NCBI GenBank assembly: GCA_916048095.2
Contig: OU696588.1
Location: forward strand, 6,248,501-6,312,500
Origin: Sacculina carcini
Lineage: Eukaryota > Arthropoda > Thecostraca > Sacculinidae
Length of the DNA stretch: 64,000 nucleotides
Direction: 5' to 3'
Below the pieces are notes generated by a model. That model did not search any database and was not told where the DNA came from. It saw only the letters and a program-made list of their open reading frames with translations. Positions 1 through 64,000 of the stretch are shown here, piece by piece; position 1 is the stretch's first letter, and the number at the start of each line of letters is the position of its first letter. Position numbers and translations under genes: made by a program.

Positions 1-1073
1 ACACAAGCCTCTTTTCTTTTGACACCATGTGTGCCTCGTACATTATTTTGTTGCTCAATATTTAGTGCATTCATATATCCATCAGTGAAGTCCATCAGAC
101 AGTATCAGTCATCAGTCATCCATCAGTATGGAACTTTCCTCGATATCCGTTCCGTATTATATAACACCTTACACTCTCATTTTCTGGTATGAGATACACA
201 GTGTGTACATCAATATCTACTTCATCTAGTCATTTAGTCATATATTCATCATTCATTTATATATTTAGTCATCTGCGGCGTATCGTGCCCTGACGTTCCA
301 ATGCATCTTATATGCGTTGCTATACATACTTTAAATGTATGTTCTCAAATATCTGTCACTTTTGACAGATATTTTTACATTTCATTTCAAATATTTCAAC
401 ATCTCGTCCTGATTAAAAAAAAGTACTTGTCAGTGATTGTCTTCTCATATTTCTCAGTCGTATATAGTACATGTTTTGACATTATAATAAAAATATCAAA
501 ATCCAATTGTACACCATAATAATTATACAAATAATTAAACAGATCCCAGCCTAATATCCAACTGTCCTTTAATTTCGTGTCCTCTAATAGAATATTTAGT
601 GTCAAAATTCACAAAAGACACCGATCATTTAATAAGTGCAATATTGTTTAATCTTGTCCCCGTTATACTACTCAAACGCATCCTACAAGACATGCAACTT
701 AGTTTCTTCACGCAATATTTCGATATTATCCATACATCACACCCAGCATCTACTAAAATATTGATTGGAGGTCCTCCTATATTTACATATCATATTGATT
801 TCTGACATTAGCAGCAAAATTAGTTCTGGGTTTTGCTTTCTGAAACACATACTGACCTTATTCAATAGTGGTTTTCGTTAATTTTTTTCATACTTGTTTT
901 TTACGGAATTTTCTTATCTATATTTGCTGCGGTTGTACCATTAACTATAATACCTATGGTTAAAATACATACTTTATCCATATATATTTCTTATATTTCC
1001 TAATATTATTCTTAGTAAGGCTCTGGATGCTGACAAGGCTTAAGGAAAATTGAGATAAAACTTACCTCACAGT
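1..1073. other. AT-rich non-coding DNA
   Basis: No coding region, RNA gene or recognisable repeat could be supported here. The only open frames are short, AT-rich and without motifs. It reads as degenerate intergenic or old repeat DNA. Confidence 0.6.
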
Positions 1074-1221
1074 TCATTGAGCCACCGGTGTGATCGACCG
1101 AACATTCGACACGATGATGCTATTCAGCAATAATTCTGTAGTTGTCTGGTCACTGCAGCAATTTGTAGTCGTTCGGGTTGTCATGGCTTCAATCAGTAGC
1201 TCTCCGGCTCACGGCACCAAA
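1074..1221 (-). pseudogene. 5' internal stub of a BEL/Pao-like LTR element (primer site and gag start)
   Basis: On the minus strand the LTR at 1222 is followed by TTTGGTGCCGTGAGCCGGA, whose TGG start is what a primer-binding site needs. An ATG at 1184 opens a 36-codon frame that ends at 1074, where homology to any element stops. The leader resembles the start of BEL/Pao elements as I remember them; this is family inference. The rest of gag-pol is missing, so this is a truncated copy. Confidence 0.4.
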
Positions 1222-1792
1222 TGTAACGGTAGTGATAATAATAATATGTTGTTTTGTTGATCTTCGTTCGGCTGATCGTGAAGTCTTGATAGTTCCTCTT
1301 GATGTTGTGGTCCGCGATAACAAGTAATAGTCACCCAGTCGTAGTTTAATTGTGTATTCAGGGCAACCAGTCAAATCTACTCTTAACACTTAATAAAGTC
1401 CTGAACCTAATGCTCTAATGACGACTTAAAAACTGCCTGTCTGGGTGAGTGGTCCTCTGTTGTTAGTGTCACATCTTGACTGCCCTATCGTTAGTGAACC
1501 TAGTATCTCTAGCGTCTCCAGTCTCTAGTATCACCCCCTTATTGTTAGTACAACACAGGTATATATACCCACGACCACAGGTCGTCGGCTCAATGTGCCA
1601 CACTGAATCTCACCGGGCAAACAGTTCGGCTGCCAACCTAGTTGCGAGCTATTTCTAAACACGATCTGACAGTACACAGGCGTGTTGCAATGAGATGCTC
1701 AGCCAAGTCAGACACACAAAAAAGATAATTAATCAACGGTAACACGTTGCCAAGCATATCAGGCGCAGTGTACTACGGGCGTCGCTCTAACA
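1222..1792 (-). repeat. LTR of the truncated BEL/Pao-like element
   Basis: The segment starts TGTAAC and ends TAACA on the plus strand, giving the TGT...ACA termini of an LTR, and its inner side abuts the primer-site-like sequence. The outer end could also be at 1794. The partner LTR is not in the window, so the boundaries are not proven. Confidence 0.4.
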
Positions 1793-2137
1793 CATAAATT
1801 AGCCTAACGACAGCTGCACAAGCAGGCCGCTAAAAAACGCGAACGTAAACTGAGAAAGAGAGAGAAAGAAAACTGAGTAAACTGACAGATAGAAAACTGG
1901 TCTGATTATAACTTTGTTATAGCACGGAGCAGCATCCACTTTACAGAACTTGCAGCAATACAGCCAACCAGCGACGCCGGGGTGGACTATGGTGGCTACA
2001 TCAACGCCCACTCATCTCGGGTATAAAAAGTCCCATGTCCGATGTTCATGCACGGTCTGGCAGGGCTACTCTCTGTGACTGTCCTTTTGTCTTATTCCCA
2101 GCATTTGAGCGCATTGCCGTTGGCATATACACCGTTC
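1793..2137 (+). other. Possible LTR remnant with a TATA-like box
   Basis: TATAAAAAG lies near 2020. The 17 bases CAGGGCTACTCTCTGTG at 2061-2077 recur exactly in the Gypsy-A LTR at 23044-23060, also downstream of an AT-rich promoter-like stretch. This suggests a decayed relative of that LTR. No element interior follows. Confidence 0.3.
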
Positions 2138-2445
2138 ACTGGTTTTATATACATAGCTGTGCTCCGCACGCTGTTTTATATACATAGCTGTGCTCCGCAC
2201 GCTGTTCTATATACATAGCTGTTATATATACATAGCTGTGCTCCGCACGCTGTTTTATATACATAGCTGTGCTACGCACGGTGTTCTATACACATAGATG
2301 TGCTCCGCACGCTGTTTTATATACATAGCTGTGCTCCGCACGCTGTTTTATATACATAGCTGTGCTACGCACGCTGTTTTATATACATAGCTGTGCTTCG
2401 CACGCTGTTTTATATACATAGCTGTGCTACGCACGCTGATCTGCT
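2138..2445 (+). repeat. Minisatellite, about ten units of ~31 bp
   Basis: The unit core TACATAGCTGTGCTCCGCAC repeats about every 31 bp with small variants (CTCC/CTAC/CTTC) and one shortened unit near 2210-2230. Each unit contains GTGC...GCAC, which can pair as a short hairpin. Confidence 0.85.
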
Positions 2446-2570
2446 TATATAATTTTTCTGTTTATATAATTTGTTTATATAATTGAATTATAATCGTTGA
2501 GTGATTATTATATATCGTGTAAATTGTTGTCTTAGTGTATTTTGGTAGCCTGCCATTAACGGCAGTGTTA

Positions 2571-3795
2571 CAAGAGAACGACACATGGATTCCTCCTGAG
2601 GAAAGCATAGAGAGTACGCCAAAAATGCAGGACATCAAAATATCATGCAGTCAAATAGAAAAAGAACTGCTATCTTTGGATAAATAAAGATCATGTGGTC
2701 CAGACGATATTTCCAGTTTTGTATTGAAGAGTTGTTTGAAAACGCTGAGCAGACCTCTAGAAATCATTATGAACGCCTCGTTGAGACAAGGCAAATTACC
2801 AGACATATGGAAACAGGCCAATATTACCCCATTGTTCAAAAAAGGGAAAGCTGAGAATGCTGCAAATTATAGGCCAATATCACTAACGAGTGTCGTTTGC
2901 AAAATTATAGAAAAAATTATTAGAAAAGAATGGACCAGATTTCTCGAAACTAATAGAATCCTGTCAGATCAACAATTTGGATTCAGGTCTCAAAAATCAA
3001 CTACTGCGAATCTCATCAGTTTCTATAGTAGAATTATTGAAAATATACAAGAAAGAGAGCAATGGACCGATGCAGTTTACATTGATTTTGAGAAGGCCTT
3101 CGATAAGGTCCCTCATGATAAGCTGATCTATAAACTAGTGAAATACGGAAAAATTGGCAAACAACTGGAAAAATGGATGACGGATTTTCTGAAAAACAGG
3201 CAAATGAGAACATGTCTGAGAGGGAACAAATCTTCGTGGAGAAACGTGAAAAGCGGTGTACCTCAGGGCACAGTCTTGGCGCCGATCATGTTCATCTTAT
3301 ACATAAATGATATTCAGGATGTCGTGCCGCCAGACATATACATGAACATGTTCGCCGACGATGTCAAACTACAAAAAAATATTCGCAGCCTAGAAGATTG
3401 TATAGACTTACAGACATGTATAGAAAATTTGGAACAGTGGAATGATCACTGGCAAATGTCATTTAATACAAACAAATGTCGAATTGTACGATTTGGGACT
3501 AGTAAATTCAGACCAAACTATTCTTACATCATGAATAATATACCATTACAGGATTCGCAAGAAGAAAAAGACCTTGGAGTAATAATGAATCACAAGCTGT
3601 CTCCTGAAAACCATATATCCGAAATAGTCAAAAAGACAAATTGCAAAATTGCACATATTTAAACAGCTTTCACATATATCAACGCCGAAATGTTAAGAAA
3701 GTTAATAATAGCTATCATTAGACCATCTCTAGAATACGCTGTCACAATATGGAGTCCGCATTTACAGAAGCACAAGGAAAAACTAGAGAAAGTAC
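2571..3795 (+). pseudogene. LINE-1 reverse transcriptase, N-terminal part (broken)
   Basis: This is the core of a LINE ORF2 reverse transcriptase. Visible motifs in order are PLFKKG, NYRPISLTS, DFEKAFDKV, SGVPQGTVLAP and the catalytic FADD, then IRPSLEYA near the end. Two in-frame stops interrupt it, TAA at 2685-2687 and TAA at 3660-3662, and the endonuclease is absent. It then continues at 9954 beyond the inserted Gypsy-1. The motif set fits the Jockey/CR1 superfamily; the exact clade needs a tree. Confidence 0.85.
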
Positions 3796-4596
3796 TGTGG
3801 CGTACACACTTATTCACACACACATGTTTCTTTTGTATTGATTGTCGTTGTATTATTTTAGTTTATGCGTTGCATGTTTATGTTGTGCGTGTGTTTGCGT
3901 TATGTGCGTTGCGTGTTTGTTTCATTGCATAAATTCATTTCATTGTATAAATTTACACACTTCGCAATATGATTGTATGTATGTTCGCACCGTGCACACC
4001 ACTGGATGTGATATTTTCGTCGCCTATTTGCGCCGTGTGTTTACGTCGCCGTCTGGCTATGTCATCGCCGTCTGGCTATGTCGTGTTTGTGTCGCGCTGT
4101 ATATCCGCGCCGCGTGTGTGCTTGTGTCTGTCTGTCTGAGCCGCCTGTGTGCGCTGCCCATTCTCCACGCAAGCCGGCGGAAGTGCTACTGTGTGTTCAC
4201 ACCACCCACGACGATGGTAGTCCAACTATTTCCCGCGACAATTTATACGACTGTTTGCTCAGACATCGCACGCCACCTTCCAGACGGTCACGTGACCGGT
4301 GTCCTACTTGGAGTGAAGGTATTCCGGCCGGTGCTACAGGTGTTGGACAAGTCAGTCGAGAATAGTGCGTGCTGTCACACAGTGCTAGAGTTGTTCGCTC
4401 GCTTCATTGTGTTCCCGCGACTTATTCGTGCTCCCCGCGTATTCGTGTTCAGCCGCTGCGGGTATCGTATCTTATTGTATTGTTTCGTAATTGTAATTAT
4501 GTATTAATGTTATGTAAATGTGTGAATGTAATATATAGCTGATTTACTAATTGTTTTCTATGCATGCTTAACCGTACTTAACAAGTGTAGTTAACA
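3796..4596 (+). repeat. Gypsy-1 5' LTR (801 bp)
   Basis: It begins TGTGGCG and ends GTTAACA. It matches 9167-9953 along its length. The main difference is a ~20-bp direct duplication around 4060-4080 (GCCGTCTGGCTATG occurs twice here and once in the 3' LTR), which explains 801 against 787 bp. Confidence 0.93.
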
Positions 4597-4598
4597 AG

Positions 4599-4616
4599 TG
4601 GTGACCCCGACGTGAT
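4599..4616 (+). promoter_or_regulatory. Gypsy-1 primer-binding site (tRNA-Trp type)
   Basis: TGGTGACCCCGACGTGAT lies two bases after the LTR. It is complementary to the 3' end of eukaryotic tRNA-Trp (…TCACGTCGGGGTCACCA), the site also used by several retroviruses. A second near-copy, TGGTGACCTCG, lies at 4653-4663. Confidence 0.85.
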
Positions 4617-5073
4617 AGAATTGTATTATATGCGGACACCGTGTTTAACAAGTGGTGACCTCGCTAACAACTAACCACTAACAGTGGTTGTAGTAACAGC
4701 TACTTCACGCATTAACCAACTTTTACAGGTTTTACAGGTACACTAGCATCTTACATCATGAGTCTTGATCTTCGATCTCGATCTTGGTCTTGATTTTTGC
4801 GCGTCTTGCCTTGTATCGCGTATTGCCTTGTGTTGCGTCTTGGCTTATCTTGCGCGTCTTGGCCTACATCGCGTCTTGGCTTACATCGTGTATTGGCTTA
4901 TCTTGCATCTTGGTTTTTATTTAATCTTGTATTATATATCTTGTATAATCTTGTATTATACCGTGCGTTCTTGCATTCGAGCGTACTACTTACTTGCCAA
5001 CGGCATATCGTTTTGGTACACATCTGCGCTTAACCTACTGCGTTTTTTCGATTCTGGTTGAATTAGCCTGGAG
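4617..5073 (+). other. Gypsy-1 untranslated leader
   Basis: This lies between the primer site and gag. The part at ~4765-4930 is made of imperfect short repeats around CTTGGCTTAC/CTTGCGTC. No coding function can be supported. Confidence 0.6.
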
Positions 5074-6060
5074 ATGGACAGTCAGTCTAAATCTTCAAAG
5101 AAGCACGCCAGCAAAGGCGACAATCAGTCAGCCAGCGACACTCAGTCTACCAGCCAAGTCATATCTACCAGCGAATCTGCCGCCGCTCGTCAGTCTACAG
5201 GTGACAAGCAAACCCAACAGACAGCCGTTATGGGCCCGCCTCCTGCTTTTGTAGAAGAACACCCACACATATGGGTTATTCAGCTGGATCTGTATTTCGC
5301 TAGGGCTCAAATAACAGACGACATGCTTCGTTTTCAAACTGCAGCGTCTCTTCTGCCTCCCCATCATGTGATGGAATTTATCGACATGATTCGACAGCCG
5401 CCAGCCGATTCTTACACGCAGCTTTGTCAGGCTCTGCAGGCTCGCTTAGGCAAGACGACTGAACAAAAACTACTCTCAGTGCTGGAATCACAAGAGCTCG
5501 GAGACCGTCGTCCCAGCCAGTATCTACGGCATCTCCAAGAATTGACACGACCGTATGTCAAAGACGGTGAGTCACCTTTGCTGAGACAAATATTTTGGAA
5601 GGGCATGCCTGAGGACGTAATGCCTTTCTTGCAGTTTTTTCCCGACGACACTCTGCTTGACACACTGGCAGGTACGGCAGATAGAATTATTTCTGCCATG
5701 CCACGCGCCAAGGCAGCAATAAACAGGGTACAGTGTTCTGAAGCCGCCGCTGATACTACCTGCACTCAAGCTCAGCAAAACATGGAAGAGCTAAAGACAA
5801 TCAAACAGCAGCTAAATGAAATTCAGCGAATGCTCAGCAGATTGTCAACCGAACAGCGAACTTCGCGTAGTCGCGCAAATTCTTCAGAGCGGCAATCACG
5901 CACCCAACGCACCAAATCTCCGCGAAAATCTGCCGCATCCGGAGAACAGACAACAGGTGAGCACAGTGCACCACCAGACAAGAAATACTGCTGGTATCAC
6001 TGGAAATTCGGTGATAAAGCTCACACCTGTGTGAAACCCTGTTCGTTTCATTTAAACTGA
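5074..6060 (+). CDS. gag: Gypsy-1 gag
   Basis: The 328-residue Gag is the structural protein of the virus-like particle. It is open from ATG 5074 to TGA 6058. The N-terminus is Ser/Lys/Gln rich; the capsid-like core (about residues 50-220) contains WVIQLDLYFARA, FQTAASLLPPHHV and LGDRRPSQYL. A coiled-coil-prone Gln/Leu stretch follows near 230-260, then a basic Ser/Arg-rich tail with WYHWKFG...C..PC, a zinc-binding-like Cys/His cluster. The same organisation is seen in Gypsy-A and Gypsy-F in this window. It ends in Leu-Asn-stop at a -1 slippery site, so pol is probably made by frameshifting. Confidence 0.9.
   Translation: MDSQSKSSKKHASKGDNQSASDTQSTSQVISTSESAAARQSTGDKQTQQTAVMGPPPAFVEEHPHIWVIQLDLYFARAQITDDMLRFQTAASLLPPHHVMEFIDMIRQPPADSYTQLCQALQARLGKTTEQKLLSVLESQELGDRRPSQYLRHLQELTRPYVKDGESPLLRQIFWKGMPEDVMPFLQFFPDDTLLDTLAGTADRIISAMPRAKAAINRVQCSEAAADTTCTQAQQNMEELKTIKQQLNEIQRMLSRLSTEQRTSRSRANSSERQSRTQRTKSPRKSAASGEQTTGEHSAPPDKKYCWYHWKFGDKAHTCVKPCSFHLN
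6051..6057 (+). promoter_or_regulatory. -1 ribosomal frameshift heptamer TTTAAAC
   Basis: T TTA AAC is in phase with gag (TTA 6052-6054, AAC 6055-6057), directly before the gag stop at 6058-6060. Slipping by -1 enters the pol frame, which is closed upstream by stops at 6012-6017. This is the canonical X XXY YYZ pattern. Confidence 0.8.
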
Positions 6061-9000
6061 ACGGAGGGCGTGAAAGATCGCCTATTTCACCCCTCACATC
6101 ATCCATCCAAGGCGACAATTCTTTACCATTTTATATCCGTGATCCAACAACAGGCTGCAATTTTCTCATCGACACTGGCGCTCAATATAGTTTCTTGCCC
6201 GCCAAATGCAGACTGGTACGTAGCTCCACTGCTTCACAGCCAGTGAAATCTCTCTTGGTGCTACAAGCTGTGAATTCATCTCACATCAACACCTACGGAA
6301 GTATTTCTACCTGCGTGTCTTTAGGTCTCAGACGCTATTTTCACTGGACCTTTATAATTGCCGATATTGACACAGCCATCATTGGTATCGACTTCCTCTC
6401 TCACCACAATATCAACGTTATCCCACGTGAACGTCAAATTGTGGACGGCGAAACCGGTTTGAAAGCCACAGGCATAACTCGCCGGAACTCGCTGAATATT
6501 TCAGTGTGCGCTCCTCAGCACGACAAAGTGTATGTAGATTTACTGTCAAAGTACCCTGGGTTGTTGTCTCCAATGGTATTTACTAGTACATCTAATCATG
6601 GCGTTTTTCATCGCATTCAAACACGAGGAAAGCCTGTTTTTTGCCGCCCGCGAAAGCTTGATGCGACCAGGCTTAAGATAGCCAAAGATGAGTTTCAACG
6701 CATGCTCGATCAAGGTATAAACGCCCTAGCCAGAGTCCGTACGCGTCTGCCCTCCACTTGGTGCCAAAAGCGCGAGATGGCGAATGGAGGCCATGCGGAG
6801 ACTACAGAGCTCTCAATAATATCACAGTACCTGACAGATATCCAATTCCCTATTTACAAGATTTTACGGCAGCTCTGCACGGAACCAACATATTCACCAA
6901 AATAGATCTGGTGAAAGCATTTTTTCAAGTGCCTGTATATCCACAAGATATTTCAAAGACTGCCATTTGTACACCCTTTGGATCCTTTGAAATGCTGTGA
7001 ATGCCTTTTGGCTTGCGTAACAGCGCGCAAACCATGCAGCGTCTGCTGGATACAATTATTCGAGGACTTGATTTCATATTCGTCTACATTGACGATATTT
7101 TGATTGCTAGCAAATCAGAAACCGAGCATTTGAGACATTTAGATATAGTTTTTGATCGGTTACATGCACATGATATTAAGATTAGTATCGAGAAATGTGT
7201 TTTTGGCAAGCGCGAAATAACTTTTTTAGGTCACATAATCACCGAACGCGGCATCTCACCGCATGACGGTGCAACGAAGGCTATCACCGAATACCCACGT
7301 CCTGTTTCGCACCAACAATTTCGCAGGTATTTAGGCATGGTGAATTTTTATCATCGTTTCTTGCCGAACGCCGCGACTCTTCTCGCGCCTCTCCTTCGTT
7401 TGCTGACAAACAACGCCAAGCGCTCCTTTGCCATCAGAACGAATCAGCTCAAGTTGGGTTATTCACTGACGCCATCAATTCAAGTATAGGTGCTGTACTA
7501 CAACAACTGAGTGACGGTGTCTGGCAGCCATTGGCCTTTTGGTCTAAGCAGCTCAACTCCGCTCAAACAATGTATAGCGCTTTTGGTCGCGAGGTACTTG
7601 CTGTTTACTTATCGGTGCGTCATTTTCGTCCATACTTGGAGGGTCGTGAATTTATCATCTTCACCGACCACAAACCTATTGCGCACGATATTAGAGCACC
7701 CACAGCTAATCATTCACCACGTGAGCAGCGTCATTTGGATTTTATCCTGCAATTTACGTCAGATTTGCGTCACCACAGTGGTAAAGACAATGTTGTCTCA
7801 GATGCTCTATCTAGAATATGTTCTTGCAGTGACCTACCAAGTGTTAATATCAGAGAAATGGCAGAATCACAGCAAGCCCAGTCCGATTTAATCGATTCAG
7901 CGGGTAGTTTAAACTTGCAGTGGATTGAATTTCCCGCCATTTCCGACCGCAAACTCCTGTGCGACACGTCCTTAGACAAGCCACGCCCCTTTGTGCCTGA
8001 ACCGATGCGTAGGCGTGTTTTCCAGTCACTTCACAATATGTCTCACCCGGGTCGAACCGCCACGCTCAAGCTTATAGCTGAACGGTTTGTTTGGCCGAAC
8101 ATGCGCAAAGACGTTGCTAGCTGGACACGCACTTGTTTACAGTGTCAACAATCGAAGGTCTCACGACACAATTCGTCACCTGCTGCCCAGTTTCAACCAC
8201 CATCACGGAGATTCGAACACATCCATGTAGATATAGTAGGTCCGCTACCGTACTCGCAAAATTGCCAGTACATTCTGACAATTGTTGATCGGTTTACTAG
8301 ATGGCCTGAGGCATGTCCGATACCTGATGTATCAGCTGAAACTATTGCTCGATATTTCGTATCCACATGGATATCCCGTTTCGGTGTGCCAGCTACTATA
8401 GTGTCTGGCAGGGGTAGTCAGTTCACTTCAAACTTGTGGCGAGAAATTAATAATCGTTTAGGGCTCATATCCGTTTCACTACTGCTTACCATCCTGCGGC
8501 AAACGGAATGGTCGAGAGACTGCACCGACAATTGAAAAGCGCTTTACGAGGGTGCATAAATTGGGTTGACAGATTATCAATTGTTCTATTAGGTATCACA
8601 GCCTGTAATAAAGAACCACTCAATTGTTCCTGTGCTGAACTTGTTTACGGTGCCAAACTTCATCTTCCTAGCGAATTTTTCCACACAAATACTAACAAAA
8701 CCAACGCGTGTGAGTTTGCAAGACAGCTCTCTCAGCATTTCAGCTCCGTGAGACCACAGCAGCCGAGACCTGTCGACAAAGCAGTCTTCAAGCTGCCTGC
8801 GCTGGATTCGGCCGACTTCGTGTTTGTGCGGCACGACGGTCATCGCCGTCCATTGCAGCCGGTGTACGACGGGCCGTACAAGGTGCTCAACAGAACACCG
8901 AAGACGTACACCATTGAACGCAATGGCTCAGATGTCGTCAACATTGACCGACTGCGACCAGCCTTCATTGACAACAATATACAGCCAACGCCGGAGACAG

Positions 9001-9149
9001 ATAGCACATTGTTCGCGGTTCCAGTGCCACAACAACATGCTGGTACACGTCCAGCAGAGCAACAATTATCCGGTGACACAGCAACGCCACAACACATTCA
9101 TTCTCGATCAGGCCGACGCATCAGGCCACCTGTTCGTTTCTCGCCCTGA
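6057..9149 (+). pseudogene. pol: Gypsy-1 pol (protease, RT, RNase H, integrase), broken
   Basis: The order is protease (LIDTGA, 6165-6182), RT with FVYIDD near 7080-7100, RNase H, zinc-finger and core integrase, and a GPF-like C-terminus (VYDGPYKVL). Breaks: a frame change near 6720-6755, a TGA at 6998-7000 in the RT, a frame change at about 7440-7460 together with loss of about 35 codons at the RT/RNase H boundary compared with Gypsy-F, and another frame change near 8465-8505 in the integrase core. The domain order PR-RT-RH-IN is that of Ty3/Gypsy. Confidence 0.9.
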
Positions 9150-9152
9150 TCT

Positions 9153-9166
9153 GAGGAGGGGGCTCC
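9153..9166 (+). promoter_or_regulatory. Gypsy-1 polypurine tract
   Basis: GAGGAGGGGGCTCC directly precedes the 3' LTR. Its purine-rich part is the expected plus-strand primer. Confidence 0.65.
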
Positions 9167-9953
9167 TGTGGCGTACACACTTATTCACACACACACACAT
9201 GTTTCTTTTGTATTGATTGTCGTTGTATTATTTTAGTTTATGCGTTGCATGTTTATGTTGTGCGTGTGTTTACGTTATGTGCGTTGCGTGCTTGTTTCAT
9301 TGCATAAATTCATTTCATTGTATAAATTTACACACTTCGCAATATGATTGTATGTATGTTCGCACCGTGTACACCACCGGATGTGATATTTTCGTCGCCT
9401 ATTTGCGCCGTGTGTTTACGTCGCCGTCTGGCTATGCCGTGTTTGTGTCGCGCTGTATATCCGCGCCGCGTGTGTGCTTGTGTCTGTCTGTCTGAGCCGC
9501 CTGTGTGCGCTGCCCATTCTCCACGCAAGCCGGCGGAAGTGCTACTGTGTGTTCACACCACCCACGACGATGGTAGTCCAGCTATTTCCCGCGACAAATC
9601 ACACGACTGTTTGCTCAGACATCGCACGGCACCTTCCAGACGGTCACGTGACCGGTGTCCTACTTGGAGTGAAGGTATTCCGGCCGGTGCTACAGGTGTT
9701 GGACAAGTCAGTCGAGAATAGTGCGTGCTGTCACACAGTGCTAGAGTTGTTCGCTCGCTTCATTGTGTTCCCGCGACTTATTCGTGCTCTCCGCGTATTC
9801 AGTGTTCAGCCGCTGCGAGTATCGTATCTTATTGTATTGTTTCGTAATTGTAATTATGTATTAATGTTATGTAAATGTGTGAATGTAATATATAGCTGAT
9901 TTACTCATTGTTTTCTATGCATGTTTAACCGTACTTAACAAGTGTAGTTAACA
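9167..9953 (+). repeat. Gypsy-1 3' LTR (787 bp)
   Basis: It begins TGTGGCG and ends GTTAACA, and is highly similar to 3796-4596. It is followed by the target duplication GTAC and then by LINE-1 coding sequence. Confidence 0.93.
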
Positions 9954-10363
9954 GTACAAAGATCAGCTACAAAAATATCACACGAGACAAGACATTTAGG
10001 CTACAATGAAAGACTGAGAAAATTGAACCTTTCTACACTAGAAGAAAGAAGAGTCAGAGGAGATGTGATAGCTATATATAGATATATGACAGGCAAAGAA
10101 AATATTCAAAATACCAGTCTGTTCCAGCCGACCAGTTCCACACGTTTACATACTCTAAGTCTTCAAAAAAGTAGAGCCAAAAAAGATATAAAGAAGTACA
10201 GTTTCCCTCAACGCAGTATAGATTTTTGGAATAGAATACCGCAAAATATAATAGGACAGCCAACAACAAGTAAATTCAAAGAAAATTATGATCTCTGGAA
10301 GGCAGGAGACACGAGTTTCTGACTCATTCCTGCGCGAACAACTAGGTAAGAACAACTCGGTAA
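9954..10363 (+). pseudogene. LINE-1 ORF2, C-terminal part
   Basis: This continues the LINE-1 frame from 3795. It contains LGYNERLRKLNLSTLEERRVRGD, typical of the C-terminal region of CR1/Jockey-type ORF2, and ends near 10321 with a stop. About 40 bases of 3' UTR follow before the (CA)n array. Confidence 0.8.
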
Positions 10364-10498
<135 letters not shown>

Positions 10499-13400
10499 CT
10501 GGACTGAACAGATCAGTCTTGTTCAGTACTTCACCGGAGAAGGTTGTATCTGTGGCCCGGTTCCTCAGTTAGGTTAGGTGTGTATTTAAAAGTGCTCGCG
10601 CGATTTTGTGAGCGTGTCCGGTCGCGTGTTTACACGTTTACCGTGACACCTGTCATCATCAATCATCGCGGTGGCCGTTACGCAGGACGACTGTGCGTGT
10701 AAATACCCCAGTGTGCCAGTGTGTTTATTGTGCCAGTGTTTCCCCTTTTAGTCATACCCACCCTTCTAGTAATCGACCACCCACATTGTGCCAGTGAAAA
10801 TCGTGTATATTGAATAATGTGTGTATATAGTTTCGTGTAATTGTAGCCTGTAATGACGCAAGAGCTACATCATTTGTCGTGCGCTGTTTGTGACTCTACA
10901 AACGGAGTGCGACAGACGCACAATGATGTGGCTCTCTGCAGAGCATGCGACATATTCTGGCGGCGACACCAGGACAGCGGCGTGCGGGAGAGACAGTGCG
11001 ACCGTGGAGGCAGCTACCGTCTCACTCCGCACGACAGATCGTGCGCACCATGCCGTCTAGCCCGTTGCCAAGCTGTCGGTATTCAGGCCGAGCGGGCCCC
11101 CAGCGCAGACACGGGATCCGACCCCGCGAAGCCGTGTCATCACTGCGGCACTGCCAACAGCAGAAGGCGGGTGATTTCCTGCGCGCAATGTGAGCGGTTA
11201 TTCCACCTCACTTGCGTGGGAATCACCCGGGCACAAGCCGACGTCTTGCCGGTGTGGCTTTGCGGTGCGTGCATGCAGAGCCGCGGTGCGGATGGCGACG
11301 TGGACCCGCCAGCCGACGTTAACACCACTACTCCGACAGACCTGGCTGCGGCGCTTGCTGAGCTCAGACAGCAACGCCGAGTGCGTCAGCATGTCCCACG
11401 TGCGCTGCGTCATCGGTTGGCAGCCGACCTCGCACAGCACATCACGGCGGCTCTGGAACAGCGCTCCCTCTCGGCCTGGTGGAAGCTGCTGTCATACGCC
11501 TTGACGGGCCCGATCAGCTCCGACGCAGCAGTCAGGAAGAAGCGGGGCACACAAAACCGAGGGCGATCACAGCACGACGAAAACAAGGCCAGATCCCGCG
11601 GCGTCAGAGCCAAGTGCGCTGATGGAGACATTGGCGCAGCTCTCCGCCTGCTGACATCCAGCGACTGCTTGGCCGGGGACGACGAGGCAGTGACCGCCGA
11701 GCTCGAGCGCAAGCACCCGCCTGCATTGCCGGACGAGCAGCTGCAGATGCATGACGCCGAAACACTGCCGATTTTTGAGGAGCACGAGATCCGCTCCGTC
11801 GTGCACTCGATGCCCAAAGGTTCATCGGGAGGACTGGACGGAATACGGCCGCTACATCTCCGCCAGCTCATCGCGCCACAGACGGCTGAAGCGGGTGCCC
11901 AGCTGCTGAAGGCACTGACGCAGCTGTGCAACTGTTGTGTACAGGGTCGCATTCCGGACTTCGTGCTCGGCGCATTCTACAGCGCGCGACTAATCGCATT
12001 GCGCAAGAAGTCCGGCGGGCTGCGCCCAGTAGCCATCGGCAGTGTTTTACGGCGCCTCGCCAGCAAACTGATCGCTGGCAAAATGACGAGCGCAGTCGCA
12101 CAGCAGTTGCGCCCCGTTCAGCTCGGAGTGGGGTGCAAGCTGGGCTGCGAAGCGGCCGTGCACGCCACGCGCGCTTTCGTCAATGAGGCTAACGGTCGGC
12201 ATGGTCACATTCTGCTGAAGCTGGATGTGACCAACGCCTTCAACACCCTCAGTCGGCGCGCGCTCCTCGACGAAGTCGCCCGTCGTTTCCCCGCAGCATT
12301 GCCGCTCGTCCAGTAGGCGTACGGCCAGCCAACCCCACTATACCACGGCACCACTCGAATCTGGTCCTGTCGCGGTGTACAGCAGGGAGACCCGCTCGGG
12401 CCCATCTTGTTCGCCCTCGCCGTCGACCCAGTGGCCCAGTCTCTCCAGTCGCCATTAAACCTGTGGTACCTGGACGACGCCACACTGGCAGGCCCCAGGG
12501 AAGTGGTGCTTGCAGACGTCAGCCGCCTGATCCCGGCCCTCGGCAGCATCGGCCTCGAGCTAAACGCCGGCAAATGTGAAGTTGTCAGTCTTGGTCCAGC
12601 CACTGACACACGACCAGCAGATACCGAAGACTCTAACGCGGCCGCCACATCACTGCTTGCCTCGGCCACATTCACGCCGCTCTCCGACCTCCATCTGCTC
12701 GGCGCACCAGTGCAGACTGGCGGCATTTCAGATGCGCTCAACAAAATCGAGCACCAAACGTCCCTGCTGATCCAGCGCTCAGTCAACATCGGCTCGCACC
12801 CGGCGCTTTTTTTCTCAGTAGGTACGCATCGGTTCCGCGGGCAATATATCTCCTGAGAGCAGCGCCGGTTTACCAGGCCCGCGAACAAATGGGTGACATC
12901 GACGAGCAGCTGAGATCGGCCATCAGCGATTGCTGCAATGTCGCCATGTCAGACGCACAGTGGCTGCAGGCTTCTCTTCCGGTCCGCCACGGAGGTATCG
13001 GAGCCAGACGGCTGAGCGACGTGGCACTACCTGCCCACATCACCTCGCTGGAAGCTACCAGAGACCTGGTCTGTCTCATTAACCACCGCACAAGCGGTGA
13101 CAGACCCTGCTCTCTGGTGGCAGCCATCGAGGAGTTCGTGGACACCATGTGCCCGGACTTCAGCACGAGCGAGCCACTGTACCAGCGCCACCTAGACTAC
13201 CGATCTTCCTCCGTCCGCCAACAACATCTCCTCGGAAGCGCGAACCAGCTGTGCCGAGCCCGTCTCCTGGCCGCGGCCGCTCCTCACAGTGGCGCTTGGC
13301 TGTCAGCGCTGCCTGTCGCCAGTCTCGGCTTGCTGCTGCCAGACGAAGCCGTCCGAGTCGGCGTGGCGTTGCGACTTGGTGCCGCAGTGCAAGAGACGCA

Positions 13401-13990
13401 CAGGTGTCGCTGCGGTGCCACAACTGACAGGTTGGGCCACCATGGCCTCTCCTGCAGTCGCAATGCCGGCCGCCTGCCACGCCACACGGCGCTGAACAAC
13501 ATCATTCGCCGCAGTTTGGCGTCGGCAGGAATCGCCGCAGTGCTGGAGCCACGAGTCCTGGACCGCGGCGACGGCCGCCGACCGGACGAAATCAACGTGC
13601 TCCCGGTGCGGCACGGCAAGTCGCTGCTCTGGGATGTGACCTGCGTCAACACGTTCTGTGACACACATCTGCTGGACGGCGCGGTCACTCCAGGGGCAGC
13701 AGCGCAGGCGGCGGAAGTCCTAAAGCGGCGGCGCTACTCAGAACTGTGCCAGCGGTACGATTTCGTGCCGCTGGCCATCGAGACCGCCGGCGTGATGGGG
13801 GCATCCCTGGACGACTTCGTGAAGCTCCTGGGCGGCAGAATCAGCGAGCGTTCAGGGGAGCCGCGAGAGACGGCCTGGCTTCGGCAGCGAATAAGCCTGG
13901 CCGTCATTCGTGGCAACGCCGCCTCCATTGTTTTATAGTAGTATTGTGAATATGTGTACGCGTTTGTAAATATATTTCTTTGTGTCTCAA
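10499..13990 (+). mobile_element. LINE-R copy 1: RLE-type non-LTR retrotransposon in (CA)n
   Basis: The element has a ~350-bp 5' UTR, one long ORF (10853-13938), a ~50-bp 3' UTR ending TGTGTCTCAAAAAA, and (CA)n on both sides. A second copy lies at 60505-63698 on the minus strand. Its coding part is clearly richer in GC than the neighbouring elements, suggesting a different origin or codon bias. Confidence 0.9.
10853..13938 (+). pseudogene. LINE-R ORF copy 1: NR-like zinc finger + PHD + RT + RLE, two lesions
   Basis: About 1028 codons. Residues 10-77 read as a nuclear-receptor-type C4 zinc-finger pair: C-x2-C-x15-C-x2-C with CRACDIFWRR, then C-x5-(Y)-x8-C-x2-C-x4-C ending CRLARCQAVGI. The second-module Cys at residue 55 is Tyr here but Cys in copy 2. 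Residues ~95-140 form a C4HC3 PHD finger. The RT contains GGLDGIRPLHL, KLDVTNAFN, GVQQGDPLGP and the catalytic YLDD near residue 539. The C-terminus has a CCHC knuckle (C-x-C-x8-H-x4-C, from 13405) and a PD-(D/E)xK-like block, RPDE...LLWDVTC, at ~13576-13645, which is the restriction-like endonuclease. Breaks: TAG at 12314-12316 (CAG in copy 2) and a 1-base deletion near 12806. Confidence 0.88.
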
Positions 13991-14082
13991 AAAACACACA
14001 CACACACGCACACACACACACACACTCACACACACACACACAAACATACACATGCACAGATACAAAGACACATACATACACC
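13991..14082. repeat. (CA)n-rich microsatellite, 3' flank of LINE-R copy 1
   Basis: Imperfect CA repeats (with CG, CT and ATA variants) directly follow the short A-run that ends the element. Confidence 0.9.
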
Positions 14083-15114
14083 ACTGATGAATACAGAATA
14101 ATCTACCTACACCACAGCACCGGTAACCCAACCACACAGGACCGACCCACGTTTCGTCCACAGGTCAAAAATGCCACACAATTCTGCCGCTCTCACACTA
14201 TTTCTACGCGCGCCACAGTGGCCGATTTCAAGTGGCGTGGCTGATGCGTGCGTGATGAGTCACGGTCGTTTTGTTCCACACTCAGTGGTTTTCAAACTTG
14301 GTGTATGTGGTCGAATTGTCAACACTCGTGATACAACTCAAGCGATTCTCTATTTGACAGTGTTGAGCGTCGGCGTGGTCGATGCATATTGTGATTGAGT
14401 TAACTAAATTTGCAATTCGCTACAGAGCTAATATATATTTTATATATACTAAGTCCAATTCAATATAGGCTGCACTATACGGATTTAGGGTAATTCAGGG
14501 ATATGATCATTATTGAGTATATACGTATTATGTCAGCTCGTGTTGTATATGAATGTATATGTATGTATATGCTTATATGTATATGCTTCCAAATATCTTC
14601 TACGTCCGATATAGTATATTGGAAATAGAGACATGCACAAAATAACTCAAGAGCACCAAAACACTGCTTTAGCAGTCACTTCGCTGTCTTTCATTGTCGC
14701 AGCAGGTATTACGTTCTTCGACTATTTCCTTGTGATGCACAACAGCCAGGATTAAGAATACTTTCCTTGGGAATATACGGATTTTACAGTCATGGGACCT
14801 CCAACATACCGGGTATCCGAATTCAAGTCATTGTAAGGGAAAACGGCCTCTTATTCTTCTATTTGTCCTCTTATCTATAACTCGCCGTATATTCTTCATC
14901 TGTTCAATTCATTCTTCATGAATTACGTTATAATCGAACCACATCCACAAAATTTCAATACTATACGTGCTTAAATACTAGATCACGCAGTGGCGCGTTA
15001 GGAATTTCCCCGCCGCGTCAGAACGTTCACCGAGTCCTTCATGTTCCCAAACGAGCTTGTGGCGTGTCATGCATATTTTATTTATTGTATAAATGTGTGT
15101 ATATTTAAATGTGT
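14083..15114. other. AT-rich DNA without recognised features
   Basis: No gene, TIR, LTR or RNA could be supported here. Short TATA/ATG-rich tracts occur at 14430-14600. Confidence 0.55.
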
Positions 15115-15268
15115 ATGCGTGCGCGTATGCGTGCGCGTATGCGTTTATATGTATGTGCCGCACGTGTTTGTATGTTTGTGTGGTATGCCTTCCACAATGT
15201 TCGGTGTAGGTTAGGTGACGTGTGTCTGCGTACAACCAGCAAACACGCTTGTTGCATGTGTATACGTG
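15115..15268. repeat. Flanking repeat unit A (second copy at 22713-22817)
   Basis: ATGTATGTGCCGCA, TGTTTGTGTGG and TAGGTTAGGTGACGTGTGT occur in the same order and spacing here and at 22713-22817, on the two sides of the hAT element. It is probably a tandem duplication that existed before the hAT inserted. Confidence 0.7.
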
Positions 15269-15325
15269 CAGGGCCGGATTAAGACTTCGCGGGGCCCTAG
15301 GCAGTTCAGATCCACGGGGCCCCAT

Positions 15326-15643
15326 GATCTTCATCATGGCCCAGAAGAGAAATTAATTTAATGAAGTGTTCTACTGGCTTATGAATGGGATCGACGAAGC
15401 GAACAATGAATGTCAATTGATCTGTGTATGCAATATCTGGTGTCGAATCCACATTTATTGCAAAATACTTTACATATTTCACGGTTTAAATGATGCTATT
15501 GAGGACCCTTGCTGTCATGAACCCTACAAATTCATTACAAGTAGTAGAAGACATGTAGGAAACAGTGCCTCTTCCAGCAATTCCAAAGCGTGACACATGG
15601 TTTGCCAAAAATGTACCGAATTGTGTTAAAGGTTCAATGATCC
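15326..15643 (-). pseudogene. hAT transposase, middle part (DUF4371-like), ends at the TIR
   Basis: Minus-strand reading gives IIEPLTQFGTFLANHVSRFG, SYMSSTTCNEFV, then NVDSTPDI and DQLTFIVRFVD, which are hallmarks of the DUF4371 region in ZMYM1-like hAT transposases. It joins in frame with 20593-21256 once Gypsy-F and one ATCC repeat are removed. The frame runs into the terminal inverted repeat, so the rest of the RNase H fold and the dimerisation region are missing. Confidence 0.75.
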
Positions 15644-16085
15644 TGTTGGCTGTCTCCAACCACACGGCTGATAAAAAGACTACGGATATATTCAAACAGA
15701 CACACTAATTAAATACTGTCACTAAAATGCAACACAACGCCGCAGGACGAGCCGCCTAGTGCCATGCACACACACCGACTGACTGACTGACTGGCCTCAC
15801 ACGCGTACACACAGAATGCACTTGACTTATAGGTCACTGACCTCACAGTGTGACCAGTGACCTCACAAGCTGAACACACAAACGTAACAGCAACATACCC
15901 ATTACTACAACGCTAGGATACACCCAAACAAGCATACACAGTATAAACGCCAATGCTATAACCAACACACGCGCGTGCATACACCTTGTACAAATGCGAG
16001 CCTAAAGTCAAACACACATACACACACTCACACAACAAGAGGTCAAAATACGCAGAGGCGGTCAAAGTACCACACACACGCCACA
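15644..16085 (-). repeat. Gypsy-F 3' LTR
   Basis: 442 bp with TGT...ACA ends. A minus-strand purine tract (GGAGGGGGTTCC) abuts its inner side at about 16086-16098. Confidence 0.92.
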
Positions 16086-16102
16086 GGAACCCCCTCCTAA
16101 AA

Positions 16103-19100
16103 TCACGGCGAGAAGCGAACCGTAGGTTTGACGGCTCGACCTGATCGAGTATAGAAAACTTGTGTTTGTGGCGTGGACTTTGGCAATTTAGTCTTGCTGA
16201 CCGCTTGTAATGACCAGTCGTTCTCGGGACCACGAGATATTGTTGTGTTCTCGATGAATGCAGGGCGAAGACGGTCGACACCGATGATTTCATGGCCTTT
16301 ACGCTGAATGGTGAAGGTTTTTGGTGTGCGCTTCACGACCTCGTATGGGCCTTCATACACTGGCTGCAGCGGACGGCGATGGCCGTCGTGACGAACAAGC
16401 ACGAAGTCTGCCGTCGACAGCTCCGGTAGGCTGAATACGGCAGTATCAGCGGTGCGTGTCTGCTGGGGTTGAATCGCATCAAAATGAGCAGATAATTGTT
16501 CGGCAAATTTGTGATGAGTGAGTGTAGATTGTTTTGGTTTGCATAACAACTCGCCCGGCAGCCTCAACTTAGTACCGTATACAAGCTCAGCCGAGGAACA
16601 ATGGAGGGGTTCCTTTATGCATGAGCGTATTCCCAGCAGAACAATTGGTAGTCTGTCTACCCAGTTTATGCTGCCACGTAAAGCGCCTTTGAGTTGGCGG
16701 TGCAGGCGCTCCACTAATCCATTGGCGGCAGGGTTGTATGCTGTTGTCATGCGCACCTCTGTACCGAGAGAGTTGTTCAATTTTGGCCACAAATACGATG
16801 TAAACTGGCTGCCCCTATCTGAAACAATGCTGCCAGGCACGCCAAATCGAGATATCCACGAGGAGATGAATGAACGTACGACGGTGTCAGCTGAAATGTC
16901 GGGCAGTGGACATGCCTCCGGCCAGCGAGTCAATCTATCCACCATTGTCAGTATGTATTGATATCCACTGGAGTACGGTAAAGGGCCGACAATGTCTATA
17001 TGCACGTGCTAAAAACGACGATCTGGTAGCTCGAATTGTCTAGGCTGAGAACGATTGTGCCGTGTGAATTTTGTTGTCTGACAATGGTAGCACTGCTTTG
17101 TCCATGTGTGAACGTCACGTCTCATATCAGGCCAGACGTAGCGCTGTGACACAAGTTTAAGTGTGGCAGCTCGGCCTGGATGAGACAGTGTGTGTAACAC
17201 TCTGAAAACACCGTGACGCATGTTTTCAGGTACAAGAGGTCTCGGAGAGCCTGTAGAAGTGTCGCATAGAAGTGTTTTTTCAGCGGCAGCTTGGAACGTT
17301 TGCCATTGTAGTTTTAAGCTACATTTTTTGTCGTGTTGCAGGTTCTGAAGTTGCGTGTCCTGGTGTTGAGCTTCTGCTATTGCTTGCAGATTAATGGTGT
17401 CAGCATGCTGTACACCGCAAACGCTTGAGAGTGCATCGGACACTACATTTTCTGTTCCACTCACGTGCTGGACATCAGAAGTGAACTGTAAAATGTAATC
17501 TAAGTGTCGCTGTTCACGTGGTGAATGTTGTGACACAGATGAACGGATGGCATAGACCAAGGGTTTGTGGTCTGTGAACAATGTGAACTCCCGCCTCTCG
17601 AGATATTGCCGGAAATGACGCGTTGCCAAATACGCAGCAAGGAGTTCTTTACCAAAAGCGTTGTACACAGTCTGAGGTTCAGTTAGTTGCTTGGACCAGA
17701 AAGCGAAAGGGCGCCATGCGCCTTCACTGCGCTGTTGTAGTGATGACGCCTGACGCTGTTGTAGTGGTGCCGACGCCTGTGTTGCTGGCATCAGTCACTA
17801 AGCTGAGCGGTGCTTCAGGATTTTGATGCTGTAGAACTGCTGTTCTACCGAGCGCCTCCTTTGATTGGCGGAATGCAGCGAATGCCTCGGTCGTCCAGAT
17901 GACCGGTACTTTGGATCGTCGCTCGTTATTTGTCAACAATTTGTGAAGAGGTGACAGCAGCGAAGCGGCATGAGGCAAAAAACGATGGTAAAAGTTGACC
18001 ATACCTAAAAATCGGCACAACTGATCGTGTGTGGCTGGTTGCGGATATCTCGTAACAGCTTCAACTGCGTCGCGTTGCGGTGTGATGCCATGCTTGCTGA
18101 CGGTGTGTCCCAGAAATGTGAGTTCAGACTTACCGAAAATACACTTTTTCGAATTGATTTTGATGCCATTGTCCTTCAAGCGTGAAAAAACAGTATGGAG
18201 ATGCTGATGATGCTGTTCTTCGTTGTCACTAGCGATCAAAATGTCGTCAATATAAACGAAGACAAAGCTGATTCCACGGAAGATGGCGTCCATTAGTCTT
18301 TGCATCGTTTGTGCGCTGTTTCGCAAACCAAACGGCATTCGGAGCATGTCAAATAATCCAAATGGTGTAGTTATTGCCGTTTTGGACACATCATCTGGGT
18401 GAACCGGGATCTGATAAAATGCTTTTACCAGGTCAATCTTGGAGTACACAGAGGTACCATACAGAGCACCGGAAAAGTCTTGTAAGTACGGTATCGGATA
18501 TCTATCAGGGATAGTAATCCTGTAAAGTGCTCTGTAATCGCCACAAGGGCGCCAACTACCAGCATCAGATTTGGGCACCATGTGGAGATCAGATGCGTAC
18601 TCACTTTGGCTCGGCCGAATGATACCCTGCTTGAGCATCTTCCCAAACTCGTCTTTGGCGATTTTCATTCTCGCAGCGTCTAGCTTTCTCGGACGACAAA
18701 AGACTGGTGTGTCTTTAGTATGGATACGATGAGAAACACCGTGCTTGAGATCATCACTGGTGATTGAAGGCGACAAAAGCCCAGGATATTGATGCAATAT
18801 CTTCTGATACCCGTGTTGGTGATCATCAAGACATGCAGATATCAGTGAAGGAGCATGAGAACCAGATCCTCGCGTTGTGACATGCGTCGTGTTGTCGATG
18901 ATTTGGCGACAACGTGGATTTACGCTGATGTCATGTCGCGAGAGAAAGTCGCATCCGATGATTGAAATGTCCAAGTCAGCGATAATGAACGACCAAGTGA
19001 ATTCACGGCGTAATCCAAGCGATACCGTGAGAGTTTCACTTCCATGCGTGTTAATGACGCTTTTATTCACGGCCTGAAGTTTCAACGTCGGTGCGGATTG

Positions 19101-19281
19101 CAAATGAGATGACTTTCGACAATGACGCGATGACAATATGCTATACCGTGCGCCGGTGTCGATAAGGAACGATACTTTTGACAGTGGATCCCAAATGAAG
19201 AAAGGCCGTGTAGCTCGTTCGCCTGCGATGTCTGAGAGAGCGGAAGTTGGCGAGCACTCCGCCCTCTGCTTTAGTTTAATT
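16103..19281 (-). pseudogene. pol: Gypsy-F pol, broken
   Basis: Transcribed from 19281 towards 16103. The protease has FLIDTGARYSIL. RT motifs include DLVKAFYQIPVHP and FVYIDD. RNase H follows, then an HHCC integrase (HTLSHPGR...C..C), the integrase core with VSDRGSQFTS and NPAANGLVERLHR, and a C-terminal VYEGPYEVV block. Two lesions are visible: a ~27-29-bp tandem duplication around 17735-17775 that shifts frame at the start of RNase H, and a TAG at 17009-17011 where Gypsy-1 has a Glu codon. Everything else is open, so decay is recent. Confidence 0.9.
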
Positions 19282-20098
19282 GCTTGCATGGTGCTTGACA
19301 TGCGCGAGCTTTGTTGCCAAATTTTCGATGATACCAGCATTCTGAAGCAGCGTCGTCGTCCTTGTCTGTAGGCGCTGGTGAAGATGCTCTTGATCGTGAA
19401 ATTGAACGACGACCTTGGCGGTTACGCCCTCCCTGCTGAGCAATTTCCCCGAGTTGACGTTGTACATCGCCGAGTTGCTTTCTGATGTCAGCAAGCTCAG
19501 TTGCCACGGATTGTGCTAGCTCGCAACCAGTGCTGGAGTTGCATCCACTAATGGCGTTAACAGTTGAGCTGGCTTGAGGCAGTGCAGATAAAACTCGGTC
19601 TGCGGTACCAGCCAGAGTCTCCAAGGACGTGTCCGGCGGAAGAAACTGCAGAAATGGTGCAGCACGGTCAGACATAGCCTTCAAAAATATCTGCCGCACG
19701 AGTGGAGAGTCCGAGTCTGGGATATATGGCGCTGTGAGATCTTGCAAATGGCGAAGGAATTGGCTCGGTCGCCGATCGCCCAATTCTTGCGACTCAAGCA
19801 GCGAGCGTAGTTTTTGCTCGTTAGTCGCTCCAAGCCGAGCTTGCAATGCACTACACAGTTATGTGTAGGCGTCTTCTGGCGGCTGGCGAATTAAGTCCAT
19901 GAATTCGCGTACATGATGCGGTGGAAGAAGTGATGCTGCCGTTTGAAAACGTAGAGTCTCCTGTTGAATGTTGGCTCTCGCAAAATAGAGATCAAGCTGT
20001 ATGATCCACACGCTAGGGTCGTCTTCCACAAACGTTGGCGGATGACCCATGACGGCTTGAGCAGCTGACGTGGCGTCTGATTTGTTCGCACCGGTCAT
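19271..20098 (-). pseudogene. gag: Gypsy-F gag, one nonsense codon
   Basis: Starts at ATG 20098. It has the same Gag architecture as Gypsy-1: VMGHPPTFVEDDPSVWIIQL, RFQTAASLLPPHHV and LGDRRPSQFL, a coiled-coil-like QLGDVQRQLGEI stretch, a Ser/Arg-rich tail and WYHRKFG...C..PC. A TAA at 19859-19861 replaces the Gln codon seen in its relatives. It ends Leu-Asn-stop at 19271, with pol in the -1 frame. Confidence 0.88.
19274..19280 (-). promoter_or_regulatory. Gypsy-F candidate frameshift site (ATTAAAC)
   Basis: On the minus strand A TTA AAC is immediately followed by the gag stop TAA. It matches the T TTA AAC site of Gypsy-1 except for the first base, so it is a weakened or mutated version. Confidence 0.5.
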
Positions 20099-20126
20099 GG
20101 TGCTGAAGACAACTGGCGAAATTGCG

Positions 20127-20144
20127 CAAGCGTCGGGGTCACCA
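20127..20144 (-). promoter_or_regulatory. Gypsy-F primer-binding site (tRNA-Trp type)
   Basis: Minus-strand TGGTGACCCCGACG starts two bases after the 5' LTR. Its first 14 bases match the complement of the tRNA-Trp 3' end. Confidence 0.8.
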
Positions 20145-20146
20145 AT

Positions 20147-20588
20147 TGTTGGCTGTCTCCAACCACACGGCTGATAAAAAGACTAAGGATATATTCAAAC
20201 AGACACACTAATTAAATACTGTCACTAAAATGCAACACAACGCCGCAGGACGAGCCGCCTAGTGCCAGGCACACACACCGACTGACTGACTGACTGGCCT
20301 CACACGCGTACACACAGAATGCACTTGACTTATAGGTCACTGACCTCACAGTGTGACCAGTGACCTCACAAGGTGAACGCACAAACGTAACAGCAACATA
20401 CCCATTACTACAACGCTAGGATACACCCAAACAAGCATACACAGTATAAACGCCAATGCTATAACCAACACACGCGCGTGCATACACCTTGTACAAATGC
20501 GAGCCTACAGTCAAACACACATACACACACTCACACAACAAGAGGTCAAAATACGCAGAGGCGGTCAAAGTACCGCACACACGCCACA
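20147..20588 (-). repeat. Gypsy-F 5' LTR
   Basis: 442 bp, closely matching 15644-16085. It is followed on the plus strand by the ATCC target duplication and then by hAT coding sequence. Confidence 0.92.
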
Positions 20589-20592
20589 ATCC

Positions 20593-21256
20593 CTAAGAAG
20601 TTGCCATTGTTTTACGAACCAAAAATAACATGTTCTCCACGAAAAGCAGCTCCTCTTACAGATATGAACTTTAGAGAATCCTTTTTTCTGTGCACGTTAA
20701 CTAGAACTTTAGAGAATCCTTTTTTCTGTGCAGTTATATCTCTTACAGATATGAACTTTATCCCAGCAACAACTCTTTCTAGAACTCTTCTCCAGTATGT
20801 CCGCTCTTTTTCAGTCTGATTTTCTAATTGTGTGTCCATTAATCTTTTTTCCTGTGCACAGACCACACTGGCCCAAATTGCACTCCTGTGAGAGGCACTG
20901 TTTTCATGGTGCTCAAATCGCTTCGAGTTTTTCCAGTCATTGCAACCCTGCGTAAAAGCATTTCCTTTCGGAGAAAGCAGCTTGCATGCTAAACAATAGA
21001 CCTTTCCTGAGGTTTCAGAATAAACCATACATGATATCTTAACTGTTTCGGAATTCGCCAGCTTCCTATAGAACATAGATGCTGTCAAGTAGAGACGACT
21101 TACATCATCATAAATCCTCGCTGACTTCACAAAGTCAATGTTAAGAGGCTGACTTAAATTTACTGCTACAAAGTCATCTCGTAGAGAATCGGGGATTATA
21201 CTTGCCCATGAGGCTGGATTTTCCAGGACAAATTCTGGCGATGAAATGTCTGTCAT
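20593..21256 (-). pseudogene. hAT transposase, N-terminal part with TTF-type zinc finger
   Basis: Reads on the minus strand. DFVKSARIYDDVSRLYLT, then CMVYSETSGKVYCLACKLL and GCNDWKNSKRFEHHENSASH, form the TTF-type zinc finger of ZMYM1-like hAT transposases (a DNA-binding module). After RRVLERVVAGIKFISVR there is an internal direct duplication of about 105 bp (20640-20760), so KFISVR appears twice, before GAAFRGEHVIFGS. The frame then meets a stop and the Gypsy-F insertion. Confidence 0.78.
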
Positions 21257-21581
21257 ATTGGTAGGAGAAGTTGGCTCTGAAATTATGCAAGAGCTTTCAG
21301 GAGCTCCTGACCCATTTGGGAACTCGACTATGCTTATGGCCTCAGGGACTCTTCGTCAGCATATCTGTGATCTTCCTGCAATTTGATGTGTCTTAAATTT
21401 TATTTACTTCTTGAAGTTTCTTTTTTCGTTTTTGAGATCCACTCGCATAAAACCTCCCAACATCACGATCACGAGATGATATATTGTACAACGACAACTT
21501 CAGCAATCATACCAGTTTCAACATTCCACTTTCAATTGTTTTTAATTTTCTATATAATTGTAGCCTACAGCTCATGGTAAT

Positions 21582-21770
21582 CAGGGGCAGCGTCAGATAA
21601 GTGGGTGGGCTTGGAAGGCTGAAGTTCCCCGCAAAAAACGACAGAGGCCGCTAAAGCCCCCCAATAACTTAATCCCGGATATATTTGGCCCGACCACTGT
21701 GCTTGCCATGCCCCCTAATCATTTTTCATAATCCCCCCCTCCATCCGGAAAATTCGTGGAGCTGCCACTG
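21582..21770. mobile_element. hAT-like MITE (189 bp)
   Basis: The ends are CAGGGGCAGC and GCTGCCACTG. The flanks ATGGTAAT (21574-21581) and ATGATAAT (21771-21778) form an 8-bp target duplication with one mismatch. It is too short to code, and lies in the upstream part of the larger hAT element. Confidence 0.75.
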
Positions 21771-22712
21771 ATGATAATCACTTCACACAACCAAGATGAT
21801 TTGTCTACCATGTGTGTATGAACCGCAAGCTCAACCGTCTCTTATCACATGTTACCCTCATATTTTTTGTAACTCACATAAAAGTTGTAAATGAAAGCAC
21901 ACAGAGCCGTAAAGAGATATTTGGGGGCTCCTTAAAGGAAAATTATTGATAAAATTATGAGCACCTTGTACAAAAAAGCTAGTGACGATTTTGGCCACAC
22001 ATTCACTCTGTGAGCCCCTTCCCCTTACTTCTAAAGGTGTCCCTGAACATCGCGGAGCCCACGTCCGAGGGGCTGTCGATACGGCTATGAAAGCAAAAAA
22101 ACATGCTATAATTATCAATTAAATGTTCAAACCTGTATGCGATGAAACTGCAGAACAATTCGGCAGTACACTGTAACTAACTACACTACCACAACTTTGT
22201 CCATTCAAGACCGTGCATGTACATTTGATGATCGACGAAAGGGGCAGTTTGCGAGTTCAATGAACCCAACATGCATGTCATATGCGTGTACAATGCGCAC
22301 ACACATACATACATACACACACGCATATATATACACACACAAGCACACACAAGCACACACACACACACGAACACACGAATATTGCTCTCGCTGTGCGTAA
22401 ACAATGTGTATGTATGCGTGTGTGGATGTAAGTGTGCGAGTGAGCTGGATCTCAGTGAGCTGGCTATACACGTGCTATGTTTTATCCGGTTACCTCCTGA
22501 CTGATGCAAAATACAACGTGAATTAGCGGGAGAATGTTTCAAACTATTTGGCAATGAGGGCAGATCATGAGAAGTTGAGAAATTAATGACATGGACCCCT
22601 AAGATATTTTTGTCGCGGCCCCACTGCCTATAGGGCCCCAAAAGAGCGGGGCCCCCAAAAGCGCGGGGCCCTAGGCAACTGCCTACTTTGCCTATACGTT
22701 AATCCGGTCCTG
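21771..22712. other. Non-coding hAT right arm with a CA-rich tract
   Basis: No coding region. An imperfect (CA)n/(TA) tract lies at about 22300-22375. The outer ~110 bp is GGGGCCC-rich sub-terminal sequence like that at 15285-15330. Confidence 0.6.
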
Positions 22713-22817
22713 TATACGTGTGCGTATGTGTCTCTATGTATGTGCCGCAAGTGTCTATATGTTTGTGTGGCATGCGTTCTAGAATATTCCATGTAGGTTA
22801 GGTGACGTGTGTGTGCG
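22713..22817. repeat. Flanking repeat unit B
   Basis: Second copy of the sequence at 15115-15268. Similarity stops exactly where the Gypsy-A LTR is predicted to start (TGTTAGC at 22818), which helps fix that boundary. Confidence 0.7.
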
Positions 22818-23507
22818 TGTTAGCTTGCGAAAATAGTTCAGCCAATCACAGTAGCCTACGTGCTGGCGTGATCACATAGCTACCAATGGAGTGGTTACAT
22901 TTGTCTTTTGCTAGTGCCTGGCCAATTGTGCTCCAATGTTCATACGCGGTCGGGTCGATGCACACGCACAGCCAAGTTTATTTAAGTCCCGTCGCCTCGG
23001 TGCGCGGGCAGTTGGACTGGGACTTTGGCAATATCTTGACTGACAGGGCTACTCTCTGTGTCTCGCTCGCCTTGTGTCAGTTCGACCCGAGCATCGTCCG
23101 ACACATTGTGTTGGATAACGTGCTCGTTGTGATTGCCGCGCATTGGCCTAGGATATTACCTGTATTAATTGTAACGGTGCAGTAGCTGTTTCAGTGGAGG
23201 ACTCGCTACACCACTGTTACGGAATTCTGTGCCACGGCCTTCGTGCCGAGGTTTTGCTGGTCTCCGGCCTTTGATATTTATTGCGAGATTATTAACTGTA
23301 TTATTTGTAACGGTGCAGTAGCTGTTTCAGTGGAGGACTCGCTACACCACTGTTACGGAATTCTGTGCCGCGGCCTTCGTGCCGAGGTTTTGCTCGTCTC
23401 CGGTCTTGTGATATTCTTTGTACTATTGTTACTGTGTATTTATAATATATCTGCTGTGCTACACCGCTCTTTGTTATGTGCGCGCTCTGAACGAGCTTCG
23501 CGTAACA
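22818..23507 (+). repeat. Gypsy-A 5' LTR with an internal 136-bp duplication
   Basis: Begins TGTTAGC and ends GCGTAACA (complementary termini). GTAACGGTGCAGTAGCTG and the following ~100 bp occur twice, at 23171 and 23307, a 136-bp period. TTTATTTAAG near 22978 may be a promoter box. The 3' partner is absent, so the start is inferred. Confidence 0.65.
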
Positions 23508-23509
23508 AG

Positions 23510-23520
23510 TGGTGACCCCG
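23510..23520 (+). promoter_or_regulatory. Gypsy-A primer-binding site (partial tRNA-Trp match)
   Basis: TGGTGACCCCG, two bases after the LTR, matches the first 11 bases of the tRNA-Trp site; the downstream bases diverge. Confidence 0.7.
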
Positions 23521-23771
23521 TATTTTATCAGTATTGTAATTGTATTATATAAGTACTGTATTATTATAGAGTCGTGTAGTTTTCAGTAGCGTTGCGTACC
23601 GTTGATTAGCTCTCGTTCGTAGTTTGTAGCTAGTTCGCAGTTTGTAGCTAGTTCGCGGTTGTGGCTCATTCGCTTGCAGTTCTTGCCGCTTACTGTCGCA
23701 TACTAACCCAGCATGGATGGTGAAGTGAAATCAGACGCGGTGTCTGTTCCTGCCGTCATGGGTCCACCACC

Positions 23772-23941
23772 CAGAGCCGTAGAAACCGCCCCCCGTACCC
23801 CCCGGCCGGGGGCCCCGAATGTTGAGGGGCCCCTTTGCTTCACGTATTATGTGATTATGTCTAATAAATGCATTCAATATTCACAATGGGGGCCCCAAGT
23901 GTTGCCTTCGGGGGGGCCCATAATTCCTCGCAACGGCTCTG
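23772..23941. mobile_element. hAT-like MITE (170 bp) in Gypsy-A gag
   Basis: The ends CAGAGCCGT and ACGGCTCTG are inverted repeats. An exact 8-bp target duplication CCACCACC lies at 23764-23771 and 23942-23949. The sub-terminal GGGGGCCCC blocks resemble those of the large hAT at 15269-22712, a possible source of transposase. Confidence 0.88.
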
Positions 23942-24732
23942 CCACCACCCCCATTCGTGGAAAACGACCCAAGTGTGTGGATAATTCAGCTGGATCTATA
24001 TTTTGCCAGAGCAAATATTAGGCAAGAAACTCTTCGTTTCCAAACAGCCGCATCGCTTCTGCCGCCGCATCATGTCCGTGAGTTTATAGATATCATTCGT
24101 AAACCACCTGCAGACGCCTATACGCAGTTGTGCAACGCTCTACAGTCGCGACTGGGCGCGACGAATGAGAAAAAATTGCGTACGGTGCTGGAACAGCAGG
24201 AATTAGACGACCGGCGGCCCAGTCAGTTTCTCCGTCACTTGCATGACCTGACAGCGCCGTATATTTCTGACAGCGAATCGCCACTGGTACGGCAAATATT
24301 TCTGAAGGCGATGCCAGATGCTGTCACTCTATTCCTGCAATTTTTGCCACCGGAGACGCCGCTAGAAACCCTGGCTGGCACAGCGGATCGAGTGTTGACT
24401 GCACTGCCGAGTGCCAGCCTTGCAATAAACGCAGTGAGTCCACCTGAGCACGGCTGCAATTTCGCTAACGAGCTGGCTGAAATGCGACAGTGTTTGAACC
24501 AGCTGCAGCGCCAAGTCAGAAAGCTCGCAGTGCGGCAGACTGCCTCGCCAGCCTCGCAACAGGTGCCGTCTCGCGTAACGAGGCACAAATCTCCGCGACC
24601 GGTAAAGTCTCGGTCACACTCTGTGGCAAAAGACGAGGAATCCACCACAGATGGCGAGAGGACCAACCTTTGTTGGTATCATTACAATTTCGGCGAGAAA
24701 GCGCGCTCGTGCGAAAAACATTGCAGACATTA

Positions 24733-24739
24733 TTTAAAT
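24733..24739 (+). promoter_or_regulatory. -1 frameshift heptamer TTTAAAT
   Basis: T TTA AAT is in phase with gag, immediately before the TGA at 24740-24742. The protease frame continues in -1. Confidence 0.78.
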
Positions 24740-25453
24740 TGATCCCGAGAGGAGAATGTCTGCCAAATTCTTCTCTCGCAAACATCACAGGCAGCCACAA
24801 AAATTCACTGTTTTTCGTCCGGGACCAGGTATCAAGCATTTCCTTTTTGATAGACACCGGGGCGCAGTATAGTATCGTGTCAACGCGTCATTATCCATCC
24901 AATGACAAGTCTTCATTGTGCCTGCAAGCTGTCAATAACAGTGCTATACGCACACATGGTTCTAAAGCGCTCACAGTATCACTCGGTCTGCGTAGAAATT
25001 TTCCGTGGACATTTATCTTAGCTGATATTGACATATCGATAATCGGGTGTGATTTCCTTTCGCATCATGATATTAGCGTTAACCCAAGAAAGTGCGAGCT
25101 TATCGATAATACCACGCAGCTCAAGGTTCGAGGTTCTGGCTCACATGCGCCTTTGCTGATCTCCGTGTCCATGTCTGGTCACCATGAGAACTACCAGGCC
25201 ATTGTCAAACGATTCCCAGAGCTTTTGTCGCCTTCCGTCACTTCTGACGTTTCGAAACACGGTGTTTTTCACCGAATTCATACACATGGTAAGCCTGTGT
25301 TTTGTCGACCTCGAAAACTTGATTCTGCTAGGCTGAAAATTGCCAAAGCGGAGTTTGAAAAGATGCTGGCACAGGGTATAATACGACCGAGTAACAGTCC
25401 TTATGCATCGGCACTCAATCTTGTTCCGAAACGGGCATCTTCCGATTGGCGGC
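24739..25453 (+). pseudogene. pol: Gypsy-A pol, piece 1 (protease and RT start)
   Basis: The -1 frame after gag carries FLIDTGAQYSIV (aspartic protease, near 24846), then LRRNFPWTFILADIDISIIGCDFLSHHDI and the linker up to ASALNLVPKRASSDWR. It is cut at 25453 by Gypsy-B in the middle of a conserved RT motif and resumes at 35185 with RPCGDYRAL. No stop occurs in this piece. Confidence 0.88.
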
Positions 25454-25705
25454 TGTTCAAGTTGTAGTCAATGGTTAACCGAGACACGTCATATATTCTG
25501 AACTCAATAGCAAGCGCAGGTAAGACAACGACACTGGTCCATTGGACCCACACAACACGCACGTACACACTCGAACACAATCCAATAGATACTGTCGTCA
25601 ACGTCTTTCAGACGCAGACCAAAACCCCCTTTGTCACGAGCTTCGGTTCAACGGGTTCATCGACCCCGCAATGCGATGACTCATCGAGCTGCGCTCACTC
25701 ACACA
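25454..25705 (-). repeat. Gypsy-B 3' LTR
   Basis: 252 bp, TGTTCAAG...TCACACA on the plus strand, nearly identical to 34933-35184. Confidence 0.92.
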
Positions 25706-28434
25706 CCCTAGTCATGGACATGACTTCAATTAACCGCTGAGGACGACGGGTGTTTCTTGACGACCGCCGAAGTTGACCCTCTGCTTGTTCCTTTTCCGCT
25801 GCATCACTTGTTGGTGCAATGCGAGTACGTTGTCCATTTTCGGCTGAATCTTGATTGACGTGACCGTGTCTGCGACTTACATGTCGCCGGTTTCGAGCTA
25901 CGACTCGTCCGCTAGCCATCTTGATTAAGTAGCGTCGGTGAGGTAGCTGCTCGATCACAATCCCATGCCGATTCCGTTCCTTGGTGATGTGGCATTGTAT
26001 CGCTACGTGACTTCCTGTCGCGATGTCACTTAGATCTCGAGCACTCTGGTTGTACTTTTCGTCTGTTTTCATTATTCGGTCCTGTTCGCGTTTTTAGATC
26101 TGCTCATTTGATTGCTGCCACATGCCTTTAAATTGGCGTCGGTGTGCAGGGATGAAATCTCTAACGGGACGGCCATAGAGTATTTCTGCAGGTGACCTTC
26201 CATCTGGTCCAGGTGTGTTTCTTTGCTGCAATATACCTCTGCACCAATCATGTTCGTTCAATTGCTTTTTGTCTTCACACCAACACTTTTTTATAAGAGC
26301 TTTTGCTGATTTTACTGCTGCCTCCGCCCTGCCATTAGACTGCGGATAGTGTGGTGAGGAGCGAACATGTGATATTTTCCACTTGTTGACGAATTGATGG
26401 AACTCGCCAGATGTGAACTGAGGTCCACCGTCTGGATACAATATCGCTGCTACTCCCACCATGCAGAAAATTGTGCGAAGTGTCGATAAAAATTTATTTG
26501 TGACGGATGTTTGTCCAAGGTCGTTGACAAATTGCCAGCCAGATAGATGATCCACCAGCACCACGAATTTATGGCTTCCGTATTCGACAAAATCGACCGA
26601 AACGTGTTCAAACGGTCTTGTAGGTTTCTCGTGATGGCGGATGGTCTCTTTTGGTTGTGATGGTAAGTACACTTGACACTTTTTGTAATGTATTGTGATG
26701 TTGTCAATACGTTCATCGATCCCAGGCCAATAAACAATATCCCGCGCACGTTGTTTTGTTTTTTCTTTACCAGCATGACCAGCGTGTAGTTTTTGCAGAA
26801 TTTCTTTTCGCATGCCCGCTGGTATGACGAGCCGTCTTCCATAAGATATGAAGTCATCATCAATATAGAGATGCTCGTGCACCGGCCAATATCGACTGAT
26901 AATGGGGTCCACATCGCATTTGCTAGTGGGAAATCCTTTCATTATGTTTTTTTCGCAGCATTTTCATCTCGGCGTCGGAAGCGGATATGTCGTGCAATTT
27001 TCGTAATTCAACATCTGATATAGCTGCGTCTGTCGAAATTGTCGCTATGATAGAAAACTCTTCACCCATTTCTCCGGGAGCACCAACGGAAGATACAGGA
27101 AAACGCGATAACGCGTCCGCTGCGGCGTGATCTTTTCCTGGCGTCCATTGTGCCGAGAATGGTCCAAGCTCTTTAAGCCTCAATCTCAAGCGCTGAATCC
27201 GAGGGTTCGCTAGGTCATCGATAGATTTTGAGTTTAAAATCGGTACCAAAGGACGATGATGAGTGATTACTTCAAAATGTTGTAGACCGGAGAGAAACAT
27301 GCGACATTTTCTGAACGCCCAAACAATAGCCAACAACTCCAGCTCAATAGCAGCATATCTAGATTCCGCATCAGTGAGGAAGCGGGAGCCACACTGTATG
27401 ACGCATAATTTGCCGTCATCTTGTTTCTGCTGCAGGACAAATCCCAAGCCGTGCAGTCGACTGGCGTCCGTGCGTAAGAAAGTCGGAGCATCTTGCTGAA
27501 AATATTTGAGTATTGTCGGTGATGATAGAGCTTCACGAGCTCGTTTGAAGCACTCGGTGTGATGATTTTCCCAAACAAACAATCTTTTTGCGCTCAATAA
27601 GTCGCGCAGAGGTGTGAGCCGTTTCGATAGCTCAGGTGAAAACGATCCGATCTGATTGCACAATCCGAAGAACGATCTCAGACCTGTTACGTCGGTTGGA
27701 GCCGGAAATTGCGCAATGGTATCATACAAGTCTGGGTCAATGCTGTACCCTTCTGCGTTCGGCACAAATCCGGCGAACTTGCACTGTGCTTGCATATACT
27801 GCGCTTTAGTAATATTCAGTGTGATACTTTTTTCGCGACATCTCAACAAAAAACTACGCACGCGCGTCTGCAACTCCTGCTTTGTGCGGCCGTATATTAT
27901 GACGTCGTCGACAAGACGCTGGATGCACGGCAGTCCTTCCAGTGATTCATCCATGCGCCGATTGTAATGATCTGATATGGAAGAGATACCATACGGAGCG
28001 CGCTTGAACATGTATCTGCCGTTCGGTGTAATACACGTCGTGAGTGCTTGGCTGTTAGCATCGAGCGGACATTGATGATAACCCTTTTTCGCATCAAATA
28101 TTGCGAAAATTTTTGCCTCTGACGCAATAATTGATGCAACGCATTCCGAGGGAGTGCCGGACTGAAAAAGTTCACTTTTCACACATTTGTTCAATTTGGT
28201 GAGGTCCACACACAGACGAACACCTCCATTTTTTTCGGCGTGACTACAATTGGTGAGCACCAATCTGTAGGTTCAGTTACAGGTGATATAATTCCTTGTT
28301 CTTGTAATTGCTGAATCTCGTCTTTAAGTGCTTGTAGTGGAAGTGGTACTCTGCGTGGTGCTGAGACACTATGCGGAATTGCGTCCTCTCGCAATTTTAT
28401 TTTGAATGTCTCGCCAGTCAGAACTTTCATTTCA
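25695..28434 (-). pseudogene. pol: Gypsy-B pol (RT, RNase H, integrase), broken
   Basis: Reading from 28434 down: RT with VSAPRRVPLP, AIFDAKKGYHQCPLD, APYGISS and the catalytic LVDD; RNase H with RTDASRLHGLGFV and DALSRFP; integrase with GHAGKEKTKQRAR, VDFVEYG, DGGPQFTS and HYPQSNGRAEAAVK; and a basic C-terminus that ends a few codons inside the 3' LTR. Frame changes lie at A-runs near 28228 and 26948, and a stop at 26094-26096. The zinc-finger region of integrase lacks one expected Cys (reads KKCQVYLP). Confidence 0.88.
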
Positions 28435-28439
28435 TCGCT

Positions 28440-28599
28440 TGTTATGTTATTACGATCAAATAACCCAATAACACAACTGAATATATTTATATAAACGGTA
28501 ACGAACTTGGTCAAATTAACTAACCACAAAACCACCAGAATATCTCAGCAATATCTCAATCACATCGCATTAATCTCCAACGACCACAATCCCAAAACA
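28440..28599 (-). repeat. Gypsy-C 3' LTR
   Basis: 160 bp, TGTTATG...AAAACA on the plus strand. Confidence 0.92.
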
Positions 28600-28630
28600 C
28601 GCCTCCACCGTGAATGTCGCTCTCGCGTCA

Positions 28631-31600
28631 TTATCGCTTCCCCGCTACTGATGATGCCAGACCGGCACCATACACCTCCCCTTCAGTCTGTCGCTTGATG
28701 GGGCAGACGTAATCCTTCAGATAGCCGGGACGACGAGTTCGGGAAGGTCTTCCATCGCGTTGGCTCCTCCTCGGATGATCGACCTGTTCACGATTCTGAG
28801 GATCAACGTGATCCACAGTGACCGGGGCATTGGCGATGTCGCTCCGCTCTGGGTTGACAACCGTCGGTCTCGTCTCCAAAAACAGATAGCACCGGTTTCG
28901 GATAGGTATGCGTCCGCTGGGAATTCGTAGGGCGTAATTGCGATGATCACGTATACCAACGACAGTGTCCTTACGCTGCCACTGCTTTGTAGTCTGATCC
29001 TGTATGTACAAGTCTTGGCCCACCTTCAGTCGAGGAAGGGGTTTCGACGTCCTGTTGTACTCTTCCTGTGCCTTCTTCTGCTCCACCTCCCTCACCGTGT
29101 CACAGACGTCTGCACACCGCTGCCATTCCTGTGAGAAGGCTGTATGATGAGTCGGTACCTGGGAACGAATGGGGTGTCCGAACAAGACTTGTGCTGGAGA
29201 TCGTCCGTCCCGTCCTGGAGTATTCCACATCTCCACAAGACCCTCGGTGAAGGCATCAGTATCTAAGTTTCCGTTCAGCGTTGTTTTTTTCACCAGAAGC
29301 TTTATCTTCTTCATAGTAGCCTCCGCGTGACCATTTCCTTGTGGATACTCTGGACTGCTCATGTGATGATCCACGTGCCAGCGTTTGAAAAACTCAGCTG
29401 CTCGCCGCGACGTGTACTGTGGTCCTCCATCGCTGCGAAGTCGATTCGGGGCTAAAAACATCGCGAATAATCGCCGCATTGTTTTGATGAGGTGAAGTGA
29501 TGTGGAGTCGCCTCTCGGACAGTCGACGACCACCGGCCAGTTGGACAGTCGATCAACATACACGAGGTACGTTCGACCGGCGTAGGTGAAGTAATCCGAA
29601 GACACACTTTCGAACACACGAGTAGGCACATCATCGCACAAATATTCCTCCTTCTGAATGCTTCTACGGTGCGTTACGCAATGCTGACATGAAGACACGA
29701 TCAACTTTATTTCGTTGTTGATTGTTGGCCAATATACCGCTTGTCGCGCGCGTTGCATTGTCCTCACGATTCCTTGATGACTGGCGTGTAACGAATTGAG
29801 TACTTCGCGTCGCAGAGCACGCGGCACGACTAATCGACATCCATAGAGTATAACATCTCTATCCAGACGTAAATCGTTACGTACATTCCAGTACGGACGC
29901 ATCAGTTCCTCTGTCTGATACTTTTCTGCTGGGAAACCACGTCTCACTGTGTTGAACAAAGTCCGGTATTCATGATCTGATTTACCGGCCTCGATGATGC
30001 GATTCAGAAGAAGATCACCTGATTCTGTTTGCGATTCAGCTTGCTCATCCAACAGGCGTGATATCGTGATGGAATGCTCAAATTTTCCGCCGGTTTCATC
30101 GCAAACTGCCGAATCAATGTTCTCGTCACTGGAAATCGGCAGTGGCGAGCGGGTTAGGCAATCCGCAGTTACGTGTTCCTTCCCTGCTTTCCAAACGGCT
30201 TCAAACCTCAAGTGCGATAGCTTGGTTCTCATACGCTGCAAGCGCGGGCTGCTTATTTCCGCGATACTTTTTGTGTTCAGGATGGGCAAGAGTGGTTTGT
30301 GGTCTGTCATGATGACGACTTTCTTGGCGCCAGCAAGATAATTATTTGCTCTGTGGCAGACCCATACGACTGCCAACATTTCCTGTTCCACGGCAGCGTA
30401 CCTGGTTTCAGTTTCCGTAAGGGCGCGCGAACCACGCTGAACCAGTCTCCAGCGCTGCTGTTCGTCCATTTGACGTACAAGAAAACCGAGACCGTGCAAA
30501 CGAGCAGCATCAGTCTCAACCACCGTCTGTCTCGAGGGCTCGTAGAAATCCAATACAGGAGGTGACGTCAGGGCTCTTTTTGTTGCCTCAAACGGCGGTG
30601 TGTGTATGGCCTCGTCCCAACGCCATTCAACATCCTTTCGCAGTAAATGCCTCAATGGTGCTGTGGTGCTGGCTATCTCAGTTGAAAATTGAGATAACTT
30701 CTAACCAAACCAAGAAACGATCTGACCTCCCTGACGTTCGATGGACGGGGAAACTTGGAAATTGCCTCCAGTTTCTTATCATCCACACAATATCCATCTT
30801 TGTCGATCACGAAACCACAATATTGTACGCGAGACTCAGCGAATGTGAATTTCTGCTTGTTCAATGTGATGCCATGTTCTCGACATCGGTGGAGAACGTT
30901 CCACACATTTTTCAAGTGTTCGTCGTATGTAGTGTCGTATACGAGAATAGCATCAACAATTTTATTCATGTTGGCCAGGCCGGCCAGAGCCATATCACAA
31001 CGCTGATTATACACGTCACCGCTGGAGATGAGACCCATTGGGGCACGTTTCAACCGGTAGCGACCCCACGGCGTCATGAAACACGTCAAATCACGGTCAT
31101 GTTCATGTATGCCGATCTGAAAATACCCATGTTTCGCGTCCAATGTCGACAAGTAACGACATCCGGGTTTGATGCTAGACACCGCATCAAGCGGGACCCT
31201 GACAGGATATGCAGGCCGAAGCACGTATTGGTTCAATTTAGTTAAGTCGATGGTCAGACGACATCCGATAATTTTTCCGTCACTGCTGCGTTTCGGTACT
31301 GGTACTACAGGGTGGCACCATTCGGTCGAATGGGTGATATGTTCGATGACATCCTGTTTAATCAGTTCGTCTAGATGACGCTTGATGTGCTCGCGGTACC
31401 CGACTGGAATGTTCCGCGGTGCGTAAACGCTCGTTGCGCATGCATTTTCGGCTAACGAAATGCGCATGGGAGGCCCCTTCATGCACCTCAACGGACCATC
31501 TTCGTTGAACACATCAGGAAAAGCGAGCCGCAATGCATTCGCATGATGGCGCCGCTCCATAGTTGTTGGCTCTCGTGCATGCGGCCATATTGGTCTCGAG

Positions 31601-32388
31601 CTTTTAATCTCTCGTTTTTCAGACACGGTGTCGGACATTTCTCTGCGCTGGTTGTCGTCGTTCGATGGTGCTCCGGCCGGACATCCCTCGTTGTTGTTGC
31701 GTGACAACGCTGCGGCAGATGCTATATAATTACCGCCTTTCGAGACTGACACCGACTGCATCTTCCCAGCCCTGACGCAGGTAGAGTTGGTACATACTGC
31801 CTGGCTGCTTGAGGGATACTCCGGCAGCTGCTGAGGAAAAGCGCGGTGAATAATACGCAGGTCAACTGTGTCAGACCACGATAGGAGAGCAATTGTTGCG
31901 GCAGGAACCACGTACAATGTTGTGATACACGTTGCGTCTCCCAATCGCAGAGTCGTCTCGCATGTGCCGGAACAGTGAAGACGACCGCCATCCGCCGAAC
32001 ATAGGCGCGCTGCACGTGTAGTCAAAGAAGTCGTTTTGATTCCCAGCTTGGCTGCCACAGCAGAATTTATGACACTGCATTCGGCGCCAGTGTCAGCGAT
32101 CCAGCGTATATCGACCGACCGTCCTTGACTAGGCTTCACGTTGATGCTGATTGCGGGCGCTCGCTTTCCTTTTTGCTTCTGTCGTACGTCACCCACACGA
32201 ATGCGTCGTACTTGTTCGTTTGAGTCGGCCTGAACAATCCGTTGACGTCTGTTGGTTTTGTGGGATCCTCTGCGGTTACTGCTACGACATACCTTCGCAT
32301 AATGTCCGTTTTTCCGCATATACGACAGGCCTTGCCGTACGCGGGACATTTCTGGCCACCGCTGCATTTCGATCCACACTTGGTGCAA
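28631..32388 (-). pseudogene. pol: Gypsy-C pol (protease to integrase), broken
   Basis: From 32388 down: second half of the zinc knuckle (NGHYAKVC), protease IRWIADTGAECSVI, RT with STLDAKHGYFQIGI, APMGLISSGD, then KIVDAILVY in place of the expected V-D-D: the second catalytic Asp is Ala. RNase H follows (VETDAARLHGLGFL, AVEQEMLAVVW), then integrase with H/C residues around HASHQGIVRTMQRARQ, SSDYFTYAG, DGGPQYTS and PQGNGHAEATMK. A frame change near 30690 separates RT from RNase H. The C-terminus is longer than in Gypsy-D and ends at 28631. Confidence 0.9.
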
Positions 32389-33169
32389 TTTTGCTTGTCG
32401 CTATGACTGGCGTCCGCCTTTTTCAGGTGATTGTGGGATACCGCTCTGCACGATTCGCCCTTAATTTGCGAAGAGTTTGTTTTTGCTGCCTCAGATGAAC
32501 GACATATATCGATCGCCCTCATCAAATTCATGTCTTTCTCGCGAAGCATGTGAGTCAGTGCCTGTTCATCACCTGTCCCCATCATAATTTTGTCACGAAG
32601 TCTATGATCACTGCAGACCGTGCGAAAATCGCAGAAGGACTGTATCTCTTTTACTGCACACAAAAACGTATCGAAAGATTCACCGGGCTGTTGAGATCTG
32701 AGATAAAATTCCCTCCGGTCGATTACAATATTGCGTTGTGCTCGTAAGTGCTGGTCCATCTGAGTGATGCACTGATCCATGTCGGAACCCTGACTGATGT
32801 TCAGACTGAATCGCAATATACGCGACCAGTCATCATCGACTGACGCGTGCAACACTGCCTGTTGTTCTTTTGGCGGGAGCTTGTCTAGATTTGACAACGC
32901 GACATAGCCCATTATTTTGTACCTCCACGTATCAAAATCGCGCAATGAACAATCTGCATGCAACACTGGAGTGGAATTCGCAGGTAATTTCACCGTCTTA
33001 TTCTGAGATTCAGAGCTATTTTGATTTTGCGATTTGAATGACTAGCCCTTGCTTGCTGAAGTTGTTGCTCTAACATTCGTTCTCTTTTAATGTTTTGGTC
33101 CACCAATTGTGCGACCAGACTAGTTAGCTTAGAAATTTGATCATCCGTTGCCGCTGTGGGCTGCGCCAT
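32136..33169 (-). pseudogene. gag: Gypsy-C gag, broken
   Basis: The ATG at 33169 uses the last base of the LTR. It starts MAQPTAATDDQISKL with a coiled-coil-like stretch, shifts frame near 33045, then shows VLHADCSLRDFDTWRYKIMG, DRREFYLRSQQPGESFDTFL and a Cys-rich CTKCGSKC...CPAYGKACRICGK block. A second frameshift at an A5 run near 32313 moves the zinc knuckle's second half into the pol frame; in Gypsy-D this is one continuous frame. Confidence 0.87.
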
Positions 33170-33332
33170 GTTATGTTATTACGATCAAACAACCCAATAA
33201 CACAACTGAATATATATATATATATAAACGGTAACGAACTTGGTCAAATGAACTAACCACAAAACCACCAGAATATCTCAGCAATATCTCAATCACATCG
33301 CATTAATCTCCAACGACCACAATCCCAAAACA
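33169..33332 (-). repeat. Gypsy-C 5' LTR
   Basis: 164 bp with TGT...ACA ends. On the minus strand it is followed directly by the primer site TGGCGCAGCC, which begins inside the gag start codon. Confidence 0.92.
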
Positions 33333-33337
33333 TCGCT

Positions 33338-34933
33338 GAACACATCTGCAAATTCACTGAATATGTCATACGACTGCGATTTCATTTGATTCACCTGATG
33401 TGCAGTTTCACATGGCATACACGGTGACATTTGTACAGGGTAATTTACCGGAATCAAACGTAGCTCACGACAAACATGCCAGGAGAGAAGGAGTCCATGA
33501 ACGCCTTCTACGACAGTTATGTCTACCGTAGTCGATGCGTTGCCAATGGCGATGGTGGTTTGAAAGGCACCCATCGAACGCATTTTGGTTCCGTCTGCTG
33601 CAATGGGGCTTTCAGTACTGGCTTTCAATCTGACATTCTTCAAATGTTTCATGATGTCAGTGCCGGCGACTGTAATGTCTGCTCCGGTATCTGGAAGAGC
33701 CGACACACGAATTTGACCCCCAAGCACGACGTCCACCTTTGGTGCTCTTACAGTGGTTACGTTTGAAACGACTGCTGCAGAGACACGGTCGATATCTGTA
33801 CATTTCTGATGCGTCTTTTTGTTTGTGCTAATCACGTTAGGGCACTTGATTTCGAAATGACCAAATTTACCGCACCGTTTGCATTGTTTTCCGAGCGCTG
33901 GACATTTTTCGCACGCTTGGTGGCGACGTCCGCATCTTGTGCACTCGTTCGTGTCTCTTCCTGTGCGCCTATCATGCGTCACAGTGGGGTGCCTATGTTG
34001 CACTTTATTGACGTGAGTATCCCGACTGTTTTCGATCAAATCTGTGTCGCGGTTGGCTGCCTCTTCAGTTCTGCATATCTCAACGGCTGTAGATAGCGTT
34101 AGATTTTTCACGCTGCAAGGTTTTTTCACTGTTGCTGTGTCTCTGACACCGACGACGATGCGATCGCGGATAAAGGAATGCCGACATTGGTCACAGAAAT
34201 TGCAAGTGGTGCTCATCTCTCGGAGGCTGATCAAAAAATCTTCGAAGTACTCACCAGTTTTCTGAGAGCGGCCGTTGAAGTTTTTCCGTTCGATGACTTC
34301 GTTTACCTGGCCTTTTGCATACTCTGCCAGCATACGAACGATGACGTCGATGTTGTCTTCGTCGTTTTAATCTATTTGGAAATTTCTCACTGTTCTCAGC
34401 GTTTCATCGCTGAGGCACGATCGAAGCACTGTGGCCTGCATTTTTCTGGGTTGGTTTTGAAGACCGGTCAATAGCACATAATCTTCCCAACAGCCGGAAC
34501 CCGGCTGAGCCCGGCGGAGCAGAATTTCATTGGGCGAATTCTACAATCCCACAGCCCCTGTCCACACAGCAGAAAATGATGGTACCAGATATCAGTCATG
34601 AGTTGTGCCATGCATTCTGGAGAGGTGGCCCTCTCTAATACGTCTTACGTCCTTGTGGCGCCATAGCGTGGAGAGGGTCGGTTCTGCGGTGGCAGCGAGC
34701 TGCACGGGGCACGCCTGTGTGTTCATAAGCTTCGGCTTCTTCCCGTGTAGCAGCTGCCACTTAGGCATTTAACCTTTAACCTTTTAACAATCTTTCCACA
34801 CGAAAAATGACTCGCTCCGGTCAACACTCATGTCCAGTTTTTCGGGCATAGGGACTCTCCCGGCCCATACTGACGTATGAGACGGCTGCATCTGATGAGA
34901 CGAGCTTGCTGTGTCAACTGTCGGCTGCGCCAT
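33338..34933 (-). pseudogene. gag: Gypsy-B gag-protease, interrupted
   Basis: The ATG at 34933 (LTR last base plus primer site) starts MAQPTVDTASSSH. The frame is cut at about 34784 by the SINE-like insert and continues at 34483 (WEDYVLL...). A Gag core, RKNFNGRSQKTGEYFEDFL, is followed by the zinc-binding CTRCGRRHQACEKC and CKRCGKFGHFEIKC and by the protease LPDTGADITVAG. gag and protease share one frame. It ends at the Gypsy-C insertion (FSEFADVFSD). At least one further stop lies near 34364. Confidence 0.85.
34484..34783 (+). mobile_element. SINE-like insertion (~300 bp) in Gypsy-B gag
   Basis: A non-coding block beginning GCCGGAACCCGGCTGAGCCC and ending in a short repeated tail, TTAACCTTTAACCTTTT. 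AACA occurs on both sides and may be the target duplication. Removing it restores the Gag frame (KDC-WED). The 5' GC-rich start and repeated 3' tail suggest a SINE or the 3' end of a LINE; its family is not recognised. Confidence 0.6.
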
Positions 34934-35184
34934 ATTCAAGTTGTAGTCAATGGTTAACCGAGACACGTCATATATTCTTAACTCAATAGCAAACGCAGGT
35001 AAGACAACGACACTGGTCCAATGAACCCACACAACACGCACGTACACACTCGAACACAATCCAATAGATACTGTCGTCAACGTCCTTCAGACGCAGACCA
35101 AAACCCCCTTTGTCACGAGCTTCGGTTCAACGGGTTCATCGACCCCGCAATGCGATGACTCATCGAACTGCCCTCACTCACACA
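34933..35184 (-). repeat. Gypsy-B 5' LTR
   Basis: 252 bp matching 25454-25705. Its inner end is TA instead of the canonical TG on the plus strand, a single G-to-A change. Confidence 0.92.
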
Positions 35185-36148
35185 GCGGCCTTGTGGAGAT
35201 TATAGAGCTCTGAACAGAGTAACAACTCCGGACATATACCCAGTGCCGTATCTGCAAGATTTTTCTGCAGCATTACATGGTTCGACTGTATTTTCGAAGA
35301 TTGACCGGGTCAAAGCGTTGTTCCAGATTCCTGTACACCCGTACGACATACACAAAACGGCAATCACCACGCCATTTGGTTCTTTCGAAATGTTGCGGAT
35401 GCCGTTTGGCTTGCGTAATATTGCGCAGTCAATGCAACGTCTGTTGGACTCAGTACTCCGAGGCTTAAATTTCATATTCGTGTACATAGACGACATCTTG
35501 ATAGCCAGCAAAAACGAGGCAGACCACCGGTCACATCATCTCATCATCACATCTCACATCACATCATCATCACATCAGTTCTCAGTCGTTTGCGCGCACA
35601 CGGCATCAAAATAAACATAGACAAATGCGTGTTCGGCAAGCCGGAATTGACTTTTCTCGGCCACACGATAAATAAGGGCGGCATACTTCCACAGCACGAC
35701 GCAGTGAAAGCTATAATTGAATTTCCTCTTCCGAGAACGCACGAGCAACTGCGTAGGTACTTCGGCATGGTGAATTTTTAACAACGTTTTTTGCCGCATG
35801 CAGCTTCACTTCTTGCTCCCTTGCACAAGCTGATAACAAATTTTGCAAAAAAAATCCAAGGTTCCTGTCATATGGACAAACGAGGCTACAGATGCATTTG
35901 ACAAGTCAAAGAACCCACTTAGCGAAGCCGCGTCGTTGCATCATCAGAATGACTCCGCGCCATTAGCTCTTTTCACAGATGCCAGTGATTCCGGGATTGG
36001 TGCAGTTTTGCAGCAATGTAGTCACGGTGAGTGGCAGCCACTGGCTTTTTGGTCGAAAAAGCTGACTTCAGCTCAAGCCAACTACAGTGCGTTCGGTAAA
36101 GAAGTGATAGTCGTGTATTTATCCGTTCGACATTTCCGCCAGTATCTA
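35185..36148 (+). pseudogene. pol: Gypsy-A pol, piece 2 (RT and RNase H start)
   Basis: Continues from 25453: RPCGDYRAL, LQDFSAALHGST, PFGSFEMLRMPFGLRN and the catalytic FVYIDD. A CATCAT/CACAT simple repeat at 35530-35580 has expanded inside the coding sequence and shifts the frame. A TAA follows at 35779-35781 (Tyr or His expected), then another frame change near 35850. RNase H starts with LFTDASDSGIGAVLQQ and FWSKKL and is cut by the Tc1 element at 36148. Confidence 0.88.
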
Positions 36149-36330
36149 TACCATTTGCAATTTGATTTGAGAAAAGTGAAAATAGAATTGAGAAAAGTGA
36201 AAATAGATTTGGGAAAAGTGAAATTAGATTTGAGAAAAGTGAAATTAGATTTGAGAAAAGTGAAATTAGAATTGAGAAAAGTGAAATTAGAATTGAGAAA
36301 AGTGAAAATAGAATTGATCCATGTTATTTT
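36149..36330 (+). repeat. Left TIR of the Tc1 element, tandem 21-bp units
   Basis: About eight direct units of GAGAAAAGTGAAATTAGAATT-type sequence (variants in A/T positions), framed by the outer TACCATTTGC and the inner GATCCATGTTATTT. It is matched in inverted orientation at 38530-38710. Confidence 0.92.
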
Positions 36331-36689
36331 ACACATTATGAGTATTCATTTGAAATGTTTAGAAGTGTTACATAAAATTAAGTGATATATTAATTATTTA
36401 AGCTATAAGGTCACTATTGTGCTCTCCAGTGCATTTAAATATGTATAACAAATTATTTAATTATATTCAATTCAATTACAATACAGATATGTACTACTTA
36501 ATATGTACTATACAATTATGTGCAATGATATGTACTATGTACTACAATTTTAATACATATATGTACCGTACATGTGCTTACTTTATGAGGAATTCTATCA
36601 GCCAATATATCATTGTCAGCGATTTTGCATAGAGCCACTGTTCTCGGAGAGCACTCGCAAGCAAAGCGTGCACACACGTGTACACATAC

Positions 36690-36714
36690 GCGCGCACACA
36701 CACACACACACACA

Positions 36715-36772
<58 letters not shown>
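36690..36772. repeat. (CA)n microsatellite inside the Tc1 element
   Basis: CA repeats with one AGA interruption. Frames through it are not genes. Confidence 0.95.
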
Positions 36773-36773
<1 letters not shown>

Positions 36774-37268
36774 CTACAGAAACAACAATTTCAGAGACGG
36801 TACAATCCAGCTTATGGCAAGTGTTAAGGCATCACGTGCGAATAGCGCTTGTCGTTGCTAGCCATCTTTACTATGTTTAATATTGTACAGTATATTTTTG
36901 TGTATGGTGTCTATTTGTGTGTGCGAGGTAGTGTGAGTGTATGTATGTTGTATGCACGTGTTATGAGCGAGCGCAGCATTTCCAAGGAGTGAACTCGCTG
37001 GTGTGGGGATGCAGGGGGTGGGGCAGTGCGCGCCACTGGGGCAGTGCGCGCCATAGGGCAGTTGTTTGCGCACAACGTTCGTGTGTGTTTGTTAGTGAAG
37101 GTGTTTTAGTGGGCCATGCTGCGTTGTGATTGTGTTGAGTGGTGATATCTTGCCTTTTCGCTTGAATTTAAGTACACGCGTTGTTTGAATTCAAATAGCA
37201 TTGAAACGTCACGCCAGCTGATGAACGGAAAATAATCAAGGGAACAAGCAGACACAAGCAGTACAAAA

Positions 37269-38308
37269 TTAATTTAGCAAGAAATCTCGACGAGGTCTTC
37301 TCCGCGGAACGCTGCAGCGTAGTAACGCTCTACCCGATTGGCGTAGCTCTGCAGGTGCGTTGTATGATACAATGCACTGGATACGACTTGTATCCACGTG
37401 GCTGATCGCCTCGAGAGCGACCGTCTCCAGCAGTTGCATCCGCTGCTCGGTAATGGACGGGCCGGCGTTGTCCCGATTCATGGCCAGCACATCGGGCATT
37501 TTCTCCCTTAAACTTCTTTTCACGTGGCTCTTTATTGAGCTCCATGAAAGCTCGATAGGACTGAGCAGGTACGAGTAGGGGGTCTTTCTGAGCAGCTAAA
37601 TGTCCTGCTGCTCCTCAAACACTGCCTCCAGTGGACTGTGTGCTGGGGCGTTGTCAAAAATTACCGTGGGGCGATCGATTCCAGCTTGGCGACACTGCTC
37701 CACCAGACACTGAAAGCATTCAGCACAGCTCTCCTTGTTGAACGAGCCCCGCCTGGTGGACATGAGGACGAGTATTGTTGTTGCCATGGTGCCAATGATG
37801 TGCAGATTGGTGCCTTTGCTGGCCGGGAGAACCACAGCAGCTCTGGTCCCCACTTTTGACCGTCCTTGGCTGCGCTTGCAGAACAAATTGAAGTTCGTCT
37901 CATCCACCCACACTGGCGTGCGACCATCGGACCGAATACGGAAGAGTTCCTCCATGTATTCGGCCCTTTTTCGCTTATTGTCGGCGTTGCTCATGCGATC
38001 ATTCGTCGGTCGCAAGGCTTTCAGCGACAACAACTCCCCGTCAAGCCAGTTCCTGATTGTGTTTAGGCACACCTGATATACATGCTGCGAGTGGATGATG
38101 AGCTGCAGGTCTGTCAGAGTGAGTGACGGCGTTTTTTCAACCGCTGATATTATTGTGTTAATCATTTGTGGCGTTTTTTTCACGCGATTGCCTCCCCGGT
38201 GTTTTGGGCAATCCTCGTTGGATTTCAGCCAGTAAAAGACCGTTTTATGTTAACACCGAGTGTTTTAGCTACATTCTTCCAATCCCTTTCGTTTCTACAC
38301 GCATCCAT
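37269..38308 (-). pseudogene. Tc1/mariner-type (IS630-like) transposase, two lesions
   Basis: Starts ATG 38308 (MDACRNERDWKNVAKTLGVN, a helix-turn-helix-like N-terminus). A 1-base frameshift occurs near 38255, then FYWLKSNEDCPKHRGGNRVKK and a long open part follow. The DDE_3-type catalytic core shows VWVDETNFN (first Asp), VIFDNAPAHS (second Asp) and SPIELSW (Glu, about 33 residues later). One TAG at 37596-37598 lies between the last two. About 345 residues would be the full length. The cut-and-paste recombinase would act on the TIRs that flank it. Confidence 0.85.
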
Positions 38309-38529
38309 AATTCGTTTGCGATTATTTAAACTGATTTTGTTGTACTTAATGGCTGTTTACACGTATTGTGGAATCACTGCTAATGTCTGATGTCTGATTA
38401 TGATATTTCAATGAATTTCTGTTCAATAAAGATATTAGAGATGTTACAAGATTCTCAGTTTATTTTTTTTTAAACAAATATATGAAATAAATTTGCATTT
38501 TCGGGTTATAACGATAATTTATATGTTTG

Positions 38530-38710
38530 AAATAACATGGATCAATTCTATTTTCACTTTTCTCAATTCTAATTTCACTTTTCTCAATTCTAATTTCACT
38601 TTTCTCAAATCTAATTTCACTTTTCTCAAATCTAATTTCACTTTTCTCAAATCTATTTTCACTTTTCTCAATTCTATTTTCACTTTTCTCAAATCAAATT
38701 GCAAATGGTA
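38530..38710 (-). repeat. Right TIR of the Tc1 element
   Basis: Inverted copy of 36149-36330 with the same number of 21-bp units within about one base of total length. Confidence 0.92.
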
Positions 38711-38712
38711 TA

Positions 38713-38822
38713 GAAGGTCGAGATTTCACCATATTTACCGACCATAAGCCTCTGACGCACGCGATCCGCACTCCCACACACAACCACTCACCGAGAGAAC
38801 AGCGCCATTTAGACTACATTCC
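38713..38822 (+). pseudogene. pol: Gypsy-A pol, piece 3 (RNase H)
   Basis: Continues the RNase H frame: GRDFTIFTDHKPLTHAIRTP then NHSPREQRHLDYI. It stops at the start of LINE-G, with no further Gypsy-A sequence recognised in the window. Confidence 0.85.
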
Positions 38823-38844
38823 GTTCCTCTTCATCTCTTCATAG

Positions 38845-40182
38845 TCCCTGGTTCAATAGTGAAATTCGTAGCTCCAAAGCTTCTCTTAGACGACTTGAGC
38901 GCCATTGGTTGCGTCTGAAAAATGATGCATCATGGCAATCTTATTGTGTTGCACGGCGTCACCATCATATCTTGTGTGAGAACGCCAAAAACTCCTATTA
39001 TACTAATAAAATTTCCTCCTGTCTCAACAGTAAATCCCTTTGGAATATTTTCAATAAAATCTTAGGTACGTCTAATGCCCTTGTGTTTCCTGATAGTGAC
39101 CCAACTCGCTTACCTTCCCTATTCTCTCATTTCTTTGAGAATAAAATTTCGAATATATGCTGTCGTTTCCCTCCTGCTACATTGTCTTATTCTCCCACCA
39201 CCTCCGCCATTTCTAATTCTTTTCTTCCGATTTCCATCTCTGATTGCAGGCTACTACTGAGGCGTGTGCGCACTCGTTCTTCCTCCCTGGATCCTATTAA
39301 CCTTGCTCGAATCCCCAACTGTATTGAGTTACTTCTTCCTTTCATCACCTATTTTATCAATTCGTCTTTCTCTATCGGTGAATTCCTTGCGTCTAAAAGC
39401 GCAAGTATTCTCCCTATCCTGAAAAAACTTAACCTTGATCCCAATTGTGTGTCTAACTATCGTCCCATCTATAGAATTCCTTGGCTATCCAAATCGCTTG
39501 AAATGGCCGCTTATGTCCAGATTATGTCCAGTCTACTCTTGCTTGTTAGGATGTTCTTCTCATTCAACAGGACTTCTCTGCGGCTTTTGACACTGTTAAT
39601 CATCTAATTCTACTCAACACTGTCGAACCTAGATATTAGTGGTACTGCACTATCATTCTTCCGCTCTTATCTCTCTATTCGGTCTCAGTTTGTTTGTACT
39701 AGTGATTCTTGAAGTGAGTCTTTCCAACTCTCATACGGTGTCCCACAGGGGTTCGTCCTAGGCCCTCTTCTTTTCAATATGTACTTAACTTCCATAGGTG
39801 AAATCCTTCATCGTCATGATGTCACTTTCCGAATCTTTGCGGATGACATCAAAATTATTATCTCGTCTGATACTATTTCCCAATCTTCTGTTTCTTCTCT
39901 CTTGGATGACATTGAAACCTGGTCTTTGTCCAACCATCTCAAGCTCAATACGGAAAAGACCAAATTTATCCTTTTTCAATCTTCTAGAAGTTTAACTTGT
40001 CTATCTGTTCCACTTTCTAAATCTGTTCGTAGCTTAGGCGTCTTGCTAGATAATTCTCTTTCTTTTGATCTATTCATCTCTGATATCATTAGGGTATGTA
40101 ACTTTCACATTAGGCGAATCTATTCTATCCGTAGATATTTAGCTGTCTCTGCTGCTTTCAAACTAGCTTTTACTCAGTGTTG
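38845..40182 (+). pseudogene. LINE-G ORF2, RT part (broken)
   Basis: Contains the pre-RT linker PWFNSEIRSSKASLRRLERHW, then GEFLASKSASILPILKK, NYRPIYRIPWLSKSLE, FDTVNHL and SYGVPQG, the catalytic IFADD and LGVLLDNSLSFD. The frame changes in the 39540-39600 region and a TGA lies at about 39708. It is close to LINE-2 in motif wording but more decayed. Confidence 0.85.
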
Positions 40183-40776
40183 GCTGTTGTTGTTTATTGA
40201 ATCATATTCATTGTTGTTGCTGTTTATTGAGTCATATTTATTGTTGTTGTTGTTTATTGAATCATATTTATTGTTGTTGCTGTTTATTGAATCATATTTA
40301 TTGTTGTTGTTGTTTATTGAATCATATTTATTGGTGTTATTGTTTATTGAAACATATTTATTTGTGTTGTTGTTACTTATTGAATCATATTTATATTTAT
40401 TGTTGGATGTTTCTTTTTTGAATCATATGTATTGTTCTTGATTGTTATTTATTACATATTTATTAATATTTATTCTTATTTATTGATGGCTGTTTTTTAA
40501 TGAATCACATATTTATTGTTGATTGTTATTATTTATTGAGGAACGTGGGCGGAGTGACATTATGGATTGTTATCGGATGATGGTTTATTATTTATTGTTA
40601 TTTATTTATTATTTTCTTTCCAACTCTCTTTCTAGACTTATTTCTCTTCGAACTCTCTTTCTCTCTTAATCTTTTGGGCGTTTCCGGTACATGGGGCCAC
40701 CTTAGGGTGGTAATAGTGCTTGCACTCTTCCCATGCTACTGGATTTGCCTGTAATTAATAATAATAATAATAATAG
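40183..40776 (+). mobile_element. Composite insert: ~30-bp minisatellite followed by a (TAA)n-tailed SINE-like block
   Basis: About seven units of TTGTTTATTGAATCATATTT-type repeat fill 40183-40440. The part from ~40550 contains GGGGCCACCTTAGGGTGG and ends with (TAA)n at 40757-40776. LINE-G coding resumes directly after the tail (ANSFILSRVQYC). A SINE or LINE tail with TAA repeats is likely; no exact family. Confidence 0.6.
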
Positions 40777-41023
40777 CTAATTCTTTCATTCTCAGTAGGG
40801 TACAATACTGTTGTTCGCTCTTTCATTCTCTGAACCACCGCCAGTTTCGCAAACTTCAATCTGTTATCAGTAAAGCTTGTCGTCTAATCTACAATCTCCC
40901 TGCTGGCTCTCATGTATATCCCTTTCTACAAACATTAGGACTTCTCCCTGTTAAGGCGCTTATTGACTACCGCATCTGTTTGATAATCCATTCCACTCTT
41001 ATTCTCCGTAAGCCCTCGTACTT
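40777..41023 (+). pseudogene. LINE-G ORF2, post-RT part
   Basis: ANSFILSRVQYC, RQFRKLQSVISKACRLIYNLP and LGLLPVKALIDYRIC are typical post-RT motifs of CR1/L2-like ORF2. Cut by LINE-I at 41023. Confidence 0.8.
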
Positions 41024-41044
41024 CCTTGTCGTCACACTTCTCAA

Positions 41045-41277
41045 TTTCTTTTTCAATTTCGCTGGCTCCCTATTATTCCACGTATTCACTTTCGCCTGTG
41101 TTGTCTGATATATAAGCTTCTCCACGATCCTCATCAGCCATCCTATCTCCGCTTTTTCCTCACTCCTTGCCTCACTCCTTCCCGAATTCCTCTTCCCCTT
41201 GTCTGCCCTCGTGCTGTAAATGAATCTCCTTGGCCCTCCTAATCATTCTTTTTTTCCGCCCCTCGCCTTTACAACTC
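41045..41277 (+). pseudogene. LINE-I ORF2 C-terminal end, piece 1
   Basis: RWLPIIPRIHFRLCCLIYKLLHDPHQPSYL and IPLPLVCPRAVNESPWPS resemble the C-terminal end of Jockey/CR1-type ORF2 (a W-L-P...I-x-F...Y-K...P-x-Y-L pattern). A stop occurs near 41241. It is interrupted by Gypsy-H at 41283. Confidence 0.65.
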
Positions 41278-41282
41278 CATCC

Positions 41283-41444
41283 TGTAATGTCGACAGAACG
41301 GTTACACTGTATTGGATGAACTTTGCATACACAGACAATGGTATTCACAAACACTCGCAATATGACACCCGCACACCAAGACGTCTCGTGGGTGACTGAC
41401 TTGGTCCAGTGTTTGACATGGGGCGCCATCTAACGCTCCTTACA
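41283..41444 (-). repeat. Gypsy-H 3' LTR
   Basis: 162 bp, TGTAATG...CCTTACA on the plus strand. The minus-strand purine tract AGAAAGGGAGA abuts it at 41445-41455. Confidence 0.92.
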
Positions 41445-41453
41445 TCTCCCTTT

Positions 41454-44400
41454 CTACGGAGAGTATCTTCTCGGGGGACGGATGGCACGACCTGCTCTTG
41501 AGACGATCGTTGGAGAGTCGTTTTGAGTCAACACCACCGGCGTCGCTGCTCGTGCTTCCAACAGTGTACCAGGACTCGTATCTTCATTTGTTCCTGGGTC
41601 ATCACTGACATTGTTTGGCGATGCTGTGGCGGTGTCAGCTGGTCTTATGAAGCCTTTGTTTCGGCGTAAACTCCGTCCGGATTCTGTTAGGACCTGATAT
41701 GACCTCGGGTGTTCGGTTGATCTGGAGACAACTCTGCCCCGCTGCCATGTATTGTTCTCTTGTCGGATGTATATGGGTTCTCCAGTATTGAAATCGGGGC
41801 GGGCTGCTGCCGAGCGATTGTAATGTGTCGCCTGCTCGTCTTGCCGCTCCTGTAGTCTCGCTCGGTGTAAATCTCGGTCAATATTCTGGTTGCTCACGAT
41901 GCCTGGAAGGACAGCCCTCAGTCTTCTGTTCATCAGGAGCTCGGCAGGGCTGGGTAGTTTCCTGTCGATCGGTGTTGCCCTCAGATTCAAAAGAGCGAGC
42001 TGCAGGTCGTCTCCACTCTCATTCACCTTTGTCATTGTTTGCTTTAGCGTTTGTATTGTGCGTTCGATCAAGCCGTTCGACTGGGGGTAGTGTGGCGAGC
42101 TGCTGATGTGATGGATGTTCCATTCTTCCGTAAAGCGTGCGAACTCGTGCGAACTAAATTGTGGTCTGTTGTCGCTCACCATCTTCTCGGGAATTCCAAA
42201 TTCCGCAAATGTCTGCTTAAGTGCATCTTTCACTGCAGTCGAGCTGCAGTACGAAGGCACTCGCCGTACAATTGGGAACTTCGAGTAGTAATCAGCGATG
42301 GCTAGGTATTTCTTGCCACCCCAATCGAAAAGATCGGCTCCAACAACTTGCCAGGGTCGAGTTGGTACCTCATGTGGTAGTAACGGTTCCTTCCGTGGCG
42401 CCTTTGCGAATTTGTTACAAACAGGACAGCTCTTGCACATGTCTTCTATGTCCATGTTGATCCTTACCCAAAATACACATTCCCGAGCCAACAGCTTGCA
42501 CTTTTCTTCACCCAGATGTGCCCCGTGCAACTGCTTCAGGATCATGGATGTTCTTGATGATGGGATGACAACGCGCTGTCCTCTCATGACTACACCATCA
42601 ACAATTGATAATTCGTCCCGATATGGCCAGTATGCACGCTGATCCTCCCGGATGTCTCCGATTCTTTCGGGCCATCCCCTGTTTATTGTCTCGCTGAGTG
42701 TTTCCAACTCAAGGTCCTTTTGTGTCTCATTCCGAATATCTCTGATCCGCTGTGGTTCGAAATGGACGTGGTCGACTTGCACATCAAGATCGATATGATC
42801 GTTGCATGCCCCTGGCGCTCTAGACAGTGTGTCGGCCGCTGTAATGGCGTCTGGCTTGGCGTATTTGATCTCGTAGTCATATGGCTGCAGTGCTAGAAGC
42901 ATTCTTTGCAGTCGAGGAGGGGCAGCATGAAGGTGTTTCTTCTGAATCATCTCCAGCGGTTTATGATCGCTATGCACCGTCACCGGTCCACCATATATAT
43001 ACGTATGGAATCTCCGACATCCGAAGACTACTGCTAGTAGTTCTCTCTCAATGTTTGCGTATCGTTTCTCGACATCTGTCAGGGCTTTGGATGCGAATGC
43101 GATCGGCCTGCCTTCTTGGATGAGCACGGCTCCCAAGCCTTTTTTGGGACGCGTCTACTTGGATTTCGGTGAGTTTTTGTGTGTCGTAATATGACAGCGT
43201 CGTTTCTTTCGATATTGCTCCCTTGACGTCCTCGACAGCTGCTGCATGCTGGGGTAGCCAGTCGAAAATTGCCTCCTTTCGCAGCAAGTCTCGCAGTGGT
43301 GCCGTTTTCTCAGCCAGGCCGCTTATAAACGGGCTCATGTAGGTTGCCAAACCCAGAAATTCTTGCAATTCAGTCTTGTTGCATGGCTCCTTCATGTCCT
43401 GTAAGTCTTTGACTTTATCCGGGTCTGGGTGTTTCCCGCTTGCGTCAAAAACTGTTCCGAAGAATTTGACGCTACTGCACTTTATGAAGCACTTACTGCT
43501 GTTAAAAGTCAGTCCCGAACGTCTTGCTACTTTCATCAAGTTGTGAAGACGTACGTCGTGTTCTTCTTCAGTGGTGGAGTACACCACAACGTCGTCGGCA
43601 ATGCCAATGGCACCTGGGCATTGCTCGAGTATTGCATCCATTTTTTGTTGGAATACGTCCTGCCACATCCTCAACCCGAATGGCATTCTGTTGTATCGGA
43701 AACGTCCGAACGGTGTGTTGAACGTCGTGAGTTCGGAACTTGCGTCATCCAATTCCACCGACCAGTATCCGTCCTTGGCGTCCAATTTACTAAAGAATTT
43801 TGCTCCGGCTAACTGGTGCGATATCTCATCAAGTGTGGGGGCGCGGTGGTGAGTTCTCATGATGCCTTTGTTGAGGTCCTTCGGGTCCAGACATACTCTC
43901 AATCGTCCGTTTGCTTTCCGCGTACACGTGAGGCTGTTCACCCATTCGGTTGGCTTTGTTACGCGCTCAATAACCCCTTGAGTCTCCATTTCGTTAAGAG
44001 TCTGCTGTAAATCATTTTTTACTTTGAATGGTACTTGTCTGGGTGCATGTACCACCGGCTGGGCTCCGGATCGCAAAACGATGCGGTACTTCCCGGGCAT
44101 GTGTCCGATAGTGTCGAACCTGTCCGGGTATTGTGCCTTCAGTTGATCTGTACTGTGCACTCGGTCAATTGACTCTTGGTCTTGCCGACTATGGTCGTTC
44201 ACGGTGTACAAAACGCACGTTTGTCCCAGTTGGCTGCTTGTTGGTGACTCGTTCTTATCATGTCGACGTACCCGCACAATATCAAGCGCCTTGCACGACG
44301 GCCAGCCGAGGAGAGCCGGGCGTTTTGTGTCGACCACGCAGAAATCTAGTGTAGCGGTTTTGCCATTTTCGTGTCGACATACCAAGCTCATAATGCCGAA

Positions 44401-45600
44401 ATGCCTTATAGGCGTTGGTTTACTTGAGTTATCATGGTACGCTGTGAGCACCGAGCGGCACGGTCTGGTGTCGCCACTGGCGGGTTTCTCGCGCTGAAAC
44501 AATTTTTGGAACATACGCAATGGCAAAATATTGCCAGCAGCACCGGTATCCACCTTGAATTTCATGCTGAACACGGTGCCAAATCGTTCAGTATCCAGGT
44601 TTGTGTACACTTCATGTTCGGTGCCTTCGACTTCGTCCAAGGTGTCTATGCGGAGTTTGCACACAAGATTGTCGACTTCAATGTCCTCGTCATGCTTTTC
44701 GATTTCATGTGCATTGCGCGGACGCGTTGCGTGACACATCGAAGCCCAATGATCCCGCCTACCACAATTATTACATGTTGTGCCATACGCGGGGCAGTTG
44801 CGCCGCCCCTGCTCATGTTGTCTTCCACAATACGTGCATGTGACGGAGTGCCCGCCTTTCCACGCGCCTGCCATGCCCTTCTTGCTCGCGTTGAATGAAT
44901 CACCCGATCTGCGCGTGCAGACGGCGTCGCCTGCCTGATGTGTGTCTGTCTGTCTGCCTGTTAGGCCCTTCTTGCTCGCGGATGTTGCTGCATTCCATTT
45001 CACGGCGTCATATTTCTGCTGGTCTGCTGTATTCATACGGGATAACTGCTCCATATGAGTCAACGATGCCTCGACCGTCCTGCCACTATCTAATACCTCG
45101 GATAGCTTAAGCGTCTCGTGCATGAGGAGTTTTTTTTGCAGCTCGGGGTGTTTGGTGCCAGCGATTACTTGGTCTATAATTCGATCCTCTAATTCCGAGC
45201 ACCGTCCGTCTGTGTCGCTATTATCCTTGAAACGACATTTCAGTGCCTGCAGTTTGCACCGTGACACGAAATTCGTCATGTTCTCGTCTGGTGCTTGTCT
45301 GAATCTTTGCAATTCCAAGCGACTGATGCGAAAACTCGTACTTGGCTGGATTTGTCTCGTGAGCTGTTCCTATATATGCTGCGGATCGCGTCGTTCTTTC
45401 TCTGTCATGGTCCAGGAGTTGTACATCCTTATGCCTGTTTCCCCGGCAAACAGAAGTATGTGGTCCACTTGTTTATCCGTCGAGATGTTCTGAACTGAAA
45501 AATACAGATCGCATTTCTGCCTGAACATGGATATCGCGTTCATTCGTTCTTCATCATCCCAGTTCATACTTGGCGTGAGTCGTTCCATGGCTGCCACCAT
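41454..45600 (-). pseudogene. gag-pol: Gypsy-H gag-pol, two lesions
   Basis: The ATG at 45600 is made by the last LTR base plus the primer site; a second ATG at 45588 has a strong GCAGCCATGG context. Order: Gag, Cys-rich CTYCGRQH...C..C and CNNCGRRDHWASMC, protease FKVDTGAAGNIL, RT with SKLDAKDGYWSVEL, FRYNRMPFGL and catalytic GIADD, RNase H with VHSDHKPL and AADTLSRAP, integrase with HLGEEKCKLLARE...C..C, ADYYSKFP, SDNRPQFSS (Arg in place of the usual Gly) and HYPQSNGLIERTIQTLK. Lesions: TAG at 45370-45372 and a frame change at an A6 run near 43141 (RNase H start). The wording matches the K02A2.6-like group common in animals. Confidence 0.9.
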
Positions 45601-45761
45601 GTAATGTCGACAGAACGGTTACACTGTATTGGATGAACTTTGCATACACACACAATGGTATTCACAAACACTCGCAATATGACACCCGCACACCAAGACG
45701 TCTCGTGGGTGACTGACTTGGTCCAGTGTTTGACATGGGGCGCCATCTAACGCTCCTTACA
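45600..45761 (-). repeat. Gypsy-H 5' LTR
   Basis: 162 bp. On the minus strand it is followed by TGGTGGCAGC, whose ten bases match the complement of the tRNA-Leu (AAG-type) 3' end as I recall it. Confidence 0.92.
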
Positions 45762-45766
45762 CATCC

Positions 45767-46221
45767 CAGCTCACATTACTTCTTCTCTTTCCTACAATTC
45801 TTTCCGCTCTAAGCTCTCCAAACACCTTTTTGACCTCTCTTTTGACCCAGTCTCCCACACTCTCACACCTTTTGCATCACTATAACCTGTTTTTTCAGCC
45901 TGTTCTTACTCGTATTCCTTCTCTCATTTGCATGCTTACTTTATCTACGCTCTGACTATATTCTCCCGAGTTGTGTTTGCTGTGTTGTGTTGTCATTACG
46001 AGTATGTTTCAGTCGTGTTGTCTTGTCCATCATGTCCGTCTGTTTTGTATGTTTTGCCCATATTTTGTCTCTATATTCATTGTGTTTTATTGCATATTTG
46101 TAGTTTACTTCTTTTGCATCTGTCCTGTTAGTTGTATTCCGTGTTCCCAACTGTTTATAATCGTGTCGCGCCCGAGCCCTTCGGTGCGCTATAACAAATA
46201 CATGTTGTTGTTGTTGTTGTT
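45767..46221 (+). pseudogene. LINE-I ORF2 end, piece 2, and 3' UTR
   Basis: After removing Gypsy-H the frame reads SAPRLYNSIPAHITSSLSYN and RSKLSKHLFD, a usual ORF2 end, and stops at 45883-45885. The 3' UTR has no coding content. The hairpin at 46168-46189 precedes AACAAATACATG(TTG)n. Confidence 0.72.
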
Positions 46222-46665
46222 GTACTTATTTGAACTTCTATCCTACAAGAAATCTACTCGTACACTTAGGTCAACTGATGATTCTCGTCTCTTACTGGAA
46301 CCTGCTTTTCCTTCTAGACATACTCACTATAATCATTGTCTCTCTATCTTAGGTCCCCGTATTTACAATAAGCTCTCCCCAACACTACGTTCTATCACTT
46401 CTATCCCTGTTTTCAAAAAACACTCTAAGAAATTTTTCATGGTGAAATCGTATTATACTCTAGAGAACATTGTCTTTACTAGTGATGATTATAAGGTGTA
46501 AATTATCTCTCTTCTTTCTTTACCTTTCACTTTCTGTGTGTGTGTGGCTATGTGTGTGTGTTTCTGTGTGTGCGTTTGTGTGTGTGTGTGTGTGTGCGTT
46601 TGCAGCGCCCTAGAGACCCTCTAGGTGTAGAGCGCTATATAAATATCTACCTAATGTAATGTAAA
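46222..46665 (+). pseudogene. LINE-G ORF2 end and 3' UTR
   Basis: LLLEPAFPSRHTHYNHCLSILGPRIYNKL is clearly homologous to the LINE-2 end (EPAFPTRHTHYNRCFSYMAPRLYNKL). The stop is at 46499-46501. The 3' UTR is TG-rich and ends with a GCGCCCTAGAG...GCGC hairpin and TATAAATA. Confidence 0.82.
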
Positions 46666-46831
46666 ATGTGTGTGAGTGTGTGCGTGTGCATGAGTATGTG
46701 TGTGTGCGTGTGTTGGGTCTGAGTTGTCGTCGAGTGAGGACGTCCCTTTCCTTGTTTGTCCTTCGCCTTTTGTCGGATTAACGCTCCGTCCTGTGGGACC
46801 GCAGACTTACCGCGTATCTCTGTTTTGAGCG

Positions 46832-47656
46832 ATGGATCAGCGGTCTTGTTGTGAGGAGACTGGCGGCGAGATTTCTTGTGGCCTGTGTGGAACGCTGTTA
46901 CACAGGAAGTGCGTGGGATTCACGGCCACTCTGGAGATAATGCTGCTCAAAAGCGGTGTTTTCTGGCATTGTCGATTCTGCCATGAATCACACAAAAATG
47001 ACAGTGCTGGCAATCAACACGCTGGCGAAACAAGAACAGAACCGGAAAATTGTCCTATATCCGTGGATTTGGATTCGAGAATTGACCGGAGGGTTGAGAT
47101 AGCCCTCAACCTCTTCAAGCAGGAGATTTCCTGCGCTGCTGCTGGACACAACACTTTTACTGCTGTGACATCATCGTCGACTCCGGACCGGTCAAATAGC
47201 GACCAGAGTGAGTCTGACAGCGACGTGGATCCTGTTAACCGGAATTATGCCGGAAAATGGACCACAGTCACAAGAAGGAAGAAGACACCGAGAAAAAAGA
47301 AGGACACTTCTCAGTTGAATCATGCTAATTCCAACAAGAAGAAGTCGTCGGGAACATCTGTAACTAGTGAGCTGGCGACGGTGTCTCGATCATCAGTCGT
47401 CAGTGTTTTTGTGACGCGATTTCACACTGGTGTGACGTGTGAAGATCTCGTCGATCACCTGTCGACTTCGTTGGCGATTGATGCCAACAAAGTATCCGTT
47501 GAAAAATTGAAGACAAGGCACGACTCCTACAACAGCTTTAAGGTGTCGTGTCAGTGCACCGACAGCGCAGCAGTTCTGCAGTCGGAGATCTGGTCGAGGG
47601 GCTGTTTCTACAGGAGCTGGCGTCGACCTCGGCAAACTACTAAAAAGCTGGATTGA
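46832..47656 (+). CDS. LINE-2 ORF1 (PHD-like zinc finger, RNA-binding-like)
   Basis: 274 residues from ATG 46832. The first ~55 residues have the Cys/His spacing of a PHD-like finger: C-C...C-x2-C-x4-H-x2-C...W-x-C-x2-C (ISCGLCGTLLHRKCVGF, WHCRFC). A Ser/Thr-rich and very basic middle (RRKKTPRKKKD) follows, then a C-terminal fold (VSVFVTRFHTGVTCEDLVDHL) that resembles the esterase-free ORF1 end seen in CR1-like elements; its function is inferred as nucleic-acid binding. It ends at TGA 47654-47656, followed by CTA, and ORF2 continues in the same frame. Confidence 0.8.
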   Translation: MDQRSCCEETGGEISCGLCGTLLHRKCVGFTATLEIMLLKSGVFWHCRFCHESHKNDSAGNQHAGETRTEPENCPISVDLDSRIDRRVEIALNLFKQEISCAAAGHNTFTAVTSSSTPDRSNSDQSESDSDVDPVNRNYAGKWTTVTRRKKTPRKKKDTSQLNHANSNKKKSSGTSVTSELATVSRSSVVSVFVTRFHTGVTCEDLVDHLSTSLAIDANKVSVEKLKTRHDSYNSFKVSCQCTDSAAVLQSEIWSRGCFYRSWRRPRQTTKKLD

Positions 47657-47659
47657 CTA
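47654..47659 (+). promoter_or_regulatory. Candidate stop-codon readthrough signal UGA-CUA
   Basis: ORF1 ends TGA CTA C. The UGA-CUA hexamer is the best-known leaky stop context in animals and viruses. ORF1 and ORF2 are in one frame, and no ATG precedes the start of the endonuclease domain in ORF2 (first ATG near 47711, inside the domain's first motif). Confidence 0.55.
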
Positions 47660-49253
47660 CAGTCGAATTTGCATGCTGATAAAGCACAGACATCATGTGC
47701 CTTTTGGAATATGCGGTCAGTGAGGAAACAATTTTCGCTGGTTAATGATATCCTTACTGATGGCGTAGATTTGTTTTGTATTGTTGAGTCTTGGCTTGCT
47801 GATGGAGAGAGCGCAGCATTTTCTGCATCTCTTCCGAATAACTTTGCAGCCATACATTATTGCCGTGATACAACAGGTGGGGGTATTGTTTTTGTGTACA
47901 ACACAAGTTTTGTTGTACAAAATATATCCCTATCACTGTCTATCACCACATTTGAATATGTTTGTGTGCGTGTTGGAAACCAAGGACATGACACTAATTT
48001 ATGTGTGCTCACTATCTATAGACCTGGTTATACCTCTGGCTCTGTATTTATTGAGGAATTTTTTGCTGTAGTGGAATATCTACTTGTAAGATTTAATGAT
48101 AATTTGTACATATGTGGAGATTTCAATTTGTGGATAGACCAGCCCCATTTGAAGGCCCATTCACAATCATTTTTGGAAAATATGGAGCTGAATGGATTGA
48201 CGAATCATGTAAATAGTCCAACTCATGCTCATAATCACATACTAGACTTGCTTATCTCGCCCATCACTCGTAATAATGCAATTCATGAAGTAATGGTGAG
48301 TCCAATTGATAGAAATGCATCGGACCACAGCCTCATCAGATTTAATTTAGCTATTCCTATTCCTCAGAAAATACGAAAAACAATATCTTTCTATGACTAC
48401 GACCACATTGACACTGAAAATTTAACACACGGACTCTGTGAAAAATTTCACCTTATCAACTACTGCTTCCTCCCAATAGATACATTGTACACATACTTCT
48501 ATCAAAACATTTGTGAAATTCGTGATCGATGTGTTCCATATATCTCAAAACATGTTAAACTACATGAATCTGCTCCCTGGTTTAATGGCTCACTAAACCA
48601 ATTGAAGAGAGTGAAACGGCAATGTGAACGCCGCTGGCACCGCTCTCGTTCACTTGAACACTGGACCGAGTTTTGCAGTGCTAGGTCCAGCTACACTCAT
48701 AAGATCACTGAGACCAAACAGGCGTACTACAACAAAAAAATCTTAGATTCGCAGCCGGATACACTCTGGAAAGTACTGAGCAACCTACTTGGTAATAGGC
48801 CCAGTCCAAATACGCATCCCGAGAATGAAGCTCACATGCCGGATAGTTTCCGTATTTTTCTTCAAGAAAAAATCATTAGATTGCATGGTTCTATCCAGGT
48901 TTCGGACAACAAAAGATATGCAAGTATTACACCTGACTGCTCTCAGAGCCTCACTTGTTTCCAGCCAATTGATCACAACTCCTGTCTGCAACTAGTCAAC
49001 AACACTAGTATGAAGGTCAATCTCTTGGATCCGATTAAATATAGCCGTATCAAATCGTTTGTAGTGCTCATTGTGCCGTTTATTGTCTATCTTGTAAATA
49101 AAAGCTTTGTTCATAATAAGTTTTTAGCATCGAAAGAAGCAATTATTACTCCTATTTTGAAAAGAACTGGACTGGACGCGAAGTGTCTGAACAATTATAG
49201 GCCTGTGTCGCAAATTCCATGGGTATCAAAGCTCCTTGAATCGGCTATGTATG
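47657..49253 (+). CDS. LINE-2 ORF2, endonuclease and RT start (cut by Gypsy-E)
   Basis: An APE-type endonuclease occupies the first ~230 codons: FWNMRSVRKQ, DLFCIVESWL, YRPGYTSG, ICGDFNLWID (catalytic Asp/Asn) and NASDHSLIRFNL (catalytic Asp-His). A linker with APWFNGSLNQLKRVKRQCERRWHR follows, then the RT beginning: FLASKEAIITPILKR, NYRPVSQIPWVSKLLESAMY. It is open throughout up to the Gypsy-E insertion at 49253. It nicks the target and primes reverse transcription in the host nucleus (family knowledge). Confidence 0.88.
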
Positions 49254-49687
49254 TGTGGTTTTGATATATTATCTTGTCATATTGTTGTAGTTGAAGGTTT
49301 TCGTTATGTACATGTGTGTGCGCATGTGTGCGTGTGTGCGTGTGTGCATGTGTGTGTGTGTGTGTGTGCTTGCATTTGCTGGCGTAGTGCTCCGCATCGT
49401 GTATGTACGTCTGTGTGCGGGTGTATGTTTGCACAATGCACTCGTTGCAAGGTGCTGACGAGGTATCAGGTGGCAGCGATGCGTTTTGTTTATCTAGTGT
49501 CGTGTTGATGGGAGACAGTGCGGTGTTGAATCTCGGCGTGAAGAGAGAAGTGTGTGCGAGTGTGGTGGAGATATCGTTGTGATACGCATATTGTATTTTA
49601 ACTGTGTAGTTTGTGTTGCTGGCTCAGTGGAGTCCGTGTTTACATTGTGCATTTGTGTTCACCATTACTTCAATATATTCAACCACA
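49254..49687 (+). repeat. Gypsy-E 5' LTR
   Basis: TGTGGTTTTG...CAACCACA. Contains a (TG)n run near 49316-49368 that is two bases longer than in the 3' LTR; otherwise only a few substitutions. Confidence 0.92.
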
Positions 49688-49707
49688 AGCTAACCGGCCA
49701 ATATCGG

Positions 49708-50454
49708 ATGATGGCAGTGTCGGGCAGTGACTACACAATGAGACCGTTCACAGGAGAAGGAGATGTGGCTGCGTGGCTCAAGAAAGCAAAACTAGTGGCG
49801 AAGCTGAAAAAGGTGACGGATCTTGCCAGCTTCATTCCTCTCTACTTAGAAGGTGATGCTCTTGCTCTGTTTCTGCAATTGAACGACGAATACCAGGAAA
49901 ATGCTGACAGAATCAAGTACGCGCTGCAAACGGCGTTTGCAGACAATCCGTTTATTGCATTGCAAAAGCTGTGTGACAAGAAATGGGAAGGAGAATCAGT
50001 TGATGTCTTTGCCACTGACATTAGAAAGCTTGCTTGTTTGGCTAATTTTGGTGGTGAAGCATTGGAGAACATCTGTAGATTGACGTTTGTGAATGGGTTT
50101 CCCAGTCATGTCAGAGCGAACCTGCAAAGAATGCAGGATGCTTTCTCAATGGAAATGTCTGCGCTGATTAACCACGCGCGTGTGCTCACACGGAATGATG
50201 AACAAGTCGCGGCTGCGGCTGCACCACAGAGCGTATGCAAATCAAATGCAAGACCAGTCGACACTCAGCAAATTCAGCAGTTCAGAGGCAGTTGTTTCTT
50301 GTGTGATGGACGTCATATGGCTCGAATGTGTCCAAAAAGACAAGCAATTACGTGCTACAATTGCGGGAAAAAGGGACACATTTCGCGACAGTGTCATCAG
50401 GGAAACGGTTCAGGAGTAGCTGGTGCGCCAGCAGCTACTCCAAGCAATCAGTGA
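49708..50454 (+). CDS. gag: Gypsy-E gag
   Basis: Starts ATG 49708 (or 49711) just after the LTR and leader. The capsid-like core includes MRPFTGEGDVAAWLKKAKL, FIPLYLEGDALALFLQL and KKWEGESVDVFATDIRKLA. Near the end lie two Cys/His zinc-binding motifs: CFLCDGRHMARMC and CYNCGKKGHISRQC (a classical CCHC knuckle). It is open to TGA 50452-50454. pol starts in the -1 frame inside its end. It makes the particle that packages the element RNA. Confidence 0.9.
   Translation: MMAVSGSDYTMRPFTGEGDVAAWLKKAKLVAKLKKVTDLASFIPLYLEGDALALFLQLNDEYQENADRIKYALQTAFADNPFIALQKLCDKKWEGESVDVFATDIRKLACLANFGGEALENICRLTFVNGFPSHVRANLQRMQDAFSMEMSALINHARVLTRNDEQVAAAAAPQSVCKSNARPVDTQQIQQFRGSCFLCDGRHMARMCPKRQAITCYNCGKKGHISRQCHQGNGSGVAGAPAATPSNQ
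50400..50406 (+). promoter_or_regulatory. -1 frameshift heptamer GGGAAAC
   Basis: G GGA AAC is in phase with gag (GGA 50401-50403, AAC 50404-50406), 46 bases before the gag stop. The -1 frame is open from here into the protease. Confidence 0.72.
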
Positions 50455-51437
50455 AGGCGCTCATCCAACTGCCAATCGTCGAGGCAAAACTCTCAGGTGA
50501 GACGATTCACGCACTAGTCGATACTGGTTGTTCTGGGGCTATTGTTCGGTCACACCTTGTGAATTGCATCGCAGGCAGTAGTTATTTAACGGCTTTTGAC
50601 GGACGAAGGGTAGAGTGTCGTGGCACGGCTGTGATTGATATTGAGATATCTGGAAAATGTCTAAGAGTGTGTGCTATGGTCGTTGATAATATTGTGAATG
50701 ATGTCGACCTTGTGATTGGGATGGAGGTAATCGAGAAGATTGGTGGTGTTTTTGTGTGTGGCTCTCAAGTCAAATTTGGCTCAAATGACAATGTTGCAAG
50801 CGCTGCGGTTTCCAAAAGTGATGAAGTGCAATGCTGTGCTAAACGGAGACTGGAGATCACTGATCCGGACTTCACCGCTGTGTTCGATGGTGACAAATGG
50901 GAAGTGGAATGGGTGGTGAAAGCAGGTGAACCATTCTTGTCAAAAACAGTGGGTTGTTACAACAAGACAGTGACTGAAGATATCCGTGGTGAATTTGACA
51001 CCGATGTGCAGCGGTGGATTAAGGATGGAATTCTCGTTCCATGGACTGATTCAGACTGCACAGGCGTACTGCCACTCATGGCAGTGGTACAGCCCACTAA
51101 AAACAAAGTGCGACCAGTGCTGGACTTTCGAGAGTTAAATGCATTTGTCAGTAGTCACACGGGTGACGAGTTTATAGATGTGTGCGGAGAGAAGCTGAGG
51201 AAGTGGAGGCGCATCGTTGGACCAGCTTCACTCGTTGATTTGAAGTCCGCGTATTTGCAGGTGCATATCGCCCCGAATTTATGGAAGTACCAGCTGGTGA
51301 AATATAATGACCATGTCTTCTGCTTGACTAGACTGGGTTTTGGACTGTGCTCCGCACCGAGAATTATGACTCGAATAGTACGCACTGTTCTGAGTCAGTC
51401 GGAAATCATCAACAAGAGCACGGATTCATACATCGAT
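50406..51437 (+). CDS. pol: Gypsy-E pol, piece 1 (protease and RT)
   Basis: The protease has ALVDTGCSGAIV and LVIGMEV. RT follows with RWIKDGILVPWTDSDCTGVLPLM, VRPVLDFRELNAFV, ASLVDLKSAYLQVHI and LTRLGFGLCSAPRIM. It is cut by Gypsy-D exactly inside the catalytic box: TYR-ILE-ASP lies on this side and the second Asp on the other (56167). No stops in this piece. The RT lacks the usual Ty3 wording, so the clade is uncertain. Confidence 0.87.
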
Positions 51438-51643
51438 TGTGAGGTGGCATCATTGTAAATAATAATTGAGGCGTCATACACTGCGCGTTAGCGACAAGGT
51501 GACAAGTGATTTGAGTAGTGTGGTACTTGTGAGTGTTTTGGTGTGGTGAGAGGATTCTAATATTTCTTATTGGTGTAAGCGTTTGTTGAGTAATATATAT
51601 ATTCGGAAATTGCAATTTCCGTGTTGTTTCATAAAACAATACA
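51438..51643 (+). repeat. Gypsy-D 5' LTR with an 18-bp perfect palindrome
   Basis: TGTGAGG...AATACA. CGGAAATTGCAATTTCCG at 51604-51621 is its own reverse complement. The last A is also the first base of the gag-pol ATG. Confidence 0.95.
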
Positions 51644-54600
51644 TGGCGCAGCCGACATCTACTCTTGAAGAGCAGATACAAAAACTGACATTAGCAGTCA
51701 GTCAGTTGGCAGAGCACAGTGCTCGCCGAGAAGCTGAATACGAGCGAATTCTGTCAGCTGAACGTAATCAGAATGCATCGGGGGAATCCAGAGCAATAAA
51801 GCTTCCCAACAACAATGCTCCAATTTTGCATTCTTCGTGCTCTTTGAAAGAGTTTGATACGTGGAGATACAATTTCACTGGGCACGTTTCTCTCTGTGGC
51901 ATTGATAAACTACCTGTAAAAGAACAACAAGCAGTGCTTCATGCTTCAATTGATGAGGACTGGTCGCGTTCTCTGCGTTTTAGCCTCGAAATCAGGGAGG
52001 ATGTTCCACTGACCGAATGTATTTCGAAAATGGAGTCATTCTTGCGCTCTCAGCGGAACATAATTCTCGACCGTCGTGATTTTTATCTGCGTAGTCAACA
52101 AGCCGGTGAGAATTTTGATGATTTTTTGTGCGCTGTCAAAGAAATCATGTCGTTGTGCGATTTCTGCACATCATGCAGCAGCAACAGACTGCGCGACAAA
52201 ATTCTAATGGGTACATCTGACGACAATGCGTTACATCAAATGCTCCAAGAAAAGGATTTGACTCTCGAAAAATTTGTCGCTATTTGTCGATCATCAGAAA
52301 CCGCTGCTGTCAATTCGTCGACGATAAAGCAGCCGGAAAAACAGATTTCTGTGTCAAATGTTCGCGGCAAATCATCTCACGCCACTGAGAAGTCACTGTG
52401 TTCAAGATGCGGTCGTTTGGTGGAAGCACAAACCCACAAATGTCCTGCAGCCGGCAAAACGTGCACGGTATGTGGCAAACCGAACCACTTTGCAGCGGTG
52501 TGCCGGAGTTCTAGCAGACACAACAGATCGAACAAAAATAAATCTTCGCGTTCACCAAAACGTCGAGGGACAAATCTCAGGCGTATCACGATTAGTGACA
52601 TCAGCCACGGCAAAAAGAAGCGACGCAAAGTGCCACCCGTAAAAATTCGTGTCAGACCATCGAAACGCGCATCGACAGAAGTGTCGTGGGTCGCCGACAC
52701 CGGCGCCGAGGTATCCGTTATCAACGCTTGCGTTGCCAAAAAACTTGGCATCAAACAATCTGAACTGGCCCCGTGCAGTGAGAGACTCCGGTCAGCCAAC
52801 GGTGGGCACCTGTACTGCATAGGCACCTGCACCGCCACTCTTGAGCTCGGTGATGCGTCGTGCAGCACTACATTGTATGTGGTGCCAGCGGCGAACGACG
52901 CGCTTTTGTCGTGGGTGGACGCGGTTGACCTGCGCATCATCCACCGAGCGTTTCCACAGCAAATTCCAGTGCAGAATGTAACTACGCAAAGAAGGGAGGA
53001 CTCGACCATCGTGCTAAAAGCAACCGCACAAGCCGAACGCAAGTCACTTCCTGCAATCAACAACCAGATCGACCTGAAACGTCCGACCTGGAAGCAGACG
53101 CGCAGCCCAACGCTTGATGAACGATCACAACATCTTGCAGAAGTGAAAGCAGCCTTTCCGAGAGTATTTTCAACGAGTGGTCCACTGCGAACCATGGATG
53201 GACCTCCTATGCGGATATTGCTGTCATCTGATGCGCAGCCCAAGCACATTTCTGCTCCCAGAGTGATACCGCTAGCGTATCGGGAATACATGAAGCGTCA
53301 CATCGATGAACTGCTTCAACAGGACGTCATCGAGGCTGTGACTCACCCGACCGAATGGTGTCATGCTGTTGTGCCCGTGCCAAAGCGTAGAGAAGGGTCC
53401 ATTGTTGATTGTAGACTCACTATCGATCTAATACCACTGAACAAGTATTTGAAACGACCAACTCATCCTGTGAGAGCTGGCATGGATGTAGTCTCTAGTA
53501 TAAAACCAGGAGCAAAATATTTTAGCACACTGGATGCTAAAAATGGTTATTTTCAAATCTCCATCCACGAAGATGATAGAGATCTAACATGTTTTCTCAC
53601 ACCATGGGGTCGCTTCAGACTAAAAAGAGCACCCATGGGATTGGCTTCAAGCGGCGATGTATACAACACGAGATGCGATGCTGCTCTTGCTGGTGTGATG
53701 AATGTTGGCAAAGTGGTTGATGATATGATTGTGTACAGTGAAGACTACGACAGTCACCTGGAAGACATTTGGCAGTTGTTAATGCGCTGTGATTCTGCTG
53801 GCATAACGTTGAATGGTGATAAGTTTGACTTCGCGCAATCGCAAGTGCATTTTTGTGGTTTTGACGTGGGACCAAACGGATATTCGGTTGACCAAAAGAA
53901 AATTCGCGCTATCAAGGAATTTCCTAGGCCGAATAATCTAACCGAACTTCGCTCATTCCTAGGGTTAGCCAATCAGCTGGGACAATTTTCGACCGAAATT
54001 GCTGGTACCGCCGCATCATTATACGAACTTTTGAAGAAAGATGTGGAATGGCATTGGGAGGAGAGCGTTCATACACGCGCTTTCGAAGCAACGAAAAAGA
54101 TACTGACTTCTCCCCCAATACTGGATTTCTTCCGGCCGTCACGAGAGACTGTCGTGGAGACAGATGCATCTCGTCTAAAGGGACTCGGATTTGTGGTACG
54201 TCAGCTAGATGAGAGCAAGAAATGGCGTCTCATCCAGTGCGGTTCGCGGCGACTTTCAGATACAGAAACTCGCTACGCCGCTGTTGAACAAGAGCTATTG
54301 GCTGTAGTATGGGCCTGCAGTAAAGCTAACAACTACCTCGCTGGTCTGAATAATTTCACGATCATTACTGATCATAAACCTCTTCTTCCAATCCTGAATT
54401 CAAAAGGTCTAGCGGATATCGCCAATATTCGTTTGCAGCGGCTACGAGCGAAGCTGGCTCATCTACAATTTACGGCTGCATGGTGCCCTGGCAAGAAGCA
54501 CGCAGCTGCCGATTGTCTCTCCCGAGCTCCGCTCGACGGCGAAGAAGACGAAATAACTCTGGATCCGGTTCCTGAAATTGGTGTTGCAGCAGTGGCTCAC

Positions 54601-55947
54601 TTAACGCATGAGAGCGACGAAGAGAGCTATATAACTGACGATGGCCTTCTAGTTGAAATCGAAGATGCGATAATGAGTGATCCGGAGTGCATTTGCCTCA
54701 AAGAAGCTATTCGACATGGCTTTCCAGATGATCGTCACGCCTGTCGAGATGAGATAAAACCTTACTGGAACATCAGAAGTTCATTATATGTAGACGGAAA
54801 TTTGATACTCTACGGAAAACGTCTTGTAGTTCCTCGTAAAATGCGACGAGATATCATCCGCCGACTTCATAGTGGACACCAGGGCATGAATCGCACTATT
54901 GGTCGAGCACGGCAGTCGGTATTCTGGCCGACAATACAAAATGATGTCAAAATGGCTGTATCGTCATGCTCTTCATGTCGTCATTACCGCAACAGTCAAC
55001 CGAAAGAGCCATACTATTGTGACGATCAACCTACCAGAGTGTTTGAAAGTGTTGCCACGGACTACTTTCAGCACGCCGGCCGCACTTACCTCATATATGT
55101 GGACAGATATTCCAACTGGCCTTGTGTCGCCGAATGCCCACGGTCAGACGCCACATCACGACATCTCATCCGGACGCTGCGTCAGTTGTTCGCAACGTTC
55201 GGCGTACCCAACCGTCTTCGCAGCGACGGTGGACCACAATACACCTCTCGCCGAACGAGAGACTTCCTTATGCGCTGGAAAGTGCAGCATGATGTGAGCA
55301 GTGTCGAATATCCGCAGGGGAATGGTCTTGCGGAATCAGCGGTCAAGCGCATCAAGCGCTTAGTACAGAAGGTGACGTCTAACGGGGAACTCGACGATGA
55401 CGCTTTCACCGAAGGCTTGCTGGAATTGCGGAACACTCCGGGCGCAGATGGGCAATCACCAGCGGAAATTTTATTCGGCCGCGGTCACCCTATCCGATCA
55501 ACCATTCCAATGCATCGTAGTGCTTTTGCACCGAAGTGGAGGAGTACTGCGGACGCCATCGATGCACCACGTCGCGTTCAAGCTCAGCTGACTTATAATC
55601 AAGGATCGCATCTGTTGCCGCGACTGAGGGCGGGAGATGCAGTGGTCATTCAAAGTCAATCGAGCAAAAGGTGGGACTGTACTGGGACCGTCGTGGGAAT
55701 AAAAGGCCCACGCAGCTATGTACTCCGCACACCAAGTGGACGCATCACAACGCGTAACAGAAGACATCTTTTGCTGGAGGCATCTGTACGTGAACAACCG
55801 AACCAGATGGAAAGCGATGACACCATCAGTCCGTCCATCAGCAACGACCGGCAGCAAACTGAAGTGGCGCGGCCCACACCAGCTCCACGTCGTAGCAGTC
55901 GTGAACGGCGTCCTCCACGATACCTGTCGGATTATGTTCGTGACTGA
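51643..55947 (+). CDS. gag-pol: Gypsy-D gag-pol polyprotein, intact
   Basis: 1434 residues from ATG 51643 (MAQPTSTLEEQIQKL). The upstream extension of the frame is LTR sequence, so this ATG is the likely start. Residues ~8-35 are coiled-coil-like; the Gag core contains FDTWRYNFTGHVSLCG and DRRDFYLRSQQAGENFDDFL; the zinc knuckle is C274-C287 (CTVCGKPNHFAAVC); the protease is D352-TGA. RT has Asp631 in STLDAKNGYFQI and the catalytic Asp693-Asp694 in a V-V-D-D box. RNase H has ETDASRLKGLGF (Asp841). Integrase has a zinc-finger region from ~1075, then Asp1140, Asp1195 and Glu1231 (DD35E spacing). The basic C-terminus has GTVVGIKGPRSYVLR. All catalytic residues are present. gag and pol are fused, so no frameshift is needed. 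Confidence 0.95.
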   Translation: MAQPTSTLEEQIQKLTLAVSQLAEHSARREAEYERILSAERNQNASGESRAIKLPNNNAPILHSSCSLKEFDTWRYNFTGHVSLCGIDKLPVKEQQAVLHASIDEDWSRSLRFSLEIREDVPLTECISKMESFLRSQRNIILDRRDFYLRSQQAGENFDDFLCAVKEIMSLCDFCTSCSSNRLRDKILMGTSDDNALHQMLQEKDLTLEKFVAICRSSETAAVNSSTIKQPEKQISVSNVRGKSSHATEKSLCSRCGRLVEAQTHKCPAAGKTCTVCGKPNHFAAVCRSSSRHNRSNKNKSSRSPKRRGTNLRRITISDISHGKKKRRKVPPVKIRVRPSKRASTEVSWVADTGAEVSVINACVAKKLGIKQSELAPCSERLRSANGGHLYCIGTCTATLELGDASCSTTLYVVPAANDALLSWVDAVDLRIIHRAFPQQIPVQNVTTQRREDSTIVLKATAQAERKSLPAINNQIDLKRPTWKQTRSPTLDERSQHLAEVKAAFPRVFSTSGPLRTMDGPPMRILLSSDAQPKHISAPRVIPLAYREYMKRHIDELLQQDVIEAVTHPTEWCHAVVPVPKRREGSIVDCRLTIDLIPLNKYLKRPTHPVRAGMDVVSSIKPGAKYFSTLDAKNGYFQISIHEDDRDLTCFLTPWGRFRLKRAPMGLASSGDVYNTRCDAALAGVMNVGKVVDDMIVYSEDYDSHLEDIWQLLMRCDSAGITLNGDKFDFAQSQVHFCGFDVGPNGYSVDQKKIRAIKEFPRPNNLTELRSFLGLANQLGQFSTEIAGTAASLYELLKKDVEWHWEESVHTRAFEATKKILTSPPILDFFRPSRETVVETDASRLKGLGFVVRQLDESKKWRLIQCGSRRLSDTETRYAAVEQELLAVVWACSKANNYLAGLNNFTIITDHKPLLPILNSKGLADIANIRLQRLRAKLAHLQFTAAWCPGKKHAAADCLSRAPLDGEEDEITLDPVPEIGVAAVAHLTHESDEESYITDDGLLVEIEDAIMSDPECICLKEAIRHGFPDDRHACRDEIKPYWNIRSSLYVDGNLILYGKRLVVPRKMRRDIIRRLHSGHQGMNRTIGRARQSVFWPTIQNDVKMAVSSCSSCRHYRNSQPKEPYYCDDQPTRVFESVATDYFQHAGRTYLIYVDRYSNWPCVAECPRSDATSRHLIRTLRQLFATFGVPNRLRSDGGPQYTSRRTRDFLMRWKVQHDVSSVEYPQGNGLAESAVKRIKRLVQKVTSNGELDDDAFTEGLLELRNTPGADGQSPAEILFGRGHPIRSTIPMHRSAFAPKWRSTADAIDAPRRVQAQLTYNQGSHLLPRLRAGDAVVIQSQSSKRWDCTGTVVGIKGPRSYVLRTPSGRITTRNRRHLLLEASVREQPNQMESDDTISPSISNDRQQTEVARPTPAPRRSSRERRPPRYLSDYVRD
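51644..51654 (+). promoter_or_regulatory. Gypsy-D primer-binding site (tRNA-Ser-like)
   Basis: TGGCGCAGCCG starts immediately after the LTR and inside the start codon. Eleven bases match the complement of an invertebrate tRNA-Ser 3' end (…CGGCTGCGCCA, from memory). The same start occurs in Gypsy-B and Gypsy-C. Confidence 0.65.
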
Positions 55948-55955
55948 GGGGGAGG
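55943..55955 (+). promoter_or_regulatory. Gypsy-D polypurine tract
   Basis: ACTGAGGGGGAGG lies directly before the 3' LTR and includes the gag-pol stop codon. Confidence 0.75.
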
Positions 55956-56161
55956 TGTGAGGTGGCATCATTGTAAATAATAATTGAGGCGTCATACGCT
56001 GCGCGTTAGCGACAAGGTGACAAGTGATTTGAGTAGTGTGGTACTTGTGAGTGTTTTGGTGTGGTGAGAGGATTCTAATATTTCTTATTGGTGTAAGCGT
56101 TTGTTGAGTAATATATATATTCGGAAATTGCAATTTCCGTGTTGTTTCATAAAACAATACA
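55956..56161 (+). repeat. Gypsy-D 3' LTR
   Basis: 206 bp. One visible difference from the 5' LTR (CATACGCTG here, CATACACTG there). The palindrome is kept at 56122-56139. Confidence 0.95.
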
Positions 56162-56166
56162 TCGAT

Positions 56167-58022
56167 GACATTATCGTATGCGAATCGGCTGTGTCCGGCA
56201 GGGAAGTCGTCGACCATTTAAACAAATATGGCCTGCAAGCGAAAGATCCGGTGTCTATAGAGGGAAGTGCTGTGTTGGGTCTCAGATTGAGTAAAGACAA
56301 TCGTGGTCGTGTTGTGTTTCGCAGGGGTAATGCAATTCCATCCGTCTCAGACAAAATGACGAAGCGTGATATATTCTCGTTGTGTGGAAAAATGATCGGG
56401 CATTACCCAGTTGCTAGGTGGCTAAGGATTGCCAGTAGCTACATAAAGCGTCATACCGATAGAATACAATGGGACAGTGCAGTTAGCGATTTTGTTATGC
56501 AGATGGTGGCTGATATGGTCCAAAGAGTGAGATCTGATGATCCGGTTGGTGGAAAATGGCATGTTTCTGTCACTGACAAAGGTGTCGTATGGTGCGATTC
56601 GAGCAGCATTGCAATGGGTGCAGCAGTGGAGATTGAGGCCACATCGTTGAAGATGCTGCTTGGCAAAGGAAAATTGATGATGTACATCATATCAATGTCG
56701 CGGAACTTGATGCAGTACTGAAAGGTGTGAACATGGCGGTGAAATGGCAATTGAAGGATATTGATATTCGCACAGACTCTGCAACAGTAGCCGGCTGGGT
56801 AAGCACAGTGATCGACAGGGAAAGAAGAGTGAAGACAAAGGGTGCAGCGGAAGTCTTGATCAAGAGAAGATTGGGAATTTTGAGCGACCTCATTGCAGAA
56901 CTTGGTTTGAAAATATCCGTCACGAGTGTTCCGACCACGCAGAATAAAGCTGATGAACTGACTCACGTGAAAAAGGGATGGTTAGTCAAAGCTGGAAATG
57001 CCGTCAAAAGCGGCTGTGAACATGACAAAGAAGACAGTCATATATGTGCAATGACTGCAGATGAAATTCGGCAGATGCATGGCATGCATCACATGGGCGT
57101 AGACAGGACTCTTTTCTTAGCCCGACAAGCGGACCCTATTGTGTCACGCGACGCTGTGCGGCGAGTGGTGAGAGCCTGTGAGCGGTGCCAATCCATTGAT
57201 CCCGCTCCTTCACGTCATGCTGCAGGACATCTCAGTGTGAACGACGTGTGGTGCAGACTGGCCGTGGATGTGACCCACTATGAACACCATCAGTACTTGT
57301 CGATTGTCGATTGCGGACCAGGTAGATTTGCTGTGTGGCGTGAGCTTCGGTCTGAGACAGCGGAGCAGGTATGTAAGCATCTGGATGAAGTTTTCCGAGA
57401 GAGAGGACCACCTCGTGAGCTGTTAATGGACAACGGGAGAGCATTTCGTTCCAGAGAAATGCAGGAGCTGCTGGACAAGTGGAAGATTCGGCCGTTTTAC
57501 CGCGCAGCCTACCGCCCTAACGGCAATGGCATTGTTGAACGCCACCATCGGACGATAAAAGCGCTCGCCGAAAGAAGTAACATACCACCGACTACGGCGG
57601 TATACTGGTATAACATGTCTCCGAGGGTTGGTGTGGAGGAATCGTCAGTGCCTCATCGCAATGTACACAAGTATGAGTGGCGAAATACATTTGTAGAATG
57701 CACTGTCGATAATGATTCGGAAGAATGTGCTGTTCACATCGGCGAGGAAGTGTGGGTAAAACCACCAGATCGGAAGTGTACTTCGCAGTGGACCCGTGGT
57801 ACTGTAACGGGGGTGAACTCGTCAAATAATGTGTCGGTGGATGGTGTACCTCGTCACATATTGGACTTGAGACCTGTGGTCATTCCGGCTGACGAAGAGA
57901 ACGGTGATCACTCTGAGGCCACCGAAACACCAACTTCGGAACCGCCCATCAGGCAAAGCCCTAGACGAAGTGTACGAGAGAGACTACCTCCGGTCTGGAT
58001 GAATGATTACGTGTCCGAGTGA
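56167..58022 (+). pseudogene. pol: Gypsy-E pol, piece 2 (RT end, RNase H, integrase), one frameshift
   Basis: Starts with the second Asp of the RT box, then KMTKRDIFSLCGKMIGHYPVARWLR. RNase H has VVWCDSSSIAMGAAVEIE, then a 1-base frame change near 56640-56670, then VAELDAVLKG and IRTDSATVAGWV. Integrase has a zinc-finger region (MHGMHHMGVDRT...C..C), LAVDVTHYEHH, LLMDNGRAF and GNGIVERHHRTIK (D, D, E), and a C-terminal HIGEEVWVKPPDR block. It ends at TGA 58020-58022, followed by the purine tract AAGGGGGGA. One frameshift is the only lesion besides Gypsy-D. Confidence 0.87.
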
Positions 58023-58041
58023 TCTTGAGATCAAGGGGGGA

Positions 58042-58473
58042 TGTGGTTTTGATATATTATCTTGTCATATTGTTGTAGTTGAAGGTTTTCGTTATGTGCA
58101 TGTGTGTGCGCATGTGTGCGTGTGTGCGTGTGTGCATGTGTGTGTGTGTGTGTGCTTGCATTTGCTGGCGTAGTGCTCCGCATCGTGTATGTACGTCTGT
58201 GTGCGGGTGTATGTTTGCACAATGCACTCGTTGCAAGGTGCTGACGAGGTATCAGGTGGCATCGATGCGTTTTGTTTATCTAGTGTCGTGTTGATGGGAG
58301 ACAGTGCGGTGTTGAATCTCGGCGTGAAGAGAGAAGTGTGTGCGAGTGTGGTGGAGATATCGTTGTGATACGCATATTGTATTTTAACTGTGTAGTTTGT
58401 GTTGCTGGCTCAGTGGAGTCCGTGTTTACATTGTGCATTTGTGTTCACCATTACTTCAATATATTCAACCACA
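58042..58473 (+). repeat. Gypsy-E 3' LTR
   Basis: 432 bp, near-identical to the 5' LTR, followed by GTATG and LINE-2 coding sequence. Confidence 0.92.
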
Positions 58474-58478
58474 GTATG

Positions 58479-58612
58479 AGCAGTTGTCTTCCTTCCTGGA
58501 AGAAAAAATCATCTGTTTCTACCTCAGCAATCAGGGTTCAGAAAACATCACTCGTGTGCCAACTCGTTGTTGTGTACATACAATTACTCCCTGTCTGCTA
58601 CTGGTAACCGTG
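58479..58612 (+). pseudogene. LINE-2 ORF2, RT piece after Gypsy-E
   Basis: YEQLSSFLEE, then after a frame change at an A6 run near 58505, LFLPQQSGFRKHHSCANSLL and NYSLSATGN, the conserved region before the RT catalytic blocks of CR1-like ORF2. Confidence 0.75.
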
Positions 58613-58930
58613 TAATTCCAGTACAACCAGATTCACGGTCGAGTCGTCGGCGACTAAACCGGCTCCCCCACTGTTCTGCAGTGAGGAGGGTGGCTAGACA
58701 CCCGACAGGAAAAAAAACAAAACCTGTTTCAAGGGCGGATGAGCTATCTGATAGCCAACGGCCATCTAGCATGTTCCAGTTTGCAAACGTGTTTTCATTT
58801 TTCTATTTGTGCCTACTCCCTGCTCGCTGTGATGTTAATGTCGGTTGTCTCTTTCGCGCCTGTGTATAAATATGTGCGCTATATTAAATATATGTTGTTG
58901 TTGTTGTTGTTGTTGTTGTCTGCGCTCCTA
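58613..58930 (+). mobile_element. Non-coding insert with GCGC hairpin and (TTG)n tail in LINE-2
   Basis: No LINE-2 coding homology between SATGN and GQNVILMQ. The block ends with the GCGC...GCGC hairpin (58856-58879), TATATTAAATATATG and (TTG)n at 58890-58918, the same end structure as LINE-I. CGTG occurs at 58609 and 58931 and may be the target duplication. It is a SINE or a short LINE tail mobilised by a LINE-I-like enzyme. Confidence 0.65.
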
Positions 58931-60088
58931 CGTGGCCAGAATGTTATTCTTATGCAGCTTGATTTTTCGTCGGCTTTTGATACTGTGAGCCACGAAATAT
59001 TGCTGCAAGATTTATCAAACTGCGGTTTATCTGGAGGTGCACTCTCGCTTCTTCGAGATTACCTAAAAGATCGCTCGCAAACAGTTATTGTGAATGCAGC
59101 CCAGAGCCAGAGTTTCCCTCTGATGTCTGGTGTTCCGCAGGGCTCAGTTCTTGGTCCCCTTCTCTATAATGTGTATATATTATCAATAAAACAAGTTCTC
59201 GACAGATATAATGTGCAATACCAGATTTTCGCTGATGATATCCTTGTATATTTTGAGTTTGACGATCTTCAACAAGCTCATTCAGGTGTCAGCAAAATAC
59301 TGCATGACATAACAACCTGGGCAGCGACCAAATGCCTGAAATTGAACAAGGAAAAGACTAAATTCATGGTTTTAACAAAAAACGAGCTGGCAATCCCCGC
59401 TAGTAATGACTTTGATGTTGTACATAAAAGCAGACTTCTGGGTGTTACAATTGATATTCGCCTAACGTTTGAGGCTCATGTGTCTGAACTTGTGAGAACC
59501 TGTAATTATCATCTGCGCCGTGTGTATTTTATAAGGAAGAATTTAACTATTGGAGCAACTAAAAAACTTGTAGATTCTCTTATCATATCTAGACTGCAAT
59601 ATTGTTCTGTTTTCTTCTTCAATATCAATCACCGTATTCTACGGAAACTTCAGAGCATTGCAAATAAATCCTGTCGCCTTATATTCAATGTCCCTAGACG
59701 AACTTCTGTAGTGGAATATCTTATCACACTAGCCTGGCTACCGGTCAAGGCTGACATTGAATACAACCTACTGTGTATGGTACATTCTGTCCTTGTATAT
59801 GAATCACCGCTTTATCTAAGAAATATGTTGTCTTATAAACAAGTTTCTGTAGATTATGATTTTCGTCGAAACCATCAGCATCTACTTCATGAGCCAGCGT
59901 TTCCAACCCGCCACACCCATTATAATCGATGTTTTAGTTACATGGCTCCCAGATTATATAACAAATTACCACTCTCCATACGATCGTCCCGATCTGTGGA
60001 TGTATTCAAGAACAGGTTGAAAAAACACTTGCTTCAACAATCTTATGATCGTGTAAATTCCTGCATTAAGCCGGAGTATTCGCTGTGA
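58931..60088 (+). CDS. LINE-2 ORF2, RT catalytic and C-terminal part
   Basis: An open frame with GQNVILMQLDFSSAFDTVSHEILL, SGVPQGSVLGPLLYN, the catalytic IFADD, KCLKLNKEKTKFMVL, LLGVTIDIRLTFEAHV, LIISRLQYCS and LPVKADIEYNL, ending EPAFPTRHTHYN...RLYNKLPLSIR. No stop or frameshift is seen in this piece. It fits the CR1/L2-like group and is related to LINE-G. The stop is at 60086-60088. Confidence 0.87.
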   Translation, partial: RGQNVILMQLDFSSAFDTVSHEILLQDLSNCGLSGGALSLLRDYLKDRSQTVIVNAAQSQSFPLMSGVPQGSVLGPLLYNVYILSIKQVLDRYNVQYQIFADDILVYFEFDDLQQAHSGVSKILHDITTWAATKCLKLNKEKTKFMVLTKNELAIPASNDFDVVHKSRLLGVTIDIRLTFEAHVSELVRTCNYHLRRVYFIRKNLTIGATKKLVDSLIISRLQYCSVFFFNINHRILRKLQSIANKSCRLIFNVPRRTSVVEYLITLAWLPVKADIEYNLLCMVHSVLVYESPLYLRNMLSYKQVSVDYDFRRNHQHLLHEPAFPTRHTHYNRCFSYMAPRLYNKLPLSIRSSRSVDVFKNRLKKHLLQQSYDRVNSCIKPEYSL

Positions 60089-60430
60089 ATGAAATCATTT
60101 TGAATGTGTATGTTACAATTGTTGTAAATATTTACTATCATTCCATATAACTTGAATTGTCGGATTCGATGCATGTGTATTGCTATTGTCTTGCTTTTAC
60201 TTTGACCAATGTTTATTTATTTCGCTTTTCATGGCTAAATGTCGTTTACTTTCGCGCGTCAACATGTTATCATGTTGTATCGCCGCTGTCACTGGCCTTT
60301 GTGCATGTGCTGCCAGTGTGTGTCTATGTATGTATGTGTATGTTTTTTTTGTTTTTTTTTACACGTACACATGTATTTACAATCAAGTATTCATTTTATA
60401 ATAATGTAAAATTAAGCACGCACACATGCG
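60089..60430 (+). other. LINE-2 3' UTR and flank
   Basis: AT-rich, non-coding, with a T-rich stretch near 60335-60360. It passes into a (CG/CA) tract and then (TG)n at 60431. No GCGC hairpin like that of LINE-G was found, so the true 3' end is uncertain. Confidence 0.5.
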
Positions 60431-60504
60431 CGCGCACATGTGTATGTGTGTGTGTGTGTGTGTGTGTTTTTTTTTTGTTTGTTTTTTTTTTTTTTTTTTT
60501 TTTT
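60431..60504. repeat. (TG)n plus T-run, 3' flank of LINE-R copy 2
   Basis: On the minus strand this reads an A-run (element tail) followed by (CA)n. Confidence 0.9.
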
Positions 60505-63500
60505 TTGAGACACAAACAAATATATTTACAAACGTGTACACATATTTACAATACTACTATAAAACAATGGAGGCGGCGTTGCCACGAATGACGGCCAGGC
60601 TTATTCGTTGTCGAAGCCAGGCCGTCTCTCGCGGCTCCCCTGAACGCTCACTTATTCTGCCGCCCAGGAGCTTCACGAAGTCGTCCAGGGATGCCCCCAT
60701 CACGCCGGTGGTCTCGATGGCCAGCGGCACGAAATCGTACCGCTGGCACAGATCTGAGTAGCGCCGCCGCTTTCGGACTTCCGCCGCCTGCGCTGCTGCC
60801 CCGGGAGTGACCGCGCCGTCCAGCAGATGTGTGTCACAGAACGTGTTGACGCAGGTCACATCCCAGAGCAGCGACTTGCCGTGTCGCACCGGGAACACGG
60901 TGATTCCGTCCGGTCGGCGGCCGTCGCCGCGGTCCAGGCCTCGTGGCTCCAGCACCGCGGCGATTCCTGCCGACGCCAAACTGCGGCGAATGATGTTGTT
61001 CAGCGCCGTGTGGCGTGGCAGGCGGCCGGCATTGCGACTGCAGGAGAGGCTATGGTGGCCCCACCTGTCAGTTGTGGCACCGCAGCGACACCTGTGCGGC
61101 TCTTGCACTGCGGCACCAAGTCGCAACGCCACGCCGACTCGGACGGCTTCGTCTGGCAGCAGCAAGCCGAGGCTGGCGACAGGCAGCGCTGACAGCCAAG
61201 CGCCACTGTGAGGAGCGGACGCGGCCAGGAGACGGGCTCGGCACAGCTGGTTCGCGCTTCCGAGGAGATGTTGTTGGCGGACGGAGGAAGATCGGTCGTC
61301 TAGGTGGCGCTGGTGCAGTGGCTCGCTCGCGCTGAAGTCCGGGCACATGGTGTCCACGAACTCCTCGATGGCTGCCACCAGAGAGCAGGGTCTGTCACCG
61401 CTTGTGCGGTGGTTAATGAGACAGACCAAGTCTCGGGTAGCTTCCAGCGAGGCGATGTGGGCAGGTAGTGCCACGTCGCTCAGCCGCCTGGCTCCGATAC
61501 CGGACCGGAAGAGAAGCCTGCAGCCACTGTGCGTCTGACATGGCGACATTGCAGCAATCGCTGATGGCCGATCTCAGCTGCTCGTCGATGTCACCCATTT
61601 GTTCGCGGGCCTGGTACACCGGCGCTGCTCTCAGTAGGTATATTGCCCGCGGAACCGATGCGTACCTGCTGAGAAAAAACAGCGCCGGGTGCGAGCCGAT
61701 GTTGACTGAGCGCTGGATCAGCAGGGACGTTTGGTGCTCGATTTTGTTGAGCGCCTCTGCAATGCCGCCAGTCTGCACTGGTGCGCCGAGCAGATGGAGG
61801 TCAGAGAGCGGCGTGACTGTGGCCGAGGCAAGCAGTGATGTGGCGGCCTCGTTCGAGTCGTCGGTCTCTGCTGGTCGTGTGTCAGTGGCTGGACCCAGAC
61901 TGACAACTTCGCATTTGCCGGCGTTTAGCTCGAGACCCATGCTGCCGAGGGCCGGGATCAGGCGGCTGACGTCTGCAAGCACCACTTCCCTGGGGCCTGC
62001 CAGTGTGGCGTCGTCCAGGTACCACAGGTTCAATGGCGACTGGAGAGACTGGGTCACTGGGTCGACGGCGAGGGCGAACAAGATGGGCCCGAGCGGGTCT
62101 CCCTGCTGTACACCGCGACAGGACCAGATTCGCGTGGTGCCGTGGTACAGTGGGGTTGGCTGGCCGTACGCCTGCTGGACGAGCGGCAATGCTGCGGGGA
62201 AACGACGGGCGACTTCGTCGAGCAGCGCGCGCCGACTGAGGGTGTTGAAGGCGTTGGTCACATCCAGCTTCAGCAGAATGTGACCATGCCGACCGTTAGC
62301 CTCATTGACGAAAGCGCGCGTGGCGTGCACGGCCGCTTCGCAGCCCAGCTTGCACCCCACTCCGAGCTGAACGGGGCGCAACTGCTGTGCGACTGCGCTC
62401 GTCATTTTGCCAGCGATCAGTTTGCTGGCGAGGCGCCGCAAAACACTGCCGACGGCTACTGGGCGCAGCCCGCCGGACTTCTTGCGCAATGCGATTAGTC
62501 GCGCGCTGTAGAATGCGCCGAGCACGAAGTCCGGGATGCGACCCTGTACACAACAGTTGCACAGCTGCGTCAGTGCCTTCAGCAGCTGGGCACCCGCTTC
62601 AGCCGTCTGTGGCGCGATGAGCTGGCGGAGATGTAGCGGCCGTATTCCGTCCAGTCCTCCCGATGAGCCTTTGGGCATCGAGTGCACGACGGAGCGGATC
62701 TCGTGCTCCTCAAAAATCGGCAGTGTTCCGGCGTCATGCATCTGCAGCTGCTCGTCCGGCAATGCAGGCGGGTGCTTGCGCTCGAGCTCGGCGGTCACTG
62801 CCTCGTCGTCCCCGGCCAAGCAGTCGCTGGATGTCAGCAGGCGGAGCGCTGCACCAATGTCTCCATCGGCGCACTTGGCTCTGACGCCGCGGGATCTGGC
62901 CTCGTTTTCGTCGTGCTGTGATCGCACTCGGTTTTGTGTGTCCCGCTTCTTCCTTGCTGCTGCGTCGGAGCTGATCGGACCCGTCAAGGCGTATGACAGC
63001 AGCTTCCACCAGGCCGAGAGGGAGCGCTGTTCCAGAGCCGCCGTGATGTGCTGTGCGAGGTCGGCTGCCACCCGATGACGCAGCGCACGTGGGACGTGCT
63101 GACGCACTCGGCGTTTCTGTCTGAGCTCGGCAAGCGCCGCAGCCAGGTCTGTCGGAGTAGTGGTGTTAACGTCGGCTGGCGGGTCCACGTCGCCATCCGC
63201 ACCGCGGCTCTGCATGCACGCACCGCAATGCCACACCGGCAAGACGTCGGCTTGTGCCCGGGTGATTCCCACGCAAGTGAGGTGGAATAACCGCTCACAT
63301 TGCGCGCAGGAAATCACCCGCCTTCTGCTGTTGGCAGTGCCGCAGTGATGACACGGCTGCGTGGGGTCGGATCCCGTGTCTGCGCTGGGGGCCCGCTCGG
63401 CCTGAATTCCGACAGCTTGGCAACGGGCTAGACGGCATGGCGCGCACGATCTGTCTTGCGGAGTGAGACGGCAGCTGCCTCCACGGTCGCACTGTCTCCC

Positions 63501-63698
63501 CCGCACGCCGCTGTCTTGGTGTCGCCGCCAGAATACGTCGCATGCTCTGCAGAGAGCCACATCATTGTCCGTCTGTCGCACTCCGTTTTTAGAGTCACAA
63601 ACAGCGCACGACAAATGATGTAGCTCTTGCGTCATTGCAGGCTACAATTACACAAAACTATATACACACATTCAATATACACGAATTTCACTGGCACA
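60505..63698 (-). mobile_element. LINE-R copy 2 (minus strand), 5'-truncated in its UTR
   Basis: Same element as 10499-13990. It starts, on the minus strand, at the position equivalent to 10787 in copy 1 (ATTGTGCCAGTGAAA), so only ~65 bp of 5' UTR remain. It ends TTGTGTCTC plus an A-run. (CA)n lies on both sides in the same orientation as for copy 1. Confidence 0.92.
60557..63635 (-). pseudogene. LINE-R ORF copy 2: NR-like zinc finger + PHD + RT + RLE, one deletion
   Basis: Starts ATG 63635. It keeps all nine Cys of the nuclear-receptor-like finger pair (the copy 1 Tyr55 is Cys here), the PHD finger, the RT with YLDD and GVQQGDPLGP, the CCHC knuckle (CRCGATTDRWGHHSLSC) and RPDG...LLWDVTC. 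It has the CAG codon where copy 1 has a stop. An 8-base deletion at about 61500 (CCACGGAG in copy 1) shifts the frame between RT and the knuckle. Otherwise the two copies are very similar, so together they define an intact ancestor of about 1030 residues. Confidence 0.9.

Positions 63699-63782
<84 letters not shown>
63699..63782. repeat. (TG)n microsatellite, 5' flank of LINE-R copy 2
   Basis: A pure TG tract of about 80 bp, that is (CA)n on the element's sense strand. Confidence 0.97.
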
Positions 63783-63784
<2 letters not shown>

Positions 63785-64000
63785 GTTGGTTTTATGCTTG
63801 TATGTGCTTGTGTGTGTGTGTATGGGTGTGTTGGTGTGATGTTTTGGTCATACATGGTGTGAATAACACCTGTTTTGAAACGAAGAAGGATTAGTGGCTG
63901 TCAGAGGTGTTTTTCCACCTGTCTGTCCGCTTATACCTGTATATATGTGCGTGTGGTCCTTTTGCCCATACATCATGTTCACCTGCCGAAGAATGCCGAA
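63783..64000. other. Unassigned TG-rich DNA at the window edge
   Basis: No gene or element end could be supported. Confidence 0.5.

Follow-up and report, generated by a model that had tools for sequence, protein, structure and literature searches.

Published work on R2Bm describes an N-terminal zinc finger and a Myb domain that bind an upstream motif and a restriction-like endonuclease (RLE) that binds bases at the cut, and reports that nicking stops when the two N-terminal domains are removed (PMC10499050). Microsatellite targets have been described for other LINEs. In particular, the Togen families, fish RLE LINEs related to NeSL and HERO, are reported to be specific for (TG)n microsatellites (PMC4640811), and Mino, a member of the R1 clade, is reported to insert into AC repeats (PMC3124438); elements of the R1 clade are described as using an apurinic-type endonuclease (PMC4640811). 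PHD fingers are described in the proteins of CR1 and L2 LINEs, in some of them at the N-terminus (PMC4120745).

The window analysed here, by which we mean the whole stretch of 64,000 nucleotides from Sacculina carcini, contains two copies of a non-LTR retrotransposon with an RLE, whose protein opens with a nuclear-receptor-type DNA-binding domain (DBD). In animals, such domains are known from transcription factors. A sequence-only reading of the window had proposed that the element captured a receptor DBD, or converged on one, perhaps to find its target. The capture is supported by profile match, predicted fold and the fusion of DBD and reverse transcriptase (RT) elsewhere, and the remark about the target can be made concrete because copies of the element are found within (AC)n arrays and keep a fixed orientation there. 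The RLE element class, (TG)n targeting and PHD fingers in LINEs are all known; the captured receptor DBD is new as far as we searched, as no nuclear-receptor DBD in a LINE was found in the open-licence literature among the titles and abstract openings of the matches listed. Insertion of a DBD-bearing element into (AC)n arrays is new here beyond the sequence-only reading, which missed the (AC)n target.

Two copies of the element and their family

Copies 1 and 2 are 97% identical over 3.2 kb (Table 1). RLE non-LTR retrotransposons are defined by an RT with a C-terminal CCHC finger and a PD-(D/E)xK endonuclease; the element is placed among them by its RVT_1 match, by a CCHC finger and a PD...D motif, both present in both window copies (the finger as C-x-C-x8-H-x4-C), and by the R2-like whole fold of a related protein, P0011. 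In copy 2, zf-C4 (residues 9–78), PHD (95–140) and RVT_1 (384–579) lie in one ORF and all score above their curated cut-offs; in copy 1 zf-C4 and PHD do so, and RVT_1 is split over two ORFs with each piece below the cut-off. The layout first read from the letters, a PHD finger at residues 95–140 followed by RT and RLE, is thus recovered by Pfam (PHD and RVT_1) and by the two C-terminal motifs. The PHD profile gives 27.8–31.5 bits (cut-off 24) in copies 1 and 2 and in three copies elsewhere (L011, L050 and L051), and the PHD part of the predicted model matches histone-reading PHDs. Both window copies are broken, since the endonuclease part lies in an ORF of another frame in each and copy 1 also has an in-frame stop. 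An origin of the two by duplication of one insertion is rejected, as their flanks beyond the (AC)n do not align and their 5′ ends differ.

Table 1 Features of the two element copies and their flanks in the window
Feature	Position	Strand	Basis or remark
Copy 1, coding extent	10853-13938	+	
(AC)n array, 5′ flank of copy 1, target DNA	10366..10499	.	TRF; full-length copies elsewhere adjoin AC-rich arrays
Copy 1 5′ untranslated region	10514..10852	+	Full-length start CAGTCTTGTTCAG at 10514
Copy 1 ORF: DBD, PHD, first RT part (487 aa)	10853..12316	+	Closed by in-frame stop
Copy 1 zf-C4 DBD, residues 9–78, one zinc Cys replaced by Tyr	10877..11086	+	Pfam PF00105 above cut-off
Copy 1 PHD finger, residues 95–140	11135..11272	+	Pfam PF00628, 31.5 bits, cut-off 24
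Copy 1 RT, interrupted	12002..12589	+	RVT_1 pieces in two ORFs
Copy 1 ORF: linker, CCHC finger, RLE	12889..13938	+	ORF and motifs
Copy 1 CCHC zinc finger, C-x-C-x8-H-x4-C	13405..13455	+	Motif
Copy 1 endonuclease PD...D	13579..13635	+	Motif
Copy 1 3′ untranslated end TTTGTGTCTC and short A tail	13939..13993	+	
(AC)n array, 3′ flank of copy 1	13994..14081	.	TRF
Copy 2, coding extent	63635-60557	-	
(AC)n on minus strand, 5′ flank of copy 2, target DNA	63700..63831	.	
Copy 2 ORF: DBD, PHD, RT (740 aa)	61413..63635	-	Unbroken ORF
Copy 2 zf-C4 DBD, all eight zinc-ligand Cys	63402..63611	-	Pfam; model m7bfbc3838781 against PDB
Copy 2 PHD finger	63216..63353	-	Pfam PF00628, 28.3 bits
Copy 2 RT core	61899..62486	-	RVT_1, 62.4 bits
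Copy 2 ORF: linker, CCHC finger, RLE	60557..61549	-	Frame unlike first ORF
Copy 2 CCHC zinc finger	61040..61090	-	Motif
Copy 2 endonuclease PD...D	60860..60916	-	Motif
Copy 2 A-rich tail	60467..60506	-	
(AC)n on minus strand, 3′ flank of copy 2	60439..60467	.	TRF

Elsewhere in the window, an ORF at 46832-47656 has a PHD-like Cys pattern at its start and is followed by an endonuclease/RT-like ORF at 47669-49264; by eye, the two make up an ordinary PHD-bearing LINE. No Rfam family reaches its gathering score in the window, and five weaker matches at about 13.8–14.1 kb (four miRNA-like, one scaRNA-like), lying on or across the AC repeat, were set aside as noise.

The copy 1 ORF, searched against the 264-Mb assembly (43 contigs), has at least 89 genomic matches (88 of 788 candidates scored), which form two subfamilies: A, with 70 of the matches at 83–100% identity, and B, with 19 at 57–60%. 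We fetched the best-scoring 40 A copies of 86 places outside the window and three B copies. An unbroken single ORF of 1,012–1,044 residues from the usual start is present in 26 of the 40 A copies, a share that is not that of the whole family because the best matches were fetched. Among the 20 A copies of exactly 1,028 residues the median pairwise DNA identity is 98.6% and that of the best pair 99.94%; together, the intact ORFs and high identity indicate that the family is young. A DBD on a separate transcript from the RT is rejected at the level of the ORF, the two being joined in one ORF in copy 2 and in those 26 copies. Pooled over the same 20 copies, pN/pS, which is descriptive here since the pairs are not independent and carry no significance test, is 0.31 for the DBD, 0.18 for the PHD, 0.51 for the RT, 0.18 for the CCHC–RLE part, 0.73 for residues 141–290 and 1.08 for the thumb-linker; it is 5.45 for the 16-residue linker after the DBD, where there is very little synonymous change.

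In subfamily B, L050 and L051 are laid out as in A (zf-C4 at 30.4 and 29.7 bits), and the layout of L052 is a by-eye reading only. The 5′ ends of two B copies (L051:1-1480 and L052:1050-1480) differ from that of L050, and the sequence upstream in L051 resembles, by eye, the integrase end of another retroelement; these divergent ends may stem from template switching or from nested insertion. Among the A loci, L042 and L043 look by eye like one duplicated insertion.

The receptor-type domain and its relatives

The zf-C4 profile (PF00105; curated cut-off 21.1 bits) matches residues 9–78 of both window copies over 68 of its 70 positions. Within the long ORFs the score is 24.7 bits for copy 1 and 25.2 bits for copy 2; 86-residue pieces give 30.3 and 31.7 bits, respectively. 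Scores above the cut-off are also found for L011, L050, L051 and the related proteins P0002 and P0011. The fold predicted for the N-terminus of copy 2 (model m7bfbc3838781 against PDB) resembles a receptor DBD. Thus both of the checks that the sequence-only reading had put forward for this part of the protein, a zf-C4 search of residues 1–80 and structure prediction, came out in favour of a receptor DBD. A profile built from eight receptor DBDs alone gives 31.3 bits for an intact A copy and 35.8 bits for a B copy, and no cysteine-preserving shuffle out of 500 for each reached the real score (best 19.6 and 13.6).

As originally described, both copies open with C-x2-C-x15-C-x2-C containing CRACD(I/V)FWRR and close with CRLARCQAVGI. 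The C-x5-C of the second module had also been ascribed to both; it holds for copy 2 and fails in copy 1, where residue 55 is Tyr in place of the zinc Cys of copy 2. Residue 55 is Cys in all 31 readable subfamily-A copies elsewhere (readable being those of the 40 fetched copies whose longest ORF includes the usual start). All eight zinc-ligand Cys of the two modules are present in copy 2, P0002, P0011, L050 and 30 of the 31 readable A copies.

The window DBD is 22–35% identical to the eight receptor DBDs, and the loop of the first module has 15 residues in A, 12 in B and 14 in P0002 and P0011, compared with 13 in receptors. Receptors contact bases through E-G..K-G within CEGCKG. At these P-box positions A has R-A..D-I/V, B has P-A..K-I, P0002 has R-S..Q-V and P0011 has A-S..R-E; this replacement fits a changed specificity, though it predicts none. 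Pfam scans find no ligand-binding domain C-terminal to the DBD, and PHD, RT and RLE stand there instead.

A protein search with the RT region gave 456 proteins, and among the best 120 of these P0002 (zf-C4 34.3 bits) and P0011 (56.3 bits, E 4.4e-15) carry zf-C4 and RT in one ORF, which argues for homology of the domain. With subfamily B, they provide the other examples of this N-terminus joined to an RT for which a search had been proposed. P0002 also bears a PHD; for P0011, Pfam gives no PHD hit up to E 1, and its aligned region keeps the same cysteine pattern. The P0011 DBD is 36–44% identical to the eight receptor DBDs. The best structural matches of the whole P0011 protein are R2 proteins (E 9.9e-24), at 16–18% identity in the fold alignments and with the DBD itself low in confidence in the full-length model.

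In a quick RT tree built from copy 2 and 119 of the 120 matches (P0102 being omitted as too short; 120 rows in all), the three DBD carriers fall in one 13-row clade with SH-aLRT 100, which includes P0008, a protein of the snow crab Chionoecetes opilio. A careful RT tree of 24 rows, subfamily B included, has a 16-row clade at 100/100 with DBD carriers in both of its branches (100/98 and 93/92). Ten of the 16 rows have no visible DBD, and the DBD label taken at face value means at least two changes. Of these, P0003, P0007, P0009 and P0025 start at the residue aligned to the Met that ends the DBD; P0006 starts eight residues before that Met with the still DBD-like MRRCLDAGM; P0001, P0004, P0008 and P0010 start further downstream than the DBD end; and P0005 has about 50 unrelated residues in the DBD's place. 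The simplest reading is that an ancestor acquired the DBD of a receptor gene, probably in a single event that preceded the split of the clade, in which case the non-carriers would be shortened records and P0005 a case of a broken or lost domain. The tree of the DBD with animal receptors that had been suggested groups the LINE domains at 92/93, with a warning of long branches, and at 68/84 when B is included, and the domain is too short to name the source receptor.

Other searches for carriers returned little. Screening 121 fetched proteins with a profile made from LINE and receptor DBDs added no carrier save a nematode receptor (P0121), a protein search with copy 2 residues 1–160 found none at E 0.001 among 85 candidates, and one with P0011 residues 1–165 found only P0011 itself and a nematode receptor (E 0.045). 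Scans of viral and genome contigs gave no kin save one contig at 34%. This contig (L001, JAPLLI010000168.1), binned as Nitrospirae, encodes an RT relative at 34% identity and is perhaps eukaryotic contamination of the metagenome bin.

Other domains are listed with the RT in this lineage. Six proteins (P0014, P0027, P0034, P0043, P0058 and P0092), one of them from the barnacle Amphibalanus amphitrite, have a ubiquitin C-terminal hydrolase domain (PF00443) and lie in a sister part of the RT tree. Five of the six start at or inside the RT region, so the domain, another captured host domain in this RLE lineage, is probably C-terminal. A more distant relative, P0101, has an RFX DNA-binding domain (PF02257).

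Insertion into (AC)n arrays

Both window copies have (AC)n on their sense strand at the 5′ and the 3′ flank, and the fetched A loci are like them. Counting runs of (AC)3 or more that total at least 12 nt, the 5′ flanks (100 nt) carry AC on the element sense strand in 37 of 39 cases and the 3′ flanks (150 nt, A-rich tail included) in 38 of 39, one masked flank on each side having been left out of the 40 loci; GT runs by the same measure occur in 1 of 39 and 3 of 39. The exceptions are L024 and L048, with no AC on the 5′ side, and L034, with none on the 3′ side. As a background, 100-nt pieces of the window that lie clear of the copies carry AC in 12 of 537 cases and GT in 7, and further out in the same loci AC is present in 149 of 699 such pieces, so the loci are AC-rich beyond the junctions. 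At a threshold of at least 30 nt the AC counts are 31/39 (5′), 28/39 (3′), 3/537 (window) and 103/699 (further out). With its copies in one repeat type and in a fixed orientation, the element is a microsatellite-specific LINE.

The 5′ end of the family is reached by 24 of the 40 A copies, of which 16 begin exactly at CAGTCTTGTTCAG, corresponding to position 10514 of copy 1, and 23 within 10513-10517. In copy 1 itself, 14 extra bases (10500-10513) separate the (AC)n from this usual start. The other 16 copies align to copy 1 only from position 216-368 onward and are truncated, have a different 5′ end or are masked (L013). Copies that start at various internal points adjoin (AC)n, and the idea that the 5′ (AC)n is the element's own tail is rejected on this ground. 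Likewise, copy 2 adjoins (AC)n even though its start lies deeper in the element than that of copy 1, which marks its 5′ array as target DNA. Long irregular units are shared by both flanks in L015, L016, L023, L028, L035, L038 and others; the recurrence of odd units on both sides argues that the element landed in the array rather than produced it. A shared word of at least 6 nt across both flanks was found in 24 of 40 loci, a count made without a random control. In subfamily B all three 3′ flanks have an A-rich tail and then (AC)n, and on the 5′ side one of three (L050) has (AC)n directly adjacent, L052 has it at a distance of about 400 bp and L051 lacks it.

A targeting model and comparison with known elements

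The anatomy of the element, the homology of its N-terminal domain to receptor DBDs, the conservation of that domain among copies and the strand-oriented presence in (AC)n arrays are the observations from which we set out. By analogy with R2, the DBD would be the part that reads (AC)n. The element has a single ORF of about 1,020–1,030 residues comprising DBD, PHD, N-terminal extension, RT, thumb/linker, CCHC finger and RLE, and its protein would copy it into (AC)n microsatellites by target-primed reverse transcription. The receptor-type domain would most likely bind (AC)n/(GT)n duplex DNA next to the cut, the RLE would nick the GT strand, the 3′ end of the nicked strand would prime copying from the A-rich RNA tail, and the PHD would perhaps dock on histone tails. 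We consider it likely that the receptor-type DBD serves as the targeting module for (AC)n insertion in such an R2-like scheme, and we lean, somewhat less firmly, towards the fuller reading that a captured hormone-receptor DBD evolved into an (AC)n/(GT)n reader with the PHD as a possible chromatin co-reader. That the strand orientation is fixed speaks for a step in which the sequence of the DNA is read, by the DBD, the RLE or both. Several findings weigh against the targeting model: the receptor base-contact residues are replaced and differ between lineages, just one of three B 5′ flanks is directly (AC)n, AC runs are common further out in the loci, 10 of 16 clade rows show no DBD, and P0011 lacks a Pfam PHD match.

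The DBD could be real and yet not choose the target, with RLE and CCHC finger picking (AC)n and the DBD acting in RNA binding, nuclear import or transcription. We regard this as unlikely, if worth serious attention. In its favour, the accounts of Togen (RLE) and Mino (R1 clade), whose targets are (TG)n or AC repeats, mention no receptor domain (PMC4640811; PMC3124438), so an endonuclease alone might choose the site and the receptor domain may be unneeded; moreover, the RLE of R2Bm is described as also binding bases at the cut (PMC10499050), and the P-box residues are unlike a receptor's and vary among lineages. Against it, R2Bm is described as locating its target by N-terminal DNA-binding domains, and the receptor-type DBD occupies the same position, with its zinc cysteines kept and its pN/pS low. 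It is very improbable that DBD and PHD dock on chromatin generally and that the (AC)n enrichment follows from chromatin location. PHDs are described as common in CR1 and L2 LINEs and were suggested there to steer integration (PMC4120745), and the PHD model matches histone readers, but the flanks are strand-oriented (sense-strand AC runs in 37 of 39 5′ flanks, GT runs in one) and the copies lie inside the arrays themselves, which chromatin alone is insufficient to explain. Finally, an unrelated double zinc module converged, or by chance, on receptor-like spacing is almost certainly not what we see: for all the low identity of the window DBD to receptors and its deviant first-module loop, P0011, with a DBD in the same place and in the same RT clade, matches receptors and zf-C4 well and has receptor spacing in its second module, the predicted fold agrees, and the shuffle control gave 0/500 twice.

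If the targeting model is true, a mobile element finds its insertion site with a fold known from animal transcription factors. A fold whose way of reading DNA is very well understood is thereby linked to a clear target, (AC)n, and through this link the choice and change of target by LINEs become testable with receptor biochemistry.

Compared with zf-C4 domains, the domain of the element has the same two zinc modules, helix CxAC-x-(I/V/F)-F..R, end CRLxRCxxVG and predicted fold; it differs in its fusion to PHD, RT and RLE, in its changed P-box and in the altered loop of its first module. The PHD-bearing CR1 and L2 LINEs are unlike it in belonging to the Jockey superfamily, and their description mentions no receptor domain (PMC4120745). 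Togen, compared by its published description, differs in that neither a receptor domain nor a PHD is mentioned in the account of it (PMC4640811). Mino shares the AC-repeat target and differs in its R1-clade membership, again with no receptor domain mentioned (PMC3124438). In R2 (R2Bm, R2Tg), as here, one protein unites DNA-binding domains at the N-terminus with an N-terminal extension, RT, linker, CCHC finger and RLE, and insertion is target-specific. The element falls outside the R2 clade, which is marked by an N-terminus of C2H2 finger(s) plus Myb and a 28S rDNA target, whereas here we find a receptor-type DBD plus PHD and an (AC)n target. The receptor-type DBD is a new N-terminal module for comparison with R2.
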